A stretch of 64,000 nt of DNA from positions 1 through 64,000 of the forward strand of contig QJJF01000013.1 of assembly GCA_003202005.1 (NCBI GenBank), in the 5' to 3' direction. Below, one piece after another: positions 1 to 64,000 of this stretch. Numbering within the stretch: the stretch's first letter is position 1; each line of letters opens with the position of its first letter. The stretch is from Williamsia faeni. GTDB lineage: Bacteria > Actinomycetota > Actinomycetes > Mycobacteriales > Mycobacteriaceae. Both the position numbers and the translations under genes were made by a program. The notes below the pieces were generated by a model that was given only the letters and a program-made list of their open reading frames with translations, ran no database searches and had not been told where the DNA came from.

Positions 1-3
1 CCT

Positions 4-1023
4 ATGATCGACACCGCAAAACTCGCAGCCTGGATGGACGAGCAGAACCTGCCAGGAAAGGGCGAACCGCTGGAGGCCAAGTTCCTCTCCGGCGGTACGC
101 AGAACGAAATCTACAAGCTCACCCGCGGTGAGCATGTCAGCGTGATCCGGCTCCCACCGGCAGCCGCACCAGCCAATCGTGACGACGGCATCATGCGCGA
201 ATGGCGAATCATCGAGGCCCTCGACGGCACCGATGTGCCGCACACCAAGGCCATCGCGGCCTGCGCCGACACTTCAATTCTCGGCCGGGCCTTCTACCTC
301 ATGGGATTTGTCGACGGCTGGTCGCCGATGGACAACAAGAATTGGAAAGAACCGTTCACCAGCGACCCCGAACTGCGTCGAGGTCTGGCGTTCCAGCTGG
401 CCGAGGGCATCGGGCTGCTGTCGAAGGTCGACTGGCAGGCCAAGGGTCTGCAAGACCTCGGTCGCCCGGACGGCTTCCACGAGCGCCAGGTGTCCCGGTG
501 GACGAGGTTCTTCGACCGGATCAAGGGTCGCGAACTCGACGGCATGGACGAGGCCACCGCCTGGCTCAACGCCCACAAGCCGCTCGACTTCATCCCCGGC
601 CTCATGCACGGTGACTACCAGTTCGCCAACGTGATGTACAAGGAAGGCGCACCGGCCCAGCTCGCCGCCATCGTCGACTGGGAAATGGGCACCGTCGGTG
701 ACCCGAAGCTGGACCTGGCGTGGATGATTCAGGGCTGGCCCGAAGACACCAACGCACCCGAGGCCGCCACCTCCAGCTACGTCGACCTGACCGGTATGCC
801 GTCCAAGCAGGAGATGGTCGATCACTACGCGAAGGTGTCGGGCCGTCAGGTCGACGACCTCGACTACTACCTGGTCCTGGCCAAGTGGAAGCTCGCCATC
901 GTCCTCGAACAGGGCTTCCAGCGTGCCGGCGACGACCACAAGCTGCAGTCCTTCGGTTCGATCGTCCCGCAGTTGATGCGTGGAGCAGCCGACTTCGCCG
1001 CGTCGAGCGACTACAAGTCATGA
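4..1023 (+). CDS. APH-family phosphotransferase (acyl-CoA kinase-like)
   Basis: A 339-residue protein of the aminoglycoside phosphotransferase/choline kinase fold. The catalytic-loop motif HGDYQFANVM (about residues 201-210) and the metal-binding motif DWEMGTVGDPKLDLAW (about 225-240) are intact, as is the N-terminal glycine-rich strand SGGTQNEIY. Relatives include the kinase domain of ACAD10/ACAD11 and LvaA of Pseudomonas putida, which phosphorylate 4-hydroxyacyl-CoA before dehydration. The next gene overlaps by ATGA and is an enoyl-CoA hydratase, which fits a kinase acting on hydroxyacyl-CoA. Family assignment is firm; the substrate is inferred. The promoter lies before the window, so this may not be the first gene of the operon. 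Confidence 0.85.
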   Translation: MIDTAKLAAWMDEQNLPGKGEPLEAKFLSGGTQNEIYKLTRGEHVSVIRLPPAAAPANRDDGIMREWRIIEALDGTDVPHTKAIAACADTSILGRAFYLMGFVDGWSPMDNKNWKEPFTSDPELRRGLAFQLAEGIGLLSKVDWQAKGLQDLGRPDGFHERQVSRWTRFFDRIKGRELDGMDEATAWLNAHKPLDFIPGLMHGDYQFANVMYKEGAPAQLAAIVDWEMGTVGDPKLDLAWMIQGWPEDTNAPEAATSSYVDLTGMPSKQEMVDHYAKVSGRQVDDLDYYLVLAKWKLAIVLEQGFQRAGDDHKLQSFGSIVPQLMRGAADFAASSDYKS

Positions 1024-1781
1024 CCGGTACCGAAGAACTCGTCATCGAGCGGCGGGGCGCTGTCCAGATCCTTCGGCTCAATCGCCCCGACGCGCGAAAT
1101 GCGCTCACCGGCAGCTTGCTTCGCGGGATCGGAACGGCGGCTCTGGAAGCCGAGGCCAACCCCGAGATCCGCGCCATCGTGCTCACCGGAACCGGTGACC
1201 GCGCGTTCTGTGCGGGCATGGATCTGAAGGCTTTCGCCGAGGGCGGCGACTTTTCGTCCGAGGGTTACGGAAAGCTGACCAAGGGTGAACTGGCCATTCC
1301 GGTGATCGGCGCTGTCAACGGCACCGCCATCGGCGGCGGTCTCGAACTGCTCCTCGGCTGCGACATCATCGTGTCGTCGTCGGCAGCGAAGTTCGGACTG
1401 CCCGAGGTCAAGCGCGGTCTGTTCCCCGGTGGTGGCGGTACGACCATCGGAACCCGGATCCCGCTCAGCGTCGCCCTGGAGATGACGCTGACCGGAGACT
1501 TCATCACCGCTGACCGGGCGTACGAGCTCGGACTGGTCAACGCTGTTGCCGCTCCGGAAGACGTGCTGGAAACCGCGATCGGTTATGCCGAACGGGTCGC
1601 CGCCAACGCGCCCCTGAGCCTGGCCGCGATCAAGGAACTCGTTCGGCTCTCGGTGTCGGACAGCGCTCTTGCCGACAAGAAGACCGGTGAATGGCAGAAG
1701 ACAGTCTTCAGCAGCAGCGATGCCAAAGAAGGCGCGATGGCGTTCATCGAGAAGCGGACACCGAACTGGCAGGGCCGGTAG
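1020..1781 (+). CDS. enoyl-CoA hydratase/isomerase family protein
   Basis: A 253-residue crotonase-fold protein. It has the usual N-terminal NRPDARNAL segment, the oxyanion-hole stretch AFCAGMDLKAF (about residues 61-71) and the second motif NGTAIGGGLELLLGCD (about 100-115). The C-terminal FIEKRTPNW is typical of the family. The ATG at 1020 overlaps the stop of the upstream kinase gene as ATGA; the open frame continues upstream but only inside that gene. It probably hydrates or isomerises an enoyl-CoA in the same pathway as the kinase and the two dehydrogenases downstream. Exact substrate cannot be read from sequence. Confidence 0.9.
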   Translation: MTGTEELVIERRGAVQILRLNRPDARNALTGSLLRGIGTAALEAEANPEIRAIVLTGTGDRAFCAGMDLKAFAEGGDFSSEGYGKLTKGELAIPVIGAVNGTAIGGGLELLLGCDIIVSSSAAKFGLPEVKRGLFPGGGGTTIGTRIPLSVALEMTLTGDFITADRAYELGLVNAVAAPEDVLETAIGYAERVAANAPLSLAAIKELVRLSVSDSALADKKTGEWQKTVFSSSDAKEGAMAFIEKRTPNWQGR

Positions 1782-1786
1782 GGACG

Positions 1787-2755
1787 ATGCGAGCCGTTGT
1801 CTGCCCGACCCATGGGCTACCGGAAGTTGTTCGGGTAGAGGATGTTCCGTCTACTGAGCTCGGCCCCGGCCAGGCGCGGGTCGGTGTGGTCGCGGCAGCA
1901 GCCAACTTCCCGGACGTGCTGGTGATCGCGAACGAGTACCAGATCAAGATCCCGGTACCGTTCACACCCGGCAGCGAGTTCGCCGGCGTGGTGACCGAAG
2001 TCGCCCCGGACGTGGTCGGTGTCGCGGTCGGTGACCGCGTCACCGGTACCGGCATCGTCGGCGCGTTCGCCGAGGAAGTCGTCGCGAAGGCCAAGAGCCT
2101 GAGCCGGATCCCGGACGGGGTCGGCGAATCGGTGGCCGCCGCCTTCGGCGTCGCGTACCGGACCGCGTATCACTCCCTGCGTTCAGTCGCCCGGGTCGAA
2201 GCCGGTGATCATGTGATCGTGCTCGGCGCCGGCGGCGGTGTCGGCCTGGCCGCGGTACAGCTCTGTGCCGCGCTGGGCGTCACCGTCACCGCCGTCGCCT
2301 CGTCGTCCGAAAAGCTGGATGTGGCAAAGAGTTACGGGGCCACAAACCTCGTCAACTACCGGGAGAGCGACTTGCGCAAGACCCTGCGCGAGCTGTTGCC
2401 CGACGGTGCAGACGCGGTGATCGACCCGGTCGGAGGCGACCTCTCCGAGGCCGCACTCCGTGCCCTCGGCCGGGGTGGACGCTTCGTCACCATCGGTTAT
2501 GCATCCGGCACCATTCCCCGGATTCCGCTCAATCTCATTCTCGTCAAGGGCATTCACGTCCTCGGATTCCAGTTCCAGGACCTCGCTGCGGACGAGTTCC
2601 GGCGCAACGAGGAAGAGCTTGCCGGCCTGCTGAAAGATGGCCGGGTTCTGCCCCACGTCGGTGCGAGCTTCTCGCTCGACGAGACTGCCGCGGCACTGCG
2701 GCTCGTCGCCGACGGCAAAGCCATCGGCAAGATCCTGATCGAGGTCAAGAAATGA
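1787..2755 (+). CDS. NADPH:quinone oxidoreductase-like MDR dehydrogenase
   Basis: A 322-residue zinc-free member of the medium-chain dehydrogenase family, quinone oxidoreductase type. The GroES-like half holds PGSEFAGVV and the Rossmann half holds the NADPH motif GAGGGVGLAAVQL. There is no GHE zinc ligand. The start at 1787 (MRAVVCPTHG) lies 5 bases after the hydratase stop; the longer open frame from 1691 only overlaps that gene. It probably reduces the double bond of an enone or enoyl intermediate. It is coupled to the next gene by an ATGA overlap. Confidence 0.85.
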   Translation: MRAVVCPTHGLPEVVRVEDVPSTELGPGQARVGVVAAAANFPDVLVIANEYQIKIPVPFTPGSEFAGVVTEVAPDVVGVAVGDRVTGTGIVGAFAEEVVAKAKSLSRIPDGVGESVAAAFGVAYRTAYHSLRSVARVEAGDHVIVLGAGGGVGLAAVQLCAALGVTVTAVASSSEKLDVAKSYGATNLVNYRESDLRKTLRELLPDGADAVIDPVGGDLSEAALRALGRGGRFVTIGYASGTIPRIPLNLILVKGIHVLGFQFQDLAADEFRRNEEELAGLLKDGRVLPHVGASFSLDETAAALRLVADGKAIGKILIEVKK

Positions 2756-3765
2756 AATCAGTGATCGTGTCCGGGGTGGGCTCGACAGAGATTATTGAGA
2801 TACCCACTCCGACACCGGGGCCCGACGACGTTCTGATCAAGATGCGAGCGTGCGGCATCTGCGGTTCCGATGGCTTCTACATCTCCATCGGGGGCATTCC
2901 GCCGCTGCAGGGCAAAACTCCCCTCGGTCATGAACCGGCCGGTGAGGTTGTCGAGGTCGGTGCCAAGGTCGAGGGCATTGCCGTCGGCGATCACGTCGTG
3001 ATCAATCCCATGGCCGACGGGACCAGCATGATGGGTGGCGGCGGTCCGGTCGGCGCACTGTCAGAATATGTACTCGTCGAACGTGCCCAGGCCGGGGTCA
3101 ATCTCGCGATCCTTCCCCCCGAGGTGCCGTTCCACGTCGCTGCGCTCAACGAGCCGATGGCTGTGGCCCGGCATGCGGTCAACCGCACCGGCGTCAAGGC
3201 CGGCGACACCGTCGTCGTGTTCGGTGCCGGACCGATCGGTCTCGGCGCGGTCATCGGATTCAAACTGAGCGGTGCCAAACATGTTGTCGTGGCGGATATT
3301 CTGCCGTCACGGCTCGAGAAGGCACTCGCCGTCGGAGCCGATGCCGTGATCAACTCCGCTACCGAAGACGTGGCGGCGCGCCTGCTCGAACTACACGGCC
3401 CCGGTGCAACCGCAACAGGTAAGCCGCGGGTGGGGACCGATATCTATCTCGACGCCGCCGGTGTTCCCGCGGTGCTCGAAACCGCCATCCAGTCGGCCAA
3501 GCATCGCGCGACCATCGGCATCGTCGCGGTTCACAAGAAGCCGGTCGAGGTCGACTTCGGGTTCCTGCTGGGCACCGAGATCAACATCGTCACCGCCATG
3601 GGTTATCCCACGGAGATATTTCAGGTCGCCGAGGAAATCGCCGATCATTGGGAGAAGTTCGCCGTGATCGTGAGTGATCAGTTCGACTTCACCGACGTCC
3701 AACAGGCCCTCACGACCGCATCGACCCCCGGTGCCGCCGACAAGGTTGTCGTCACCTTCGCGTGA
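2752..3765 (+). CDS. zinc-binding alcohol dehydrogenase family protein
   Basis: A 337-residue medium-chain dehydrogenase. Catalytic zinc ligands are visible in CGICGSD and GHEPAGEV, with the EP pair in LNEPMAVA. The coenzyme motif is GAGPIGLGA. The four-cysteine structural-zinc loop is absent, as in sorbitol/threonine/butanediol dehydrogenase subgroups. Last gene of the operon, overlapping the previous stop by ATGA. It probably oxidises a secondary hydroxyl group of a pathway intermediate. The substrate is unknown. Confidence 0.85.
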   Translation: MKSVIVSGVGSTEIIEIPTPTPGPDDVLIKMRACGICGSDGFYISIGGIPPLQGKTPLGHEPAGEVVEVGAKVEGIAVGDHVVINPMADGTSMMGGGGPVGALSEYVLVERAQAGVNLAILPPEVPFHVAALNEPMAVARHAVNRTGVKAGDTVVVFGAGPIGLGAVIGFKLSGAKHVVVADILPSRLEKALAVGADAVINSATEDVAARLLELHGPGATATGKPRVGTDIYLDAAGVPAVLETAIQSAKHRATIGIVAVHKKPVEVDFGFLLGTEINIVTAMGYPTEIFQVAEEIADHWEKFAVIVSDQFDFTDVQQALTTASTPGAADKVVVTFA

Positions 3766-3786
3766 CCTTTTGCAACCCACCGAGGA

Positions 3787-3828
3787 GCGTCAGCCGGGAC
3801 TTCCGAAAGGCAGGACCTCGGCTGACGC
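3787..3828. terminator. hairpin terminator between convergent operons
   Basis: A perfect 10-bp stem (GCGTCAGCCG paired with CGGCTGACGC) with a 22-base loop, between the stop at 3765 (+) and the stop at 3847 (-). There is no long T run, so it is best read as a bidirectional, partly Rho-independent terminator. Confidence 0.6.
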
Positions 3829-3846
3829 ACTTCTGTACCGCACGGG

Positions 3847-4410
3847 TTACGTAGCGAAGACTTCGGTGTGCCGGCTGCCGTCGAGCGAAATGGTGCCGAC
3901 TGCTTCCAACGCTCTGTTCTTGAATGCCTTTGCCGCGATACTCATTCGGTACTCGCGAAGTCGTGGACGGTCGATGGTTTTCAGGTCACCCCACAGCAAG
4001 AAGTCTGCGGCCGCGCAGTCGAACCGCCTCGACAACACTTCCGGGAGTTCTTGTCGTGCACGAAATAGATCCGCCTGCCCCATGACAGCATCAACCGTCA
4101 GATCGTCGCCTGGCAGCGACGATCTGTACGTACTCAACGTGCGTTTCGAGTCCAGATCGAGCACGCGGGCCCCGAGGATCTGAAGTGCCCGACATCCCGC
4201 GTTTGCCGGAGCAATCACGGTGACATCCCAACCCGCGATTCCGTAATCGAAGAGAAACCCCCCGGCATGTTGCACAATTTCGGCCACGCTCGTTCCGACT
4301 ACTGCGATCCGGTACCGACGGCAATTCTTACGGTCGTTGCCACGGGCACGAATGATTTCGGTGTGGGTGGCGATGCCTGCGTCAACAACTTCCAGCCTTC
4401 GAGCTTCCAT
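3847..4410 (-). CDS. uncharacterised protein, paralogue A of a three-copy family
   Basis: A 187-residue soluble protein that I do not recognise. It shares a core with the proteins at 8527-9144 and 9220-9723: YR(I/L)xVV, then HAGGFLFDYGIAGWDVTV, then RALQILGARVLDLD, and later LLWGD and AAKAFKNRAL. The pattern of alternating hydrophobic strands and glycines suggests an alpha/beta fold, which is inference. It is the last gene of the operon led by the Rieske-less oxygenase and starts 30 bases after the SDR stop. No catalytic motif or membrane segment is visible. Confidence 0.75.
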   Translation of the reverse strand: MEARRLEVVDAGIATHTEIIRARGNDRKNCRRYRIAVVGTSVAEIVQHAGGFLFDYGIAGWDVTVIAPANAGCRALQILGARVLDLDSKRTLSTYRSSLPGDDLTVDAVMGQADLFRARQELPEVLSRRFDCAAADFLLWGDLKTIDRPRLREYRMSIAAKAFKNRALEAVGTISLDGSRHTEVFAT

Positions 4411-4440
4411 ATTGCTCCGTCCGGTGATCGTCTTGCCGCA

Positions 4441-5151
4441 CTATGTGTTTCGGCCGCCGTTGACTCCCAGGATCTGCCCGGTGATGTAGCTCGCATCGTC
4501 GGAGATCAGGAACGCGCAGGCGGCGGCGATGTCCTCGGGTTTGCCGACGCGGCGTACCGGTGTCCGCAGGATGTGGTCTTCGATGGTCCCACCGAGACGA
4601 TTGAGTTCCTCGTCGCGGCGTAGCAATGGCGTGTCCACGAAACCGGGCGGGACCGCATTGACCGTGATACCGACTTGACCGAGTTCGAGAGCCAGCGACT
4701 TGGTCAGTCCGTTGATCGCGGACTTGGCGGCCACATAATGGGCCATGTAGGGCTGGCCTGCATGCGCACTTGACGACGAGATGTTGACGATCCGGCCCCA
4801 CTTGGCCTTCAGCATGTCCGGTAACACGGCTTGGATGCAGTGGTAGGTGCCGTGCAGATTGACGTCTATGACCTTCTGCCACGCATCGAAGTCGATGTCC
4901 ACGAACCGTGCGTTACCGACGATGCCGGCGGAGTTCACGAGAATGGTGATGGGGCCGAGGTCTTCGCGGATCGCGCCCAGTACGGTGTCGATCTGCTCGC
5001 GACTGGTGACGTCGACCGTGTATGCATTCTTCTCCTCGCTGGGAGTCCGATCGAGGGTGGCGACGTTGTAGCCTTCGGCGGTCAGACGCTGCGCGATCGC
5101 CTGACCGATGCCGGAGCCACCGCCGGTGACAACCGCAGTTTTCACGCCCAT
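4441..5151 (-). CDS. SDR family oxidoreductase (FabG-like)
   Basis: A 236-residue classical short-chain dehydrogenase. It has the coenzyme motif TGGGSGIGQAIA (about residues 9-20), NSAGIVG, the catalytic serine in VNISSSSAHAG, and the Y-x3-K pair in HYVAAKSAING. The C-terminus YITGQILGVNGG is typical. It overlaps the end of the TauD-like gene by 10 bases, so translation is probably coupled. It likely interconverts a hydroxyl and a keto group on the product of the upstream oxygenases. Confidence 0.9.
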   Translation of the reverse strand: MGVKTAVVTGGGSGIGQAIAQRLTAEGYNVATLDRTPSEEKNAYTVDVTSREQIDTVLGAIREDLGPITILVNSAGIVGNARFVDIDFDAWQKVIDVNLHGTYHCIQAVLPDMLKAKWGRIVNISSSSAHAGQPYMAHYVAAKSAINGLTKSLALELGQVGITVNAVPPGFVDTPLLRRDEELNRLGGTIEDHILRTPVRRVGKPEDIAAACAFLISDDASYITGQILGVNGGRNT

Positions 5152-5978
5152 GGTTCGCTCCCTGCAATGGTCGTCCGTTTCATCGTTCGTTCCGATGTCG
5201 GGTCGTAGGGCAGGGCTCGGTGCAGCATTCCGGTGTTGTCCCAGATCACAACATCACCAACCTTCCAGTTGTGGGTATAAACGAACTGCTCCCGGGTCGA
5301 CCAGGCGAGAAGTTCGTCAAGGAGTTCGCGGCTTTCCTGCGGTCGCATGCCGACGATGTGATCTGCCGTGGCCCCGATCGCCAGGGACCGGCGCCCGTCC
5401 GCGCGATTCCAGACCAAAGACGTTTCGTGAGTGGGCTGGGAACGCCAGGCAGCGATCTGCTTGTCGCTGGGATCCGGGTAAACGAGTCGTTGTGAAGCCT
5501 CGAAACTATGCACGACCCGTAATCCGTCATAGCGTTTGCGGTCATGCTCAGGCAGGCTCTCGTACGCGACGTACGTGCTCGCGAACTCTGTCCCGCCACC
5601 GACCATCGCAACGTGGCGGGCGGTGAGCATGGTCGCTTTCGCCGGCACATCGTTGGTGGTGTCGTCGATGTGCCAGTTGAACGTTCCCTTGAGATACTCG
5701 GCCATCGAATTCTTGGCTGGATCAAGGGAGACGGTGAAGATCTTCTTCCCAACCGGAGCGAGTACCTCGCCGAGTTTGCCGCTGAATGCGATCTGCTGCT
5801 CGTCGTCGAGATCGAGTCCACGGATCAGCAAGACGCCACGCCATTTGAGTGCCTCCAGGCAACGGGCGGCCACCAGGTCGTCCGTCAAATCGTCGACCCC
5901 AGAAACCTCGACTCCCAATGCCGGCGTCAGTGCCGTGGTCTGCATCCCGGAATGGAGATGTCGATCGGATAAACCCAT
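5142..5978 (-). CDS. TauD/TfdA-family Fe(II)/2-oxoglutarate dioxygenase
   Basis: A 278-residue protein of the TauD family. The iron ligands fit H-x-D in NWHIDDTTND and a distal His in LHRALPYDP near the C-terminus, with a downstream Arg (SERTMKRT) for 2-oxoglutarate. The start at 5978 (MGLSDRH) follows a purine-rich stretch; the open frame extends further but only into the neighbouring gene. It probably hydroxylates an unactivated carbon. Together with the adjacent oxygenase homologue it makes this an oxygenation operon; the substrate is unknown. Confidence 0.85.
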   Translation of the reverse strand: MGLSDRHLHSGMQTTALTPALGVEVSGVDDLTDDLVAARCLEALKWRGVLLIRGLDLDDEQQIAFSGKLGEVLAPVGKKIFTVSLDPAKNSMAEYLKGTFNWHIDDTTNDVPAKATMLTARHVAMVGGGTEFASTYVAYESLPEHDRKRYDGLRVVHSFEASQRLVYPDPSDKQIAAWRSQPTHETSLVWNRADGRRSLAIGATADHIVGMRPQESRELLDELLAWSTREQFVYTHNWKVGDVVIWDNTGMLHRALPYDPTSERTMKRTTIAGSEPWA

Positions 5979-6018
5979 GGTGCGAAAGACCTTTCGGCAC
6001 AGTATGCGTATCTGGTTG

Positions 6019-6369
6019 TCAGGGAACGGGTTCGATGACGGCGTCCATGCTTGAGGCACCGGTGTCGGGGACGCGGGGCTGATGCCACGCCTCGATGGGA
6101 AACGACACATTGATCAACGAATACGTCAGCAGCAGAAGCTTATACGCATCGTCGGGAAGGTCATCGAGTGGAAAATTGTCAAGGTAGACAGCGGCGTCAC
6201 CAAGGCGCGGGAAGGCAACATCGTAGAATGCCTGCAACTCGACCATCGTGCTCGAGAGTCGTTTTGCGTAGCGTTCACCTTCTGATTGCAGCGCCCAGTC
6301 GGCAAACGGTTCGAGATCGGCGAAGGCAGCGGGAAGTACGTTGGACACGTTCGTCTCTCCTGTGATCAT
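6019..6369 (-). CDS. small partner protein of the oxygenase (copy 1)
   Basis: A 116-residue acidic, largely helical protein with no recognised domain. It is clearly homologous to the 108-residue protein at 24733-25059: both share FADLE-x-F-x-DW, ERYAKRL, FYD, DLP and the C-terminal block VSFPIE-x-W-x-QPRV. In both loci the gene directly follows an oxygenase alpha-subunit gene. Here the stop and start overlap by one base (TAATG). It is much shorter than the usual beta subunits and lacks their typical fold signature, so a dedicated accessory or chaperone role is possible but unproven. Confidence 0.75.
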   Translation of the reverse strand: MITGETNVSNVLPAAFADLEPFADWALQSEGERYAKRLSSTMVELQAFYDVAFPRLGDAAVYLDNFPLDDLPDDAYKLLLLTYSLINVSFPIEAWHQPRVPDTGASSMDAVIEPVP

Positions 6370-7550
6370 TACTGATTGGCCGCTGAGAATGACGTTTCCT
6401 CCGAGCGACTTCGGACATCCTCGACAAAGCGGCGCGCCGAGGTATGCAAGTGCCGGAGCAGCACTTCCTGATCGCAGAGCGGGAACTCGCTAACAGTTCT
6501 CGTCTCGAGCATGGTCTGGGTGGCTTCAAGGGTGTTGCAGTCCTGGAGGCCGAACTCCTTGAACGTGACCGCAGCCATTTCCTGTCGCATCCGGTCAGAG
6601 GGCGTCTTGGGTGGCGCCATGTACAGCGTTCCCTCGAAGATGTGTTCGTTGTAGGCAGTGGGCCAGTAGTGATACGTCAGGTACCAGCCCGGTTCCCACA
6701 CGACGATCATGAAGTTCGGGAAGAAGACATACGAATCCAGTCCCCAAGAGCGGTGCTTGGTCGGATTGAGTCCTGAGGGGAGCGTCGCGAGCTCGGAAAT
6801 GTCCGGCTTGTCCCATGGCCCGAAGTTTCCGCTCCGCAGAACACGTTCGGTCGGCTTGACCATCATCGGATCCTTGGGCGGTGCCATGCCGCCCCACGAA
6901 GACACCATGCCGTGAGGACCGTCGATGTCATAGTGCAGCGCTTCGAATCCATAGCTCATCAGCTTGACCGACTCGTCGGACACATACTGTTTCGCATGCA
7001 GCACCGGCGCGTGATAGAACTCGGCAAACGCGTCGATGTAGAGCTTCCAGTTGCTGCGCACATGCGACTGGAACTTGTAGACGTGCGTCAGCTTGTCGAA
7101 GGGATACCCCGTCATACCGGCTGCGAACTTGCCGAGGAAATCGGCCAGCGGCTTGGTGTTGTCCTGGTCGAAGTTGACGAAGACAAACCCTTCCCAGACA
7201 TCTACTTGCAGTGGGGTCAAACCAGATTCGAGGTTCTCGAAGTCAAAAGTATCGTGCTGCAGAAACGCGGGCCGGCCGTGGAGTGCGTAGCTCCAGGCGC
7301 GCATTTCTCCGCTGTGATCTGCGGCGATCACCACCGATGAGCGGACCGCATCGATCGGCTTGATGAAGAACGCGCCGACCGCCGGAGCCTGTTCGACCCG
7401 CCCGACATTGAGCCACGAATGCCCGAAGACGGCCTCGCGTTCGACCTCGAAGTACTCCGGGCTGATCGAGTCGTCGTACGACATCGGACCGGTGTCGAGA
7501 CCGAAATGCTCGGTCCAACTTCCTTCTGGTGGTTTCGGAAAATGTGCCAT
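6369..7550 (-). CDS. Rieske-less ring-hydroxylating oxygenase alpha-subunit homologue
   Basis: A 393-residue homologue of the intact oxygenase at 23481-24752, aligned along its whole length from MAHF to near the C-terminus. It lacks, in frame, the roughly 35 residues that carry C-x-H and C-x2-H of the Rieske [2Fe-2S] cluster. The sequence runs from SGEMRAW directly into SYALHG. The mononuclear iron site is kept: DAFAEFYHAPVLH (Asp173, His180, His185) and Asp337 in LQDCNTLEATQ. The start at 7550 matches the paralogue and has GAAGGA upstream; the open frame extends to 7643. First gene of its operon, divergent from a TetR gene. Confidence 0.85.
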   Translation of the reverse strand: MAHFPKPPEGSWTEHFGLDTGPMSYDDSISPEYFEVEREAVFGHSWLNVGRVEQAPAVGAFFIKPIDAVRSSVVIAADHSGEMRAWSYALHGRPAFLQHDTFDFENLESGLTPLQVDVWEGFVFVNFDQDNTKPLADFLGKFAAGMTGYPFDKLTHVYKFQSHVRSNWKLYIDAFAEFYHAPVLHAKQYVSDESVKLMSYGFEALHYDIDGPHGMVSSWGGMAPPKDPMMVKPTERVLRSGNFGPWDKPDISELATLPSGLNPTKHRSWGLDSYVFFPNFMIVVWEPGWYLTYHYWPTAYNEHIFEGTLYMAPPKTPSDRMRQEMAAVTFKEFGLQDCNTLEATQTMLETRTVSEFPLCDQEVLLRHLHTSARRFVEDVRSRSEETSFSAANQ

Positions 7551-7653
7551 GCTCGGTGTCCTTCCCGACAACTGATACGACGGATCTGTGCGCAACATGA
7601 AAGAACTTGCTCGGCTGTGAAGAGTGGGCCTTGCGTTCTCCAAGGGGCTACCT

Positions 7654-7680
7654 CTTAAGGTGACCGGCGGTCCACTTAAG
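7654..7680. promoter_or_regulatory. operator-like dyad 1 between oxygenase operon and TetR gene
   Basis: A 27-bp region with dyad symmetry centred on 7667. The core GACCGGCGGTC (7662-7672) is a perfect 5+1+5 palindrome, flanked on both sides by CTTAAG. It lies between the divergent starts at 7550 and 7736, so it is a probable binding site of the neighbouring TetR protein. Confidence 0.6.
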
Positions 7681-7695
7681 ACTACTTGTAGAATA

Positions 7696-7710
7696 TGGAC
7701 CAGCGGTCAA
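7696..7710. promoter_or_regulatory. operator-like dyad 2 upstream of TetR gene
   Basis: The box TGGACCAGCGGTCAA repeats the core of dyad 1 (GACC-N3-GGTC at 7698-7708). The two centres are 36 bp apart, and the box is 25 bases before the TetR start, which fits autoregulation. Confidence 0.5.
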
Positions 7711-7735
7711 CTTGTCAACCACTTAGGGTGCATAC

Positions 7736-8317
7736 ATGAGTCAGCAGGGTGTGAAGCGAGAACGAAGCGATGCGGCTCGCAATCGACGCGCCATTCTCGA
7801 TACGACGGACCTTTTACTTTCACAACACGGTGCCGGCAACATCTCCATCGATCAGATCGCAGCTGCCGCGGGTGTCGGCAAAGGCACGATCTTTCACCGC
7901 TTCGGTAGTCGCGCGGGGCTGATGAGAGCGCTGGTGGTCGAACGCGCGGAGATACTTCGCCAGGCCGTGATCGACGGACCGCCCCCATTGGGTCCGGGCG
8001 CCCCGGCCGCCACCAGACTCCTGGCCTTCTTTGATGCCATGTTCGAGCTGATCGTGGACAACGTCGAGCTGATGATCGCGTACGACAACGCGACCACAAA
8101 TACACAGGCGGACGAGATCAACGCGTTCTGGCATCGTCACATCGCACAGTTACTGAGCGAGGCCAGGCCAGAAGTCGATGCCGCGATCATGGCGCAAGTA
8201 CTGCTGAGCACTCTCAACCCCGATGTCGTCCTTCACCAAATTCGGACCGATCACACCGCGCGTCTCGCGGCAGCTGTACATAGTGTTATCAAATCAGTTG
8301 TCGCACAAGATGACTGA
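7736..8317 (+). CDS. TetR/AcrR family transcriptional regulator
   Basis: A 193-residue TetR protein. The N-terminal helix-turn-helix is at about residues 30-60 (ISIDQIAAAAGVGKGTIFHRF). The C-terminal ligand domain is divergent, as usual. It is divergent from the Rieske-less oxygenase operon and the 185-bp gap contains two related dyads, so it probably represses that operon and itself. Paralogue B of the unknown family follows on the same strand. The inducer is unknown. Confidence 0.9.
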   Translation: MSQQGVKRERSDAARNRRAILDTTDLLLSQHGAGNISIDQIAAAAGVGKGTIFHRFGSRAGLMRALVVERAEILRQAVIDGPPPLGPGAPAATRLLAFFDAMFELIVDNVELMIAYDNATTNTQADEINAFWHRHIAQLLSEARPEVDAAIMAQVLLSTLNPDVVLHQIRTDHTARLAAAVHSVIKSVVAQDD

Positions 8318-8526
8318 CTGCTCACTGCACCGCCGGTGAGCGCTCAGACCGCGACTCGCCGGCAACCAGGCTCGTGTCCGACACGATTGAACAGATAGCC
8401 ACCACATGTACAACTGCCATCGAATCTGCGAATCCGCGACCATAAATGCACTCCCCGGTCACAATGTTCTTTGTGAGCGGAGCAGCCAAATGGCCCACAC
8501 CGTCGTCGGAACCTGGCCGGGCAACA

Positions 8527-9144
8527 ATGATGGTGGTCCCGGACTTCGCCACCACTGATCAGCTGGTCGACGCGGCGCGGTTGGTGAATCAGGAACGCCT
8601 GCAAGCTCGGACTCGAGATCTGCCGTACCGGCTCGTGGTCCTCGGTACCGACACCACTGACCTCGTCAAACACGCCGGCGGCCTGCTGTTCGACCACATC
8701 ATGGCCGGCTGGTGTGTCACCGTCCTGGTTCCACCCGAGGCCGATCCACGTCCACTGCAGATACTCGGCACCCGGGTGTTCGACCTGAATACGGCCCTCG
8801 CGATGGACCTCATGCCCGCACTCGCATCGCGGCGCCGCAGCCCGTGGCCGCACAAGGTGGTGCTCGCAGGTGACCTGTGCGCCCGCGACGACCGGCTACA
8901 CGATGCTGTTCGGCACTCGTTCGACCACGGTGACACCAACACCATGCTGTGGGGTCCGCAGCGGCACTCAGTCAACGACAACGACGTCGTACCCGTCGAA
9001 CATCAGCTCAGCAGAGCTGCTCGCGCATTCAAATCGCACGCCCTCGCTGCAACGTCGGCCACTGTCGCAGACGTCGCCCCCGTCGAGTACTTCACGGGCA
9101 ACACGGTGCGCACCTCGGCGCCGCCGGCTCTTCACCTCACCTGA
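8527..9144 (+). CDS. uncharacterised protein, paralogue B of a three-copy family
   Basis: A protein of about 205 residues with the same core as the proteins at 3847-4410 and 9220-9723: PYRLVVLG, KHAGGLLFDHIMAGWCVTV, LQILGTRVFDL, AGDLCARDDR, MLWG and AARAFKSHALAA. The start is uncertain. The open frame begins at 8446, but alignment with paralogue A favours the ATG at 8527. It has a longer C-terminal tail than paralogue C. It follows the TetR gene at 7736 on the same strand after about 0.2 kb in which I see nothing else. No function is recognised. Confidence 0.7.
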   Translation: MMVVPDFATTDQLVDAARLVNQERLQARTRDLPYRLVVLGTDTTDLVKHAGGLLFDHIMAGWCVTVLVPPEADPRPLQILGTRVFDLNTALAMDLMPALASRRRSPWPHKVVLAGDLCARDDRLHDAVRHSFDHGDTNTMLWGPQRHSVNDNDVVPVEHQLSRAARAFKSHALAATSATVADVAPVEYFTGNTVRTSAPPALHLT

Positions 9145-9168
9145 TCAGCCCTAGACCAACGGAAACAA

Positions 9169-9200
9169 CTGTGCCCCAACACTATTGCGCTGGGGAACAG
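9169..9200. terminator. hairpin between convergent genes
   Basis: CTGTGCCCCA pairs with TGGGGAACAG (9 of 10 positions) around a 12-base loop, in the 75-bp gap between the convergent paralogues B and C. It is probably a bidirectional terminator. Confidence 0.45.
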
Positions 9201-9219
9201 ATGAAGTTCGATGCGGATG

Positions 9220-9723
9220 TCAGGCCGGAACGAGGTCTGAGAGACCGTCCCACGACTTCGACCTGCTGCAACGGAACACCTCGGCGAGACCAGCGGAGTC
9301 GGTGGGCAACGAAGCTGCTGCAAGTGCCTGCGCCTTGAAGGCCCGGGCAGCCACGCTGAGGCGGTGCCGCACCATTCCGATCCGGCTGTCGAGCTCATCC
9401 GGCAGGCTGTCGCCCCAGAGGGTCACCTCGGTTTCACCTTCCCCCAGGATCCGCTGCACTCCCTCGCGCACCCGATCGTCGCGCTCGTACAGCGATCCTG
9501 CGGTAACCACCGCCTGCGGGTGGAAACCGAATCCACGCCACTCGAATCCCGACTCGAAGTCGACTGTTTGCGCACCGAGAATCTGCAGGGCTCGAGCGGT
9601 CGGATCGTCCTGCACGAGCACCGTGACGTCCCAGCCGGCCATGCCGCGGTCGAACACCAGGCCGCCGGCGTATTTGATGACTTCGTTCGCCGTGGGGGCG
9701 ACAACCACCAAGCGGTACCTCAT
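9220..9723 (-). CDS. uncharacterised protein, paralogue C of a three-copy family
   Basis: A 167-residue protein, the shortest of the family. It begins directly with the conserved strand MRYRLVVVAP, followed by KYAGGLVFDRGMAGWDVTV, RALQILGAQTVDF, AGSLYERDDR, LWGD and SVAARAFKAQALAA. The ATG at 9723 overlaps the TGA of the upstream TetR gene as ATGA, so the two are translationally coupled. A longer open frame to 9813 would only overlap the TetR gene. Coupling to a regulator suggests a signalling or sensing role, which is inference. Confidence 0.75.
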   Translation of the reverse strand: MRYRLVVVAPTANEVIKYAGGLVFDRGMAGWDVTVLVQDDPTARALQILGAQTVDFESGFEWRGFGFHPQAVVTAGSLYERDDRVREGVQRILGEGETEVTLWGDSLPDELDSRIGMVRHRLSVAARAFKAQALAAASLPTDSAGLAEVFRCSRSKSWDGLSDLVPA

Positions 9724-10325
9724 GAGTTCGTCATCGGTGCGAAGTCCTTCGCCAGCGACCTTGCGTACTCCCTGAACACGTCCGTGAGAGGAATTGATTG
9801 ATCCAGCAGCCATGATGTTTCCATCCCGTTGAGAAAGGCGACTATTTCGACGGCCTTCAAATCCGCATCGAAGTCCGAACGGTATCTGCCATCGACCTGC
9901 CCGCGCCGGATACCAGCGGCAACGGTGTCAATTGATGCGTGATACCTGGCCAGCAGGCGATCATGCAGCGGCGCATCGGGTTCGAGGTTCTCCATCTGGA
10001 GAACCGCGAACGTACCGACAAGTTCCGGTGATCGTTCGAATCGCTCGGCGACCTTCACGATCCCTTCCAACAGATCGCCCTGGCGATCCGCATGTTGGTC
10101 GTCGTCCGCATCTCGCATTTCGAGTACCGCATGCAAAAGCTGTGCTTTGGACTCGAAATGGTGGAGCAGACCGGCGGAGGTGACACCGGCTTCGGAAGCG
10201 ATCTGCGACAGAGTCGTATTGCGCCAGCCGTTACGGGTGAGCAACCGTTGAGCGACGTCGAGAATCTGTCGCTTGCGCTCCTCGCCTTTGACGAGGAGAG
10301 CTTCGTACGGCCGTTCGCTTGCCAC
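9720..10325 (-). CDS. TetR/AcrR family transcriptional regulator
   Basis: A 201-residue TetR protein with HTH TTLSQIASEAGVTSAGLLHHF (about residues 37-57). The start is a GTG at 10325 with GAAGGAG five bases upstream. It is coupled to paralogue C by ATGA. Upstream, at about 10335-10373, there are several GGTT/AACC elements, including CCAAC and GTTGG in inverted order, which may be its own operator. It belongs to neither neighbouring enzyme operon by strand coupling, so its targets are unclear. Confidence 0.9.
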   Translation of the reverse strand: MASERPYEALLVKGEERKRQILDVAQRLLTRNGWRNTTLSQIASEAGVTSAGLLHHFESKAQLLHAVLEMRDADDDQHADRQGDLLEGIVKVAERFERSPELVGTFAVLQMENLEPDAPLHDRLLARYHASIDTVAAGIRRGQVDGRYRSDFDADLKAVEIVAFLNGMETSWLLDQSIPLTDVFREYARSLAKDFAPMTNS

Positions 10326-10418
10326 TGATCTCCTTCAACCGATCAACCAACTGAACCGATAGTAGGTTGGATTCTCCGCTGTGACAAGTGTCTCCCCGAA
10401 ATTCAGGTGGGGCTCAGG

Positions 10419-11567
10419 TCACAAGCCGAGTGATTTGGCGATGATCACCTTCATGACTTCGCTGGTACCTGCGTAAATGCGAGCCACACGGGCGTCGACG
10501 TAGAGCCTCGCGATCGGGTACTCGGCCATGTAGCCGTAGCCGCCGAACAGCTGCAGGCACCGGTCGACGACCCGCGCCTGGACCTCGGTGCAGAAGAGTT
10601 TCACCCGCGCGGCGTCCGGACCCGACAGCTCGTCGTCCACCAGATCCAGCACGGCCCGGTCGACCATCGCCTGTCCGGCTTCGACCTCGGCCGACATGGC
10701 CGCGAGTTCGAACTTCGTGTTCTGGAACGACGCGACGGGCGTACCGAACGCTTTGCGTTCTTTCACGTAGTCGACGGTGGTGGCAATGGCCGCCCGCGCC
10801 TGGGCGATCGAGCCGACCGCGACCGTGATGCGTTCCTGGGCGAGGTTCCGGCCGAGGTATCCGAATGCCTTGCCTTCCTCACCGAGCAGGTTCGACACCG
10901 GTACCCGGACGTTGTCGAACGACAATTCGACGGTGTCCTGGACTTTGCAACCCATCTTGTCGAGCACACGGCCGCGCTCGAAACCGGGCATCCCGTTCTC
11001 GACCACCAGCAGCGACAGCCCGCCGCGACGGTTGTCGGGGTCGGTGGACGTCCGGGCGAGCACGATCACCAGGTCGGCGAGCAATCCGCCGGTGATGAAT
11101 GTCTTGGCGCCGTTCAGCACGTATTCGTCGCCCTCGAGGACGGCGTTGGTGCTGACGCCGGCGAGGTCAGAACCGGTGCCGGGTTCGGTCATCGCGATTG
11201 CCGACAGCAAGGTGCCCTTGGCGAGGCCGGGGAACCAACGGCCGCGCTGCTCTTCGTTGGCGTACTCGAGGAAGTACGGCAGGATGACGTCGAGCTGCGT
11301 CCGGACGGTGCTCAGGGTAACCAGAGCGCGTGCCGCCTCCTCCTGGAGGATGACGTTGTAGCGGTAGTCGCGCAGGCCGGCGCCGCCGAACTCTTCGGGG
11401 ATGGCGATCCCCAGCATGCCCAGCGAACCGAGCTCGGCGAAGATCTCGCGCGGCATCTGCCCGACCTTCTCCCAGGCCGCATAATCCGGAACGATGCGCT
11501 TGCTGATGAAATCGCGGGCCAGGGCCCGGAATTCCTCATGGTCTTCGGTGAATACTTCGCGCCTCAT
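10419..11567 (-). CDS. acyl-CoA dehydrogenase
   Basis: A 382-residue ACAD with the standard three-part layout. The FAD/substrate motifs are AMTEPGTGSDLAG and TFITGG, and the C-terminal segment is IYAGTSEVMKVIIAKSLGL. The position that is Glu in medium-chain ACADs (YEGT) is Ala here, so the catalytic base may lie elsewhere, as in isovaleryl/long-chain types. The start at 11567 has GAGAGAGG upstream; the longer frame to 11633 overlaps the thiolase gene. Last gene of the six-gene operon from 16725. Confidence 0.9.
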   Translation of the reverse strand: MRREVFTEDHEEFRALARDFISKRIVPDYAAWEKVGQMPREIFAELGSLGMLGIAIPEEFGGAGLRDYRYNVILQEEAARALVTLSTVRTQLDVILPYFLEYANEEQRGRWFPGLAKGTLLSAIAMTEPGTGSDLAGVSTNAVLEGDEYVLNGAKTFITGGLLADLVIVLARTSTDPDNRRGGLSLLVVENGMPGFERGRVLDKMGCKVQDTVELSFDNVRVPVSNLLGEEGKAFGYLGRNLAQERITVAVGSIAQARAAIATTVDYVKERKAFGTPVASFQNTKFELAAMSAEVEAGQAMVDRAVLDLVDDELSGPDAARVKLFCTEVQARVVDRCLQLFGGYGYMAEYPIARLYVDARVARIYAGTSEVMKVIIAKSLGL

Positions 11568-11581
11568 GTTCAATACCTCTC

Positions 11582-12727
11582 TCAGGAAACCAGTTCGACC
11601 AGCGTGGCGTTGGCAGTGCCGCCGCCCTCGCACATGGTCTGCAGTCCGTACCGAATTCCGTTGTCGCGCATGTGGTTGATCATGCGGGTCATCAGCACCG
11701 CGCCCGAGCCTCCGAGCGGATGGCCCAGAGCGATCGCGCCACCCAACGGGTTGAGCAGGGCCGGATCGGCACCTGTCTCCGCTAGCCAGGCCATCGGGAC
11801 CGGCGCGAAGGCCTCGTTCACCTCGAACACCCCGACCTCGGACAGCTTCACGCCGGCCTTGGCGAGCACCTTGGCAGTTGCCGGGATCGGACCGGTGAGC
11901 ATGAGGACCGGGTCGTCGCCGACCACAGCACCCGCGGTGTAGCGCACCAACGGCTTGAGCCCGAGCTCTTTTGCCCGTTCCGGGGTCATCACCAGCAGGG
12001 CGGCTGCGCCATCGGAGATCTGCGAGGAGTTGCCGGCGTGGATCACACCGTCTTCGGCGAAAGCGGGCTTGAGGTTTGCGAGCTTTTCGACCGTGCTCCC
12101 CCGGCGGATACCTTCATCGGCGGTGACCACGCCGTCTTCGGTCTCGACGGCGACGATCTGGGATTCGAATGCACCGGCGTCCTGTGCAATGGCGGCCCGC
12201 TCGTGCGACAGCACGGAGAACTCGTCGACCGCAGTCCGGTCGTAGCCCCACTTCTGCGCGATCTTCTCGGCCGAGATTCCCTGGTTGAAGGCGAAACCTT
12301 CATAGCGGCCAAGCGCTTTGGGCCCGTACGGTGCACCGGTGGACCGAGCCGCGCCCAGTGGCACCCGACTCATCACCTCGACGCCACCGGCGACAACCAC
12401 ATCCTGCTGACCCGACATGACGGCCTGCACTGCGAAGTCCAGTGCCTGCTGGCTCGATCCGCAGGCACGGTTGATCGTGACACCGGGGATGGATTCGGGC
12501 CACCCCGCGGCGAGCACCGAGTACCGACCGACGTTGCTGGACTGGTCGCCGACCTGCGAAACACAGCCCCACACAACATCATCGATGATCTCGGGGTTGA
12601 CACCGCTGCGCTCGACCAGCGCGTTCAGTACATGCGCCGACAGGTCAACAGGGTGGACACCTGCCAATCCGCCGTTCCGCTTTCCGACTGGCGTACGAAC
12701 AGCCTCGACGATTACAACTTCGCGCAT
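11582..12727 (-). CDS. thiolase family protein (acetyl-CoA acyltransferase)
   Basis: A 381-residue thiolase. The nucleophilic cysteine is in NRACGSSQQAL (about residue 89). The second-half motifs NEAFAPVPMAW, GHPLGGSG and MCEGGGTANA supply the catalytic His and Cys. It should carry out the final thiolytic cleavage in the operon. Its ATG directly abuts the stop of the hydratase gene, so the two are co-translated. Confidence 0.92.
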   Translation of the reverse strand: MREVVIVEAVRTPVGKRNGGLAGVHPVDLSAHVLNALVERSGVNPEIIDDVVWGCVSQVGDQSSNVGRYSVLAAGWPESIPGVTINRACGSSQQALDFAVQAVMSGQQDVVVAGGVEVMSRVPLGAARSTGAPYGPKALGRYEGFAFNQGISAEKIAQKWGYDRTAVDEFSVLSHERAAIAQDAGAFESQIVAVETEDGVVTADEGIRRGSTVEKLANLKPAFAEDGVIHAGNSSQISDGAAALLVMTPERAKELGLKPLVRYTAGAVVGDDPVLMLTGPIPATAKVLAKAGVKLSEVGVFEVNEAFAPVPMAWLAETGADPALLNPLGGAIALGHPLGGSGAVLMTRMINHMRDNGIRYGLQTMCEGGGTANATLVELVS

Positions 12728-13546
12728 CTACTTCTCCACTTCGGTGTTCTCTGATGTTGGCCTGGGCACAGCCCATCGGCCGGTGAATTCGGGGGTACGC
12801 CGCCCAGTGAAGGCAGCAAACGCCTCCTGAGCATCGCCGGTCGCAAAATTGGCCGCCTGTGCCCGGGCCTCGTTGGCAAGGGCGTCGTGCAGCGTGCGAT
12901 CGGCTCCCTCGTTGAGCAATGCCTTGGTCTGCGCCAACGCAATCGGCGGTCCGGACGCAAGGCGGCCGGTGAGCTCATCGACGAATCCGTCGATCTCATC
13001 GGCGGCAACAACCCAGGTGACGAGATTGAGTTTGTGCGCCTGGTCGGCATCGATCGTCTCGGCGAGCATCGTCAGCCGTTTGGCCTGTTGCAGGCCAACA
13101 AGTCTCGGAAGGAGCCAGGATCCACCGAGATCCATCGACAGACCGCGCTTGACAAATATCTGCGAAAACGAGGATCCGGGTGTGGCGACCACGAAATCGC
13201 AACCGAGCGCCAGATTCCAGCCTGCGCCCACGGCGACACCATCCACTTTTGCAATGGTCGGTATCGGAAGGTTGTGCAGCAGTTCGGCAACCGCGGTCAG
13301 GTTCCGCAACTTGTACGTCGGATGAGTGGGGTCCGGGGTGGCGATGTCGGCACCGGAGCAGAATGCGCCGCCGGAACCGGCGAGGACCAGCGCCCGCACG
13401 CTGCGATCGTCGCCCGCGGCGATGAGCGCATCACGCAGGGCGATCCACAGTTCCCGACTGATCGCATTCTTGCGGTGCGGTCGATTCAGCGTGAGAGTAC
13501 GAACTCCCTCGCGATCAGCGCACAGCAGGATCGGCTCAGCGTTCAT
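12728..13546 (-). CDS. enoyl-CoA hydratase/isomerase family protein
   Basis: A 272-residue crotonase homologue with NRPHRKNAI, the oxyanion segment GAFCSGADIAT (about residues 62-72) and VDGVAVGAGWNLALGCD. The start at 13546 (MNAEPILL) overlaps the end of the CoA-transferase gene by 11 bases; the open frame to 13744 lies wholly inside that gene. It probably hydrates the enoyl-CoA made by the operon's dehydrogenases. Confidence 0.88.
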   Translation of the reverse strand: MNAEPILLCADREGVRTLTLNRPHRKNAISRELWIALRDALIAAGDDRSVRALVLAGSGGAFCSGADIATPDPTHPTYKLRNLTAVAELLHNLPIPTIAKVDGVAVGAGWNLALGCDFVVATPGSSFSQIFVKRGLSMDLGGSWLLPRLVGLQQAKRLTMLAETIDADQAHKLNLVTWVVAADEIDGFVDELTGRLASGPPIALAQTKALLNEGADRTLHDALANEARAQAANFATGDAQEAFAAFTGRRTPEFTGRWAVPRPTSENTEVEK

Positions 13547-14780
13547 ACGCCGGACCAACCGCACCCTGTACCCGCAGGTCGGCGAGTTCGCTTTCGTCGA
13601 TGCCGACTTCGGCCAGGATCTTCTCGGTGTGCTCGCCGAGCCCCGGTACCGGGCCCATCGGTGGATCGAAGTCCGAGATGATCGGCGGCGGAAGCAATGC
13701 CGGGATCGGTCCGTTCGGTGTATCGATGTCACGCCATCGGTCACGCTCGGATAGCTGCGGGTGTGCGATCACCTCACTGGGCAGGTTGTATCGCGCGTTA
13801 CCGATGCCCGCATCGTCCGCAATGCGCTGGATCTCGGCGAGATCGTGTTCCGCGCACCAGGCGCCGACGGCCTCCTGGAGTACATCCCGGTTGGCCACCC
13901 GGCCACTGTTGTTCGCGAAGCGGGCATCGTCGGCCAGGTCATCGCGCTTGATGATTTCCCGGGCCAGACGCTGCCATTCACTGTCATTGGTGGTACCAAG
14001 GACCACTGTTTGGCCGTCCGCGGTGGGGTACGAACCGTACGGCGCCACCGCCGGCGAACTCATGCCCAACGGCTGCTGATCGACACCCGAATGGCGGGTG
14101 TAGTTCAGCTGATAGCCCATCACCTCGGCCGCGGTGTCGAACAGGCTCACCTTGACCTCGGCTGACCCCTTGCCCTGTGCGATACGTCGATCCCGCGAGT
14201 ACAGCAGCGAGATGATCGACAATGCCGCGTAGAGCCCCGAAGAGACATCTGCCACCGGCGGACCGGGTTTGGCCGGCTGACCCGGGAATCCGGTCACGGC
14301 GCAGACGCCGGCCTCGGCTTGTATGAGCAGGTCATACGCCCGCTTGTGCGACAACGGTCCACCGGTGCCGTAGCCGTCGATTTCCACGGCGATCAGGTTC
14401 GGGTGCCGCTGTGCAAGCTCGTCCCCCGACAGGCCGAGCCGGGCAGTTGCCCCCGGTGCCAGGTTCGACACCAGCGCATCGGCCTCGTCGAGAAGCCGGT
14501 GCAGAAGGTCGATCCCGGCCGGTGACTTCAGATCGAGTGTCACGGACTCCTTGCCCCGGTTGGCCCACACGAAGTGCGCGGCCTGCCCTTTCACCACATC
14601 GTCGTAGTGCCGGGCGAAGTCGCCGCCTTTCGGATTCTCGACCTTGATGACCCGGGCCCCGAAATCAGCGAGGGTCCGGGTGCACATGGGAGCCGAGATG
14701 GCCTGCTCGAGAGTCACGACCGTGACTCCCGCCAGCGGGCCTGCCTGCGTGTTGTTGTCCGAAAGGTCGGCGTCTGTCAT
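13536..14780 (-). CDS. CaiB/BaiF (class III) CoA-transferase
   Basis: A 414-residue family III CoA-transferase. It has the N-terminal LAGVTVVTLEQAISAP, DFGARVIKVE, NRGKESVTLDLK, and the segment PVADVSSGLYAALS holding the likely catalytic Asp. It would activate the operon's acid substrate by moving CoA from another thioester. The start is either ATG 14780 or GTG 14783; both overlap the SDR stop. A second family member is at 62289. Confidence 0.9.
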   Translation of the reverse strand: MTDADLSDNNTQAGPLAGVTVVTLEQAISAPMCTRTLADFGARVIKVENPKGGDFARHYDDVVKGQAAHFVWANRGKESVTLDLKSPAGIDLLHRLLDEADALVSNLAPGATARLGLSGDELAQRHPNLIAVEIDGYGTGGPLSHKRAYDLLIQAEAGVCAVTGFPGQPAKPGPPVADVSSGLYAALSIISLLYSRDRRIAQGKGSAEVKVSLFDTAAEVMGYQLNYTRHSGVDQQPLGMSSPAVAPYGSYPTADGQTVVLGTTNDSEWQRLAREIIKRDDLADDARFANNSGRVANRDVLQEAVGAWCAEHDLAEIQRIADDAGIGNARYNLPSEVIAHPQLSERDRWRDIDTPNGPIPALLPPPIISDFDPPMGPVPGLGEHTEKILAEVGIDESELADLRVQGAVGPAYER

Positions 14781-15547
14781 CACATCACCATGCCGCCATC
14801 GACCGGCAACACCTGGCCGGTGACAAACGAGGAGGCATCTGACGCGAGGAACAGGAACGCTCCGGCGATCTCTTCGGGTTCTGCCCAGCGCCGCAACGGG
14901 ATTCGGTTGAGCATCGTCTCGGCGAACTTCTCGTCGGTGCGGATCGTCTTGGTCATGGGTGTCGCGGCCAGCGGGGCCAGCGCGTTGACGAGGATCTGCT
15001 TGCGAGCCAGTTCTCGGGCGAGCGACTTTGTCAGGCCGATGATTCCGGCCTTGGCTGCCGAGTAGTTGACCTGTCCCAACGTGCCGGTGATACCAGCCGA
15101 CGACGTCACGTTGATGATGCGTCCGGTGCCGTCCGTGGGGAGGTACTGCAAGGCGGCCTGCGAGCAGTTGAACGCACCCTTGAGGTGGATGTCGAGCATG
15201 CGCTGGAACGACTCTCCGGTGGTGTCCTTGAACATCGCCGGGGCGGTGACGCCCGCATTGTTGACGACGATGTGCAGGACCCCGTCGGCCAGTGCCGCGG
15301 CGCGCGAAGCAGCCGCGTCGGCCGCCTCCCGATCACTGACGTCGAGCTCGAAACCTTCTGCCTTGCCACCGGACTCGACGATGCGCTTGGCAACCAGGTT
15401 GGCCGCCTCACCGTTGATGTCGGTGACCAGGACTGCGGCACCGGCAGCCGCAAACGCCTCTGCCACAGCAGACCCGATGCCACCTGCGGCGCCGGTGACC
15501 AGGGCCGACCGTCCGGTCAGGTCGAACATTCCACTCTTGACACTCAT
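14780..15547 (-). CDS. SDR family oxidoreductase (3-hydroxyacyl-CoA dehydrogenase-like)
   Basis: A 255-residue classical SDR with TGAAGGIGSAVAE, NNAGVTAPAM, the catalytic Ser in NVTSSAGI, and NYSAAKAGIIGL. The C-terminus FVTGQVLPVDGGMVM is standard. Within an ACAD-hydratase-thiolase operon it is best explained as the hydroxyacyl-CoA dehydrogenase step. Its start overlaps the ACAD stop by one base. Confidence 0.9.
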   Translation of the reverse strand: MSVKSGMFDLTGRSALVTGAAGGIGSAVAEAFAAAGAAVLVTDINGEAANLVAKRIVESGGKAEGFELDVSDREAADAAASRAAALADGVLHIVVNNAGVTAPAMFKDTTGESFQRMLDIHLKGAFNCSQAALQYLPTDGTGRIINVTSSAGITGTLGQVNYSAAKAGIIGLTKSLARELARKQILVNALAPLAATPMTKTIRTDEKFAETMLNRIPLRRWAEPEEIAGAFLFLASDASSFVTGQVLPVDGGMVM

Positions 15548-16725
15548 CAGTAGCTCCTCGGCAATCCCAAAGTATGTGAACCCAGGAAGTTCAGAATCAT
15601 TTCCTGGCTGATCGGCGCGATCTTCATCAGTCGGGCCTCGCGGAAATAGCGCGAGACGTGATACTCCTCGGAGTAGCCCATGCCACCGTGCGTCTGCAAA
15701 GCCCGGTCGGCCGCATTGAATCCTGCTTCAGCACAAAGATACTTTGCGGTGTTGGCTTCACGACCACAGGGCTTGCCGTTGTCGTAGAGCCACGTTGCCT
15801 TGCGCAACACCAGTTCTGCGGCATCCAGGTGAGCGAGCGCATCGGCCAGCGGGAACTGAATACCCTGATTCATACCGATCGGCCGGTTGAAGACGACCCG
15901 CTCGTTACCGTATTTCACGGCCTTGTCCAGTGCCACGCGGCCGATACCGAGTGCCTCCGAGGCGATCAGCATGCGCTCCGGATTCAGGCCGTCGAGCAGG
16001 TACTTGAAGCCCTCACCCTCTTCGCCGACCCGATCCTCGATCGGGATCCGGAGATCGTCGATGAACAACTCGTTGGAGGTCACCGCATTTCGGCCCATCT
16101 TCGGGATCGGCCGGATCGTCACCTTGCTGCGATCGAGATCGGTGAGGAACAACGTCATGCCGTCGGTCTTCTTCTCGACGTCTTCGTACTTCGTGGTGCG
16201 GGTCAGCAGGAGGATCTTCTCCGACTCCATGGCCTTCGAGATCCACACCTTGCGACCGTTGACCACGTAGCTGTCGCCGTCACGCTTGGCGAAGGTGCTG
16301 ATTCGCGAAGTGTCCAGTCCGGCACCGGGTTCGGTGACACCGAAGCAGACGTGCAGGTCACCGTTGACGATGCGGGGCAGCGTACGGGCCTTCAACTCTT
16401 CGGACCCGTGCACGACCACCGGATGCATACCGAAGATCGAGAGGTGAATCGAGCTCGCGGCATTCATCGCACCACCGGAACGCGAGACGGCCTCGAGCAG
16501 GAGCGTGGCCTCGGTGATGCCGAGTCCGTGACCGCCGTACTCCTCCGGCATGGTCATGCCCAGCCAGCCACCGTCGGCGATCGCTTTATAGAATTCTTTC
16601 GGAAACTCGTGCGCGAGATCCTTTTCCATCCAATACTGGTCATCAAATCGACCAGCCAGCTCGGCTACGGACTTGCGGATCAATTCCTGATCCTCGGTCA
16701 AGTCGAAGTTCATTCCGGTGGACAC
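15547..16725 (-). CDS. acyl-CoA dehydrogenase
   Basis: A 392-residue ACAD with GVTEPGAGLDTSR, KVWISKA, and QTHGGMGYSEEYHVSRYFREARL in the last domain (seen in part as THGGMGYS). The C-terminus (LMKIAPISQEMILNFLGS) lacks the YEGT-type Glu. The GTG at 16725 is preferred because GGAAGG lies 8 bases upstream; an internal ATG at 16713 is the alternative. First gene of the operon, with a hairpin terminator of the preceding operon about 70 bases upstream. Confidence 0.9.
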   Translation of the reverse strand: MSTGMNFDLTEDQELIRKSVAELAGRFDDQYWMEKDLAHEFPKEFYKAIADGGWLGMTMPEEYGGHGLGITEATLLLEAVSRSGGAMNAASSIHLSIFGMHPVVVHGSEELKARTLPRIVNGDLHVCFGVTEPGAGLDTSRISTFAKRDGDSYVVNGRKVWISKAMESEKILLLTRTTKYEDVEKKTDGMTLFLTDLDRSKVTIRPIPKMGRNAVTSNELFIDDLRIPIEDRVGEEGEGFKYLLDGLNPERMLIASEALGIGRVALDKAVKYGNERVVFNRPIGMNQGIQFPLADALAHLDAAELVLRKATWLYDNGKPCGREANTAKYLCAEAGFNAADRALQTHGGMGYSEEYHVSRYFREARLMKIAPISQEMILNFLGSHTLGLPRSY

Positions 16726-16793
16726 AACGCATACCTTCCGATTCCATGTCGAGTCACCACGTCCGCAGGCGAACGCAGAAGAAGTCGTCCGTT

Positions 16794-16820
16794 GCGGGAG
16801 GCCGGATTGCGGCCTCCCGC
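16794..16820. terminator. hairpin terminator after the ABC transporter operon
   Basis: Perfect 10-bp stem GCGGGAGGCC/GGCCTCCCGC with a 7-base loop, just downstream (on the minus strand) of the stop at 16853. It separates the ABC operon from the ACAD operon. No long T run follows. Confidence 0.6.
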
Positions 16821-16852
16821 TACGAACGACATTTCAAGTACCTCTGGCCCGA

Positions 16853-17170
16853 TCAGTCAGACGCGGGCAGTGGCTTGGGGGCCTTGATGCTCAGCTCCGC
16901 GCCATCGATACTCAGCGTTCCGGTGCCTGCCGACGTGCAGAGCAGTTCGATCGAGTCGGCGGCATCAACATAGCGCTTCCCGAGAAGGGTTGCCGGAGCA
17001 CCACCGTCGCCGGCGATCTTCTCCGCGGTGGCAGCCGGGACCATCGGGGCACCACCACAGGTGAGTACCACGGAATCGCCGGCCGGAGCCTTCACCACTA
17101 CTACGCGCGTGGCACAACTGGTACTTGCCAGCTGGTCACCGGGGCGCAACGGCGTGCTTTGCTGAGTCAT
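16853..17170 (-). CDS. small protein of unknown function, ABC-operon 3' gene
   Basis: A 105-residue soluble protein with no recognised domain. It has two cysteines (STSCATRVVVV and VLTCGGAPMV) about 23 residues apart and a third in LLCTSAG, and ends with a proline-rich tail. The ATG at 17170 (MTQQSTPL) is favoured because AAGGA lies 8 bases upstream; ATG 17179 has the same sequence with no spacing. It overlaps the preceding membrane-protein gene by 35 bases. It may serve the transporter or the pathway. Confidence 0.65.
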   Translation of the reverse strand: MTQQSTPLRPGDQLASTSCATRVVVVKAPAGDSVVLTCGGAPMVPAATAEKIAGDGGAPATLLGKRYVDAADSIELLCTSAGTGTLSIDGAELSIKAPKPLPASD

Positions 17171-17540
17171 CGTGAACATCCTTAGAGACGAGAATTTTTT
17201 CGGTGGGAGACAGTTGGCTGGTGAGGTTGTTCAGGTCAAATGCCTGCCGTGCCAACCAGAATCGCAGGAAGTCTGTGAGCGAGTAGCGCAAGAACACAGC
17301 AGATCCGACGACGGCCAGTGAGATGCCGATGAGGGCGATGATAACCGCATCGCGCTGTTCGAGCGCACTCGAGGTGCCGTGCGACATGAAGTACGCGACA
17401 ATCGCCAGCACGGGGCCGATGACCATCAGTGCGAGACCGCCGCGCAGCCAGAGCTGCGACCGACCGGCCGAAGGATCGGAGATCTTCAGCTCGGACAGCT
17501 CACGGGTGAAGCGATCGGCGCGGGATTCGGGTGAGGTCAT
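17136..17540 (-). CDS. small membrane protein, two predicted TM segments
   Basis: A 134-residue protein with two hydrophobic segments, at about residues 33-52 (GGLALMVIGPVLAIVAYFM) and 67-86 (VIIALIGISLAVVGSAVFLR). A charged N-terminal region and a soluble C-terminal tail flank them. The family is not recognised. Its start overlaps the livF-like stop as ATGA, so it is translated with the transporter. It could be an accessory membrane subunit, but nothing in the sequence proves that. Confidence 0.7.
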   Translation of the reverse strand: MTSPESRADRFTRELSELKISDPSAGRSQLWLRGGLALMVIGPVLAIVAYFMSHGTSSALEQRDAVIIALIGISLAVVGSAVFLRYSLTDFLRFWLARQAFDLNNLTSQLSPTEKILVSKDVHDDSAKHAVAPR

Positions 17541-18244
17541 GATGAACTTCCTAGGTAGAGGGTTGCGAGTTCTTTCTTGAATTCTGCGTCGGGTTGACCG
17601 TGGTGCCCGACCCGGCCGCGGACGAGTACCGCGGCGTAGTCGGCGTAGTCGAGCACGGCCGCCGCAAACTGCTCGACGATCAGGACCGCGACGCCCTGCC
17701 GGGCGATCTCTGCCACCTGCTCGTAGAGCTCGGCGACGATCAGAGGCGCGAGCCCCATCGACAATTCGTCGAGCAGCAGTACCGCGGGATCGGTTGCCAG
17801 ACCCCGGCTCAGGGCCAGCATCTGCTGCTCACCACCGGACATCGTGCCGGCGGTCTGCGACGCACGCTTTCCGAGAATCGGGAATCGACTGAATGCGATC
17901 TCTTCGATCTCTTCGCGCGAACGACCGGTGAACGTCATCATCTGCAGGTTCTCGCGAACCGTCAGGTTCGGGAAGACGCCGCGGCCTTCAGGGATCAGGC
18001 AGACGCCCGCACGAGCGACGTCGCCCAGTGCCATTCCGGTGGCATCTCGTCCGCCGAGCCAGAGTTGTCCCGACTTGACCGGGTGGTTACCGGCAGCCAC
18101 GTTCAGCGTTGTGGTCTTGCCGGCGCCATTCGGACCGAGCAGCGCGACAACCTGCCCGGCGGAGACACTCAGATCGATTCCGTGGAGCACCGTGATGGCG
18201 TCATACGCCGCACGGACGTTCTTCAGTTCCAACAAAGGAGTCAT
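17537..18244 (-). CDS. livF: ABC transporter ATP-binding protein, LivF type
   Basis: A 235-residue ABC ATPase with Walker A GPNGAGKTT, the signature MSGGEQQML, and Walker B LLLDELSMGLAP. The ELSMGLAP form is typical of LivF in branched-chain amino acid/amide/carboxylate importers. It forms a heterodimer with the LivG-like ATPase encoded just upstream. Its start overlaps that gene as ATGA. Confidence 0.92.
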   Translation of the reverse strand: MTPLLELKNVRAAYDAITVLHGIDLSVSAGQVVALLGPNGAGKTTTLNVAAGNHPVKSGQLWLGGRDATGMALGDVARAGVCLIPEGRGVFPNLTVRENLQMMTFTGRSREEIEEIAFSRFPILGKRASQTAGTMSGGEQQMLALSRGLATDPAVLLLDELSMGLAPLIVAELYEQVAEIARQGVAVLIVEQFAAAVLDYADYAAVLVRGRVGHHGQPDAEFKKELATLYLGSSS

Positions 18245-18957
18245 GCTTCCGTCCCCAGATACGCCGCCAGAACCTTCTCGTCTTTGCGGATCACGTCAGG
18301 CGGGCCGGATGCGATGATCTTGCCGAGATCGAGCACGAACACCTGGTCACAAACTTCCATGACCAGTTCCATGTCGTGCTCGACCAGCAGGATCGCCGCA
18401 CCGCGGTCGGCGATGGAGCGCAGGAGGAGCGCAAAGCGCTCCGTCTCCTCGGGATCCTGGCCGGCCGCCGGTTCGTCGAGCAGCAACAGGCTCGGTTTGA
18501 CGGCGAGGGCTCGCGCCACCTCCACCAAACGTCCTATGCCAGTGGGCAATTCATCCGAACTCTCATCGGCGATATCACCGAGGTCGAGTCGATCGATGAT
18601 CTCGTCCACCACCTGCGCGGCGTTTCGACGGTGTGGACCGAGTTCCGCGGCGACCAGCAGGTTGTCGCGAACGCTCAAGCGGCCGAACAGTTCCAGTCGC
18701 TGGAATGTCCGCGCCAGGCCACGCCGGGCCCGCTTCGAGGGTCCTTCTTTCGTGACGTCATGGCCGTCCATCACCACTGTGCCCGACACCGGCTTGCGCA
18801 ATCCGGTGACGACGTCGAACAGCGTGCTCTTTCCGGCCCCGTTGGGTCCGATCAGGCCGGTGATCTTGCCGGCCTCGGCGCTCAGCGCGACGTCCTCGAG
18901 CGCCCGGTGGCCACCAAAGGCCACCGTCACGCCACTAACCTCGAGTTGCAACGGCAT
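18241..18957 (-). CDS. livG: ABC transporter ATP-binding protein, LivG type
   Basis: A 238-residue ABC ATPase with Walker A GPNGAGKST, LPTGIGRLVEVARAL in place of the canonical LSGGQ signature, and Walker B LLLDEPAAGQDPEE. The weak signature (LPTGIGR) is unusual; many LivG proteins have LSxGxQR. The start at 18957 (MPLQLEVSG) overlaps the permease gene by 23 bases; the frame open to 19044 lies inside that gene. Confidence 0.9.
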   Translation of the reverse strand: MPLQLEVSGVTVAFGGHRALEDVALSAEAGKITGLIGPNGAGKSTLFDVVTGLRKPVSGTVVMDGHDVTKEGPSKRARRGLARTFQRLELFGRLSVRDNLLVAAELGPHRRNAAQVVDEIIDRLDLGDIADESSDELPTGIGRLVEVARALAVKPSLLLLDEPAAGQDPEETERFALLLRSIADRGAAILLVEHDMELVMEVCDQVFVLDLGKIIASGPPDVIRKDEKVLAAYLGTEA

Positions 18958-21115
18958 GGTCCAACACCTCCTCGTCCTCGGCGCGCCAAGGGCGTTTGAG
19001 CCCCCACCATTCGACCGGGATGTCTGTCTCCACAATCGACCCATTCAGGCCATCTGTGTCCGAGTTCTGCGAATCGATGTCGTTCGGATCGTCTGTGGAC
19101 TTCGGTCGCACCGCCACCCAGACCCGCAGTGCCACCATTCCGGCGACGATGCCGAAGAAAAACATCCAGCCGTCGATCACATCTGCCAGGCGCAGGGCCC
19201 AGAGCAACACGAACCAGCTGAGGAACGCCGACACACCGATGCGATCGGCGAAAACCGGATCCCATTCCTTGCGCATCTCCGGGATCGCGCCGGTACTCAG
19301 GATTCCGCCGGCGAAGGCGATGCCGAGCAGGCCTGGTATCACCTGGACCAGATCTGCGGAGTCCGGCCAGATCATGACCACGGCGACAAACGGACCGGCC
19401 AACATGAATCCGGTGAAGAAGCCCGCACCGACCGAGCCGAGTCCGGCAATGACCGCGATCAGGAACAGCGGCAGGCCGGCAACAAAGTTGAACTGATCGG
19501 CGGTGACCGACTGCAGTTGCATTCCGTACAGGGCTCCACCGAGTCCGGCGATGCCGGCACCGAGGGCGAAGACCGCGACCTTGGCCATCAGAAGATTGCC
19601 ACCGAGCGTGGCGTAGGCCGCCTCGCTGTCACGCTGGGCGATGAGCCGGCGTCCGAAGCGACTTCGGCGAACCAGTGCCACCAGGAGAGTCGCCAGGGCG
19701 AGGAACACCGCTGACAGGATCGTGATCCTGGCCGTGGTGTCGAAGTGGAAGCCGAACAGGTTCGGCCCCACCAACTCGATCGAACCCTGGTCGAAGATCG
19801 AGATGTCTGCACCGAAGACGTTGAACTCCGGAAGCGTGAAGATCCAGCGATCCATGATGACCGCGAACGCGGCCGTTCCCAGTGCGAGATAGACACCCGA
19901 GAGCCGTAGCGCGGGAACCGCGACGAGTGCACCGGCGATCGCCGCCACCGCCACCGTTGCGATCAGTGCCCACCACTGCCCGTTGCCACCGAAGTAGGCA
20001 CAAGCAGCCGCACCGATACCCGCCATCGTCAACTGACACAACGAGATCTGACCGGCAAAGCCCGCCAGGGGGACAAACGAGAGCGCGATGATACTCATCG
20101 GGAAGATCAACCCGAAGCTGATCAGGTCGCCTTCGCCCAGAACGGTGGTCAGCACCACTGCGAACACCACGATCAGCACACCGAAGATCACGGTGCCTCG
20201 AACAGTGGGCAGCGGAACCCTGGTGAGACGCCGGTCGCGGCCACGCAGCTTGCCGTGCGGGAACAGAAGCAGTGCCCCCAGCAACAGGATCGCGGGCGCT
20301 GCCAGGCGCAGACCCGGGAGGTATGCGTTCTGTGGCAGGTAACCCGCCAGGTATGCCTCCATACAACCGACCACGATCGCACCGACAAAGGTCATCGGCA
20401 GGCTCTTGAGCCGGCCGAAAATGGCTGCGGCGTAGGCACTGATGATGAGCAGCGACAGCTGCATGGCATCGAGAGCCACCATCGAGGCGATCAAGATGCC
20501 GCCGATCGCGGCGAGCTCGGTTCCCAGGATCCAGGCCACGCGGTTGGCCCGCACCGGATTGGCTCCGGTGAGGCCGACCAGACCCCGATCATCGACGGTC
20601 GCTCGCATCTCGGTACCGATACGGGTGTTGAACATCAACAGCCGCAGGCCGATTGCCACTGCAATCGCAACGGCCATCGTCACCGCCTGGTGCCAGGTGA
20701 TGGTGGCGGATCCGATGTGAATCGGAGACACATCGGCAAAGAACCGGGGAATCGACTTGGCGTCGTTCGGATCCCAGATCCACCGGGCCACGGCGATCAG
20801 AGCGCTCAACAGAGCGATCGTCATCACCATCTTCTCGGCCTCACCGAGTCGTTGGACCGGACGCATCGCCAATTCGACAAGCAACGCAAACCCCGGTGCC
20901 AGGACACCGAGAATTATGACGAGGGTGAGCCACACGGGCACGCCCCATCCGATGGAGATCTGCCAGTACGTGAACGCGGCGAACATGCCTGCCGCGCCGT
21001 GCGCGAAGTTGAAGACTCCGGTGGTTGTGTACGTCAGAACCAGGCCGCTTCCGATCACTGCGTAGATCGCAGCGGTCGTCAGGCCGACGATTCCGAACGT
21101 GATGAATTGATCCAT
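18935..21115 (-). CDS. fused LivH-LivM permease of a branched-chain amino acid-type ABC importer
   Basis: A 726-residue polytopic protein. Residues about 1-290 match LivH (TTTGVFNFAHGAAGMFAAF near the N-terminus) and about 310-610 match LivM. After that come extra hydrophobic segments (LSWFVLLWALRLADV and MFFFGIVAGMVALRVW) and a charged cytoplasmic tail of about 60 residues. In most bacteria LivH and LivM are separate. Substrates of such systems in Mycobacteriales include carboxylates as well as amino acids. The stop of the binding-protein gene lies upstream with a one-base overlap. Confidence 0.88.
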   Translation of the reverse strand: MDQFITFGIVGLTTAAIYAVIGSGLVLTYTTTGVFNFAHGAAGMFAAFTYWQISIGWGVPVWLTLVIILGVLAPGFALLVELAMRPVQRLGEAEKMVMTIALLSALIAVARWIWDPNDAKSIPRFFADVSPIHIGSATITWHQAVTMAVAIAVAIGLRLLMFNTRIGTEMRATVDDRGLVGLTGANPVRANRVAWILGTELAAIGGILIASMVALDAMQLSLLIISAYAAAIFGRLKSLPMTFVGAIVVGCMEAYLAGYLPQNAYLPGLRLAAPAILLLGALLLFPHGKLRGRDRRLTRVPLPTVRGTVIFGVLIVVFAVVLTTVLGEGDLISFGLIFPMSIIALSFVPLAGFAGQISLCQLTMAGIGAAACAYFGGNGQWWALIATVAVAAIAGALVAVPALRLSGVYLALGTAAFAVIMDRWIFTLPEFNVFGADISIFDQGSIELVGPNLFGFHFDTTARITILSAVFLALATLLVALVRRSRFGRRLIAQRDSEAAYATLGGNLLMAKVAVFALGAGIAGLGGALYGMQLQSVTADQFNFVAGLPLFLIAVIAGLGSVGAGFFTGFMLAGPFVAVVMIWPDSADLVQVIPGLLGIAFAGGILSTGAIPEMRKEWDPVFADRIGVSAFLSWFVLLWALRLADVIDGWMFFFGIVAGMVALRVWVAVRPKSTDDPNDIDSQNSDTDGLNGSIVETDIPVEWWGLKRPWRAEDEEVLDHAVATRG

Positions 21116-22500
21116 TACTTCACATCACTCTTGCTCTTGCCGACATCGGCCAGGGTCAACGGGGTTCCGTAATCCTTCGTGTATTTGTACGGCTGTTCAC
21201 ACTTGTAGAACTGTCCTGCGGGTGCACCGATGTCGACAGATTCCCAACCATCGGTTGTCGTCTTCTCGACGTTGAAACAGCCGCTCGGCGGAACGGGTGC
21301 CAGCATGTTGTTCGGAGCGTGCAATCCGCCTGCAGTCCAAGCAACTTCGCTCTTTGCCTTCTCTACGAGGCAGGTCCGGGTGAGGTCATCGCCACATGTT
21401 GAGGCCGACTTCGCGAACAATAGCCAGGACGAGAATGCGCGGATCGCCGGCAGTGTCATTTCGGTGTCCGGCGAGTACTTCGCCCACAACTCGTTGAGTT
21501 GCTTCATCGCCGGAACATCGCTGTTGATGGGCGCGTTGCCACCGAGGTCGAGGTAATTGTTCTGTTCGCCCGCCGAGCTTCCGGCCAACTCGATGAACTG
21601 GTCGCCGTAAGCGTTGTTGTTGGTGTCGATCCAGTCGAGCTTGTAATCGATGCTGGTGAGCACACTCTCGAGCTTGGCGAGCTGCTTGAAGTCGCCGTAA
21701 TAGATGAGGCCCTTGACGCCCTTGCTCTTCATCGACTGCGCGTAGGGCGTCCAGTCCGAGACACCCATTGCCGGGTACAGGTCGTTGTAGACAAACGTGC
21801 CACCGGCCGCGGTGGTCGATTCGACAGCCTGTTCGCCGAGCAACTTGGTGACGGGCGAATCGCCGTTGATGATGCCGACCGCACCCTTGGAATCGGGGTA
21901 GGCCTCGTTGAGGAGCCAGCTCCGGAAGCCGTAGTAGGGGTCGTAACCAACTGTCAAGGTCGGGTCTGCCGAGATCTCGAGTTCTGCACCGGCCGACTGG
22001 GCCTGGGCGATCTGCGCGGGGAAGCTCGGGAGCGTGCAGCTCAGGCGTTCTTTGACTCCGAGGCCGTCGAGGGCGGCCCCTCCGCCCACCAAGGCGAAGT
22101 CTTCGCGGCACGCCGCGATCATCTGCTGGCGTACCTCCATGAGCTTGCTGTCACGGGTGTTCGCAACGAGCTTGCGTCCGTTGATACCACCGAGGTCGTT
22201 ACACCACGAGGTGAACACCTTCGCGGCATCGACGAACTCCGAGTTCTTCGTGAAGCCCACGTCGGAGAATGTTCCGACCTGGATCTCGGATTCCGTGACG
22301 CCCTGCGCCGGGGTGCCGCTCGGCGATCCCTTCTGGCAGACGTCGGTCAGGTCACCGAAATCGCTCGACGAACTTGCCGCAGCGGTGGTGCCACCCCCCT
22401 CGCCTTCTTCACTTCCGGTTTCACTGCTGTCGCGGCCGCTACAGCCGGCAACTAGCAACGTGACCGCCATCAAGGCGATCAGTATGCGCGGTGGTTTCAC
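21115..22500 (-). CDS. ABC transporter substrate-binding lipoprotein (LivJ/K type)
   Basis: A 461-residue periplasmic-binding-protein type I lipoprotein. The signal peptide ends in the lipobox LVAGC at about residue 20, followed by a Ser/Gly/Glu-rich linker. The mature domain begins about residue 70 (ESEIQVGTFSD). The start is a GTG at 22500 with AGAGGAACAGG upstream. First gene of the ABC operon. The ligand is unknown; the surroundings make an organic acid or aromatic compound more likely than an amino acid. Confidence 0.88.
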   Translation of the reverse strand: MKPPRILIALMAVTLLVAGCSGRDSSETGSEEGEGGGTTAAASSSSDFGDLTDVCQKGSPSGTPAQGVTESEIQVGTFSDVGFTKNSEFVDAAKVFTSWCNDLGGINGRKLVANTRDSKLMEVRQQMIAACREDFALVGGGAALDGLGVKERLSCTLPSFPAQIAQAQSAGAELEISADPTLTVGYDPYYGFRSWLLNEAYPDSKGAVGIINGDSPVTKLLGEQAVESTTAAGGTFVYNDLYPAMGVSDWTPYAQSMKSKGVKGLIYYGDFKQLAKLESVLTSIDYKLDWIDTNNNAYGDQFIELAGSSAGEQNNYLDLGGNAPINSDVPAMKQLNELWAKYSPDTEMTLPAIRAFSSWLLFAKSASTCGDDLTRTCLVEKAKSEVAWTAGGLHAPNNMLAPVPPSGCFNVEKTTTDGWESVDIGAPAGQFYKCEQPYKYTKDYGTPLTLADVGKSKSDVK

Positions 22501-22945
22501 TCCCTGTTCCTCTCAACTACGTCCGTCCGTCTGCGGGGGGAGACCTGCGACGGTTGTGGACCTGCCCTCGGCGGATCGATGGCACGCCGTGGGCTGTGGC
22601 GCTTCCGCTAGTAGGAAACTAGCTTCTCCCATTTGAAGAATCAAGATTTTGTAGGATGCAGGTCACACCTTACTGAATCTGTGACCATCGGCAAACCGGA
22701 CAGCATTTGTACATCCGGTGTCGGCTGCTCCACCGTTTAGCCAGGTGAGCGCCTCAACCGCCGAAAGCCTTGCCACGTCGCCAAGTCAGGGACTCAAGTC
22801 GTGAACGGATCTACGCACCGCAGGCGACAGGAGGGGCCAGGACCGGCGATTTTCCCGGCAGGATTGACTAACCGCGAAGTTCATGGAAATCTAGGTGTTC
22901 GAAAGTGAGAACGTGATTCTCATACCGAACGAGAGGAGGTGGTGG
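22501..22945. other. divergent intergenic region with promoters
   Basis: This 445-bp gap separates the ABC operon (-) from the Rieske/amidohydrolase operon (+). I see no convincing ORF. The right end holds a TTGACT element (22864-22869) and the TGAGAA-N5-TTCTCA dyad at 22906. The frame of the first + gene is open from a GTG at 22895, but the strong ribosome site favours 22946. Nothing else stands out. Confidence 0.5.
22906..22922. promoter_or_regulatory. regulon operator site 1 (TGAGAA-N5-TTCTCA)
   Basis: TGAGAACGTGATTCTCA, a perfect 6+5+6 inverted repeat and the best copy in the window. It ends 23 bases before the ATG at 22946 and probably overlaps or follows the transcription start of the operon. 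Confidence 0.7.
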
Positions 22946-23476
22946 ATGCGTCTGCCCCCGCTGCCCGCAGACCAATGGGACGAGACCGTCAACACCGCCC
23001 TGAAAGGCATGCTGCCGAGGTGGCGCAGGAACCCGGAGCATGCCGGGACCTTCCTCGCTACCCTGGTACGTCATCCAGCTCTGACACAGGCGTACCTCGG
23101 TTTCAACGTCTACATCTTGTTCAACTCAACCCTGCCGGCGCGACTTCGCGAACTCATGATTCTCCGGATCGCCACACTGACGAACTGCGAGTACGAGGCA
23201 AACCACCACGCCGAACTCGGCAAAGAGGCGGGGTTGACCGAAGACGAGATCTCCGCGGCTCTGGCAGGCAAGGGTCTCAATGACTTCGACAGCGTCGCCC
23301 TGCGCTCAGTCGATGAGCTAGATCAGCAATCCCGGATTTCCGACGAGACCTGGGCGGAACTCTCCGACCACCTCGACGAAAAGCAGCGAATGGACCTCGT
23401 CTTCACAGTCGGTTCCTATCGAATGCTCGCTACAGCTATCAACACTTTTGACGTCCAGCTTGAACAGGAAAGGTAA
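22946..23476 (+). CDS. carboxymuconolactone decarboxylase/AhpD-like family protein
   Basis: A 176-residue all-helical protein of the CMD family. The conserved central motif is RELMILRIATLTNCEYEANHH (residues about 67-87, quoted here for its CEYEANHH end). The second Cys of the AhpD C-x2-C is Glu, so disulfide chemistry is not expected. The ATG at 22946 has GAGGAGG six bases upstream, better than the upstream GTG at 22895. First gene of an operon that continues with the Rieske oxygenase. Its role is unknown; related genes accompany many aromatic and alicyclic pathways. Confidence 0.82.
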   Translation: MRLPPLPADQWDETVNTALKGMLPRWRRNPEHAGTFLATLVRHPALTQAYLGFNVYILFNSTLPARLRELMILRIATLTNCEYEANHHAELGKEAGLTEDEISAALAGKGLNDFDSVALRSVDELDQQSRISDETWAELSDHLDEKQRMDLVFTVGSYRMLATAINTFDVQLEQER

Positions 23477-23480
23477 ATCA

Positions 23481-24752
23481 ATGGCCCACTTCAAGAAACC
23501 AGCTGCAGGCAGCTGGACGGAGCATTGGCCGGAGCTCGGTACCGAGCCGGTCGATTACTCCGACTCCACCGATCCCGAGTTCTACCAGGCCGAGATCGAC
23601 GCCATCTTCAGAAAGAAGTGGGTCAACATCGGACGAGTGGAGACCATCCCCAAGAAGGGAAACTTCTTCACCCGTGAGATCGCCGCACTCGGCACCTCAC
23701 TGATCATCGTTCGCGACTCCAACCTCGAGGTTCGCGCATTCCACAACGTGTGCCGCCACCGCGGTAACAAGCTGGTCTGGAACGACTTCCCGAACGAAGA
23801 GACCTCGGGTACCTGCCGCCAGTTCACCTGCAAGTACCACGCCTGGCGCTACAGCCTCGAAGGCGACCTGACGTACGTGCAGCAGGAAGGCGAGTTCTTC
23901 GACCTGGACAAGAACCAGTACGGACTTGTCTCCGTGCGCTGTGAGGTCTGGGAAGGCTTCATCTGGGTCAACATGGATGACAACGCCGGGCCACTGACCG
24001 ACTACCTGGGCCGCTTCGCCAAGGGTGTCGAAGGCTACCCGTTCGGTGAGATGACCGAGGTCTACAGCTACAAGTCGACGATCAACAGCAACTGGAAGCT
24101 GTTCATCGACGCTTTCGCCGAGTTCTACCACGCACCGGTGCTGCACCAGAAGCAGGCCACCAAGGAAGAAGCCGAAAAGCTTCTCCACTTCGGCTTCGAG
24201 GCCCTGCACTACGACCTCGACACCCCGCACTCGATGATCTCCAGCTGGGGAGGCATGTCGCCGCCCAAGGACGAGAGCATGGTCAAGCCCATCGAGCGGA
24301 AGCTCCGCAGTGGCCTCTTCGGTCCCTGGGATCGCCCCGACATCGAAGGTCTCGACCCGTTGCCGGCCGGCATCAACCCCGCCGGTGCAAAGCCCTGGGG
24401 CGTCGACGAGTTCGAGTTCTTCCCGAACATGTCGCTGCTGTTCTGGGCGCCGGGCTGGTACCTCACGTACCACTACTGGCCCACCGCGGTGAACCAGCAC
24501 GTCTTCGAGGCCAACCTGTACTTCGTCCCGGCCAAGACCTGCCGCGAACGGCTTGCACAGGAACTCGCCGCAGTCACGTTCAAGGAGTACGCGTTCCAGG
24601 ACGCCAACACCCTCGAAGCAACGCAGACGATGCTCGCCACCAAGACGGTCAGCGAGTTCCCGCTCTGCGATCAGGAAATCCTCCTCCGCCACCTCCACAA
24701 AGTGGTCAAAGATGAAGTAAGGGAGCACAAAAATGCCGCAGCTACCAGCTGA
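23481..24752 (+). CDS. Rieske non-haem iron oxygenase, alpha subunit
   Basis: A 423-residue ring-hydroxylating-type oxygenase. The Rieske cluster ligands are Cys91 and His93 (VCRHRG) and Cys117 and His120 (CKYHAW). The mononuclear iron site is Asp210, His217 and His222 (IDAFAEFYHAPVLH), with Asp374 in FQDANTLEATQ. It hydroxylates an unknown substrate using electrons from a reductase; the flavin/[2Fe-2S] protein at 46571 is the best candidate in the window. No normal beta subunit is present; the small gene that follows is specific to this family. Confidence 0.92.
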   Translation: MAHFKKPAAGSWTEHWPELGTEPVDYSDSTDPEFYQAEIDAIFRKKWVNIGRVETIPKKGNFFTREIAALGTSLIIVRDSNLEVRAFHNVCRHRGNKLVWNDFPNEETSGTCRQFTCKYHAWRYSLEGDLTYVQQEGEFFDLDKNQYGLVSVRCEVWEGFIWVNMDDNAGPLTDYLGRFAKGVEGYPFGEMTEVYSYKSTINSNWKLFIDAFAEFYHAPVLHQKQATKEEAEKLLHFGFEALHYDLDTPHSMISSWGGMSPPKDESMVKPIERKLRSGLFGPWDRPDIEGLDPLPAGINPAGAKPWGVDEFEFFPNMSLLFWAPGWYLTYHYWPTAVNQHVFEANLYFVPAKTCRERLAQELAAVTFKEYAFQDANTLEATQTMLATKTVSEFPLCDQEILLRHLHKVVKDEVREHKNAAATS

Positions 24753-25059
24753 TTTCGCCGACCTCGAGAAGTTCTCGGACTGGATCCTGGCCACCGAGCA
24801 GGAACGTTACGCGAAGCGCCTCGAGACGAGCATGGACGACATGCAGGTGTTCTACGACGCCGGCATGGACAAGATGGACGCCGCGCTGGACCATCTCGAC
24901 AAGTTCGACCTGTACGACCTGCCGGAACCCGAGCGGGCACTGATGTACCTGATGCAGTCGGTCGTCATGGTGTCCTTCCCGATCGAGGTCTGGAAGCAGC
25001 CCCGCGTGCTCGACAGCGGTGCAGCCTGGGTCGAGACCGTGAAGCAGCCGGTGTTCTGA
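24733..25059 (+). CDS. small partner protein of the Rieske oxygenase (copy 2)
   Basis: A 108-residue acidic helical protein homologous to the one at 6019-6369 (shared FADLE, ERYAKRL, FYD, VSFPIE-x-W-x-QPRV). It overlaps the end of the oxygenase gene by 20 bases and has AAGGGAG upstream of its ATG. It has no cysteine or histidine cluster for metal binding. Strict pairing with an oxygenase gene in two loci argues for a structural or accessory role with the oxygenase. Not a recognised family. Confidence 0.78.
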   Translation: MPQLPADFADLEKFSDWILATEQERYAKRLETSMDDMQVFYDAGMDKMDAALDHLDKFDLYDLPEPERALMYLMQSVVMVSFPIEVWKQPRVLDSGAAWVETVKQPVF

Positions 25060-25060
25060 T

Positions 25061-26272
25061 ATGCAAACACTCGTAGCGGCGGGCCTACTCGACATCGATT
25101 CCGGTGAAATCGTTCGACCCGGAGTGATCCGGATCGACGGTGAACGGATTGTTGGTATAGGAGGAACTCCAGAAGGCGAAATCACCGATCTCGGTGACCT
25201 CATCCTCGTCCCAGGTTTCATGGACATGGAGGTCAACCTGCTCATGGGAGGTCGCGGCGAAAAGCCCGTCACCTCAATGGTTCAGGATGATCCGCCGCTA
25301 CGAATGTTGCGTGCGGTGGGTAACTCCCGCCGTACGCTGCGGGCCGGTTTCACGACCGTCCGCAACCTCGGTCTGTTCGTCAAGACCGGTGGTTATCTTC
25401 TCGACGTCGCACTCGGCCGGGCAATTGACGCCGGCTGGGTCGACGGGCCCCGGATCGTTCCGGCCGGCCACGCGATCACCCCTACCGGTGGACACCTCGA
25501 TCCCACGATGTTTGCGGCCTTCATGCCCGGCGTCCTCGAGCTGACCATCGAAGAGGGCATCGCCAACGGTGTCGATGAGGTCGTCAAGGCCGTTCGATAC
25601 CAGATCAAGCACGGCGCCCAGCTCATCAAGGTCTGTGTCTCCGGCGGAGTCATGTCCCACACCGGAACCGCAGGCGCCCAGCACTATTCGTTCGATGAAC
25701 TCTGCGCGATCGTCGACGAGGCGCACCGCCGTGGACTGCGGGTCGCCTCGCACACCCATGGCGCCGAAGCAGTCAAGAACGCCATCAAGGCCGGAATCGA
25801 CTGCATCGAGCACGGATTCCTCGTCGACGACGAAGCGATCCAGATGATGGTCGACAACGGGACGTTCCTCGTCCCCACGACCCGGTTGATCGACGGCATG
25901 GACATCTCGCATGCCCCCGATGAACTGAAAGACAAAGCGGCCATCATGTTCCCGCAGGCCCGCATCTCGGTGAAGAAGGCCTATGAAGCGGGCGTGAAGA
26001 TCGCCGTCGGTACGGATGCACCCGCGATCCCGCACGGCAAGAACGCTGACGAACTGGTTGCCCTGGTCGACCGCGGCATGAGTCCCATCGCGGTATTGCG
26101 TGCAGCCACCATCGTAGCCGCCGACCTGATCAACGTCACCGACCGCGGCCGGCTCGCCGAAGGTCTGCTCGCAGACATCGTCGGCGTGCCCGGAGATCCC
26201 ACCGAAGACATCACCGTCACACAGGATGTGCGGTTCGTGATGAAAGGCGGCAAGATTTATGTCAACAAATGA
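25061..26272 (+). CDS. amidohydrolase-superfamily protein with altered HxH motif
   Basis: A 403-residue protein of the metal-dependent hydrolase class near imidazolonepropionase/prolidase-type enzymes. The usual PGxIDxHxH metal motif reads PGFMDMEVN, so both histidines are replaced by Glu57 and Asn59. Later ligands look kept: Lys in LIKVCVSGG, His in ASHTHG, His in IEHGFL, and Asp in GTDAPAI. It follows the partner gene by one base. It may hydrolyse a lactone or amide of the oxygenation product, or work with a single metal. Function is uncertain. Confidence 0.82.
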   Translation: MQTLVAAGLLDIDSGEIVRPGVIRIDGERIVGIGGTPEGEITDLGDLILVPGFMDMEVNLLMGGRGEKPVTSMVQDDPPLRMLRAVGNSRRTLRAGFTTVRNLGLFVKTGGYLLDVALGRAIDAGWVDGPRIVPAGHAITPTGGHLDPTMFAAFMPGVLELTIEEGIANGVDEVVKAVRYQIKHGAQLIKVCVSGGVMSHTGTAGAQHYSFDELCAIVDEAHRRGLRVASHTHGAEAVKNAIKAGIDCIEHGFLVDDEAIQMMVDNGTFLVPTTRLIDGMDISHAPDELKDKAAIMFPQARISVKKAYEAGVKIAVGTDAPAIPHGKNADELVALVDRGMSPIAVLRAATIVAADLINVTDRGRLAEGLLADIVGVPGDPTEDITVTQDVRFVMKGGKIYVNK

Positions 26273-26675
26273 TGACCTGCTGGAGCTTCAGCAATTGCTG
26301 GCTCGCTACGCGGTGAAGATGACCCAGAACGACGTGGAAGGCGTTGTCGGAGTGTTCACTCCCGACGGCACCTATAGCGCCTTCGGCGACGCATTCCCGC
26401 TCGACCAATTCCCGGATCTCGTCGCAGCCGCACCCAAGGGCCTGTTCATGACCGGCCAACCGCTGTTCGAGATCGACGGTGACACCGGAACCGGCACGCA
26501 GCCACTGTGCTTCGTCCATGACGCAACCCACGACATGCGCATCGGTTACTACAACGACACCTATGTCCGCACGGAAGCCGGCTGGCGCATCCGGACCCGC
26601 AAGATGACCTTCATCCGCCGCAGTGGCGAGCATGATTCGGGCATTCCGCACGCGTTCGAACGTCCGGGGGCATGA
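26259..26675 (+). CDS. SnoaL/NTF2-like protein
   Basis: A 138-residue single-domain protein of the NTF2-like cone fold. The N-terminal helix pattern LLELQQLLARYAVKMTQND is followed by VVGVFTPDGTYSAFGD, typical of SnoaL_4-type polyketide/aromatic hydratase or isomerase relatives. It overlaps the amidohydrolase gene by 14 bases and the next ACAD by ATGA. Such proteins serve as dehydratases, isomerases or small-molecule binders; which one is not clear here. Confidence 0.8.
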   Translation: MSTNDDLLELQQLLARYAVKMTQNDVEGVVGVFTPDGTYSAFGDAFPLDQFPDLVAAAPKGLFMTGQPLFEIDGDTGTGTQPLCFVHDATHDMRIGYYNDTYVRTEAGWRIRTRKMTFIRRSGEHDSGIPHAFERPGA

Positions 26676-27772
26676 ACGTCCCGGAGTTCCGCTCGGCCGT
26701 TCGTGAGTGGCTCGACGCCAATGATCTGACTCCTGGGCCCGACCATTCTCTGGATGGTCAGGTCGAGCAGTTGAATCGCGTGCGTCGGGCCCTTTTCGAT
26801 GCCGGGTGGATGCGATACGGATGGCCTGCCGAGGTCGGCGGCCTCGGTGGTCCCGCAGAACTGCGTGCTGTGCTCGGCGAAGAAGTCGCGATCCGCGATC
26901 TCGCAGAGCCAGGCCTGTATTCGATGATCGAAGTCCTCGTTCCGACGATGATGTCTTATGCGACACCGGAATTGGCCGCAGAGATGGTCCCGCTGATGCT
27001 CAGCGGCCGTGAGCAGTGGTGCCAGGGATTCTCCGAACCCGGTTCGGGCAGCGACCTCGCCTCACTCACGACCAAAGCCGTGCAGCAGGGCGACAACTGG
27101 GTGATCTCCGGTCAGAAGGTCTGGACCAGCTTGGCCCAGTACGCCTCCCGCTGCGTGCTCCTGACCCGAACTGGCCCCGGCCACAACGGGATCACCGCAT
27201 TCTTTGTCGATATGGACACCCCCGGTATCACCGTTCGGCCGCTCCGTACGATGCACGGGGTCGACGAGTTCGCCGAGGTGTACTTCGACAACGTCGTCGT
27301 CCCGGCCGACCGCATGCTCGGCAAGCCCGGCGACGGCTGGGGTGTCGCGATGGATCTGCTCCCCCACGAGCGTTCGACGTGTTTCTGGCATCGCATCGCC
27401 TACCTGTTCACCCGGCTGGACCGGTTGCTCGTCCAATCCGCACCCACCACCACGGTGGCCGACGACGCCGACCTCGGCGCGGCCTACCTGGCACTGCACA
27501 CCATTCGCTGCCGTTCGCGGATGACGCAGCAGCGCTTGGCCGACGGAGCTGCGCTCGGACCCGAGACGTCGGTGGACAAGGTGCTGCTGGCCACGGCCGA
27601 ACAGCAACTGTTCAACACCGCGCGTGATCTGCTGCCGGGAGCCATCGAGCTCTCGGAGTCCGAATGGCGGATCGAATACCTCTACTCGCGGGCCGCGACC
27701 ATCTACGGCGGCACCGCGGAGATCCAGCGCAACATCATCGCGCGGCGACTACTCGATCTCGGGAAGGAGTGA
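26672..27772 (+). CDS. acyl-CoA dehydrogenase, large subunit of a two-gene pair
   Basis: A 366-residue ACAD with WCQGFSEPGSGSDLAS and KVWTSLAQYA for FAD and substrate binding, and a C-terminal IYGGTAEIQRNIIARRLL. The Glu of the YEGT motif is Gly. It is followed at once by a 258-residue ACAD homologue, as in the mycobacterial alpha2beta2 enzymes such as FadE26-FadE27 and FadE28-FadE29. The pair probably forms a heterotetramer acting on a bulky or ring-bearing acyl-CoA. Confidence 0.9.
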   Translation: MNVPEFRSAVREWLDANDLTPGPDHSLDGQVEQLNRVRRALFDAGWMRYGWPAEVGGLGGPAELRAVLGEEVAIRDLAEPGLYSMIEVLVPTMMSYATPELAAEMVPLMLSGREQWCQGFSEPGSGSDLASLTTKAVQQGDNWVISGQKVWTSLAQYASRCVLLTRTGPGHNGITAFFVDMDTPGITVRPLRTMHGVDEFAEVYFDNVVVPADRMLGKPGDGWGVAMDLLPHERSTCFWHRIAYLFTRLDRLLVQSAPTTTVADDADLGAAYLALHTIRCRSRMTQQRLADGAALGPETSVDKVLLATAEQQLFNTARDLLPGAIELSESEWRIEYLYSRAATIYGGTAEIQRNIIARRLLDLGKE

Positions 27773-27774
27773 AG

Positions 27775-28551
27775 ATGGACAACGACGAACTCCTTTTGCT
27801 CACAGAGACATTCCGTAAGGCGATGACGGGGTCCTCCGGCCCTGAGCTCGATGCCGCGCTCGTCGAACTCGGCTGGACCGAGATGCTCGCCGAGATCCCG
27901 GAGATCGCTGTTCCGATGGTGTTCCGGCTCCTCGGTGAGACCGGCGCGCACGCATCGGTGATCAACGACGTCATCGGCGCATACATCCCGCTGCCCTTCG
28001 CAGGCGGATCCTGGGTTGTCTGGCACCGCAAGAGCATTGCCACCGGGGCAACACTCGATTTCGAGTTGCCACTGGAGGTCGTCGGATCCTGCAGTGGGAC
28101 TCCGCTGCCCACCGCCACACTCGCCGCAGCCCAACGGGCAATCGGATGGTGGCTCGTCGGTACCAGCCGGACAATGCTGTCCCTGGCACGCGAACACGCA
28201 CTCAGTCGCACCCAGTTCGGAAAGCCGGTTGCCGGCTTCCAGGCGATCCGCCACAAGCTCGCCGAGACCTACGTGGCGATCGAGGGCGCAGAGGCGACCT
28301 TGCAGGTTGCTGACGATGAACTGGGCTCGATCTTGGCGAAAGCGGCTGCCGGACAGGCTGCTCTGACAGCCGCCAAGCATTGCCAGCAGATCCTCGGCGG
28401 TATCGGATTCACCGAAGAACATGACCTACAGCGCCACATCAAACGAGCGCATGTTCTGGACGGCCTTTTCGGGAGTGCCCGCGAACTGACGCGTGAGGCC
28501 GGCGCCATCATTCGCAAGCAGGGTTTCGCGCCACGCCTGGTCGATCTGTGA
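27775..28551 (+). CDS. acyl-CoA dehydrogenase, small subunit of a two-gene pair
   Basis: A 258-residue ACAD-fold protein, shorter than the normal 380 residues. The N-terminal and middle domains are reduced, while the C-terminal helical domain is kept (SRTQFGKPVAGFQAIRHKLA, QILGGIGFTEEHDLQRHIKR, given here in part). The ATG at 27775 has GGAAGGAG upstream and lies 2 bases after the large-subunit stop. It lacks a complete FAD-binding set on its own, consistent with a heteromeric partner. A terminator follows. Confidence 0.88.
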   Translation: MDNDELLLLTETFRKAMTGSSGPELDAALVELGWTEMLAEIPEIAVPMVFRLLGETGAHASVINDVIGAYIPLPFAGGSWVVWHRKSIATGATLDFELPLEVVGSCSGTPLPTATLAAAQRAIGWWLVGTSRTMLSLAREHALSRTQFGKPVAGFQAIRHKLAETYVAIEGAEATLQVADDELGSILAKAAAGQAALTAAKHCQQILGGIGFTEEHDLQRHIKRAHVLDGLFGSARELTREAGAIIRKQGFAPRLVDL

Positions 28552-28590
28552 TCACCGTAATGAGTTGAGCAACAGCCACATAGTGCACGT

Positions 28591-28627
28591 CAGGGCCGAT
28601 TCCTCGAGTTGAGGAATCGGCCCTGAT
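28591..28627. terminator. strong hairpin terminator
   Basis: A perfect 16-bp stem (TCAGGGCCGATTCCTC and its complement) with a 5-base loop, followed by TTTGTT. It ends the operon from 22946. Confidence 0.85.
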
Positions 28628-28671
28628 TTGTTGGTTGCCACCCACCGACTGTCACGTGACGGCATACAAGA

Positions 28672-28703
28672 GGGCCGGTACTTCGCGAGAAGTACCGGCC
28701 CTT
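28672..28703. terminator. hairpin terminator for the minus-strand lipoprotein gene
   Basis: A 13-bp perfect stem AGGGCCGGTACTT with a 6-base loop, followed by TTTT on the + strand. It lies 24 bases beyond the stop at 28727 (-) and may act in both directions. The first seven stem bases resemble those of the neighbouring terminator. Confidence 0.75.
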
Positions 28704-28726
28704 TTGTCAGTTCAGTCAGATCTGGT

Positions 28727-29248
28727 TCAGCAACCCGGGATTGCTTGTCCCGAGCCCTGGACAGCCAGGATGGTGCAGAAGGTCACGCCTGCAACAACCC
28801 AGGTGCCATCGACCAGCACGGCCTCGCCGGACTGGCCGGGCAGTGCGGGATTGCCATTGATGTTCAGATCCCAAGTTACATTGGCATGTTCGGGGGTGTC
28901 GAGAGTGATCTCATGGACAGTGGCGGTGGTGCCGGCGGCCTGTGGGTTCGCGCTCATACCCTGCAGAACCGGTCCGAACACGGCCGCGTTCTCGACGTAC
29001 TTGGTCCGCTCTTCCATCGGAGCTGTTCCGTTGAAGAACGTCTCGTAGGCGGTGGTGATCGCCTGAGTGGTGGCGGCGTCCGCGGTGGCGGCAGCAGCTT
29101 CGCTCGAGGTGGCAGCAGCCGAAGATGCGGGGGCGGCCGACGACGACGAGCTGTCGTCGCTGTCATCGCTACAGCCGGCCAGGAGTCCGACCATGACAGC
29201 AGCGCAGGCGCCTGCGGTGAGGGCCCTACGGACGATCGAATTACGCAT
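28727..29248 (-). CDS. MTB12-like secreted lipoprotein
   Basis: A 173-residue lipoprotein. The signal peptide ends in GLLAGC at about residue 27, followed by a 30-residue Ser/Ala-rich linker. The mature domain (YETFFNG, MSANPQAAGTTATV, ALPGQSGEAVL and two C-terminal cysteines) resembles the low-molecular-weight antigen MTB12/CFP-2 of mycobacteria, a small NTF2-like fold. The ATG at 29248 has GAAAGGA upstream; the open frame to 29404 lacks support. Not obviously part of the catabolic regulon, although a weak operator-like match lies at 29439. Confidence 0.8.
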   Translation of the reverse strand: MRNSIVRRALTAGACAAVMVGLLAGCSDDSDDSSSSSAAPASSAAATSSEAAAATADAATTQAITTAYETFFNGTAPMEERTKYVENAAVFGPVLQGMSANPQAAGTTATVHEITLDTPEHANVTWDLNINGNPALPGQSGEAVLVDGTWVVAGVTFCTILAVQGSGQAIPGC

Positions 29249-29438
29249 GGGTGTGTCCTTTCTCGTGGACAGAGGATCCGACCACTCGTTCAATGCTGAA
29301 GTCTCCGGCAAATCAATGGGCACTTGCGATTTCGCATCCGCACCCGTTGATCCGCGACGACGACTGAGACTGATAATTGCATTCTCGCGTTGATCGTACG
29401 ACATTCTCGGCGCTATATACAGCGATTCGGCGAAAACC

Positions 29439-29455
29439 GCAGAACAGTATTCTCG
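29439..29455. promoter_or_regulatory. weak match to the regulon operator
   Basis: GCAGAACAGTATTCTCG keeps AGAA-N5-TTCTC but loses the outer bases of the left half. It lies in the 247-bp gap between the lipoprotein gene (-) and the end of the hydratase operon, where I see no other feature. It may be chance. Confidence 0.25.
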
Positions 29456-29495
29456 AAGGGCTGTCGCCGCTCGATCCGAAATGCCCGTAACGTTC

Positions 29496-30281
29496 TTAAG
29501 TGATCTTGGCCTTCATCTCGTCGAGCCGGGCCAGAACCGGATAACCGCTGACACTCAACGCATTTCCGTGCCCGGTCTGGTGGATGTCGAACACCGACTG
29601 GATCGCTGCATAGAAGCCCTGCACGTCCAGCGTCTGGTTGACGGCCCGCTTGGCCTGGCGCAAGCCGAACGGGGGCATCGAGGCGATGTGACGCGCGAGC
29701 TTCATCGTCTCGTCGTCGAGCTCGTCACGCGGCACCACCTTGTTCACCATGCCCACCTGTTCGGCCTCCACGGCGGTGACCGGGCGGCCGGTGAACAGGA
29801 TCTCCTTGGCCTTGCGCGGGCCGAGTTCCCATGTGTGACCGTGGTATTCGACACCGCCGATCCCCATCAGCACCACCGGGTCCGAGAACTGCGCATCGTC
29901 CGCGGCGACGATCAGGTCGCACGGCCAGCAGAGCAGGAGACCACCGGAGATACACCGACCTTGAACCGCCGCGATCGACGGCTTGGGGATGTTGCGCCAC
30001 CGCAGTGAGTACTCCAGGTAGCGGCGGCTCTCGTTCTGATAGATCAGCTCCAGGGTGATCTTGTCCGGGACCGGTTCCCCGCTCTTGAGGTCGTGACCGG
30101 ACGAGAAGTGCTTACCCTCGGCACGCAGGACGATGACAACGACCTCGGGGTCGGCGGCCGCCCGCATCCATGCCGCATCCAATTCGTCGAGCAGAGCGCC
30201 ATTCTGGGCGTTTGCCCGCTCCGGACGATTGAGCGTGATGGTTGCGATCTTGTCCGCAACCTCGTAGTCGATGTACGTCAC
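29496..30281 (-). CDS. enoyl-CoA hydratase/isomerase family protein
   Basis: A 261-residue crotonase homologue with NRPERANAQ, the oxyanion segment KHFSSGHDLKSG and GRCISGGLLLCWPCD. The start is a GTG at 30281 with GAGGGGAT upstream and 4 bases after the ACAD stop; longer open frames run into that gene. Last gene of the operon from 32443. The KHFSSGHDLK segment is common in actinobacterial hydratases for branched or ring substrates. Confidence 0.87.
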   Translation of the reverse strand: MTYIDYEVADKIATITLNRPERANAQNGALLDELDAAWMRAAADPEVVVIVLRAEGKHFSSGHDLKSGEPVPDKITLELIYQNESRRYLEYSLRWRNIPKPSIAAVQGRCISGGLLLCWPCDLIVAADDAQFSDPVVLMGIGGVEYHGHTWELGPRKAKEILFTGRPVTAVEAEQVGMVNKVVPRDELDDETMKLARHIASMPPFGLRQAKRAVNQTLDVQGFYAAIQSVFDIHQTGHGNALSVSGYPVLARLDEMKAKIT

Positions 30282-30285
30282 TCGC

Positions 30286-31461
30286 CTATCCCCTCGGTAG
30301 CCCGAGCACGCGCTCGGCGATGATGTTGCGTTGCACTTCAGAGGTGCCACCGGCGATGGTTCCGGCAAAGCTCCGTGCGTAGCGGTCGAACCAGCTGCCA
30401 CTGAAATCATCGTTGTTCAACGGCATGTGCGGTGCGCTGACGGCGGGATGGATCAGACCGTCGACCCCGGCCGCATTCAGCGCAACTTCCGAAGCGGTCT
30501 GAACCGCCTCGGAACCAAGTACTTTCAGCACCGACAATGCTGCTACGTCCTCTTCACCACGAGCAGTACGGGCCAGGGCCGCCGAACCGAGCAGGCTCAG
30601 CGCCTTGGCGTCCATGAGCAGAGTGGCATATCGATCGCGATCGAGTGGGGTGTTCGGAACGAAGTCACCGATGAGATCCTGCAACCGATCGGCAAATCCC
30701 ATCCACAGCAGGTTGCGCTCATGGCCCAGCGATCCGGAGGCAACACCCCAGCCGCCGTTGAGCGGGCCCACCAGATTCTCGGCCGGCACCCGTACGTCGT
30801 CGAAGAAGACCTCGTTGAAGTCGGTGTCGTCCGCCCGGCAGACCGAGGCGAACGGACGTCGGGTGACGCCCGGGAGATCGGTCGGGATCAACAGAACACT
30901 GATCCCCTTGTGCTTGGGCACATCGGGATCGGTTCGGACGAAGGTCAGGAGCACGTCGGCGTGGTGGGCACCGGACGTCCAGATCTTCTGACCGTTGACG
31001 ACGAAGTGGTCTCCGTCGCGGACGGCGCGGGTACGCAGCGAAGCGAGGTCAGAACCGGCGCCCGGTTCACTCATTCCGAGCGCAGCGGTGATCTCTGCCC
31101 GCAGAATCCTTGCCGCCCAATGGTTTTTCTGTTCATCGGTACCGAACGACAGGATCGATGCCGCGATGATGCCAAGACCCTGGGGATTGAAGCTGTGGTA
31201 GATCCGCCGACGCGACAGCTCCCGCAGATGTACGTACTGCTGCAGGATCGTTGCGTTCCGGCCACCGAATTCCGGCGGGTTTCCCGGCAGGAGCCATCCA
31301 TGATCGAACTGCACCCGCTGCCACCGACGCGCCCATTCGGGCATGTCGGCACTCGAATGGGACCGCTCGACGGTGTCGGCCTCCGCCGGCACATGTTCAT
31401 CGAGGAATGCGATGAACTCCTGCCGGAAGGCCTCCAGTTCGGGATCAAATGTCAACTGCAT
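30286..31461 (-). CDS. acyl-CoA dehydrogenase, large subunit of a two-gene pair
   Basis: A 391-residue ACAD with LGMSEPGAGSDLAS, KIWTSGAHHAD and the C-terminal TIAGGTSEVQRNIIAERVLG. The catalytic Glu of the YEGT type is Gly. The start at 31461 (MQLTFDPELEAF) overlaps the upstream ACAD gene by 17 bases. With that 332-residue partner it forms the second likely heteromeric pair of the regulon. Confidence 0.9.
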   Translation of the reverse strand: MQLTFDPELEAFRQEFIAFLDEHVPAEADTVERSHSSADMPEWARRWQRVQFDHGWLLPGNPPEFGGRNATILQQYVHLRELSRRRIYHSFNPQGLGIIAASILSFGTDEQKNHWAARILRAEITAALGMSEPGAGSDLASLRTRAVRDGDHFVVNGQKIWTSGAHHADVLLTFVRTDPDVPKHKGISVLLIPTDLPGVTRRPFASVCRADDTDFNEVFFDDVRVPAENLVGPLNGGWGVASGSLGHERNLLWMGFADRLQDLIGDFVPNTPLDRDRYATLLMDAKALSLLGSAALARTARGEEDVAALSVLKVLGSEAVQTASEVALNAAGVDGLIHPAVSAPHMPLNNDDFSGSWFDRYARSFAGTIAGGTSEVQRNIIAERVLGLPRG

Positions 31462-32443
31462 GTCGCTCCTCGAAGATGCGGGCACGGTGCTGCGCGGCGC
31501 CGCCCAGTAACAGTTCTCCGGACTTCGCCCGTTTGAGAGCGAACTGCAGATCGTTCTCCCACGTGAAGCCCATCGCACCGAACAGCTGCAGGCCATGCCG
31601 GAATACCAGGGATTGGCATTCGCCGGCCGATGCCTTGGCCATGGACGCCGCGACGCCGCAGGTCCGGTCATCGCCGGCCGCGATCGTCAGTGCTGCGTAG
31701 TAGGAAAGGGCGCGAGCGCGTTCGATGGCGACGTGCATGTCCGCGGCCTTGTGTTTGACCGCCTGGAACGAGCCGATCGGGGCACCGAACTGCTGCCGGG
31801 ACTTCACGTGCTCGAGCACCATGTCCAGAATCCGCTGGCAGGCACCCACAGTCGTGAGCGCGAGCCCGGTCAGCGCCACCGGCATGGCCAGGGACACGTC
31901 GACGTCGGTGCGATCTCCGGCACCGGCCCGAACGCCGGAGAAGGACACCTCGGCGATGTGCAGTGCGGGATCGAAGACATCGGTGCGGGTCGCCGACACC
32001 TGATCACCACGGACCACAAACGTGCCGGCGGGCGTGACGACCGCGATCCGGTCGGCGCGATCGCCGTCCAGGATGTGCTTGGCGGTACCGTCGAGCACCC
32101 AGCCCGCCCCGTCGCGGCGGGCGTTGACACCGCTGAACACCGCGGTTCCGCCGCCGCCGAGATCAAATCCGGGTGCGAGTGGCGCGAACTGCGTCATGGT
32201 GGCGAGGTAGGGCGTGGGGTCGGTCGACCGGCCGAGTTCCTCGAGCACGATCGCGAGCTCGACTGCGTCGGCCCGGTCGGTCAGTTCAGTCCACCCGAGT
32301 TGGTTGTACAGCTTCCACAGCGGCCCCGGGTCGACCCCGCCGTCGACGACGCTCCGAATGAATGCGGGCGAACACTCCTTCGCGACCACGTCGCGGATGG
32401 TGTCGCGCCAAAGGCGTTGGTCCGAGTCGAACTCCAACAGCAT
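31445..32443 (-). CDS. acyl-CoA dehydrogenase, small subunit of a two-gene pair
   Basis: A 332-residue ACAD homologue. The C-terminal domain has KSRQQFGAPIGSFQAVKHKA in part and HGLQLFGAMGFTWENDLQF in part, while the middle domain is divergent. The start at 32443 (MLLEFDSDQRLW) has GGAAGGAGG upstream. First gene of its operon. Operator site 2 lies 41 bases upstream. Confidence 0.88.
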   Translation of the reverse strand: MLLEFDSDQRLWRDTIRDVVAKECSPAFIRSVVDGGVDPGPLWKLYNQLGWTELTDRADAVELAIVLEELGRSTDPTPYLATMTQFAPLAPGFDLGGGGTAVFSGVNARRDGAGWVLDGTAKHILDGDRADRIAVVTPAGTFVVRGDQVSATRTDVFDPALHIAEVSFSGVRAGAGDRTDVDVSLAMPVALTGLALTTVGACQRILDMVLEHVKSRQQFGAPIGSFQAVKHKAADMHVAIERARALSYYAALTIAAGDDRTCGVAASMAKASAGECQSLVFRHGLQLFGAMGFTWENDLQFALKRAKSGELLLGGAAQHRARIFEERHAVDI

Positions 32444-32483
32444 GCCGACATGCCTCCTTCCCCGTCGTGTTTCCACAACTTCA

Positions 32484-32500
32484 TGAGAATATCATTCTCG
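32484..32500. promoter_or_regulatory. regulon operator site 2
   Basis: TGAGAATATCATTCTCG, an inverted repeat with one mismatch at the outer base. It lies between the ACAD start at 32443 (-) and the TetR start at 32645 (+), placed to serve both directions. Confidence 0.68.
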
Positions 32501-32644
32501 CATACGGTAGTATGAATCTCGAAAGTGTTGGTGACATGCGTCCTAACCGGCTTTTCCGGGCCCGATGTCCGGTAGAGTGCCAGCCATGTTCTCCCAACTT
32601 CGCCGCGGATTGACGTCCGACAGAGGCCCAGGAGCGATCCGATC

Positions 32645-33295
32645 GTGACCAGTCCCAGCGAAGAGCCGGCCTGGAAACAGCGCGCGGTCGAACGCTCCAT
32701 CAAAACAGCCAAACTGCGCGCCGAACAGCGCGTGCAGAAGTTTCTCGATGCCGCACAGGCGATCATCACCGAGAAGGGCACGACGGAATTCACCGTCCAG
32801 GAAGTTGTCGACCGGTCACGCCAGTCGCTGCGTAGCTTCTACCTACAGTTCGACGGCAAACACGAACTCCTGCTCGCGCTGTTCGAGGACGCCCTGGGCC
32901 GGTCCGCCGACCAGATCCGGGCGGCCGCGGCCGGCCCCACCGACCCCATGGAGCGCTTGCGCGTCGCCGTTGAGCTGCTGTTTGAGCTCTGCCGACCCGA
33001 TCCCGGTGCCAAGCGGCCGCTGTTCAACGACTTCGCACCCCAGTTACTGCTGACGCATCCCGCAGAAGTGAAGATCGCGCACGCACCTCAGCTCGCCTTG
33101 TTCACCGAGTTGATGGAACTCGCCCAGGAGGCGGGCCAGTTGCGGCCGGATGTGAATGCAAAACGAACCGCCGCGATGACAATGCAGACTGTCATGTTCA
33201 TCGCGCAGTCGAGCACTTCCGACGACATCACGCAACAACCGATCACCGCCGAAGAAGTCTGGCAGTTCTGCGCCAACGGTTTCGCCGCTTCCTAA
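32645..33295 (+). CDS. TetR/AcrR family regulator, candidate regulator of the regulon
   Basis: A 216-residue TetR protein. The HTH is at about residues 46-70 (FTVQEVVDRSRQSLRSFYLQF); the N-terminal extension is basic. The start is a GTG at 32645 with AGGAG upstream. It sits between operator sites 2 and 3, which lie before the ACAD pair and the thioesterase. This position makes it the best candidate to bind the repeated TGAGAA-N5-TTCTCA sites throughout 22.9-46.5 kb, which is inference. The ligand is probably a CoA ester, as for many TetR catabolic repressors. Confidence 0.88.
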   Translation: MTSPSEEPAWKQRAVERSIKTAKLRAEQRVQKFLDAAQAIITEKGTTEFTVQEVVDRSRQSLRSFYLQFDGKHELLLALFEDALGRSADQIRAAAAGPTDPMERLRVAVELLFELCRPDPGAKRPLFNDFAPQLLLTHPAEVKIAHAPQLALFTELMELAQEAGQLRPDVNAKRTAAMTMQTVMFIAQSSTSDDITQQPITAEEVWQFCANGFAAS

Positions 33296-33298
33296 GAA

Positions 33299-33315
33299 TG
33301 AGAATGCTGTTCTCT
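33299..33315. promoter_or_regulatory. regulon operator site 3
   Basis: TGAGAATGCTGTTCTCT begins 4 bases after the TetR stop. It overlaps the -35 region expected for the -10-like TACAAT at 33333-33338, so binding would block the thioesterase promoter. Confidence 0.65.
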
Positions 33316-33332
33316 AGTTGAAGAATTCTGCT

Positions 33333-33338
33333 TACAAT
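33333..33338 (+). promoter_or_regulatory. -10 element of a probable leaderless promoter
   Basis: TACAAT ends 6 bases before the ATG at 33345, and no ribosome-binding site precedes that ATG. Transcription would then start at or very near the A of the start codon. Confidence 0.5.
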
Positions 33339-33344
33339 CGGTAG

Positions 33345-34187
33345 ATGGCCGATATGTGGAATGACCTTCTCAGCTGTCTCGAACTACGCCCGCTGACCCC
33401 CGACAACAGTTCCGATGCGCCCCAGCAGGGCCCGGGAACGATCGCCGCGGTCTACGAAGGGCAGAACCAGAACCTCGAATATCACCGCCTGTTCGGCGGT
33501 CAGCTCCTCGGCCAGTTCATCTCGGCCGCGCTCGCGACGTCCCCCGGAAAGACGATCAAATCGATCCACTCCGTCTTCAGCAAAGAGGGGCATGCCGACG
33601 AGCCCGTCACCTACGACGTGGTGCGCCAGCAAGAGGGACGTACATTCGCCAGCCTGCTGATCACCGCACACCAATCGAAGGGCGTGATCGCATCGGCGGC
33701 GGTCTCGATGCACGTCTCCGAGGATGGTCCTGAGCTCCAGGAAATCCCCACTCCGTCGCCTCTGCTCTCGGCTGACCACGCCGTTGACTTCAACCTCATC
33801 CCGTGGGAGATCCGGACCGCAGGTGACCTCAACTCCACCGGCGTCTCGGCTCCGGAGTTCGAATTCTGGATGCGCACACCCACCGTGGATCAGGCGCTCG
33901 CACCCGCACTGGCGGCGTATGCCACCGATCTGACCATCATCGGCACCGCTCTGTTGCCGCTGGAGGGCTACAGCCAGACAGGTAACGGCACCGCATTCAT
34001 CTCCGCGGTCACCTCGCACACCATCTGGTTCCACCGCCCCTTCCGCACCGACGAGTGGTTGCTGCTCCGCCAGCACAGTCCGCTTGTCGCGCACTCCCGA
34101 ACCTTCGGCCGCGGCGACATCCTCACCGAGGACGGACAGCTGGTCGCCTCGTTTGCACAAGAAGCGATGGTCCGCATCAAGTCCTGA
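33345..34187 (+). CDS. tesB: acyl-CoA thioesterase II (TesB-like)
   Basis: A 280-residue double-hotdog thioesterase. N-terminal half: FGGQLLGQFISAA and SIHSVFSKEG. C-terminal half: TSHTIWFHRPFRTDEWLLL and HSRTFGRGDILTEDGQLVAS, in the TesB order (quoted in part). It releases free acid and CoA from acyl-CoA, perhaps relieving CoA trapping in the pathway. Leaderless start is likely. It is followed on the same strand by the DapB-like gene. Confidence 0.9.
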   Translation: MADMWNDLLSCLELRPLTPDNSSDAPQQGPGTIAAVYEGQNQNLEYHRLFGGQLLGQFISAALATSPGKTIKSIHSVFSKEGHADEPVTYDVVRQQEGRTFASLLITAHQSKGVIASAAVSMHVSEDGPELQEIPTPSPLLSADHAVDFNLIPWEIRTAGDLNSTGVSAPEFEFWMRTPTVDQALAPALAAYATDLTIIGTALLPLEGYSQTGNGTAFISAVTSHTIWFHRPFRTDEWLLLRQHSPLVAHSRTFGRGDILTEDGQLVASFAQEAMVRIKS

Positions 34188-34231
34188 CCACCTGGTCCAA
34201 TGAAAGATTCACAACAGATCTGAGGGCACAT

Positions 34232-35275
34232 ATGGCGGTCAATGCTGCGTCGACGCGGGTGGTCCAGTGGGCAACCGGCAACATCGGCACGAAATCACTA
34301 CGGGGGCTCATCGAGCACCCGACGATGTCGCTGGTCGGCGTCTACGTCCACAGCGAACAGAAGGCCGGCACCGATGCCGGTGAGCTCTGCGGCCTCGATC
34401 CGATCGGTGTTGCGGCGACCAACAGCATCGACGATGTGATCGCGCTCGAACCGGATTGTGTGGTGTACATGCCGGCCGCGCTCGACGTCGACGAGGTGTG
34501 CCGGCTTCTCGCCGCGGGCATCAACGTCGTCACCACCCGCGGCGAGTTCCATCACCCGGCGGGGATGGAAGCCGGGCTACGTACCGCGGTGGAAGAGGCG
34601 TGCCGCACCGGGAGCAGCTCGATTCACAGCACCGGCAGCAGTCCGGGATTCATCACCGAAGCCGTTCCCCTGGTGCTGGCGTCGATTCAGCGGCGCCTGG
34701 ACAAGATCACGATCGATGAGTACGCCGATCTGTCCCAACGTGATTCGCCTGATCTCCTCTTCCAGATCATGGGCTTCGGTCAGGAACCCACAGAGTTCAG
34801 CGATCTTCGACTCGAGCACGCGCGGAGCAGCTTCGGTCCGTCACTGGCTCTGGTGGCCGACGCACTCGGACTGCCACTCGACTCCATCGAGGCGGCCGGG
34901 GAAATCGGCGTCACGCGTCATGAGACGACCATCGCCGCGGGAGTGTTGAAGGCCGGAACTGTTGCAGCTCAACGGATAAGCGCCACCGGAATGCGAGATG
35001 GCAAGGCGGTGATCCAGTTTCGGGCCACGTGGTACTGCACCCCCGACTTCGACGCCGACTGGGATCTACTCGACACGGGCTGGCGAGTGACCGTCGAGGG
35101 TGATGCGCCACTCGAGGTTGCCCTCAAGATGCCGATCACCCTCGACGAGATGGCCGCCACCACACCCGGTTACACAGCAAACCGGGCCGTGAATCTGGTG
35201 CCTTACGTGTGCGATGCAGCGCCGGGGATTCGCCCCAGCACCGAGCTGCCGCAGATCATCGCGAAATTGGGCTGA
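34232..35275 (+). CDS. DapB-like NAD(P)-dependent oxidoreductase
   Basis: A 347-residue protein with an N-terminal Rossmann domain (VVQWATGNIGTKSLRGL) of the dihydrodipicolinate reductase type and a C-terminal domain typical of actinobacterial dehydrogenases of unknown substrate. The start at 34232 (MAVNAAS) follows GATCTGAGGG; the longer frame lies inside the thioesterase gene. Relatives include 2,4-diaminopentanoate dehydrogenase. Such proteins are frequent in steroid and aromatic gene clusters but are not functionally defined. Its 3' end overlaps the convergent GTPase gene by 20 bases. Confidence 0.78.
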   Translation: MAVNAASTRVVQWATGNIGTKSLRGLIEHPTMSLVGVYVHSEQKAGTDAGELCGLDPIGVAATNSIDDVIALEPDCVVYMPAALDVDEVCRLLAAGINVVTTRGEFHHPAGMEAGLRTAVEEACRTGSSSIHSTGSSPGFITEAVPLVLASIQRRLDKITIDEYADLSQRDSPDLLFQIMGFGQEPTEFSDLRLEHARSSFGPSLALVADALGLPLDSIEAAGEIGVTRHETTIAAGVLKAGTVAAQRISATGMRDGKAVIQFRATWYCTPDFDADWDLLDTGWRVTVEGDAPLEVALKMPITLDEMAATTPGYTANRAVNLVPYVCDAAPGIRPSTELPQIIAKLG

Positions 35276-36143
35276 CCTCTGCCGGTGCGGCGATCAGCAT
35301 TTCCGCCGCACCGTAGGGGTCGATCTCACCCGAGGCGACCGCCTCTGCCAACGGCACGAGATCGGGATGCATCTGCAGAAGGGTCTGGGCGAGCGACAGG
35401 ATCTGGACCCGGGCCCGCGCTGACTGCCGATCGGCGTTGTCGTCCCGGTGATGTGCGTCGATGACATCGACCAGCTCATCGATCCCCTCGCCGCGGACGG
35501 CAACGAGTTTGAGGATCGGGACGTGCGCCTCTGCTCTCAGGTCCCGGACGGTCTGATCAGCGCCGTCGCGGTCGGCCTTGTTCACCACCAGGATGTCGGC
35601 CACTTCGAGAAGGCCGGCCTTCGCGGCCTGAATCGCATCTCCGGCACCGGGGTTCAGAACCACCACGGTCGGATCGGCGATCGCCGCCACCTCGACCTCG
35701 GATTGTCCGACACCGACCGTCTCGAGGACGATCAGATCGTAGGAAATGGCACCCAGGAGCCGGATCGCAGCGGGTACGGCCGCCGACAGTCCACCCAGAT
35801 GGCCACGGGTGGCCATGGAGCGGATCAGCACACCGGTGTCGTTGATGTGTGCGGCCATCCGGATCCGGTCACCGAGCAATGCACCACCGGAATAGGGCGA
35901 CGACGGATCGACCGCGAGCACCGCGACCTTCAGGCCGCGCTTCCGATAAGCGGTGACCAGGGCCGCGACCGTGGTTGATTTTCCGGCGCCGGGCGGGCCC
36001 GTCAGGCCGACAACACGTGGCCTTCCGGACCCGGTGACCGCCAGCACCTCATCGCGGCGCGGGCCCTCGACCAGAGTGAGCAACTTACCCGTTGCCCGCT
36101 CCGATCCGGCCCGCGCCGCGGTGATCAGTTCATCGATTGTCAT
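35256..36143 (-). CDS. meaB: MeaB/ArgK-like GTPase
   Basis: A 295-residue G3E-class GTPase. Walker A is GPPGAGKST, the switch region includes AVDPSSPYSGGALLGDRIRM (20 residues), the G3 area is ETVGVGQSE, and the base motif is NKAD. MeaB-type proteins load and protect B12-dependent acyl-CoA mutases. No mutase gene lies in the window. The start at 36143 matches the family; the open frame to 36248 overlaps the thiolase gene. It is the last gene of the ligase-thiolase operon. Confidence 0.88.
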   Translation of the reverse strand: MTIDELITAARAGSERATGKLLTLVEGPRRDEVLAVTGSGRPRVVGLTGPPGAGKSTTVAALVTAYRKRGLKVAVLAVDPSSPYSGGALLGDRIRMAAHINDTGVLIRSMATRGHLGGLSAAVPAAIRLLGAISYDLIVLETVGVGQSEVEVAAIADPTVVVLNPGAGDAIQAAKAGLLEVADILVVNKADRDGADQTVRDLRAEAHVPILKLVAVRGEGIDELVDVIDAHHRDDNADRQSARARVQILSLAQTLLQMHPDLVPLAEAVASGEIDPYGAAEMLIAAPAEVSPISR

Positions 36144-36171
36144 GCGAGGCAGGGATTGTGAGTCGGCAAAC

Positions 36172-37311
36172 TCACGCGTGGACCTCGACGACAACCGCGG
36201 ATCCCATGCCGCCACCGGCGCACATGGCCGCCACGCCGATACCGCCACCGCGGCGACGCAGTTCGTGGACGAGCGTGGTCAGCATGCGCGCACCGCTGGC
36301 CGCAACCGGATGGCCCAGTGAGCAACCGCTACCGCTGGTGTTGACGATGTCCGGGTTGATGTCGAGCAACTTGATGTTGGCGACACACTGCGCCGCAAAT
36401 GCCTCGTTGATCTCGAACAGGTCGACGTCATCGACCTTCAGACCCACTCGCGCAAGCGCTTTCGGGATGGCCTCGACCGGGGCCAGACCGGTGAACGCCG
36501 GATCGATGCCCACCGACGCCCACGAACGAACCGTGGCCAGGGCCGGCAGTCCGAGATCGCTGCTGGCGACGGTCAGGATCGCGGCCGCGTCGTTCGCACC
36601 GCTCGAGTTGCCCGCGGTGATCGAGAATCCCTCGATCTCGGGATGCAGAACCTTCAGCGAGGCAAGCTTTTCCAGAGTTGTGGTACGACGCGGATGCTCG
36701 TCGACCTCGAACAGTCCATGGACCGTATCGATCGGCACGACCTCGTCGTCGAACCGGCCCTCGTCGATCGCGGCGATCGCCTTCATGTGCGAGCGGTATG
36801 CCCAGGCGTCCATCTCTTCACGGGTGACGCCGGCCTTCTGCGCCGCGTTCCAGCCCACGGTGATCGACATGTCGCGGTTCGGTGCATCCGGACGGTCCGG
36901 GTGGGTCGGGGACATCCACGGATCGATCCAGTCCTCGCCGACGCGGAAGCGCGCCTTCGGTGAGGTCGAGGAGGAGTTCACGCCGCCGGCCAGGATCAGC
37001 TGGTCCATACCCGAACGGATACTTCCCGCAGCGGTTGTCACGGCTGACAGGCTGGCCGCGCAATGCCGGTTGACGGCAAGCCCGGGTACCCCGGTCAGGC
37101 CGGCGGTGATCGCCGCGTGACGGGCGATGACACCGCCGCCATAGAGGCCCTCGGCGAGGTAGATGTCGTCGACCAGATCCGCATCCAGAGTGCTGACCGC
37201 CGCCTTGACCACGTGGTCGGCCAGAACGTAGGCGTCGGTATCGCGCAGGGTCCCCTTCATGGCGGAGCCGATCGGGGTGCGCAACGCCGATACGATTACG
37301 GCTTCAGGCAT
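36172..37311 (-). CDS. thiolase family protein
   Basis: A 379-residue thiolase with the nucleophilic Cys in NRHCAASLSAV (about residue 85), NEAFAAQCVAN, SLGHPVAASGARM and the second Cys in MCAGGGMGS. The start at 37311 overlaps the ligase stop by 8 bases. It should carry out the terminal thiolytic step for the regulon substrate. The start (MPEAVIVSALRTPIG) is the family standard, so the longer frame from 37335 is not used. Confidence 0.9.
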   Translation of the reverse strand: MPEAVIVSALRTPIGSAMKGTLRDTDAYVLADHVVKAAVSTLDADLVDDIYLAEGLYGGGVIARHAAITAGLTGVPGLAVNRHCAASLSAVTTAAGSIRSGMDQLILAGGVNSSSTSPKARFRVGEDWIDPWMSPTHPDRPDAPNRDMSITVGWNAAQKAGVTREEMDAWAYRSHMKAIAAIDEGRFDDEVVPIDTVHGLFEVDEHPRRTTTLEKLASLKVLHPEIEGFSITAGNSSGANDAAAILTVASSDLGLPALATVRSWASVGIDPAFTGLAPVEAIPKALARVGLKVDDVDLFEINEAFAAQCVANIKLLDINPDIVNTSGSGCSLGHPVAASGARMLTTLVHELRRRGGGIGVAAMCAGGGMGSAVVVEVHA

Positions 37312-38749
37312 TGTTGTTCTCCAGTTCTGCCACAAGGTTGCGGCGCAATAGCTTTCCGGTCTCGGTACGTGGGAGTTCGTTCTGGAACACGATCACGTCC
37401 GGGGTCTTTGACGAGCGGAGCCGATCTCGGACGAACTGCTTGATCTCGTCCGGATCACCGGCACCCACGACAACGGCGACAAGACGTTGTCCCCATTCGG
37501 GATCGGGGACGCCGATGACAGCGGCCTCGATGATGCCGGGGTGGTCGTGCAGGACATCTTCGATCTCGGCGGGGGCGATGTTCTCGCCACCGCGGATGAT
37601 CGTGTCGTCCGACCGTCCCTCGATGAACAGGAATCCGCCGGCGTCGAGGTGACCGAGGTCGCGGGTGGCGAACCAGCCCTCGTCGTCGAGCACACTCTTG
37701 CCGCCGTATTCACCCGAGATCTGTTCGCCGCGAACGAATACCAGTCCGGTCTCACCCTGGGGTGTCGCCGTTCCGTCTTCTCCACGGATCGCGATCTCGA
37801 TACCCGGCAACGGCTGCCCGACCGAACCGAGCCGATCGCGGACAGCGGGATCGGACGACGCGAAAGCGGTCCGGTGATCTTCCGGTCCGAGAACGGCGAT
37901 CGACGACGCCGTCTCGGTCAGACCGTAAGCGTTGACGAAGTTGGTATCAGGGAACAACGCGAGCGCGCGCTCCAGAACCGGCCGGGGCGTACGCGCGCCG
38001 CCATAGGCCAGGCTCTTCAGGAACGGTTGTCCCGCATCCTCTTCCGTGGTGGCGTCGACGATGCGGGCCAGCATCGTGGGAACGACCATGGCGTGCGTGA
38101 CCTTCTCGCGACGCACCGTCTCGATCCATGCCCGCGGTTCGAAGGCGTCGAGATAGACCACCCGACGGCCGCTGTAGAGATTCGACATCAGGTTGGTCAG
38201 ACCCGCGATGTGGTACGGCGGGACGGCGACGACGGTTGCGTCTTCCGGAGAGGCCGACGAGAACTCGATGGTGTTGAGGACATACGCCAGCAGGTGGCGG
38301 TGGCGCAGGATCGCGGCCTTGGGTGCGGCGGTGGTGCCGCTGGTGTAGATGATCACCGCGACGGCATCGCCGTCGTAATGGGCGGGCGGGCGGGCGGCAT
38401 CGTCCATCGGGACGCTGTCGGAGAGGGAGTCGATCCAGGAATCGAGTTCCTTCTGATCGAGCACCAATGCACCGGGATGCCGGTCCTTGAGCGCGGTCAA
38501 CTGCGCGTCACCGAGACGGTAGTTGAGCGGCACAAACGGAACCCCGGCCATCGCGGCGCCGAACAGTGCCACGGGATAGGCCAAGTGGTTGATGCCGGAG
38601 TACAGGATTGCCGGGTAGTCGGTGAATCCTGTCGCAGCCCGGCGTGCGAGGTCCAGTATCTGCCCGGCCGTACTCGACCGGCCGTTGGCCGTCACGACGG
38701 CTCGATCGTCCGCCGACGCTGCCATTTCCAAGATCATCGTGATATTCAT
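37304..38749 (-). CDS. acyl-CoA synthetase (class I adenylate-forming)
   Basis: A 481-residue ligase. Motifs are the phosphate loop YTSGTTAAPKAA, YGLTETAS, the hinge region GWFATRDLGHLD, GGENIAPAEIEDVL, and the catalytic Lys in RTETGKLLRR. It activates a free acid to its CoA ester. The ATG at 38749 touches operator site 4 and has no ribosome site, so the mRNA may be leaderless; ATGs at 38737 and 38725 are alternatives. First gene of the ligase-thiolase-GTPase operon. Confidence 0.9.
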   Translation of the reverse strand: MNITMILEMAASADDRAVVTANGRSSTAGQILDLARRAATGFTDYPAILYSGINHLAYPVALFGAAMAGVPFVPLNYRLGDAQLTALKDRHPGALVLDQKELDSWIDSLSDSVPMDDAARPPAHYDGDAVAVIIYTSGTTAAPKAAILRHRHLLAYVLNTIEFSSASPEDATVVAVPPYHIAGLTNLMSNLYSGRRVVYLDAFEPRAWIETVRREKVTHAMVVPTMLARIVDATTEEDAGQPFLKSLAYGGARTPRPVLERALALFPDTNFVNAYGLTETASSIAVLGPEDHRTAFASSDPAVRDRLGSVGQPLPGIEIAIRGEDGTATPQGETGLVFVRGEQISGEYGGKSVLDDEGWFATRDLGHLDAGGFLFIEGRSDDTIIRGGENIAPAEIEDVLHDHPGIIEAAVIGVPDPEWGQRLVAVVVGAGDPDEIKQFVRDRLRSSKTPDVIVFQNELPRTETGKLLRRNLVAELENNNA

Positions 38750-38765
38750 GAGAACATGATTCTCT
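38749..38765. promoter_or_regulatory. regulon operator site 4
   Basis: TGAGAACATGATTCTCT, one outer mismatch. It lies at the start codon of the ligase gene (-) and 37 bases before the SDR gene (+). On the minus strand a TTGACG element lies at a -35-like distance. Confidence 0.68.
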
Positions 38766-38801
38766 CAGATTGAGATCGTCAATTGCAAGAAGGGAAACCC
38801 C

Positions 38802-39566
38802 ATGGAAATCAGTGGCAGTTCCGCCATCGTCGTCGGAGGCACCGGTGGACTCGGTGAGGCAACCGTCCGTCGCCTGCATGCCGCAGGCGCCAAGGTCGTT
38901 GTGGCCGACGTGGCCGACGACAAAGGCAAAGCACTCGAAAGCGAGCTGGGTGTCCGCTACGTTCGCACCGACGCCAGCGACGAGGCCTCGGTCAACGCGG
39001 CCATCGCCGAAGCCGAATCCCTCGGCCCGTTCCGCGTGTCCGTGGATTGCCACGGCGGCCCCGCCGGCGGCGGCCGACTGGTCGGCAAGGACGGAAGCCC
39101 CATGGAGCTGGAGGCCTTCACAAAGACCATCAGCTCGTACCTGATCTGGACCTTCAACGTGACCCGCCTGGCCGCTGCTGCACTCGCACGGCAGGAGCCG
39201 CTCGATGAGGGCACCCGCGGCGTCATCATCAACACCGCGTCGATCGCAGCCTACGAGGGCCAGATCGGCCAGCTCCCCTACGCCGCCGCCAAGGGGGGCG
39301 TGGTCGGCATGACACTCGTCGCCGCTCGCGACCTGTCGCCGCTGGGTATCCGGGTCATGGGCATCGCCCCCGGCACGATCAACACCCCCGCGTACGGCAA
39401 GGCCGCCGATCAGCTCGAGGCCTACTGGGGCCCGCAGGTTCCGCACCCGAAGCGCATGGGCCGTTCCACCGAATACGCCGCCCTGGTGGCCGCCATCGTC
39501 GAGAACGACTATCTCAACGGTGATGTCATCCGCCTGGACGGCGCACTGCGGTTCCCGCCGAAGTGA
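38802..39566 (+). CDS. SDR oxidoreductase (3-hydroxyacyl-CoA dehydrogenase type II-like)
   Basis: A 254-residue SDR of the HSD17B10/type II hydroxyacyl-CoA dehydrogenase group. It has VGGTGGLGEATVRRL, VDCHGGPAGG, the catalytic Ser in NTASIAAYEG, and YAAAKGGVVGM. A small insertion typical of this group is present around GKDGSPMELEAFTK. GAAGGGAA precedes the ATG. It probably oxidises a beta-hydroxyacyl-CoA of the pathway. The next SDR overlaps by 4 bases. Confidence 0.9.
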   Translation: MEISGSSAIVVGGTGGLGEATVRRLHAAGAKVVVADVADDKGKALESELGVRYVRTDASDEASVNAAIAEAESLGPFRVSVDCHGGPAGGGRLVGKDGSPMELEAFTKTISSYLIWTFNVTRLAAAALARQEPLDEGTRGVIINTASIAAYEGQIGQLPYAAAKGGVVGMTLVAARDLSPLGIRVMGIAPGTINTPAYGKAADQLEAYWGPQVPHPKRMGRSTEYAALVAAIVENDYLNGDVIRLDGALRFPPK

Positions 39567-40327
39567 CGGCCGGCAAGCCGCTTGACGGCAAGGTTGCATT
39601 CGTCGCCGGCGCAAGCCGGGGTATCGGTGCTTCCATCGCGGCGGCGCTTGCGGATGCGGGCGCCTCCGTGGCCGTTGCGGCACGTTCCGAGGCCGAAGGA
39701 AAAGTGCCGGGCACGATTCATTCGGTGGCTGATCAGATCAACGCATCCGGTGGCCGGGCGATCCCGGTGCCCTGTGACGTCACGTCACAGGAGTCCATCA
39801 CCGCGGCGGTCGATCAGACAGTTTCGGAGTTCGGCGGCATCGACATCCTGATCGCCAACGCCGGCGTGCTCTGGATGGGACCGATCGAGAAGACGCCACT
39901 CAAGCGGTGGCAACTCTGCCTCGACGTCAACCTGACCGGTGTCTTCCTGATGACCCAGGCAGTCATCCCGCACCTGCGGGCGCGGGGCGGCGGATCGATG
40001 ATCGCCGTCACCACCACCGGTGTCGACATGATCGATCGCGGATCGAATGCGTACTGGGTGTCGAAGGCTGCGGTCGAGCGGCTCTATAAGGGACTCGCAT
40101 CAGACCTCAAGGTGGACAACATCGCGGTCAACTGCCTGAGCCCGTCCCGGGTGGTGCTCACCGAAGGGTGGGCATCGGCCGGTGGCGGACAAAAGATCCC
40201 ACCGGAGGCCATCGAACCTCCGGAGACCATGGGCAAGGCAGCACTGTTGCTCGCGCAGCAGGATGCGTCCGGTATCACCGGAACCATCCAGCGCTCGGAA
40301 ATCCTGATTCCCCGAGCTGACAAATAA
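39563..40327 (+). CDS. SDR family oxidoreductase
   Basis: A 254-residue classical SDR with AGASRGIGASIAA, IANAGVLWMG, the catalytic Ser/Thr area AVTTTGVDMID and AYWVSKAAVERLY. The residue at the usual Ser position appears to be Thr (TTTG), which is less common. The GTG at 39563 overlaps the upstream stop. Its C-terminus lacks the usual V-DGG ending and finishes RSEILIPRADK. The substrate is unknown. Confidence 0.87.
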   Translation: MTAGKPLDGKVAFVAGASRGIGASIAAALADAGASVAVAARSEAEGKVPGTIHSVADQINASGGRAIPVPCDVTSQESITAAVDQTVSEFGGIDILIANAGVLWMGPIEKTPLKRWQLCLDVNLTGVFLMTQAVIPHLRARGGGSMIAVTTTGVDMIDRGSNAYWVSKAAVERLYKGLASDLKVDNIAVNCLSPSRVVLTEGWASAGGGQKIPPEAIEPPETMGKAALLLAQQDASGITGTIQRSEILIPRADK

Positions 40328-40339
40328 AATCGCGCCACC

Positions 40340-40381
40340 TACCGCCATTCGCTCCTGTTGCGACAGGAGCGAATGGCGGTA
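40340..40381. terminator. very long perfect hairpin between convergent genes
   Basis: A perfect 19-bp stem (TACCGCCATTCGCTCCTGT and its complement) around the 4-base loop TGCG, between stops at 40327 (+) and 40401 (-). It is a bidirectional terminator, unusually long. Confidence 0.8.
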
Positions 40382-40400
40382 ACCGGAGCGAATTGTGCTG

Positions 40401-41180
40401 CTATTCGGGAATGTTAGACGGGATCCAGCTCGGGTCGCGCTTCTCCATGAAGGCGCGCATACCTTCTCGCGGCTCCGGCGAGGTCTCGAGCGCGCCGAAC
40501 ATCGTCTGGTAGTCGATGAGGCCATAGCGCTCGTTGAGCATCCGTTTGACCTGAGCCCGCGCCTCGGGTGCGGTCTGGAGAATCTCGCGCGCCGCGGTCA
40601 GCGCGGCCGACCGCAGTTCCTCGTGCGGTACCACCCTCGAGATCACCCCGAGACGCAAGGCTTCCGCCGCGTCGAACTTGCGGGCGGACAAGATCAGGTC
40701 GCGGGCCGCCGCCAATCCGACGTGCGCGGGAAGTGCTGCGGCATAAGTCGCATCGGGAATTCCGCGCAACAACTCGGGTACCCGGAATGTCGCGCGATCA
40801 CTGGCCACGGCGATGTCGGACATCATGGCCACCAGGAGTCCACCGGCCTGGCAGATGCCGTTGACCGCCGAGATGACCGGTGCGCGACTGTCACGAATCG
40901 TCAGGAACGGCAGCACATCATGGCCGATTCCGTCCGGAAGGTTGTCACCTGGTTCGGCCCGGCCCCCGAGATCGCCTCCCGGCGCGAACACATCTCCGGT
41001 GCCCGTGATGATGAGCGCCGCCAGATCTGGGTCCGAATTCACCAGACGCACAGCTCTTTTCAATCCGTAATACATCGCAGGCGTGAATGCGTTGCGCGCC
41101 GCCGGGCGGTCGATCGTGCACCATCCGATCGGTCCTTCTCGCTTGAACTTCAGCCCACCGGCTCCCAAATCATCAGTCAT
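40401..41180 (-). CDS. enoyl-CoA hydratase/isomerase family protein
   Basis: A 259-residue crotonase homologue with DRPAARNAF, GDVFAPGGDLGGR, VNGICQAGGLLVAMMSD and the C-terminal FMEKRDPSW. The oxyanion segment reads APGGDL. It is a single-gene unit on the minus strand with operator site 5 upstream. It may act on an intermediate different from that of the hydratases at 29496 and 42252, which would explain three paralogues in one regulon. Confidence 0.87.
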   Translation of the reverse strand: MTDDLGAGGLKFKREGPIGWCTIDRPAARNAFTPAMYYGLKRAVRLVNSDPDLAALIITGTGDVFAPGGDLGGRAEPGDNLPDGIGHDVLPFLTIRDSRAPVISAVNGICQAGGLLVAMMSDIAVASDRATFRVPELLRGIPDATYAAALPAHVGLAAARDLILSARKFDAAEALRLGVISRVVPHEELRSAALTAAREILQTAPEARAQVKRMLNERYGLIDYQTMFGALETSPEPREGMRAFMEKRDPSWIPSNIPE

Positions 41181-41208
41181 GGAAGAAGACTATCGGATTC
41201 ACCATGAT

Positions 41209-41225
41209 TGAGAATCTGATTGCGC
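41209..41225. promoter_or_regulatory. regulon operator site 5 (degenerate)
   Basis: TGAGAATCTGATTGCGC keeps the left half and the first two bases of the right half. It lies between the divergent hydratase (41180) and LLM genes. The position fits, but the sequence is weak. Confidence 0.4.
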
Positions 41226-41259
41226 CACATCAGGAATGCTGCCCACTTATCCTGGAAGA

Positions 41260-42153
41260 ATGAAATTCTGGTGCGGCACCGCATTCATGAACACAATCGA
41301 AATGCCTTCGGTGGCAAAAATGATGGACGACGCCGGGTATCACGGCATGCTGGTCTCCGACCATCTGGTCTATCCACGGAATCCGAAGACCCCCTATCCG
41401 GCCACGCCGGACGGCAAACCGTTCTGGCACCCCGAAACAGAATGGCCCGACCCCTGGGTCCTCACCGGCGCGATGGCTGCGGTGACCACCAACCTGCACT
41501 TCGGGAACAACGTCTACATCGCACCCGCACGTCCGATCATCGATGTGGCCAAAGTTGTCGGGACCGCGGCCGCGATCGCCGGCGGACGCGTCTCGATCGG
41601 CCTTTCCGCCGGCTGGAATCGTGAGGAATTCGACCTTCTCGGACAGGATTTCGACAATCGAGGGCCGCGCCTGAACGAGATGATCGAAGCGCTGCGCGTG
41701 CTGTGGAAGGGCGGTTGGGTTTCGTGGAAAGGTGAGTACTACGACATCCCGGAAATGATGATCGAGCCCCATCCCCCGGAGCCCGTCCCCATCCTGTGCG
41801 GTGGTGAGTCCGGTCCGGCCCTGCGTCGCGCCGCACGGCACTGCGACGGCTGGGTCGGCACCGCCTACACACTCGAGGATGCCAAGCCGTGGATCGACCG
41901 CATCAACGGTCTGCGTCGTGAGTACGGTCGCGAGAACGAACCCTTCGAGATCATCATCGGGTTGCGCGAGGAGCCATCACTCGACGTCTACAAACAGGCC
42001 GAGGATCTGGGCATCGGCGCAATCATGGTGAACCCCTGGGCCAATTGGGAACGTACCCACTCCGGCGACCACGCCGATCTCCGGGCCCAGGCCGAACAGT
42101 ACCGGGCACCGTTGGAGGCCTTCGCCGAGAAGTATGTCTCGAAACTCACCTGA
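41260..42153 (+). CDS. LLM-class (F420-dependent type) oxidoreductase
   Basis: A 297-residue TIM-barrel protein of the luciferase-like family. It has MVSDHL near the N-terminus (as LVSDHLVYP), VGTAAAIAGGRVSIGLSAGW and the family's RGPRLNEMIEALRVLW (in part). Starting at 41260 gives MKFWCGTAF, typical of F420-dependent members; an ATG at 41236 is also possible. It may use F420 or FMN to oxidise or reduce an enoyl, alcohol or ketone intermediate. A second, partial LLM gene is at 63332. Confidence 0.85.
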   Translation: MKFWCGTAFMNTIEMPSVAKMMDDAGYHGMLVSDHLVYPRNPKTPYPATPDGKPFWHPETEWPDPWVLTGAMAAVTTNLHFGNNVYIAPARPIIDVAKVVGTAAAIAGGRVSIGLSAGWNREEFDLLGQDFDNRGPRLNEMIEALRVLWKGGWVSWKGEYYDIPEMMIEPHPPEPVPILCGGESGPALRRAARHCDGWVGTAYTLEDAKPWIDRINGLRREYGRENEPFEIIIGLREEPSLDVYKQAEDLGIGAIMVNPWANWERTHSGDHADLRAQAEQYRAPLEAFAEKYVSKLT

Positions 42154-42182
42154 TCCCCCTCCGCAACCGAGCCACAAATACA

Positions 42183-42212
42183 AAGACGAGCCACATATTT
42201 GTGGCTCGTCTT
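42183..42212. terminator. perfect hairpin with repeated GAGCCAC units
   Basis: A perfect 13-bp stem AAGACGAGCCACA with a 4-base loop, between convergent stops at 42153 and 42252. Extra GAGCCACAAATA and GGTGGCTCGTCTG copies on each side allow alternative pairings. Confidence 0.78.
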
Positions 42213-42251
42213 CGTATAGGTGGCTCGTCTGTTTGGGACGGCCGCGACCCG

Positions 42252-43016
42252 CTACTTCTTGGCAGTCAGCCGTGCGATATTCGACTGGAAGTCATCGGTG
42301 GTGAACGACTGATGCTCGGCGCTCATCGCGAAGTCGAGTGTCGCCAGCACGGCCCGCTCGAGGTGCAGGTTCAGCAGTCGCTTGGTGGCTTCGACCGCCT
42401 GCTGCGGTTGCTCGGAGATCCGCTTCGCACAGGCCAGAGCCTCGGCGAGCGGATCGGCGACGACATGGTTCGCCAATCCCATCTCGCGGGCGCGCTCCGC
42501 GGTGATCCGCGCCCCGGTGATCGCGTATTCCTTGGCCAGCAACAGGCTGGTGTGCAGCGGCCATGTGACCGGTCCACCGTCTGCCGCAACCAATCCCACC
42601 TGTACGTGCGGATCGGCCAGATAGGCCTTCTCGCCGATGTAGACGATGTCGCTGAGCGAGACGAGGCTGCAGCCCAATCCCACTGCGGGACCGTTGACGG
42701 CCGAGACCACGGGAACCCGGCACCGCGCCATTCCGAGCACGATCTCACGGCCGTCGGCGATGGTCTGCGCGCGCAGTTCGTCGTCCTTGGCCAACTCTGC
42801 GAGATACGCGAAATCGCCTCCGGCAGAGAATGCCTTGCCGGCTCCGGTCAGCACCGCGGCGCGAGCACCGCGGTCGGCGCTCAGCTGCGGCCACAGCCGC
42901 GCCAGACCCACGTGCAGATCATGATTGACCGCATTGAGTGCATCCGGACGGTTCAGCGTGATGATGCGCAGAGATCCGTCGGCCTGGACGTCGATCTCGT
43001 CGGGCATGTCGTACAT
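42252..43016 (-). CDS. enoyl-CoA hydratase/isomerase family protein
   Basis: A 254-residue crotonase homologue with NRPDALNAV, the segment KAFSAGGDFAYL and NGPAVGLGCSLVSLSD. The start at 43016 (MYDMPDEIDV) lies 2 bases after the ACAD stop; the open frame to 43298 lies in that gene. Last gene of the operon from 46407. Confidence 0.88.
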   Translation of the reverse strand: MYDMPDEIDVQADGSLRIITLNRPDALNAVNHDLHVGLARLWPQLSADRGARAAVLTGAGKAFSAGGDFAYLAELAKDDELRAQTIADGREIVLGMARCRVPVVSAVNGPAVGLGCSLVSLSDIVYIGEKAYLADPHVQVGLVAADGGPVTWPLHTSLLLAKEYAITGARITAERAREMGLANHVVADPLAEALACAKRISEQPQQAVEATKRLLNLHLERAVLATLDFAMSAEHQSFTTDDFQSNIARLTAKK

Positions 43017-43018
43017 GG

Positions 43019-44107
43019 TCAAACTCCCAGTCCTAGAATTCGCGATCCGATGATGTTCTTCTGAATCTGTGACGTACCGCCCATGACGCTCTGGGCCCGG
43101 CTGTAGAGGTAGGCACTGAGCAGTTCGGGATCCTTGGTACCAACCACGTCGAGCGCGGCATGTCCCACGGCCTGTTCGACCCAGGTCATCAACAGCTTGT
43201 CGAGCGACCCGTCCGAGCTGTGCTGGACGCCGTCGAGCTGTTCCGACAGTCGTCGCCGCACATGCAGCCTCAACATCTCGGTTTCGATTGCGGCCCATGC
43301 CAGATCGGCGGAAGGCTTGCCCTCCGACTTCTTGGCGATCTGATTGACCAGCTTGCTGTAGCGGGCAGCGAAGCCGAGCGTCGAGGGCTCGCGCTCATGC
43401 CCGACAACCGTCATCGCCAGTTTCCAGCCATCGCCGGGCGCGCCGACCATGTTCGCGGCGGGTACACGCGCCCCGTCGAAGAGAACCTGACCGAATTCGG
43501 TGGTCACACCGCTGATCATCTTCAGCGGTCGCTGCTCGATCCCGGGCTGGTTCATCGGCACGATGAAACCCGAAATGCCCTTGTGCCGAGCCACATTCTT
43601 GTCGGTCCGGGCCAGCAGCAAGCACCAGTCGGCGTTGTCCGAATAGCTGGTCCAGATCTTGTGGCCATTCAGGACGTACTCGTCACCGTCGAGGGTGGCT
43701 GTGGTTGTCAGCGACGCGAGGTCGGATCCCGCACCGGGCTCGGAGAAGCCCTGGCACCAGCGCTCGGTGCCGTTGATCATGCCGGGCACAAAGCGTTTAC
43801 GGATGTCTTCGCTGCCGTGGTGGCCCAGTCCGACGACCAGGTAGCCCAGGCTCGGCCGCGGCGGGAAGGCGGCCCGCGCCAGCTCCTCGTCGAGGATCAC
43901 GTCGTAGACGGCCGGCAAGCCCTGTCCGCCATACTCTTCCGGCCAGGTCAGGCCGAAGAACCCGGCCTCGTACAGAGCCCGGTGCCATTCGCCCATCCGC
44001 GAAAAGTATTCGTCACCCGAGGTGGCGAACATACCCTTGCGCTCGGAGAGCCATGCGCGCATCCGCTCCCGGAACGCGGCTTCTTCGGTGGTGTCACGAA
44101 AGTCCAA
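43019..44107 (-). CDS. acyl-CoA dehydrogenase, large subunit of a two-gene pair
   Basis: A 362-residue ACAD with WCQGFSEPGAGSDLAS, KIWTSYSDNAD and the C-terminal VMGGTSQIQKNIIGSRILG. The YEGT Glu is Gly, as in the other two pairs. The start is a TTG at 44107 with GGAGGAG 7 bases upstream. It overlaps the upstream 301-residue partner by 14 bases. It is closely similar in layout to the gene at 26672. Confidence 0.9.
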   Translation of the reverse strand: MDFRDTTEEAAFRERMRAWLSERKGMFATSGDEYFSRMGEWHRALYEAGFFGLTWPEEYGGQGLPAVYDVILDEELARAAFPPRPSLGYLVVGLGHHGSEDIRKRFVPGMINGTERWCQGFSEPGAGSDLASLTTTATLDGDEYVLNGHKIWTSYSDNADWCLLLARTDKNVARHKGISGFIVPMNQPGIEQRPLKMISGVTTEFGQVLFDGARVPAANMVGAPGDGWKLAMTVVGHEREPSTLGFAARYSKLVNQIAKKSEGKPSADLAWAAIETEMLRLHVRRRLSEQLDGVQHSSDGSLDKLLMTWVEQAVGHAALDVVGTKDPELLSAYLYSRAQSVMGGTSQIQKNIIGSRILGLGV

Positions 44108-44999
44108 TTTGGATCTCCTCCAGGCTCACTGGGAACAATTCGGTGGATGTCAGCGCTCGGCGCAGGTAGACGTGCACCACGCACTCCCACGTATTGCCGA
44201 TACCGCCGTGGACCTGAATCGAGGTCTCGCACACCGTCCGCGCGGTGCGTGCGCAGTAGAGCTTCGCGATGCGGGCGGCCTGCAGTGCCTCGTCGGTCGG
44301 TAGCTCGTCGACGGCCCAGGCGGCGTGCCGCAACACACTGATCGAACCCTCGATCAATGCCAGACCTTCGGCGAGAAGATGCGCAACCGCCTGATACGAA
44401 CCGATTGTCGCGCCGTACTGTTCGCGCAGTTTGGCGTATTCGACTGCGGTCGCATGGGCACCGCGGGAGACACCGACCAGGTCTGCAGTGGTGGCAACCA
44501 GTGCCAGGGCGAGATTGCGCTCGGCCTGCTCGGTTGTCAGATCACCGGCCGCGGTGGTCTCTCCGACGACATCGGCACGGAGCCGGGTCAGGTCGGCGCC
44601 ATCGCGGGTCGGCCCGAGATCGACTGTGCTGACCTTGTTCTCGTCGAGCACCAGACCGCGCTCGAACCCGCGGGCGTCGATCGCCTCTCCGCCGACAACC
44701 GCGGTGTAGCGATGCGGTCCCTCTACGAGATGGCGCAGGGCGTCATCGGCGAGAACGGGGCCGAGGAATGGGACATCGACCAGACCGCGGCCGAACTCCT
44801 CGGCGACGATGGCAACCTCCACCGCCGACGCACCATCGGAGCGCAGGTCACGCCAGCCGGTGCTTTCGACCACTTTCTCCAGCCGGGCAATGCGGCTCTC
44901 GTCGTCGAGATCGGAGACCGCGGACGGTCCCAGATCATCGGCCAATTTCGAAGCAGCATCGCGCAATTGCCGCTGCTCACTTGTCAGACGAACGTCCAT
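44094..44999 (-). CDS. acyl-CoA dehydrogenase, small subunit of a two-gene pair
   Basis: A 301-residue ACAD-fold protein with a degenerate N-terminal half and the usual C-terminal segment (YAKLREQYGATIGSYQAVAH in part; IQVHGGIGNTWE). GAAGGAG precedes the ATG, and it overlaps the ligase stop by 23 bases. Partner of the ACAD at 43019. It probably provides the structural half of an alpha2beta2 enzyme. Confidence 0.88.
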   Translation of the reverse strand: MDVRLTSEQRQLRDAASKLADDLGPSAVSDLDDESRIARLEKVVESTGWRDLRSDGASAVEVAIVAEEFGRGLVDVPFLGPVLADDALRHLVEGPHRYTAVVGGEAIDARGFERGLVLDENKVSTVDLGPTRDGADLTRLRADVVGETTAAGDLTTEQAERNLALALVATTADLVGVSRGAHATAVEYAKLREQYGATIGSYQAVAHLLAEGLALIEGSISVLRHAAWAVDELPTDEALQAARIAKLYCARTARTVCETSIQVHGGIGNTWECVVHVYLRRALTSTELFPVSLEEIQIGLS

Positions 45000-46407
45000 A
45001 GCGCTCCTTCAGCACTCTGCGCAGCACCTTGCCGGATGGCAGGCGCGGAATATCAGAAACAAAAATGACCTCGCTGGGTCGCTTGTACTTCGCCAACCGA
45101 TCACCGATCAGCTCGGTGAGTTCGATGGCCAGCTCGGAGAGTTCATCGGTGTCGACAGGTTCGGTGACGGTCACCGCGGCGATGATCGCCTCACCGGTAG
45201 CCGCGTCAGAAACTCCGAACACCGCACAATCCCTGACCGCCGGATGCCCGTGGAGCACCGCCTCGATCTCGGCAGGTGCAACCTGAAAGCCCTTGACCTT
45301 GATCATCTCTTTGGAACGGTCGGTGAGACGTACCCAGCCGTCGCCGTCGATGGTGCCGATGTCGCCCGTTCGGTACCAGCCGTCGATCAAAGCGTCGGAG
45401 TTCGCCTCGGCCGGAAGGTATCCGGCCATCACCGATTCCGATCGGGCCCAGATCTCGCCGGCCTGACCGGGCCCCAGAACGTCTCCGCCCTCGGTGGACA
45501 CCACGCGGAGGGTCACCCCGGCGGCCGCGCGTCCCACGCTGTCCAGGCGGGCACCGTGGATCGGATTGCAGGCGATGACCGGCAATTCACTCGCACCGTA
45601 GGCCGGCACCCATGGCACGCCGGTCCGGCTGGTCACCCTCTCGGCGATGCTCGGTGTCACCGGTGTGGCGCCCCACATGATGTAGCGCAGCGACGACAGA
45701 TCGTACTTCTCGAGATCCGGATCGGAGGCCAGGGCCAACGCGATGGGAGCCACGGCCATCTCGATCGTGATCCGGTCCGATTCGATATGACTCAACATCA
45801 GCTGCAGGTCGAAGCGGCGGTGGAGCCGTACCCAGGCGCCGGTGTCGAGCGCGGTGATGACGTTGAGGATCCCCAGAATGTGTGAGGGCGGGGTGAGGAT
45901 CTGCAGGCGGTCGGCCGCGGTCAGCTCCAGCGCTTCGCGCCAATGCCGGACAGCGGCGCCGAAGGATCGATGGGTGTGGCGGACGGCCTTGGGCATCCCG
46001 GTGGTCCCCGAGCTGAACACCAGCAACGCGTCGGCGTCCGGGTCCTTGTCCGGCCAGCTGACCTCGCCGATGCCGGGCTCGATCTGATCGTCGAGGCTGT
46101 ACATCGGCATCAGGTCGGCGAGGACCGGATTGTCTCCAACCGCATGCGAAGCGCCGGTGACAGCCAGCGCGTGCTCGACCTCGGCATGCTTGTAGGCGGG
46201 GCTGATCAGCACCACCGCAGCTCCGAGCCGCCAGATCGCGCGCACCGCGACCACGAACTCCGGGCGATTCGACGACATGAGCGCCACGCGCTCCCCCGGC
46301 CCCACGCCGCGGTCCGCGAGCACGGCGGCGAGCCCAAACGTCATCGCATCGAGTTGCGGCAACGTGTAGCTGCGCTCCTCGAATGCAAGGGCGGCGGGCC
46401 CGTCCAT
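44977..46407 (-). CDS. acyl-CoA synthetase (class I adenylate-forming)
   Basis: A 476-residue ligase with FSSGTTGMPKAV, YGASELPVI, GWYRTGDIG, KVKGFQVAPAEIE and the catalytic Lys in PSGKVLRR. The N-terminus is about 20-30 residues shorter than many 4-coumarate-ligase-type enzymes. It activates an acid intermediate. First gene of the ligase-ACAD-hydratase operon, with operator site 6 about 90 bases upstream. Confidence 0.9.
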   Translation of the reverse strand: MDGPAALAFEERSYTLPQLDAMTFGLAAVLADRGVGPGERVALMSSNRPEFVVAVRAIWRLGAAVVLISPAYKHAEVEHALAVTGASHAVGDNPVLADLMPMYSLDDQIEPGIGEVSWPDKDPDADALLVFSSGTTGMPKAVRHTHRSFGAAVRHWREALELTAADRLQILTPPSHILGILNVITALDTGAWVRLHRRFDLQLMLSHIESDRITIEMAVAPIALALASDPDLEKYDLSSLRYIMWGATPVTPSIAERVTSRTGVPWVPAYGASELPVIACNPIHGARLDSVGRAAAGVTLRVVSTEGGDVLGPGQAGEIWARSESVMAGYLPAEANSDALIDGWYRTGDIGTIDGDGWVRLTDRSKEMIKVKGFQVAPAEIEAVLHGHPAVRDCAVFGVSDAATGEAIIAAVTVTEPVDTDELSELAIELTELIGDRLAKYKRPSEVIFVSDIPRLPSGKVLRRVLKERYGRSSDK

Positions 46408-46494
46408 GTCTGTTTCCTAACCAGGCGTCGATCGGCGGGTACCGGCCGATCCACCTTCTTTGTGAGTCAACTTGAGAGGATCCTAGCTCACTGG

Positions 46495-46511
46495 CGAGAA
46501 TACTATTCTCA
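46495..46511. promoter_or_regulatory. regulon operator site 6
   Basis: CGAGAATACTATTCTCA, one outer mismatch, between divergent starts 46407 (-) and 46571 (+). A -10-like TAGAAT at 46517-46522 lies just downstream on the + strand. Confidence 0.68.
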
Positions 46512-46570
46512 TCTAGTAGAATCTACGTATCATTATCGGTAAGCTGCAAAGGACACGAAGGAGGTGGCTC

Positions 46571-47587
46571 ATGGCGAGGCCCCCACATTTCCAGCGCGCA
46601 ACCGTGACGAGGATCGTCAAGGAGACCGCTGACGCCCGTACATATGTGCTTGCGCCGCTCGAAGCACCAATCACCTACCGCGCCGGTCAGTTCATCACTT
46701 TCAGGGTGCATGTCGACGGCGAAGAGCTGTATCGCTCGTACTCGATGTCGAGTGCCCCCGAAACCGACTCCGAGCTGATGACCACCGTCAAGCGCATCCC
46801 CGGTGGCAAGGTCTCGAACTGGATGCACGACAACATCAGCGAGGGTGACGAGGTCGAGATCACCCGGGCCGCCGGCCTGTTCTGCCTGAGCGAAACGTCC
46901 GCTCCGCTACTCGGTTTTGCCGGTGGCAGCGGCATCACGCCCATCCTGTCGCTGACCAAGAGCGCACTCAAGTCCACCGATCGACAGGTCCGCCTCCTGT
47001 GCGCAGACCGGGATCCGGCGTCCGCGATCTTCCACGCCGCCATCGACGAGTTGGCCGCCCAGTACCCAGATCGCCTCTCCGTGGTGCGCAGCTTCGATGT
47101 CACAGACGGATTCCTCGATGTCCAGAAGGTTCTCGATTTCATCGGTGACGACGTCGATGCCGACAGCTACCTCTGCGGACCCGACCCCTTCATGGATGTC
47201 ATCACGTCCGCGGTACCCGGCCCCGGCCGGATCATCGCCGAAGAGTTCGGCACGGCCCATCACGTCCCCGAGGCCGAGCACGTGGTCGAGATCGTCGATG
47301 CCCCCATCGAACTGGGCACCGTGTACATCCAGCTCGGACGCAAGAAAGTCGAGATCGACCGGAAGGCCGGCGAAACGATCCTCGAAAGCGCACGCCGTGC
47401 CGGCCTCTCGCCGCCGTTCTCCTGCGAATCGGGCAACTGCGCAACCTGCATCGGCGAGGTTCTCGAGGGCAGCGCCACCATGCGCGCCAACAACGCACTC
47501 GACGACGACGAGGTTGCTGAAGGAATGGTGCTGACCTGCCAGGCGGTCCCGGACACCTCATCGATCAAGGTGCGTTACGAGAACTAG
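46571..47587 (+). CDS. oxygenase reductase with FAD, NAD(P) and C-terminal [2Fe-2S] domains
   Basis: A 338-residue reductase of the ferredoxin-NADP reductase type. It has the FAD motif RSYSMSSAP (about residues 57-65), NAD motifs GGSGITPILS and CGPDPFMD, and a plant-type [2Fe-2S] ferredoxin at the C-terminus (SCESGNCATC plus LTC). The order matches KshB and PaaE. AAGGAGG precedes the ATG. Sharing the operator with the Rieske operon, it is the likely electron donor for the oxygenase at 23481. A terminator follows. Confidence 0.92.
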   Translation: MARPPHFQRATVTRIVKETADARTYVLAPLEAPITYRAGQFITFRVHVDGEELYRSYSMSSAPETDSELMTTVKRIPGGKVSNWMHDNISEGDEVEITRAAGLFCLSETSAPLLGFAGGSGITPILSLTKSALKSTDRQVRLLCADRDPASAIFHAAIDELAAQYPDRLSVVRSFDVTDGFLDVQKVLDFIGDDVDADSYLCGPDPFMDVITSAVPGPGRIIAEEFGTAHHVPEAEHVVEIVDAPIELGTVYIQLGRKKVEIDRKAGETILESARRAGLSPPFSCESGNCATCIGEVLEGSATMRANNALDDDEVAEGMVLTCQAVPDTSSIKVRYEN

Positions 47588-47648
47588 TCCCCTCCTCATC
47601 CCGAATCTGACTGGGCCGACAGCATCGCTTTCGGCCCGGACACAAAGC

Positions 47649-47674
47649 AATGGCCCCGCGGAAGCGGGGCCATT
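47649..47674. terminator. hairpin terminator
   Basis: An 11-bp perfect stem AATGGCCCCGC with a 4-base loop, followed by TCTCAT. It lies between convergent stops at 47587 and 47708. Confidence 0.75.
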
Positions 47675-47707
47675 TCTCATCGGCCAGCCGGGCGGATTCC
47701 GAGTCTG

Positions 47708-48655
47708 TCACGCCTCCGCGAGACGGCGGGTGTCCGACGGCGGCACGCCGTATTTACGGCGGTACGCAGCCGCGAACCGGCCGCTGTGCATGATGCCCCA
47801 GCTGTTTGCGATGTAGGTGATGTTGGTGCCGGCGACACCGTGGAGCAGATCGTTGTGAACGCACTCCAAACGCACATCGAGCAGATACTCCATCGGCGTC
47901 AGGCCCACGTATTCGCGGAAACCCTGCTGCAATCGCCGAGCGCTGACTCCTCCGATCTCCGCCAGTTCACCGGCGGTCCAGGGGCGCCCGGGATCGGCGT
48001 GGATCGCGTCGATGACCCGCTTGACGATGCGTGGACGGGTACCGACCGGATCGTTCTCGTCAGCGGGTATCGCTGCCAGGACCAGCGCAGTGGTGAGCAT
48101 TCCGCATACCTGCTGCGCCATGTGCTCATTGCGCAACAGCACACTTTCCCCGAAGGCCTGGTCACCGACCGAATTGAGCAAGGTCATCCATTCGGCGCCG
48201 GCGCCGGACCGCAAATCCAGCTGATGGGGTAGGTGCCGACCGGGACGGCCGCAGATGCGATCGACTTCTCGCTGCAGGTAGTCGCGGTCGATCTTGAATC
48301 CGATGATCTCGCAGGATCGGCTCCAATCCGTGATCACCGTCCTGGTGTCGGGTGGACAGACCGTCGCCTGGCCGGGCGTCGAGATGATGTGGTGCCCCTC
48401 GGTCGTCGACTCGAGATGCCCGGTCAGGGGTATGTTGATGCCCCACGCTCCGGGGTGATCGGACTCGATGGAGACCGCGGCACCGAACCCGATCCGGGCC
48501 AGGACCGCGGGCCCGACCGGCGACGACTTCAGCCGATATCGGGTTGCATCATCGCGTGATATCGGCCGGAGTTCATGAGGGAAGTACGCATCGGCAACCA
48601 CCTCGTGGACCTCATCCCAGTCGGTGAGGCCAGAGCGTTCAACTCGTTCCGGCAT
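47708..48655 (-). CDS. AraC-family transcriptional regulator
   Basis: A 315-residue regulator. The N-terminal part resembles the AraC-binding-2 domain. The C-terminal part has two HTH units (ELAEIGGVSARRLQQGF and IANSWGIMHSGRFAAAYRR), with the last in the usual GRFAAAYRRKYG form. The ATG at 48655 has GCAGGA upstream; a GTG at 48670 is an alternative. It is divergent from the hydroxylase operon, as NphR is from nphA1A2 in Rhodococcus, and is probably its activator. Confidence 0.9.
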   Translation of the reverse strand: MPERVERSGLTDWDEVHEVVADAYFPHELRPISRDDATRYRLKSSPVGPAVLARIGFGAAVSIESDHPGAWGINIPLTGHLESTTEGHHIISTPGQATVCPPDTRTVITDWSRSCEIIGFKIDRDYLQREVDRICGRPGRHLPHQLDLRSGAGAEWMTLLNSVGDQAFGESVLLRNEHMAQQVCGMLTTALVLAAIPADENDPVGTRPRIVKRVIDAIHADPGRPWTAGELAEIGGVSARRLQQGFREYVGLTPMEYLLDVRLECVHNDLLHGVAGTNITYIANSWGIMHSGRFAAAYRRKYGVPPSDTRRLAEA

Positions 48656-48903
48656 TGTTCCTGCTCTCACTCCTCCCCCAACCGAGGTTTGTCATGGTCC
48701 ACTGCCTTCAGCGTAACTGTGATCGGTGTCACCATGCCCACCCCGCGGGGACCCACGCAGCAACGTTGCGGAATCCGGATTGCGGCTTCGCTCAGCGGAT
48801 CGACGGACTGTGACCGCCGTCATACGTTGTGTCCACAGCGCAAGCAAGTCGGTTCGAAAATCACCGGACCGACCGAGTCATCCGACCAACAGGAGCTCAC
48901 ATC

Positions 48904-49476
48904 ATGGACCAACGAATGATCCGAAACATCTTCGGCCAGTTCGCAAGTGGCGTCACGGTGATCACATGCACCAACGTCGACGGCACCCCGCATGGCGCCA
49001 CGGTCACCGCTTTCACCGCGATTTCCCTCGAACCGCGACTGTGCCAGGTGACGCTGACCAGGAAATCCAAGGCGTGCGGATACCTCAACGATGCACCGTT
49101 CGCGGTGAACATCCTGGCATCGGACCAGCTCGACACCGCCATGCACTTCGCCGGAAAACCCCAGAACCCGGAGCCGGAGTGGAACTCGGCGAGCTCCGTA
49201 CCAGTGCTCGCCGGTAACGCCGCCACCCTGGTCTGCTCTCCCTGGGCGTCCTACGACGGCGGCGACCACGTCATCTACATCGGCGAAATCATCGGCGCCG
49301 ACGTCAACACGTCCAAGGAGCCATTGCTCTTCTACCGCAGCACATTTCATGACCTCGGCGATACCTCGGGGACATCCGCCTACAACGGAAGTCTCGACGA
49401 TCCGCACAGTGGATGGTTCGACGCAACGGCCCAATTCACACCTCTGCACAGGCCTCTCGTCACCGCCGGCGCCTGA
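48904..49476 (+). CDS. flavin reductase (small component of two-component hydroxylase)
   Basis: A 190-residue FMN-binding split-barrel protein with [24 protein letters not shown] and VNILASDQ, typical of the HpaC/NphA2 family. It should supply reduced flavin to the hydroxylase encoded 40 bases downstream. The ATG at 48904 has AGGAG upstream. The 248-bp gap between it and the AraC gene includes GTGA-N6-TCAC around 48720; I see no stronger operator. Confidence 0.9.
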
Positions 49477-49516
49477 CAATCATCCCGCTCTTCAACCAAC
49501 CGACGAAGGAAGCACC

Positions 49517-51136
49517 ATGACCACCATCGAAGACCGTCCCGCCAGCCCCGATATGGACCGCAGCAAGTTCAACGTCGCGGAGAACTGCGACGCAAACACG
49601 AAGGCGAACTTCGCGTCCAAGCCGATGACCGGCGACGAATACATCGAGTCGCTACGTGACGATCGCGAGATCTGGCTGCACGGTGAGCGCGTCAAGGACG
49701 TCACCACCCACCCCGCCTTCCGCAATCCAATCCGGATGACCGCACGGCTGTACGACGGGATGCACACAGGCGAACACGTCGACGCGCTCACCACACCGAC
49801 CGACACCGGAAACGGTGGCGTGACCATGCCGTTCTTCCGCGCATCCAAGACGTCCGAAGATCTCATCAAGGACCGCGATGCGATTGCCACCTGGGCCCGC
49901 ATGACCTACGGCTGGATGGGCCGGAGCCCCGACTACAAGGCGTCATTCCTCGGAACGCTGCACGCCAACTCGGAGCTGTACTCGCCGTTCCAGGCCAATG
50001 CCGAGCGCTGGTACAAGGAGTCGCAGGAGAAGGTCCTCTACTGGAACCACGCCATCATCAACCCGCCGGTGGATCGCCATCTCCCGCCGGATGAGGTCGG
50101 CGACGTGTTCATGAAGGTGGAAAAGGAAACCGACGCCGGCCTCATCGTCAGCGGGGCGAAAGTCGTCGCGACCGGATCGGCGATCACCAACTACAACTTC
50201 GTCGCCCACTACGGTCTGCCGATCAAGAAGAAGCAATTCGCACTGATCTGCACCGTTCCGATGGATGCGCCAGGTGTGAAGCTGATCTGCCGCACGTCGT
50301 ACACACAGCAGGCGGCGGTGATGGGCAGCCCGTTCGACTACCCGCTGTCATCGCGCATGGACGAGAACGACACCATCTTCGTCTTCGACAAGGTGCTCGT
50401 CCCGTGGGAGAACGTCTTCATGTACGGCGACGTCGAGAAGATCAACGCCTTCTTCCCACAGTCCGGTTTCCTGCCTCGCTTCACCCTGCAGGGTTGCACC
50501 CGCCTGGCGGTCAAGCTGGACTTCATCGCCGGGCTGTTGATGAAGGCCCTCGACGCCACCGGTGCCGGTGGATTCCGCGGGGTGCAGACACGAGTCGGTG
50601 AGGTCATCGGCTGGCGAAACCTGTTCTGGTCGTTGACCGAATCGATGGTTCGCGATCCCGAGCCGTGGGTCGGTGACACCGTGATCCCCAAGCTCGAGTA
50701 CGGCCTGACCTATCGCATGTTCATGCAGCAGGGCTACCCACGCGTCAAGGAGATCATCGAGCAGGACGTCGCATCGGGGCTGATCTACCTGCCGTCGTCG
50801 GCGGCTGACTTCAAGAGTCCCGATGTGCGCCCGTACCTCGACAAGTATGTCCGCGGCTCGGAGGGCATGCAGGCCGTCGACCGCGTCAAAGTCATGAAGG
50901 CGCTGTGGGATTCGATAGGTTCCGAGTTCGGCGGCCGCCACGAACTCTACGAGCGCAATTACGCAGGCAACCACGAAGGCGTGAAGGCCGAGCTCCTCGT
51001 GTTCGCCGAAGCCCGCGGCACGGTCAGCTCGATGAAGGGTCTCGCGGAGCAATGCCTCAACGAGTACGACCTGGACGGCTGGACCGTCCCCGACCTGATC
51101 GGCAACAGCGACGTCTCGTACTTCGGCAAGCACTGA
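49517..51136 (+). CDS. HpaB-type FADH2-dependent phenol hydroxylase, oxygenase component
   Basis: A 539-residue protein of the 4-hydroxyphenylacetate 3-monooxygenase family with the typical N-terminal [17 protein letters not shown] (in part) and the conserved RTSYTQQAA. Homologues include NphA1/NpcA (4-nitrophenol), TcpA (chlorophenols) and GraA (resorcinol). Together with the intradiol dioxygenase downstream, the likely product is hydroxyquinol from a resorcinol, 4-nitrophenol or chlorophenol. Which substrate cannot be decided here. GAAGGA lies before the ATG at 49517. Confidence 0.9.
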
Positions 51137-52009
<873 letters not shown>

Positions 52010-52019
52010 GCCCGAACTC

Positions 52020-52052
52020 CTGCGGGCGCTCCTGAACAAGGGGCGCCTGCAG
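52020..52052. other. intergenic stem-loop inside the hydroxyquinol operon
   Basis: A 13-bp stem (11 pairs matched) with loop TGAACAA lies between the dioxygenase stop and the hydrolase start, 21 bases before that start. No T run follows. It may be an attenuator or RNA-processing site that lowers downstream expression. Confidence 0.5.
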
Positions 52053-52073
52053 TGTCCCTTCACAGGAGATCTC

Positions 52074-52886
52074 ATGACCGACCACACCGATCCGAGAACG
52101 ACCCTCGTCGTGCCGACCGATGATTCCGGCATCGAAGTGGTTCTCGAGGGCACTGGTCCCCTCGTGGTCCTGCTACCCTCCCTCGGACGCGAATCGTACG
52201 ACTATGACGGGGTCGCCGAAGGCCTTGCAGGTGAAGGGTTTTCGGTGGCCCGGCCGCAACCACGCGGGATCGGCCGTAGCACCGGCCGCACCGAGGAGAT
52301 AACCCTGCATGATCTGGCGGACGATGTCCGGGCGGTCATCGACTTCCTCGACGCCCCCGAAGCCATTGTGGTCGGCCACGCGTTTGGTCACTACGTCGCC
52401 CGCACACTGGCCGCCGACAGCCCAGATCTGGTGCGGGGCGTGGTGGTCGCCGCCGGCGGAGCCCGAGACTATCCCGTCGCACTGACCGAGATCGCAGTGA
52501 AATGTGCTGACTCGTCGCTTCCGGACGACGAGCGATGTGCGCTGTTGAACACCGCGTTCTTCGCCCCTGGGAACGACCCCACCGGATGGCTCGACGGTTG
52601 GTACCCGGACGTATCGAAGAGTCAGTTGGCCGCTGCCGCAGCCACTCCCAAGGATCAATGGTGGGATATCGCGCGCCAGCCGATTCTCGACCTGCAAGCA
52701 GAGCTGGATCCCTTCCGTCCGCGGGACACGGCAGAAGAACTACGCGACCGGTTCGGGGATGTGGTCAGTGTGTCGGTGGTCCCGAATGCCCGCCACGCCC
52801 TGCTGCCAGAGGCCCCCGACCGCGTGGTTCACGAAATCGCCTCGTGGATACGCAACGTAGTTCGAATCCGACCCATGAAGGACTGA
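52074..52886 (+). CDS. alpha/beta-hydrolase fold protein with Ala at the nucleophile position
   Basis: A 270-residue alpha/beta-hydrolase. The nucleophile elbow is GHAFGH where catalytically active hydrolases have G-x-S-x-G, so the Ser is Ala. The catalytic His appears kept (NARHALLPEAPD), as does the oxyanion-side motif PQPRGIGRS. AGGAG lies before the ATG at 52074. If functional it may be a non-hydrolytic enzyme (lyase or isomerase) or a binder. Context suggests processing of a ring-cleavage product. Confidence 0.88.
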   Translation: MTDHTDPRTTLVVPTDDSGIEVVLEGTGPLVVLLPSLGRESYDYDGVAEGLAGEGFSVARPQPRGIGRSTGRTEEITLHDLADDVRAVIDFLDAPEAIVVGHAFGHYVARTLAADSPDLVRGVVVAAGGARDYPVALTEIAVKCADSSLPDDERCALLNTAFFAPGNDPTGWLDGWYPDVSKSQLAAAAATPKDQWWDIARQPILDLQAELDPFRPRDTAEELRDRFGDVVSVSVVPNARHALLPEAPDRVVHEIASWIRNVVRIRPMKD

Positions 52887-52888
52887 TC

Positions 52889-53026
52889 GTGACCAACGTA
52901 ATCGAAACGCCCCGCTTCCCTGACAATTTCGTCGCAATGCTGGACGGTGATGTCGGTGCCCTCTACCAGAGGAACACAGCATCTTTCGATGAGACGCCCG
53001 AGCCACCGGCCGATCCGACGGACTGA
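52889..53026 (+). CDS. small ORF, 45 residues
   Basis: A GTG at 52889 starts 2 bases after the hydrolase stop, with GAAGGA upstream, and opens a 45-codon frame ending at 53026. The product is acidic (TPEPPADPTD at the C-terminus) with no cysteines. Coupling and the ribosome site make expression plausible. I do not recognise it. Confidence 0.45.
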   Translation: MTNVIETPRFPDNFVAMLDGDVGALYQRNTASFDETPEPPADPTD

Positions 53027-53063
53027 ATTGCCGCGCAGCCCACAACACGACCTGACACCGACG

Positions 53064-53098
53064 CCGACTGCCCGCCACCGAGGTGGTCGGGCAGTCGG
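53064..53098. terminator. hairpin terminator
   Basis: CCGACTGCCCG plus CCACC pairs with GGTGG plus CGGGCAGTCGG (one bulge) in the gap between convergent stops at 53026 and 53121. Confidence 0.65.
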
Positions 53099-53120
53099 TG
53101 TTCACCGAACTTTTCCGCAG

Positions 53121-54746
53121 TCAGTGAACCGGGACAGAAACTCCTTCAGCACCGATTCCGGTTTCCGCGCGAACCATCATCTCGGCGAACTTCTCATCCG
53201 CGTCATAGCCTCGGCCGTGGCGCTTTTCACCGATCAGGGAGCCGAATACACACGCGGCCACGCCCAGCGGAAGTGTGAAGATGATCGGTAACTGGATCTC
53301 CAGCGGTGCCGGTCCGTCGCCCATCCACAGAGCCGAAGTGAACATCAGGCTGACAACCGTCGAGATCAGGCCGGTGAGAACACCGGACACTGCCCCGACC
53401 GCGTTGAAGCGCTTCCAGTTCATACTCAGCACCAGGGCCGGCAGATGCGCACTGCCGGCCACCATGAACGCCATCCCCATGAAATAGGTGATATTCGTTT
53501 CGTCGCCGATCATCAAGGTCAGGCAGATGGCGAGCACGCTGAAGGCGATCGCTCCGAATCGGGCGACGCGGGCCTGTGCGGCGTCGGCCCGCTCTGTGGC
53601 GGCCGGATCTTCGTCCACTTCTTCCACGGAGTCCGCGCGGCGCAAGGTGGGCCAGATATCTCGCGCGAACGTACCCGCAGCCGAGATGACCACACCTGCC
53701 ACAACCGCGACGATGCTGGCGAAAGCAACCGCGGCAACCAAGGCCAATGCCATTGATCCGCCGAAAGTTCCGGCTCCACCACCCAATTCAGTGACCAGCG
53801 CCGGTGCTGTCAGGTTGCCACCGGGACCGACGATGTCGGCACCGTTCTCGCCGAGGACTGCCATGGCGCCGAATCCCATCAAGATGACGATGAGATAAAA
53901 CATGCTGCACAGCGCGATCGTCCAGCCGAGTGATCGGCGGGCGGTGGCCGCCTCCGGCACGGTGAAGAACCGAATGAGGATGTGGGCCATACCGGCTGTG
54001 CCCAGCGCGAAGGTCAGTGCGTATGAGACGAGGTTGAGAGACGAATCACCGAACGACAGACCCGGGGCCAGAACAGCTTCGCCCGCAGGTGCGCCGGTGG
54101 CCGCGGCTCCGAGTATTCCGGGCAGGCTGTACCCGAACTTCGTCAGAACACCCAGTGCGACGATCATCGCCAACACGGCCAGGATCGATGACTTGATGAC
54201 CTGGACCCAGGTGGTCGCGAGCATTCCACCAACGAACACGTAGACGCCCATCAAGCTGCCGGCCACGATCACCGACACCCAGAACGGGATCCCGGACACC
54301 GTTTCGAGGAGAACTCCTGCCGCCACTAACTGCGCCAGCAGCACGAACGCCCCCGTGGTGATGGTGCTGAGCGCCACGGCCACCCGCACCCGCCGCGCAC
54401 CAGTCCGGAAAACCAGCACATCTGCGAGTGTGTACTTGCCGAGATTCCGCATTCTTTCGGCGAGCAGGAACAGGATTGGCAGAAATGAGATCACGGATGC
54501 AAAGAGGATCACGGTGCCGTCGATCCCTTTGTAGAAGATCAGGCCGGTGGTTCCGAGGAAGCTGCCCGCCGATATGAACTCACCCGCGATGGCAAACCCG
54601 TTCTGCCAGCCGGTGATCGAGCGGCCGGCCGCAAAGAATCCGTCAGCACTCTGTGAACGCCGGGACACGGCGAAAGTGACCCACAGGGTCAATGAGATCA
54701 CAGCCGCGCATACCGCGATCGCGAGGTAGTCGGTGTCGCCGGTCAT
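53121..54746 (-). CDS. sodium:solute symporter family protein (ActP/MctC-like)
   Basis: A 541-residue polytopic membrane protein of the SSS family. The N-terminal region has FFAAGRSITGWQNGFAIAGE in the first helices (20 residues), typical of acetate/monocarboxylate permeases of the ActP-MctC group. The DUF485 partner gene upstream overlaps by ATGA, the same pairing as actP-yjcH. It probably imports a short organic acid. The C-terminal tail is soluble. Confidence 0.9.
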   Translation of the reverse strand: MTGDTDYLAIAVCAAVISLTLWVTFAVSRRSQSADGFFAAGRSITGWQNGFAIAGEFISAGSFLGTTGLIFYKGIDGTVILFASVISFLPILFLLAERMRNLGKYTLADVLVFRTGARRVRVAVALSTITTGAFVLLAQLVAAGVLLETVSGIPFWVSVIVAGSLMGVYVFVGGMLATTWVQVIKSSILAVLAMIVALGVLTKFGYSLPGILGAAATGAPAGEAVLAPGLSFGDSSLNLVSYALTFALGTAGMAHILIRFFTVPEAATARRSLGWTIALCSMFYLIVILMGFGAMAVLGENGADIVGPGGNLTAPALVTELGGGAGTFGGSMALALVAAVAFASIVAVVAGVVISAAGTFARDIWPTLRRADSVEEVDEDPAATERADAAQARVARFGAIAFSVLAICLTLMIGDETNITYFMGMAFMVAGSAHLPALVLSMNWKRFNAVGAVSGVLTGLISTVVSLMFTSALWMGDGPAPLEIQLPIIFTLPLGVAACVFGSLIGEKRHGRGYDADEKFAEMMVRAETGIGAEGVSVPVH

Positions 54747-55102
54747 GCAGTGCGCTCCTTGTTGTCGATACCCACCCGGCCGTTGGTGACAACGCGAATC
54801 GCGTCATCGGCAGCCGGTTGGAGATATGTTCGCGAGAGGCGGAAGTAGAAATAGACCAGCACCCACGTGCCGGCAAACTGGGAGAAGACCACCCAGAACG
54901 ACAGCGGGATGCTCAGGAACGAGTGTTCTCCCAGTTGTTGCGGGTAGCCGATGAAGGCAACGAGAAAGAACGTGAACAACCCGGCCGTCAGCGAACAGAA
55001 GACGTTCGTGACGAGCCGCCGCCTGCGCCTCAGTTCGACGACCTCGGGCAATTCCGCCATCGCGCGCCACGACGCCTGTTCGGTCTCGAATACGGCGCTC
55101 AT
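54743..55102 (-). CDS. DUF485 membrane protein (YjcH-like)
   Basis: A 119-residue protein with two predicted TM helices, about residues 34-55 (VFCSLTAGLFTFFLVAFIG) and 67-88 (FWVVFSQFAGTWVLVYFYF). The family nearly always precedes an SSS symporter, as here. The start at 55102 (MSAVFETEQ) overlaps the SnoaL-like stop as ATGA; the open frame to 55156 is inside that gene. Confidence 0.9.
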   Translation of the reverse strand: MSAVFETEQASWRAMAELPEVVELRRRRRLVTNVFCSLTAGLFTFFLVAFIGYPQQLGEHSFLSIPLSFWVVFSQFAGTWVLVYFYFRLSRTYLQPAADDAIRVVTNGRVGIDNKERTA

Positions 55103-55578
55103 GGGTGCACCGCCGCTCGGCGAGCCGAATCGAGGGCGAAGAGGTTCTCGTCCCAACCGCTTTCAAGCGGTCCGAAGAAGTGGAACCGCACCTGCTTCCG
55201 TAGATACCGCCACCGGCCGTCGAGGCGGACGGCCTGATCGGTGTAGCGGCCCGCCGCGATGGATGCACTGCCGCCGCTCACGCAGGGCTGCCACAGGAAC
55301 GACCGGATGGTGGCGCAGTCTCCGTCTATGTCGATCTCGAGATTGGTGATGAAATGCCAGAACGAGGTAAGACCACCTGCCTCGAGACCGGCGAAGAATG
55401 TCCGCATCGCCGTTTTGCCCTCGACACGGGATAGTCCGTCGAAGACACCGTCGTCGGTGAACAGGTCCATCAGCGAGTCCCAGTCACCGTTGTCGAGATG
55501 GCGGCAGTATCGGGCATCGAGTTGCCGGATTGCCTCGATGTCCTCGAGGCGCTGGATTCGTTCTTCCAATGTGGTCAT
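55099..55578 (-). CDS. SnoaL-like (NTF2-fold) protein
   Basis: A 159-residue protein with the SnoaL_4 pattern: IQRLEDIEAIRQLDARYCR at the N-terminus, then DWDSLMDLFTDDGVFDG and a C-terminal beta-sheet half. The ATG at 55578 is preferred over TTG 55581. It is the first gene of the operon with the transporter, which is unusual; it may modify the imported compound. An operator-like box lies 50 bases upstream. Confidence 0.85.
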   Translation of the reverse strand: MTTLEERIQRLEDIEAIRQLDARYCRHLDNGDWDSLMDLFTDDGVFDGLSRVEGKTAMRTFFAGLEAGGLTSFWHFITNLEIDIDGDCATIRSFLWQPCVSGGSASIAAGRYTDQAVRLDGRWRYLRKQVRFHFFGPLESGWDENLFALDSARRAAVHP

Positions 55579-55628
55579 CAATGGAGTACCTCCACAGGGT
55601 CGAAGTTCAGACGAACAGCTACACCAAA

Positions 55629-55647
55629 CTTGGTTAACGCTTGTTCA
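55629..55647. promoter_or_regulatory. operator-like box 1 of the TetR at 55733
   Basis: CTTGGTTAACGCTTGTTCA, matching the box at 56380 in 15 of 19 positions, with AAC-N4-GTT symmetry. It lies in the 154-bp divergent gap upstream of the SnoaL-symporter operon (-) and before the TetR gene (+). Confidence 0.58.
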
Positions 55648-55732
55648 TGTGATGTGGACCATAGCGTTCCCAGGCGAGGGCGTCAAGACCGCACATCTTG
55701 CCTGTTCAGGCGGTACAACCTAATCTGCATCC

Positions 55733-56326
55733 ATGAACATGCGGCCAGCGAGCGACGCCCGGCAACGAATCCTGGACACTGCACTCGACGAGTTCTACAC
55801 AGCAGGATTCCACGCGGCCACACTCCGGAACATCGCCAAACATGCAGGCTGCAGCGCCGCAAACGTCTACAACCATTTCCAGAACAAGGACGAACTCCTC
55901 GTGGAGATCCTGCGCTCGGCAAGCGACGAGCAGTTCACCGCAACTCGCAACGCGTTGAAAAAAGCCGGGCCCGCGCCCGCACAACAGTGGACCGCCGCAG
56001 TGGCCGCGCACTCGCTGTACACCGCCCGGAACCAACGGGCCTGCCTGGTGGCCAACACCGAACTGCGCTATCTCGAAGACCTCGATCGCAAGCGGGTGGT
56101 GGGATCACGCGACGCCCAGGAACAGCTGTTCATCACCATTGCCGAACGCGGGTTGGCCAGTGGAGACTTCGAGGTCGAGCACGTACACCAGGCGGTCACC
56201 GCCGTCTTGACGATGTCTGCGGGCATCGCTCTATGGTTCCGCGAGTCGGGCTCACTGTCGGCACAGCAGGTCGCCGACACCTATGCCGGCTACGCACTCA
56301 ACTTGATGGGCTATCGGCAGGCCTGA
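55733..56326 (+). CDS. TetR/AcrR family transcriptional regulator
   Basis: A 197-residue TetR protein with HTH ATLRNIAKHAGCSAANVYNHF (about residues 26-46) and a ligand domain typical of fatty-acid or aromatic-acid sensors. It is divergent from the SnoaL-symporter operon and upstream of the ACAD operon. Two similar AAC-N4-GTT boxes flank it, which suggests it controls both operons and possibly itself. Confidence 0.9.
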   Translation: MNMRPASDARQRILDTALDEFYTAGFHAATLRNIAKHAGCSAANVYNHFQNKDELLVEILRSASDEQFTATRNALKKAGPAPAQQWTAAVAAHSLYTARNQRACLVANTELRYLEDLDRKRVVGSRDAQEQLFITIAERGLASGDFEVEHVHQAVTAVLTMSAGIALWFRESGSLSAQQVADTYAGYALNLMGYRQA

Positions 56327-56379
56327 TCACAGCGCACACGCCCGTCGAAGGATTGACGCTTCGGGCGGTCCATGCTCTA

Positions 56380-56398
56380 CTTGGTGAACGCACGTTAA
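56380..56398. promoter_or_regulatory. operator-like box 2 of the TetR at 55733
   Basis: CTTGGTGAACGCACGTTAA, similar to the box at 55629. It lies in the 135-bp gap before the ACAD at 56462. Confidence 0.58.
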
Positions 56399-56461
56399 TT
56401 ATCTGGATCACATCTGTACCCTGAAAACGGACACAGCCGTCCCCTCGAATGAGGAGCGTTC

Positions 56462-57655
56462 ATGACTCATCGACCCTCGCAGCCCCGCACTGATTCGCCC
56501 CGGTACCTGACCGAGGAACGTCTGGCCATTCGCGATCTGGCCCGCGAGTTCGCCATGAAGGAAGTACTTCCGGTCGCGAACGAACTCGATCCGGTCCAGG
56601 GCGCCATCCCCGACGAGCTCAAGAAGTCGATGTCCGAGATCGGATTCTTCGGGATCATGATCCCGGAGGAGTTCGGGGGTCTCGGCCTGGGAGTCTTCGA
56701 GTACTGCCTGGTCGCCGAAGAACTGTCCCGCGCCTGGATGAGCGTGTCCGGCCTGCTCGCCCGCGGCAACGGGATGGGGGGCGGTTTCACCGCGGAACAG
56801 GAAGCAGATCTACTCCCCCGCGTCGCACGAGGCGAATACCTCGGGTCGTACGCGCTCTCCGAGGCAGAGGCCGGCTCCGACGTCGCGAACATCTCCTGCC
56901 GCGCCACCCGCGACGGCGACGACTGGGTCGTCAACGGCACCAAGATGTGGTGCACCTACGCCTACGAAGCCGACTACATGGTCCTGTTCGCCCGGACAAA
57001 TCCGCACAAGGACCCGGACAAACCCCATCGCGGTATCAGCACATTCCTGATCGACAAGGAACGAAACAGTTTTCCAGAGGGCATATCCGGCACCAAGATT
57101 CGCAAGATCGGGTACTTCGGCTGGAACACCTGGGAAGTCGCCTTCGACAACTTCCGGATTCCGCACGACCGCATGCTCGGAGAAGAGAACAAGGGCTTCT
57201 ACCTCGCGGTGTCCGGACTCGAGGTGGGCCGGGCCCACACCGCCGCGCGGGCGATCGGACTGGCCCGCGCCGCACTCGAGGATTCCATCGCCTACGTTCA
57301 CACCCGCCGCCAGTTCGGGCACCCGATCGGCGACTTCCAGTACCTGCGGTTCAAAATCGCCAAGATGGCCGCCGACATCGAGGCCGCACGGCAATTGATG
57401 TACTCGGTCGCCACCGATATCGACACCGGCCGGCGCTGCTCGCTGGAGGCGTCGATGTGCAAACTCGTCGCCGCCGAAATGGCGGAAAGAGTTACCAGCG
57501 AGGCCGTCCAGATTCACGGTGGCGCCGGGTACACCACCGACTTTCAGGTCGAGCGGCACTGGCGAGATGCTCGGCTCACCAAGATCTTCGAGGGCACCAG
57601 CGAGATTCAGATGCGCATCATCTCCGATGAAATCCTCGGCCGGGTGGAGTCGTGA
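56462..57655 (+). CDS. acyl-CoA dehydrogenase
   Basis: A 397-residue ACAD with ALSEAEAGSDVAN, KMWCTYAYEADY and IFEGTSEIQMRIISDEILG. The catalytic Glu of the YEGT motif is present here (FEGT), unlike in the other ACADs of the window. First gene of the operon after its TetR and operator box. It is probably a homotetrameric enzyme for a short or medium acyl-CoA. Confidence 0.9.
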   Translation: MTHRPSQPRTDSPRYLTEERLAIRDLAREFAMKEVLPVANELDPVQGAIPDELKKSMSEIGFFGIMIPEEFGGLGLGVFEYCLVAEELSRAWMSVSGLLARGNGMGGGFTAEQEADLLPRVARGEYLGSYALSEAEAGSDVANISCRATRDGDDWVVNGTKMWCTYAYEADYMVLFARTNPHKDPDKPHRGISTFLIDKERNSFPEGISGTKIRKIGYFGWNTWEVAFDNFRIPHDRMLGEENKGFYLAVSGLEVGRAHTAARAIGLARAALEDSIAYVHTRRQFGHPIGDFQYLRFKIAKMAADIEAARQLMYSVATDIDTGRRCSLEASMCKLVAAEMAERVTSEAVQIHGGAGYTTDFQVERHWRDARLTKIFEGTSEIQMRIISDEILGRVES

Positions 57656-58401
57656 TGACCGCCGCCTCGAGCCCCGGCATCCTCGCTGTGGGCGATCAGC
57701 TCGTCTCCGAGGCCCGTGTGGTCGGGGAGATCTTGGCGCAGGGCGGAGTCACCCTTCCCGCCGGTCTGTCGAGCACCGGTCGTGTCGTGGCCGAACTGTT
57801 GTCGCCGCCGCCACCGACCTGCGCGTTGACCACAATGAACTGGGCCACAAGTCATCTGGTCACGACATCGGACACGGTGCACGCCGACGTCCTCATCACG
57901 GCCATCACCGCCAACGGTATCGAACGGTCCGTGCATCTGGTCGACGGCTCCGGGCGGGTTCGCGAGCAAGGCACCCAGGTGTGGAAGCCGACCACCGCGG
58001 ACATCGCCCCGGTATCGGAGGCAGTCGACTTCTGCACCGTCGACTGGGGTCAGATGCTCGCCCGCAGACTCGGCTCCGACAGCGCTTTCACATCGTCGTT
58101 GTCCACCTGGGACGGAACCATCGGATTGCGTTGCGGCGAGCGCGAACTCCATATACGCATCTACCGCGGACGCATCATCGACGTGACCCGGCGGGTGCCC
58201 CACGGCGCCACGTTCACATTCGTGGCATCACCGCGTCTGTGGACCGAACTCGCCTTCGACACCGACGACAACTTCATGCGGCGTGCCATCTCCGGCGAAT
58301 TCTCCTCCACCGGTGACGGATACGAGTACCTCCGGCTGACGAAGCCACTCAACATCCTGATGGGTCACGTACGCCACATCGCCCGGGAGGCGCGATCATG
58401 A
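57655..58401 (+). CDS. hotdog-SCP2-like fusion protein
   Basis: A 248-residue protein with two apparent parts. Residues about 10-115 resemble a hotdog-fold half (VHADVLITAITANGIERS, then VDGSGRVREQGTQVW, typical of thioesterase/dehydratase relatives). Residues about 120-245 resemble an SCP2 sterol-carrier domain (WDGTIGLRCGERELHIRIYR in part; ISGEFSSTGDGYEYLRL). The assignment is by pattern only. A start GTG 57652 or ATG 57655 overlaps the ACAD stop. The fusion suggests a carrier tied to a CoA-ester enzyme. Confidence 0.6.
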   Translation: MTAASSPGILAVGDQLVSEARVVGEILAQGGVTLPAGLSSTGRVVAELLSPPPPTCALTTMNWATSHLVTTSDTVHADVLITAITANGIERSVHLVDGSGRVREQGTQVWKPTTADIAPVSEAVDFCTVDWGQMLARRLGSDSAFTSSLSTWDGTIGLRCGERELHIRIYRGRIIDVTRRVPHGATFTFVASPRLWTELAFDTDDNFMRRAISGEFSSTGDGYEYLRLTKPLNILMGHVRHIAREARS

Positions 58402-59264
58402 TCGAAGCCCGTTACCTCGACATCGACAGCGCACTCGGATTCGTCGAAATACATACGCCCGAAGGAACATTACCCGGGGACAAGCTCCCGACGCTGCTCT
58501 GCCTGCACACCGCCGGTCAGAGTGGCGTGCAATGGCGACGAGTGTGCGGCGGTCTCACCGCGCGCGGCTACCGGGTCGTGGTACCCGACCTTCCAGGGCA
58601 CGGACGATCCGAACCCGCGATGCCTGGACCGGTGACCGATCTGGTCGCCTACGGAGATTGGCTAGGGAAACTCCTGGACATCCTCGATATCGAGAAACCT
58701 TACGTACTAGGGTGTTCCATCGGAGGCAAACTGACCCTGGAGATGGCCACCCGTCCCGATCGCCCGCTCTCGGGTGCGATCGCCATGGCGGCCGAAGCAG
58801 GCCCGGGCCGGGTCGGCCTCTCCGGTCTTCGCCGCGAACTCGAGGACGTCGCCGGGCCGTCCCGCGCAGAACGTACGTACCTCGGAACACTTGCCTCGGT
58901 GGGACGCGCCATGGACCCGGCCGCGGCGCATCTCGCCGGACTGATGCACAAGCGGGAAGATCCCGAGATCTCCTCCTCCGACCTCCTCGGCTGGGGCGGG
59001 CACGATGTCCGCGACCGCCTGACCGATCTCACCTGCCCGATTCATCTGGTCGCCGGAACCGACGATCCCTGGATCGATGCCGATGCGGTCGGCGAGGCCG
59101 CTGATCAGATCAACGCGTCCACCCCCGGCCGGGCCCGCTTCAGCAGACTCGAAGCGGTCGGCCACTACCCCATGGAGGAGATCGACGATTTTGCCGGCGT
59201 TGCCGCCCGGTGGCTCGCCGACCTTCGCCGGCCGGTACAGGAGCACGCGGCGGTGACACGATGA
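58398..59264 (+). CDS. alpha/beta-hydrolase
   Basis: A 288-residue alpha/beta-hydrolase with the intact nucleophile elbow GCSIGG (Ser), HTAGQSG near the N-terminus, the acid in AGTDDPWIDAD and the His in EAVGHYPMEEID. It fits an esterase, thioesterase or ring-opening C-C hydrolase. It overlaps the SCP2-like gene by ATGA and the ligase by ATGA. Confidence 0.87.
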   Translation: MIEARYLDIDSALGFVEIHTPEGTLPGDKLPTLLCLHTAGQSGVQWRRVCGGLTARGYRVVVPDLPGHGRSEPAMPGPVTDLVAYGDWLGKLLDILDIEKPYVLGCSIGGKLTLEMATRPDRPLSGAIAMAAEAGPGRVGLSGLRRELEDVAGPSRAERTYLGTLASVGRAMDPAAAHLAGLMHKREDPEISSSDLLGWGGHDVRDRLTDLTCPIHLVAGTDDPWIDADAVGEAADQINASTPGRARFSRLEAVGHYPMEEIDDFAGVAARWLADLRRPVQEHAAVTR

Positions 59265-60964
59265 TCACCACGCATGCCGCGTCGCTACAGCACCTGCTGG
59301 CAGAGCTGATCGAGCTCGACCCCGATGCGACCCTGACGTATGACGTCGTCGACGGGGCACCGGTGTCGTGCAGCCGGGCAGAGTTCGGCACCAGGGTCGA
59401 GTGCCTGAGCCACGAACTGACCGAGGTCGGGTTGCGGCCAGGTCAGTGTGTGGCTGTGCTGCTACCGAATTGGTCCGACGCCTTGGTGTGGCAGTTCGCG
59501 GCGGCATCGATCGGCGCCCACGTGATCGGTGTCAATACCCGGTACAACACGGCCGAGGTCGCGCACATTCTCACCAGCGCCCGACCGGCGGTGGTCGCCG
59601 TCGCCCTGAACTTTCACGGCCTCGACCTCTTCGGCACACTGTCCACCGCTGTCACCGCCACACCGTCGGTGCCGCCTCCGGTGGTGGCAGTGGTCGCCGG
59701 CCCCGATGGAAACGCCGCGCACCACGCAGATCTGGACCTCGGCAGTGGCTATTGGTTCAGCGGCAGCTCGGAGATCACCGGTGTACGGGTACCCGACACC
59801 CCGGATACAACTGCTCTGACCCCGTCCGGCGAGTCTGTCGACAACATGCGGCTGGCGGTCGCATTCACCACGTCGGGGTCCACTGGAACGCCAAAGCTCG
59901 CTGCGCACAGCGAAAGTGGTGTGGTCCGGCATGCGCGGGCTGACGCGGCCATCATGGGCGTGGTCGCGGGTGACGTGGCATTGTGCGTGCTGCCGGTGTC
60001 CGGGGTCTTCGGCTACAGCCTCGCGATGGCCGTGCTGGCCGGTGGTGGGGCACTGCTGATGGAACCGGTCTTCAACGCCGACGACACCCTGCGACGGATG
60101 ACACAACTACAGGTCACGCATTGTGCCGGCGGAGATGATCTCTTCGGCCGCCTCTACGACACTTGGCATTCCGGCGAGGGCCACCACCTGTCGGCATTGC
60201 GATGGATCGGTATCGCCGACTTCTTGGGCCGCTCCGGTCAGATAGCCGGCTGGCTGCGTGACGAGTTCGGCACCAAGACCACCGGTGTCTTCGGCTCCTC
60301 GGAAGTGTTTGCCCTCGCACTGCTCTGGCGCGAGACCGATCCCGAGGACGTCCGCTGGAATGGCGGCGGTCGACCGGTCGACTCCGCTATGTCCGTCCGG
60401 ATCGCAGACCCGGTCACCGAATCTGTTGTGCCCGACGGTGAGCAGGGTGAGATACAGTTCCGAGGCCCCAACGTCGTCGACGCGTATCTCGGGAATCCGG
60501 ACGCGTCGGCAAACGCCTTCACCCGTGATGGCTGGTTCCGCAGCGGAGACCTCGGCGTCGCCACCGGCGATGGTGGTTACACCTACGTGTGCCGGATGGG
60601 AGATGCGCTGCGCCTGCGCGGCTTCCTCGTCGACCCCGCCGAAATCGAACACCGGCTCGCACAGCATCCGGACGTGCACACCGCCAAGGTCGTCGGCATC
60701 ACCGATGCCGCCGGATACACCCAGGCCATCGGCTTCGTTGTGCCCGCCGAGACCGACTCCGACGATGCCGCGACCGTCGGATCCGCGGAGCTCCGCACGT
60801 GGTGCGCACAAACACTTGCCGCATTCAAGGTTCCCTCCGCCATCCACATCATCAAGGCCATGCCCACCACTATCGGTGGCAACGGCACCAAGATCCGGGC
60901 CGTGGTGCTGCGCGATTACGCGCAGCAATGGTCCGACCGGGAAAGAGACTTCCGCCATGACTGA
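59261..60964 (+). CDS. acyl-CoA synthetase (class I adenylate-forming)
   Basis: A 567-residue ligase with FTTSGSTGTPKLA, FGSSEVFAL, GWFRSGDLG, RGFLVDPAEIE and a C-terminal GGNGTKIR segment that should hold the catalytic Lys. It is longer than the other two ligases. The ATG at 59261 overlaps the hydrolase stop. It activates an unknown acid entering the pathway encoded by this operon. Confidence 0.9.
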   Translation: MITTHAASLQHLLAELIELDPDATLTYDVVDGAPVSCSRAEFGTRVECLSHELTEVGLRPGQCVAVLLPNWSDALVWQFAAASIGAHVIGVNTRYNTAEVAHILTSARPAVVAVALNFHGLDLFGTLSTAVTATPSVPPPVVAVVAGPDGNAAHHADLDLGSGYWFSGSSEITGVRVPDTPDTTALTPSGESVDNMRLAVAFTTSGSTGTPKLAAHSESGVVRHARADAAIMGVVAGDVALCVLPVSGVFGYSLAMAVLAGGGALLMEPVFNADDTLRRMTQLQVTHCAGGDDLFGRLYDTWHSGEGHHLSALRWIGIADFLGRSGQIAGWLRDEFGTKTTGVFGSSEVFALALLWRETDPEDVRWNGGGRPVDSAMSVRIADPVTESVVPDGEQGEIQFRGPNVVDAYLGNPDASANAFTRDGWFRSGDLGVATGDGGYTYVCRMGDALRLRGFLVDPAEIEHRLAQHPDVHTAKVVGITDAAGYTQAIGFVVPAETDSDDAATVGSAELRTWCAQTLAAFKVPSAIHIIKAMPTTIGGNGTKIRAVVLRDYAQQWSDRERDFRHD

Positions 60965-62198
60965 TTCCGTGACCGCCCCGTCCGCCACCGACGTTGTCAT
61001 CTGTTCGCCCCTGCGAACACCGGTCGGACGCTACGGGGGTGATTTCGTCGACGTGCCCGCCACCGACCTTGCCGCACTGGTGATCTCAGAACTGATCAGC
61101 CGAACGGGCATCGATCCTGCGTCCGTCGACGACGTGATCTTCGGTCAGTGCTATCCGAACGGGGAGGCACCCGCCATCGGGCGGGTTGCCGCACTCGATG
61201 CCGGACTTCCGGTGACGGTGCCCGGACTGCAACTCGACAGGCGCTGCGGTTCGGGCCTGCAGGCAGTGCTCGACGCCGCGATGCGGGTACAGACCGGAGT
61301 GGCCGATCTCGTGATCGCGGGTGGCGTCGAATCGATGAGCCGATCGGAGTACTACACCGAATCCATGCGGTGGGGCGCTCGCGGCGCTCCTGCGGCACTG
61401 CACGATCGGCTCGCACGGGGCCGCGTGACCGCCGGAGGAAAGAACTATCCGGTTCCCGGCGGCATGCTGGAAACCGCCGAGAATCTCCGTCGCACATACA
61501 ACATCGGGCGTGAAGAACAAGACCAGCTGGCGGCGACGTCGCATCGACGTGCGATGGCAGCCATCAACTCAGGCCTGTTCGATTCCGAGATCGTGCCGGT
61601 CACCGTTCCGGGCCGCAAAGGCACCACGCGCGTCGTCGACCGCGATGAGCATCCGCGACCCGAGACGTCCGTGGAATCCCTCTCACGTCTGCGTCCGATC
61701 CTGGTGGCCCAGGACCCGGAGTCGACGGTCACCGCAGGCAACGCCAGCGGCCAAAATGACGGAGCAGCAGCGACTCTGGTGACCACCCGCGCGAACGCGG
61801 AAACGCTCGGTGTGCGCCCACTGGCCCGCCTGGTGTCCTGGGCGACCGCCGGCGTCCACCCCGCCGAGATGGGTATCGGACCGGTTCCGTCGACCGCGAA
61901 GGCGCTGGACCGGGCCGGACTGACCCTCGGCGAGATCGATCTCATCGAACTCAACGAAGCGTTTGCCGCCCAAGCGCTGGCCGTCACCCGCGAATGGAAG
62001 TTCGGGCCGGCCGATTTCGAACGGACCAACGTCAACGGTTCCGGCATCTCCCTCGGTCATCCCGTGGGTGCCACCGGTGTCCGGATCCTCGCCACCATGT
62101 TGCACGAACTCGATCGGCGTCAGGCCCGCTACTGCCTGGAAACGATGTGCATCGGCGGAGGCCAGGGCTTGACCGCGATCTTCGAGCGCGCCACCTGA
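60957..62198 (+). CDS. thiolase family protein
   Basis: A 413-residue thiolase with Cys in LDRRCGSGLQAV, NEAFAAQALAV, GISLGHPVGATG and the second Cys in MCIGGGQGL. The ATG at 60957 (MTDSVTAPS) overlaps the ligase stop by 8 bases; the longer frame from 60258 lies in that gene. Last gene of the operon. Confidence 0.92.
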   Translation: MTDSVTAPSATDVVICSPLRTPVGRYGGDFVDVPATDLAALVISELISRTGIDPASVDDVIFGQCYPNGEAPAIGRVAALDAGLPVTVPGLQLDRRCGSGLQAVLDAAMRVQTGVADLVIAGGVESMSRSEYYTESMRWGARGAPAALHDRLARGRVTAGGKNYPVPGGMLETAENLRRTYNIGREEQDQLAATSHRRAMAAINSGLFDSEIVPVTVPGRKGTTRVVDRDEHPRPETSVESLSRLRPILVAQDPESTVTAGNASGQNDGAAATLVTTRANAETLGVRPLARLVSWATAGVHPAEMGIGPVPSTAKALDRAGLTLGEIDLIELNEAFAAQALAVTREWKFGPADFERTNVNGSGISLGHPVGATGVRILATMLHELDRRQARYCLETMCIGGGQGLTAIFERAT

Positions 62199-62201
62199 TC
62201 C

Positions 62202-62287
62202 GCCCCAAAAACCACACGCTCCAGTCATTTCCAGGTGTTGCAGCACCTGGAGGTGACTGGAGCGTGTGGTTATGACTGTTGGGGCGA
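62202..62287. terminator. long nested hairpin between convergent genes
   Basis: An 18-bp perfect outer stem (62211-62228 with 62255-62272) encloses an inner CCAGGTG/CACCTGG stem, and CGCCCCA/TGGGGCG pairs outside. The structure ends the operon from 56462 and the CoA-transferase gene. Confidence 0.8.
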
Positions 62288-62288
62288 T

Positions 62289-63335
62289 TCAGGAAGGCAG
62301 TGCGCCGTGCTCGCCCAGTGCGGGCGGTGCACCGTATTCGGGTTCGTAGCCACTGATCCGGATCGGGCTGCCGACCAGGCTGAAAGTCCCTGCCTTGACG
62401 ACCATTCCGGGATTCTCGGCCAGCGCTTCCGGCAATGTCCGGATGGCCGCGGCCGGGACCTGGAGAGGACGAAGCCGGGCCTCCCATGACTTGGCGGTGT
62501 CGGTGGCCAGCGCCGCCGACACGACCGCGAGAACCTCGTCGCGATTCGCGGCCCGTTCGGCCATGGTCGCGAACCCCTCGATGCCCGCCTCCGCGGAGAA
62601 GGTGCGCCAGAAGCCGTCGTGGGTCACGAACAGGGCCAGATATCCGTCCGCTGTCGGAAAGAGCTGCGCCGGAACGTAGTACGAATGCGCACCATTGGGC
62701 ATCCGGCGTGGCTCGGTACCCTCGTTCAGGTATGCCGACGCCCGGTAGTTCAGCTGGGAGAGCATCACGTCGCGCAGCGAGACGTCCACCTGGCCACCCT
62801 TGCCGGAGATGATCTGCGCCAGCAGACCCAACGCGGCGGTCAGCCCCGTCGAGTTGTCGGCGGCGGAGTATCCGGGCAAGGTCGGCGGACCGTCGGGATC
62901 ACCCGTCAGCGATGCGACACCGGTCACCGCCTGGATGACGTAGTCGAACGCCGGATCATCGCCCTGGTCGAGTCCGTATCCGGTCAGTGCGACGCAGACG
63001 ATCTTGTCGTTCCACTTCTGCAGCGCTTCGTAAGTCAGCCCGAACTTTCGGATCGCCGACGGCTTCAGATTCACGATCAAAGCGTGTGCTTCGGAGGCCA
63101 GTTCTCCGAGGCGCGCCTGGCCCGACTCGGTGGTGAGGTCCAGACAGATACTCCGCTTGCCTCGATTGAGGCTCGCGAAATAGGCGTCGCTCACCTGCCG
63201 CGACAGATCACCGGTGGCCGGTTCGATCTTGGTCACCTCGGCGCCGAGATCCGCGAGCATCATGGTCGCGTACGGGCCGGCCAGAATGTGTCCGACCTCG
63301 AGGATCCGGATCCCGGCGAGGGGTCCGGCATTCAT
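62289..63335 (-). CDS. CaiB/BaiF (class III) CoA-transferase
   Basis: A 348-residue family III CoA-transferase with LAGIRILEVGHILAGPYA (in part), DLGAEVTKIEPATGD, NRGKRSICLDL, and the likely catalytic Asp in YSAADNSTGLTAAL. It is somewhat shorter than the 400-residue average. It overlaps the LLM gene by ATGA. It probably transfers CoA to an acid that the LLM enzyme then acts on, or the reverse. Confidence 0.88.
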   Translation of the reverse strand: MNAGPLAGIRILEVGHILAGPYATMMLADLGAEVTKIEPATGDLSRQVSDAYFASLNRGKRSICLDLTTESGQARLGELASEAHALIVNLKPSAIRKFGLTYEALQKWNDKIVCVALTGYGLDQGDDPAFDYVIQAVTGVASLTGDPDGPPTLPGYSAADNSTGLTAALGLLAQIISGKGGQVDVSLRDVMLSQLNYRASAYLNEGTEPRRMPNGAHSYYVPAQLFPTADGYLALFVTHDGFWRTFSAEAGIEGFATMAERAANRDEVLAVVSAALATDTAKSWEARLRPLQVPAAAIRTLPEALAENPGMVVKAGTFSLVGSPIRISGYEPEYGAPPALGEHGALPS

Positions 63336-64000
63336 CGCATGTCCGCCACGAGTCCGGCGATCACTTCCCGGGTGCGGTACTTGGATGCGATCAACTCGTC
63401 ACGGGTGTCACCGATCGGGAGCAGACGCATCGACAGGTCCGTCACACCGGCGTCTTCGAACTGCTTGAAGCGCTTCATGATCGCCTCTTCGTCACCGACC
63501 GCGCACAGGTCGCCGACATCCTTCGCGTTGCCCTGATCGAGCAGCCGCTGATAGTTCGGCGAGACCTCGGCTTCAGCCAGGATGCGGTTTGCCCGTTCCT
63601 TGGCCACCTCGACCTGCGAAGGCGCACACAGGCAGACGGGGATTCCGGCGACGATGCGAGGGGCACCGCGTCCGGCCTTCTCCGCGGCAGCGGTGATCTT
63701 GGGAACCACGTGATCGCCAATGGCGCGCTCGTCGGCCATCCACAGGATGGTGCCGTCGGTGTGCTGGCCGGCGATGTCGAGCATGACCGGTCCGAGTGCC
63801 GCGACCAGGATCGGCATCGGGGCGACCGGTCCGAGGTCGAGTGGGTTGTGAACGTTGTAGGTCGAGTTCACGACGTTCACCTCGCCCGGCGCCTGCTGAG
63901 CGGCGTTGAGCACTTCGAGGTAGTCGCGGGTCAGCTTGGCCGGCTTCTCATACGGCAGGCCGAGCATGTCCTCGATGATCCAGTGGTGCGACGGTCCCAC
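63332..64000 (-). CDS. LLM-class oxidoreductase (partial, 5' end beyond the window)
   Basis: The last 222 residues of a luciferase-like TIM-barrel protein, cut by the window end. Recognisable parts are LVAALGPVMLDIAGQHTDGT (in part), GIPVCL, and the C-terminal IASKYRTREVIAGLV. The true start lies beyond base 64000. It is coupled to the CoA-transferase by ATGA. Confidence 0.82.
   Translation of the reverse strand: MGPSHHWIIEDMLGLPYEKPAKLTRDYLEVLNAAQQAPGEVNVVNSTYNVHNPLDLGPVAPMPILVAALGPVMLDIAGQHTDGTILWMADERAIGDHVVPKITAAAEKAGRGAPRIVAGIPVCLCAPSQVEVAKERANRILAEAEVSPNYQRLLDQGNAKDVGDLCAVGDEEAIMKRFKQFEDAGVTDLSMRLLPIGDTRDELIASKYRTREVIAGLVADMR

Follow-up and report, generated by a model that had tools for sequence, protein, structure and literature searches.

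How a Rieske-type oxygenase alpha subunit without its Rieske cluster could be maintained, and from where its mononuclear iron would then receive electrons, are questions raised by a gene at 6369..7550 (−) in the 64,000-nucleotide stretch of Williamsia faeni DNA analyzed here (the window). Structures and mutants have established that electrons pass between the subunits of Rieske oxygenases: according to published structural accounts, the iron receives them from the adjacent subunit's cluster, ~12 Å away, and not from the cluster of its own subunit at ~44–45 Å (PMC12445004, PMC7948474). The YeaW and CntA papers describe a glutamate bridging an Fe-binding histidine and a Rieske histidine of the neighbouring subunit (PMC7948474, PMC9508527), and in CntA this residue is reported to serve intersubunit electron transfer, its mutants being inactive (PMC7948474).

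The gene at 6369..7550 (−) encodes 393 aa plus a stop codon (alpha′ hereafter), and re-examination of its open reading frame, strand and junction confirmed the description given in an earlier note. Global alignment with the intact oxygenase encoded at 23481..24752 (+) (423 aa) yields 220 identities and 165 mismatches (57%), a single 35-residue internal gap and 11 other gap positions. This gap covers residues 87–121 of the 23481 protein and removes C91, H93, C117 and H120, so that the in-frame skip of the C91-x-H93 and C117-x2-H120 motifs within an otherwise end-to-end alignment is as first described. At the junction, codons A85–W86 (7293..7298, (−)), alpha′ reads EMRA(85)-W(86)SYALHG; both flanks of the gap can still be aligned to an intact Rieske domain, and the cluster-holding part is gone. 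Accordingly, Pfam reports Ring_hydroxyl_A (PF00848; 1.8e-34) and no Rieske domain in alpha′, while the 23481 protein matches both. As the only two cysteines left (338 and 359) both lie in the catalytic domain, alpha′ is devoid of any Rieske-like Cys/His motif.

The iron site presents a different picture. Alignment places the Fe ligands H180 at 7011–7013, H185 at 6996..6998 and D337 at 6540..6542, and the bridging glutamate position E177 at 7020–7022, all on the (−) strand, and these four residues as well as D173 are invariant in a 47-row alignment. The persistence of His180, His185, Asp173 and Asp337 is thereby upheld; D173, listed in the earlier note as the acidic residue, is however not the bridge, a position taken by E177, which aligns with the glutamate of the CntA motif MECYH (E205 in CntA, E208 in YeaW). 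As judged from these alignments, it is well supported that alpha′ has lost the Rieske cluster and retained the mononuclear iron site, and, as a defining feature, the cluster, is missing, the protein does not qualify as a complete Rieske oxygenase. A match to the catalytic domain alone is, as a general warning, not equivalent to a complete Rieske oxygenase.

A public-genome scan for alpha′ relatives gave 53 loci. Before rows were counted, duplicates of the same gene (L001, L066, L067, L068, L069, L072, L002, L007, L082, L003 and L005) were dropped, as were fragments or broken contigs (L063, L049, L062) and distant hits (L009, L010). The deletion is also found in Aldersonia sp. NBC_00410, Rhodococcus globerulus and R. 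phenolicus (87, 77 and 67% best-segment identity, respectively). Among 401 genomes of the same family, ten match at E 1e-132, four with an intact and six with a Rieske-less protein, the latter being the window genome (G000), Aldersonia (G051), R. globerulus (G184), R. phenolicus (G034) and G204 and G145, which represent two further species in the genus of R. phenolicus. The loss is hence common to six species of four genera, and within the R. phenolicus genus it is found in 3 of 18 genomes. At a stricter cut-off, two of the six were recovered among 397 genomes of the order, a set overlapping the former one, and no match was obtained in a plasmid collection at E 1e-60.

The Rieske-less proteins differ in length, with 393 aa in the window and in Aldersonia (gap of 35), 365 aa in R. 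globerulus and 378–379 aa in the R. phenolicus group, the gap being wider in the latter four species. In a catalytic-domain tree of 79 rows, the Rieske-less proteins fall in a single clade (support 99/98) nested within a 17-row clade (99/96) that also holds 11 intact alphas. Since the six rows group together, the excision would most simply represent a single event, followed by further erosion. A strain-specific deletion or pseudogene is ruled out by the conserved orthologues in six species, and the outcome that would have spoken against the earlier note, a deletion unique to this strain with decay in relatives, did not materialize: six species share it, with purifying selection on the catalytic half (see below). 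No report of this Rieske-less alpha clade was found in the open-licence literature, a coverage in which subscription journals mostly do not figure.

The course of selection along the protein was followed at positions that the window protein has and that are ≥95% fixed across 69 intact rows; L064 (a near copy of L065) was dropped, and three degenerate rows were treated separately. All six Rieske-less rows keep 51 of the 52 fixed sites from residue 151 onwards (catalytic domain), as compared to 14/31 in the Rieske remnant (residues 30–150; Fisher 1.9e-8, or 4.6e-4 when ten changed sites with gaps, in four rows for nine of them and in two rows for the other, are removed). Resolved by stretch, retention amounts to 8/8 (residues 1–29), 7/11 (30–84) and 7/20 (85–150), and E177 is present in every Rieske-less row. 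The ratio of residue differences between stretches 30–112 and 113–380 ranges from 2.2 to 3.6 in five Rieske-less pairs, as opposed to 0.8–2.0 in nine intact pairs. Rough dN/dS estimates, dS being saturated or nearly so in some pairs, are 0.065–0.147 for residues 113–380 and 0.11–0.73 for residues 30–112 (one pair saturated) in seven Rieske-less pairs; the corresponding values in three intact pairs, whose first stretch includes the cluster part, are 0.24–0.35 and 0.31–0.41. The reading frame is open in all six species. The alpha′ gene is thus under selection and not decaying, and site retention, difference ratios and dN/dS together indicate that its catalytic half is maintained and its electron-entry half released from constraint.

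Directly after alpha′ lies a small companion gene (6019..6369, (−)), an open reading frame of 116 aa whose start, as judged by homology, is likely the GTG near 6348; it lacks a Pfam match and, in this copy, any cysteine. A relative of ~110 aa directly follows the Rieske-less alpha in all six genomes, and genes of this kind also come after the intact alpha at 23481 (24733..25059, (+)) and after numerous other intact ones. At the 11 sister rows with an intact alpha, no match was found, the locus L026 among them extending just 0.4 kb beyond the gene. None of 32 members has a Pfam match at E 0.01, the best PDB E-value is 0.45, and the family (6019–6369, 24733–25059 and 30 more sequences) is a candidate new small subunit. 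Further along the operon are a TauD/TfdA-type dioxygenase (5142..6017, (−), Pfam), of which an 88% identical copy adjoins the Aldersonia Rieske-less alpha, and a short-chain dehydrogenase (SDR; 4441..5151, (−), named by eye) with an 82% identical orthologue beside the R. globerulus one. A divergent TetR regulator (7736..8317, (+)) has relatives in G184 (76%) and G145 (68%) that likewise run divergently from the Rieske-less alpha. A literature search for the substrate of the cluster was without result.

The operon is in addition flanked by three related proteins of 187–232 aa, at 3847–4410 (−), 8446–9144 (+) and 9220–9813 (−), for which no Pfam or PADLOC match and, in one case, also no PDB match was obtained; a relative is found near the Aldersonia orthologue (L076:12434–13036).

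No second alpha is located inside the Rieske-less operon, nor was one seen near the 11 closest intact relatives, of the same clade, in the fetched loci. The intact alpha at 23481..24752 (+), which carries both Pfam domains, is the proposed electron donor. It is followed by its small companion and by an amidohydrolase (25061..26272, (+)) that served as a marker of the intact-alpha cluster; a reductase with FAD, NAD and plant-type [2Fe-2S] domains (46571..47587, (+), Pfam) is a candidate electron source for it. The marker is present in 6/6 Rieske-less genomes (83–100% identical) and in 98 of the 401 family genomes at E 1e-120, a coincidence with a chance probability of 1.9e-4, or 0.004 by genus, when relatedness is left uncorrected and the marker is assumed to lie beside an intact alpha across the 98.

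Three of the six genomes (G000, G051 and G034) show the orthologous intact alpha in full, at a distance from the Rieske-less gene of 16 kb in the window and ~68 kb in Aldersonia, and on another contig in R. phenolicus. In G145 it is a fragment, the contig starting inside the gene; in G184 and in G204 the sequence breaks off next to the amidohydrolase, with the end of the G204 contig falling in the small gene. Five of the six genomes have a complete intact alpha from the wider family (55% identity in G184, 47% in G145), and in G204 the Rieske-less protein was the sole family alpha detected, the next match being at 4.7e-39. The situation in G204 and G184 spoke against a pairing of both alphas before the contig breaks were considered. 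In two relatives, G258 and G057, the intact alpha and the small gene are duplicated, the copies (L207:3879–5458 and 10036–11615; L208:4652–6253 and 8767–10368, respectively) being 99.94% and 100% identical over 1.6 kb and 4–6 kb apart, and a 4.6-kb contig of G184 has the same gene content as the segment between the two G258 copies. On the basis of these duplications, the marker search and the position of the contig ends, the breaks in the Rieske-less genomes are probably collapsed repeats, and G184 and G204 would then be expected to carry the orthologous intact alpha as well.

Loss of the cluster is also encountered in relatives with a pair of alphas, A and B, in a single gene cluster, contig C25 of the window genome being one case. 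Of 371 family genomes searched for each at E 1e-150, 48 had alpha-B-like and 81 alpha-A-like matches, and the Rieske ligands were read in the best 30 of each, a selection biased to the queries, which are themselves degenerate. Among these best-ranked loci, alpha-B is non-canonical in 10/30 (C-H-C-C in three, C-H-C-S in one, C-Q-C-C in two and C-R-C-C in four) and alpha-A in 1/30, namely the C25 copy (C-H-C-R with a two-residue insert); the remaining 49 of 60 are canonical, and all 60 retain the E-H-H-D iron site. The ten alpha-B genes with replaced ligands (C-x-H/R/Q ... C-x2-C/S) correspond to L147–L151 and L153–L157 (L111:14295–15554 being the same gene as L148), and nine of them share a contig with an alpha-A located 3.9–9.1 kb away. 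The partner is canonical in all 11 cases (alpha-A of the ten genomes, alpha-B of C25), which argues only weakly for a rule, since 29/30 of the alpha-A examined are canonical anyway.

The degenerate rows fall into two separate clades in the drawn 79-row catalytic-domain tree, for which an automated count of one change uses labelled rows only, and the degenerate label requires at least three changes on the two-alpha tree, two of them forced by the starred branches. Most simply, there would have been no fewer than three independent losses of the cluster, each sparing the iron site: by excision in the window clade, in alpha-B and in alpha-A.

On C25 itself (L081:2753–4024 and 9335–10591), the alpha-A motif is damaged (CRH...CKQRACGWRY), alpha-B being intact; between the two alphas lie relatives of the amidohydrolase, an FNR reductase and the SDR, and TauD relatives are found beside them. 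A C-x2-C-G-W pattern in nine degenerate alpha-B could bind another cluster or zinc.

Given that the iron is fed by the cluster of the neighbour, a cluster-less subunit can turn over if its neighbour in the ring is intact; among the residues that the accepting subunit requires is the bridging glutamate, present in all six. We therefore favour, with a probability of roughly 0.55, a reading in which alpha′ is a working catalytic subunit that has dispensed with a cluster-binding part of its own and is fed in trans by an intact alpha. Alpha′ and the intact alpha, most likely the 23481 protein, would form a mixed head-to-tail oligomer, the assembly of which the ~110-aa small partners may assist, and electrons from NAD(P)H would pass via a reductase to the intact alpha, enter its Rieske cluster and cross E177 to reach the alpha′ iron. 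Such feeding in trans predicts the pattern observed, with the receiving half frozen, the donating half eroding and an intact alpha available. The earlier note had left three options standing (another alpha subunit as donor, a different donor, or a non-redox role); the first is favoured by the retained bridging glutamate, the presence of the marker in 6/6 genomes and the related alphas that lose cluster ligands and not the iron site, the identity of the donor staying a matter of deduction. Mixed physical assembly, electron transfer in trans, catalysis and a substrate of alpha′ are all points that we infer. Against feeding in trans, the proposed partner lies outside the operon, its complete orthologue is seen in just three of the six genomes, the 11 closest intact relatives have no second alpha at their fetched loci, each genome has other Rieske proteins, and in the majority of the two-alpha clusters examined neither alpha has lost its cluster.

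In a second reading, the alpha′ iron would be fed not by an alpha but by the cluster of a separate Rieske ferredoxin, a Rieske-bearing reductase or the [2Fe-2S] domain of a docking reductase. A precedent is known experimentally in NdmC, a Rieske-less subunit whose missing cluster is described on the NdmD reductase (PMC4408171), and the operon without a second alpha would fit such an arrangement. Candidates are also at hand: each Rieske-less genome holds 15–22 Rieske matches, so that other donors are possible, with matches in open frames <300 aa in 6/6 genomes and 15–21 Fer2 matches in each. None of the six genomes, however, contains an open frame with both Rieske and Fer2 at the cut-offs used (tables compared by eye), so that no NdmD-like donor emerges from the Rieske and Fer2 inventories; within 10 kb of the Rieske-less alpha, family searches detected no Rieske match and a single Fer2 match, 9 kb away in G184. 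Moreover, YeaW K104, reported as a proposed docking lysine (6% activity in K104E), lies between the cluster ligands (PMC9508527), in a stretch that would correspond to the part deleted in alpha′. We consider a separate donor unlikely on this evidence.

One further frame was considered as a donor and rejected. On the contig of the Aldersonia orthologue, L102:5978–7399 (−) (G051, NBC_00410) encodes three tandem Rieske-type motifs (CPHxGC...CPCHGS, three times), but its start resembles, by eye, a twin-arginine (Tat) lipoprotein signal, so that the product is probably exported and thus an unlikely donor for a cytoplasmic enzyme.

Alternatively, alpha′ might serve no redox function and act as a regulatory, chaperone-like or substrate-delivering partner that binds iron or substrate, or as a non-oxidative catalyst. 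The TauD and SDR proteins of the operon could carry out the oxidative chemistry, and the relaxed constraint on the Rieske half would be accommodated. Such a role is nonetheless rather improbable in view of the iron triad, the bridging glutamate and the 51/52 fixed catalytic sites kept in six species, the glutamate in particular having no evident use unless electrons are delivered. The same residue would be left unexplained by a peroxide-driven or otherwise self-sufficient iron oxygenase in need of no external cluster, which we hold to be highly improbable even though H2O2-dependent turnover has been published for a Rieske oxygenase, benzoate 1,2-dioxygenase. A decaying gene or an assembly error, for which nothing speaks beyond the deletion itself, is hardly credible given the open frames of three lengths (393, 365 and 378–379 aa) in six species, the conserved small companion and the low dN/dS of the catalytic half.

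Extending the favoured reading, a catalytic alpha′ fed by an intact alpha, to the related two-alpha clusters, we tentatively propose that in actinobacterial alpha/alpha′ Rieske oxygenases one alpha can shed a redundant cluster, as may have happened on each of the at least three occasions discussed above, leading to half-wired oligomers in which one type of subunit acts as donor and catalyst and the other as catalyst only. Separate donor and acceptor subunits within one oligomer are rare in the literature covered. If mixed oligomers of this kind exist, they would be natural complexes with the donor cluster and the acceptor iron on separately mutable chains, and would allow a direct test of which Rieske cluster feeds which iron, how many clusters are needed per trimer and whether the second iron is idle.

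Several known systems share individual features with this proposal. NdmC, part of the NdmCDE caffeine N7-demethylase of Pseudomonas putida CBB5, is likewise described as a non-heme iron subunit without a Rieske domain, the cluster residing on another protein (PMC4408171). In contrast to NdmC, as compared by description, alpha′ has lost only the cluster-binding part, the rest of the Rieske domain remaining in place. The genetic context differs as well: unlike the Ndm system, with its Rieske-Fer2 fusion, the companion of alpha′ is a 110-aa protein without Pfam match, and none of the 20 window proteins scanned against Pfam, a subset of the window genes, resembles the GST-like partner NdmE.

Chlorophyllide a oxygenase (CAO) of Micromonas pusilla is reported to consist of two polypeptides and still to be active (PMC9615114). 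In comparison to this eukaryotic, biosynthetic enzyme, the proposed partner of alpha′ has both sites, the loss of one being confined to the second alpha. In the Micromonas enzyme, Kunugi in 2013 is said to have found the Rieske cluster on one chain and the iron site on the other.

Co-assembly of two different alphas is exemplified by the NdmA/NdmB alpha3-alpha′3 heterohexamer, according to its published description (PMC12445004), although both NdmA and NdmB are described as keeping their Rieske cluster (PMC4408171). The nearest solved relatives by sequence are the carnitine monooxygenases CntA/YeaW (alpha3; 6y9c, 6y8j), which have the bridging glutamate and the His-His-Asp triad in common with alpha′; their cluster is intact, however, and the family relation is distant. 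Overall, alpha′ differs from the NdmC, CAO and NdmA/NdmB precedents in combining a complete proposed partner with a second alpha from which only the cluster part has been excised.
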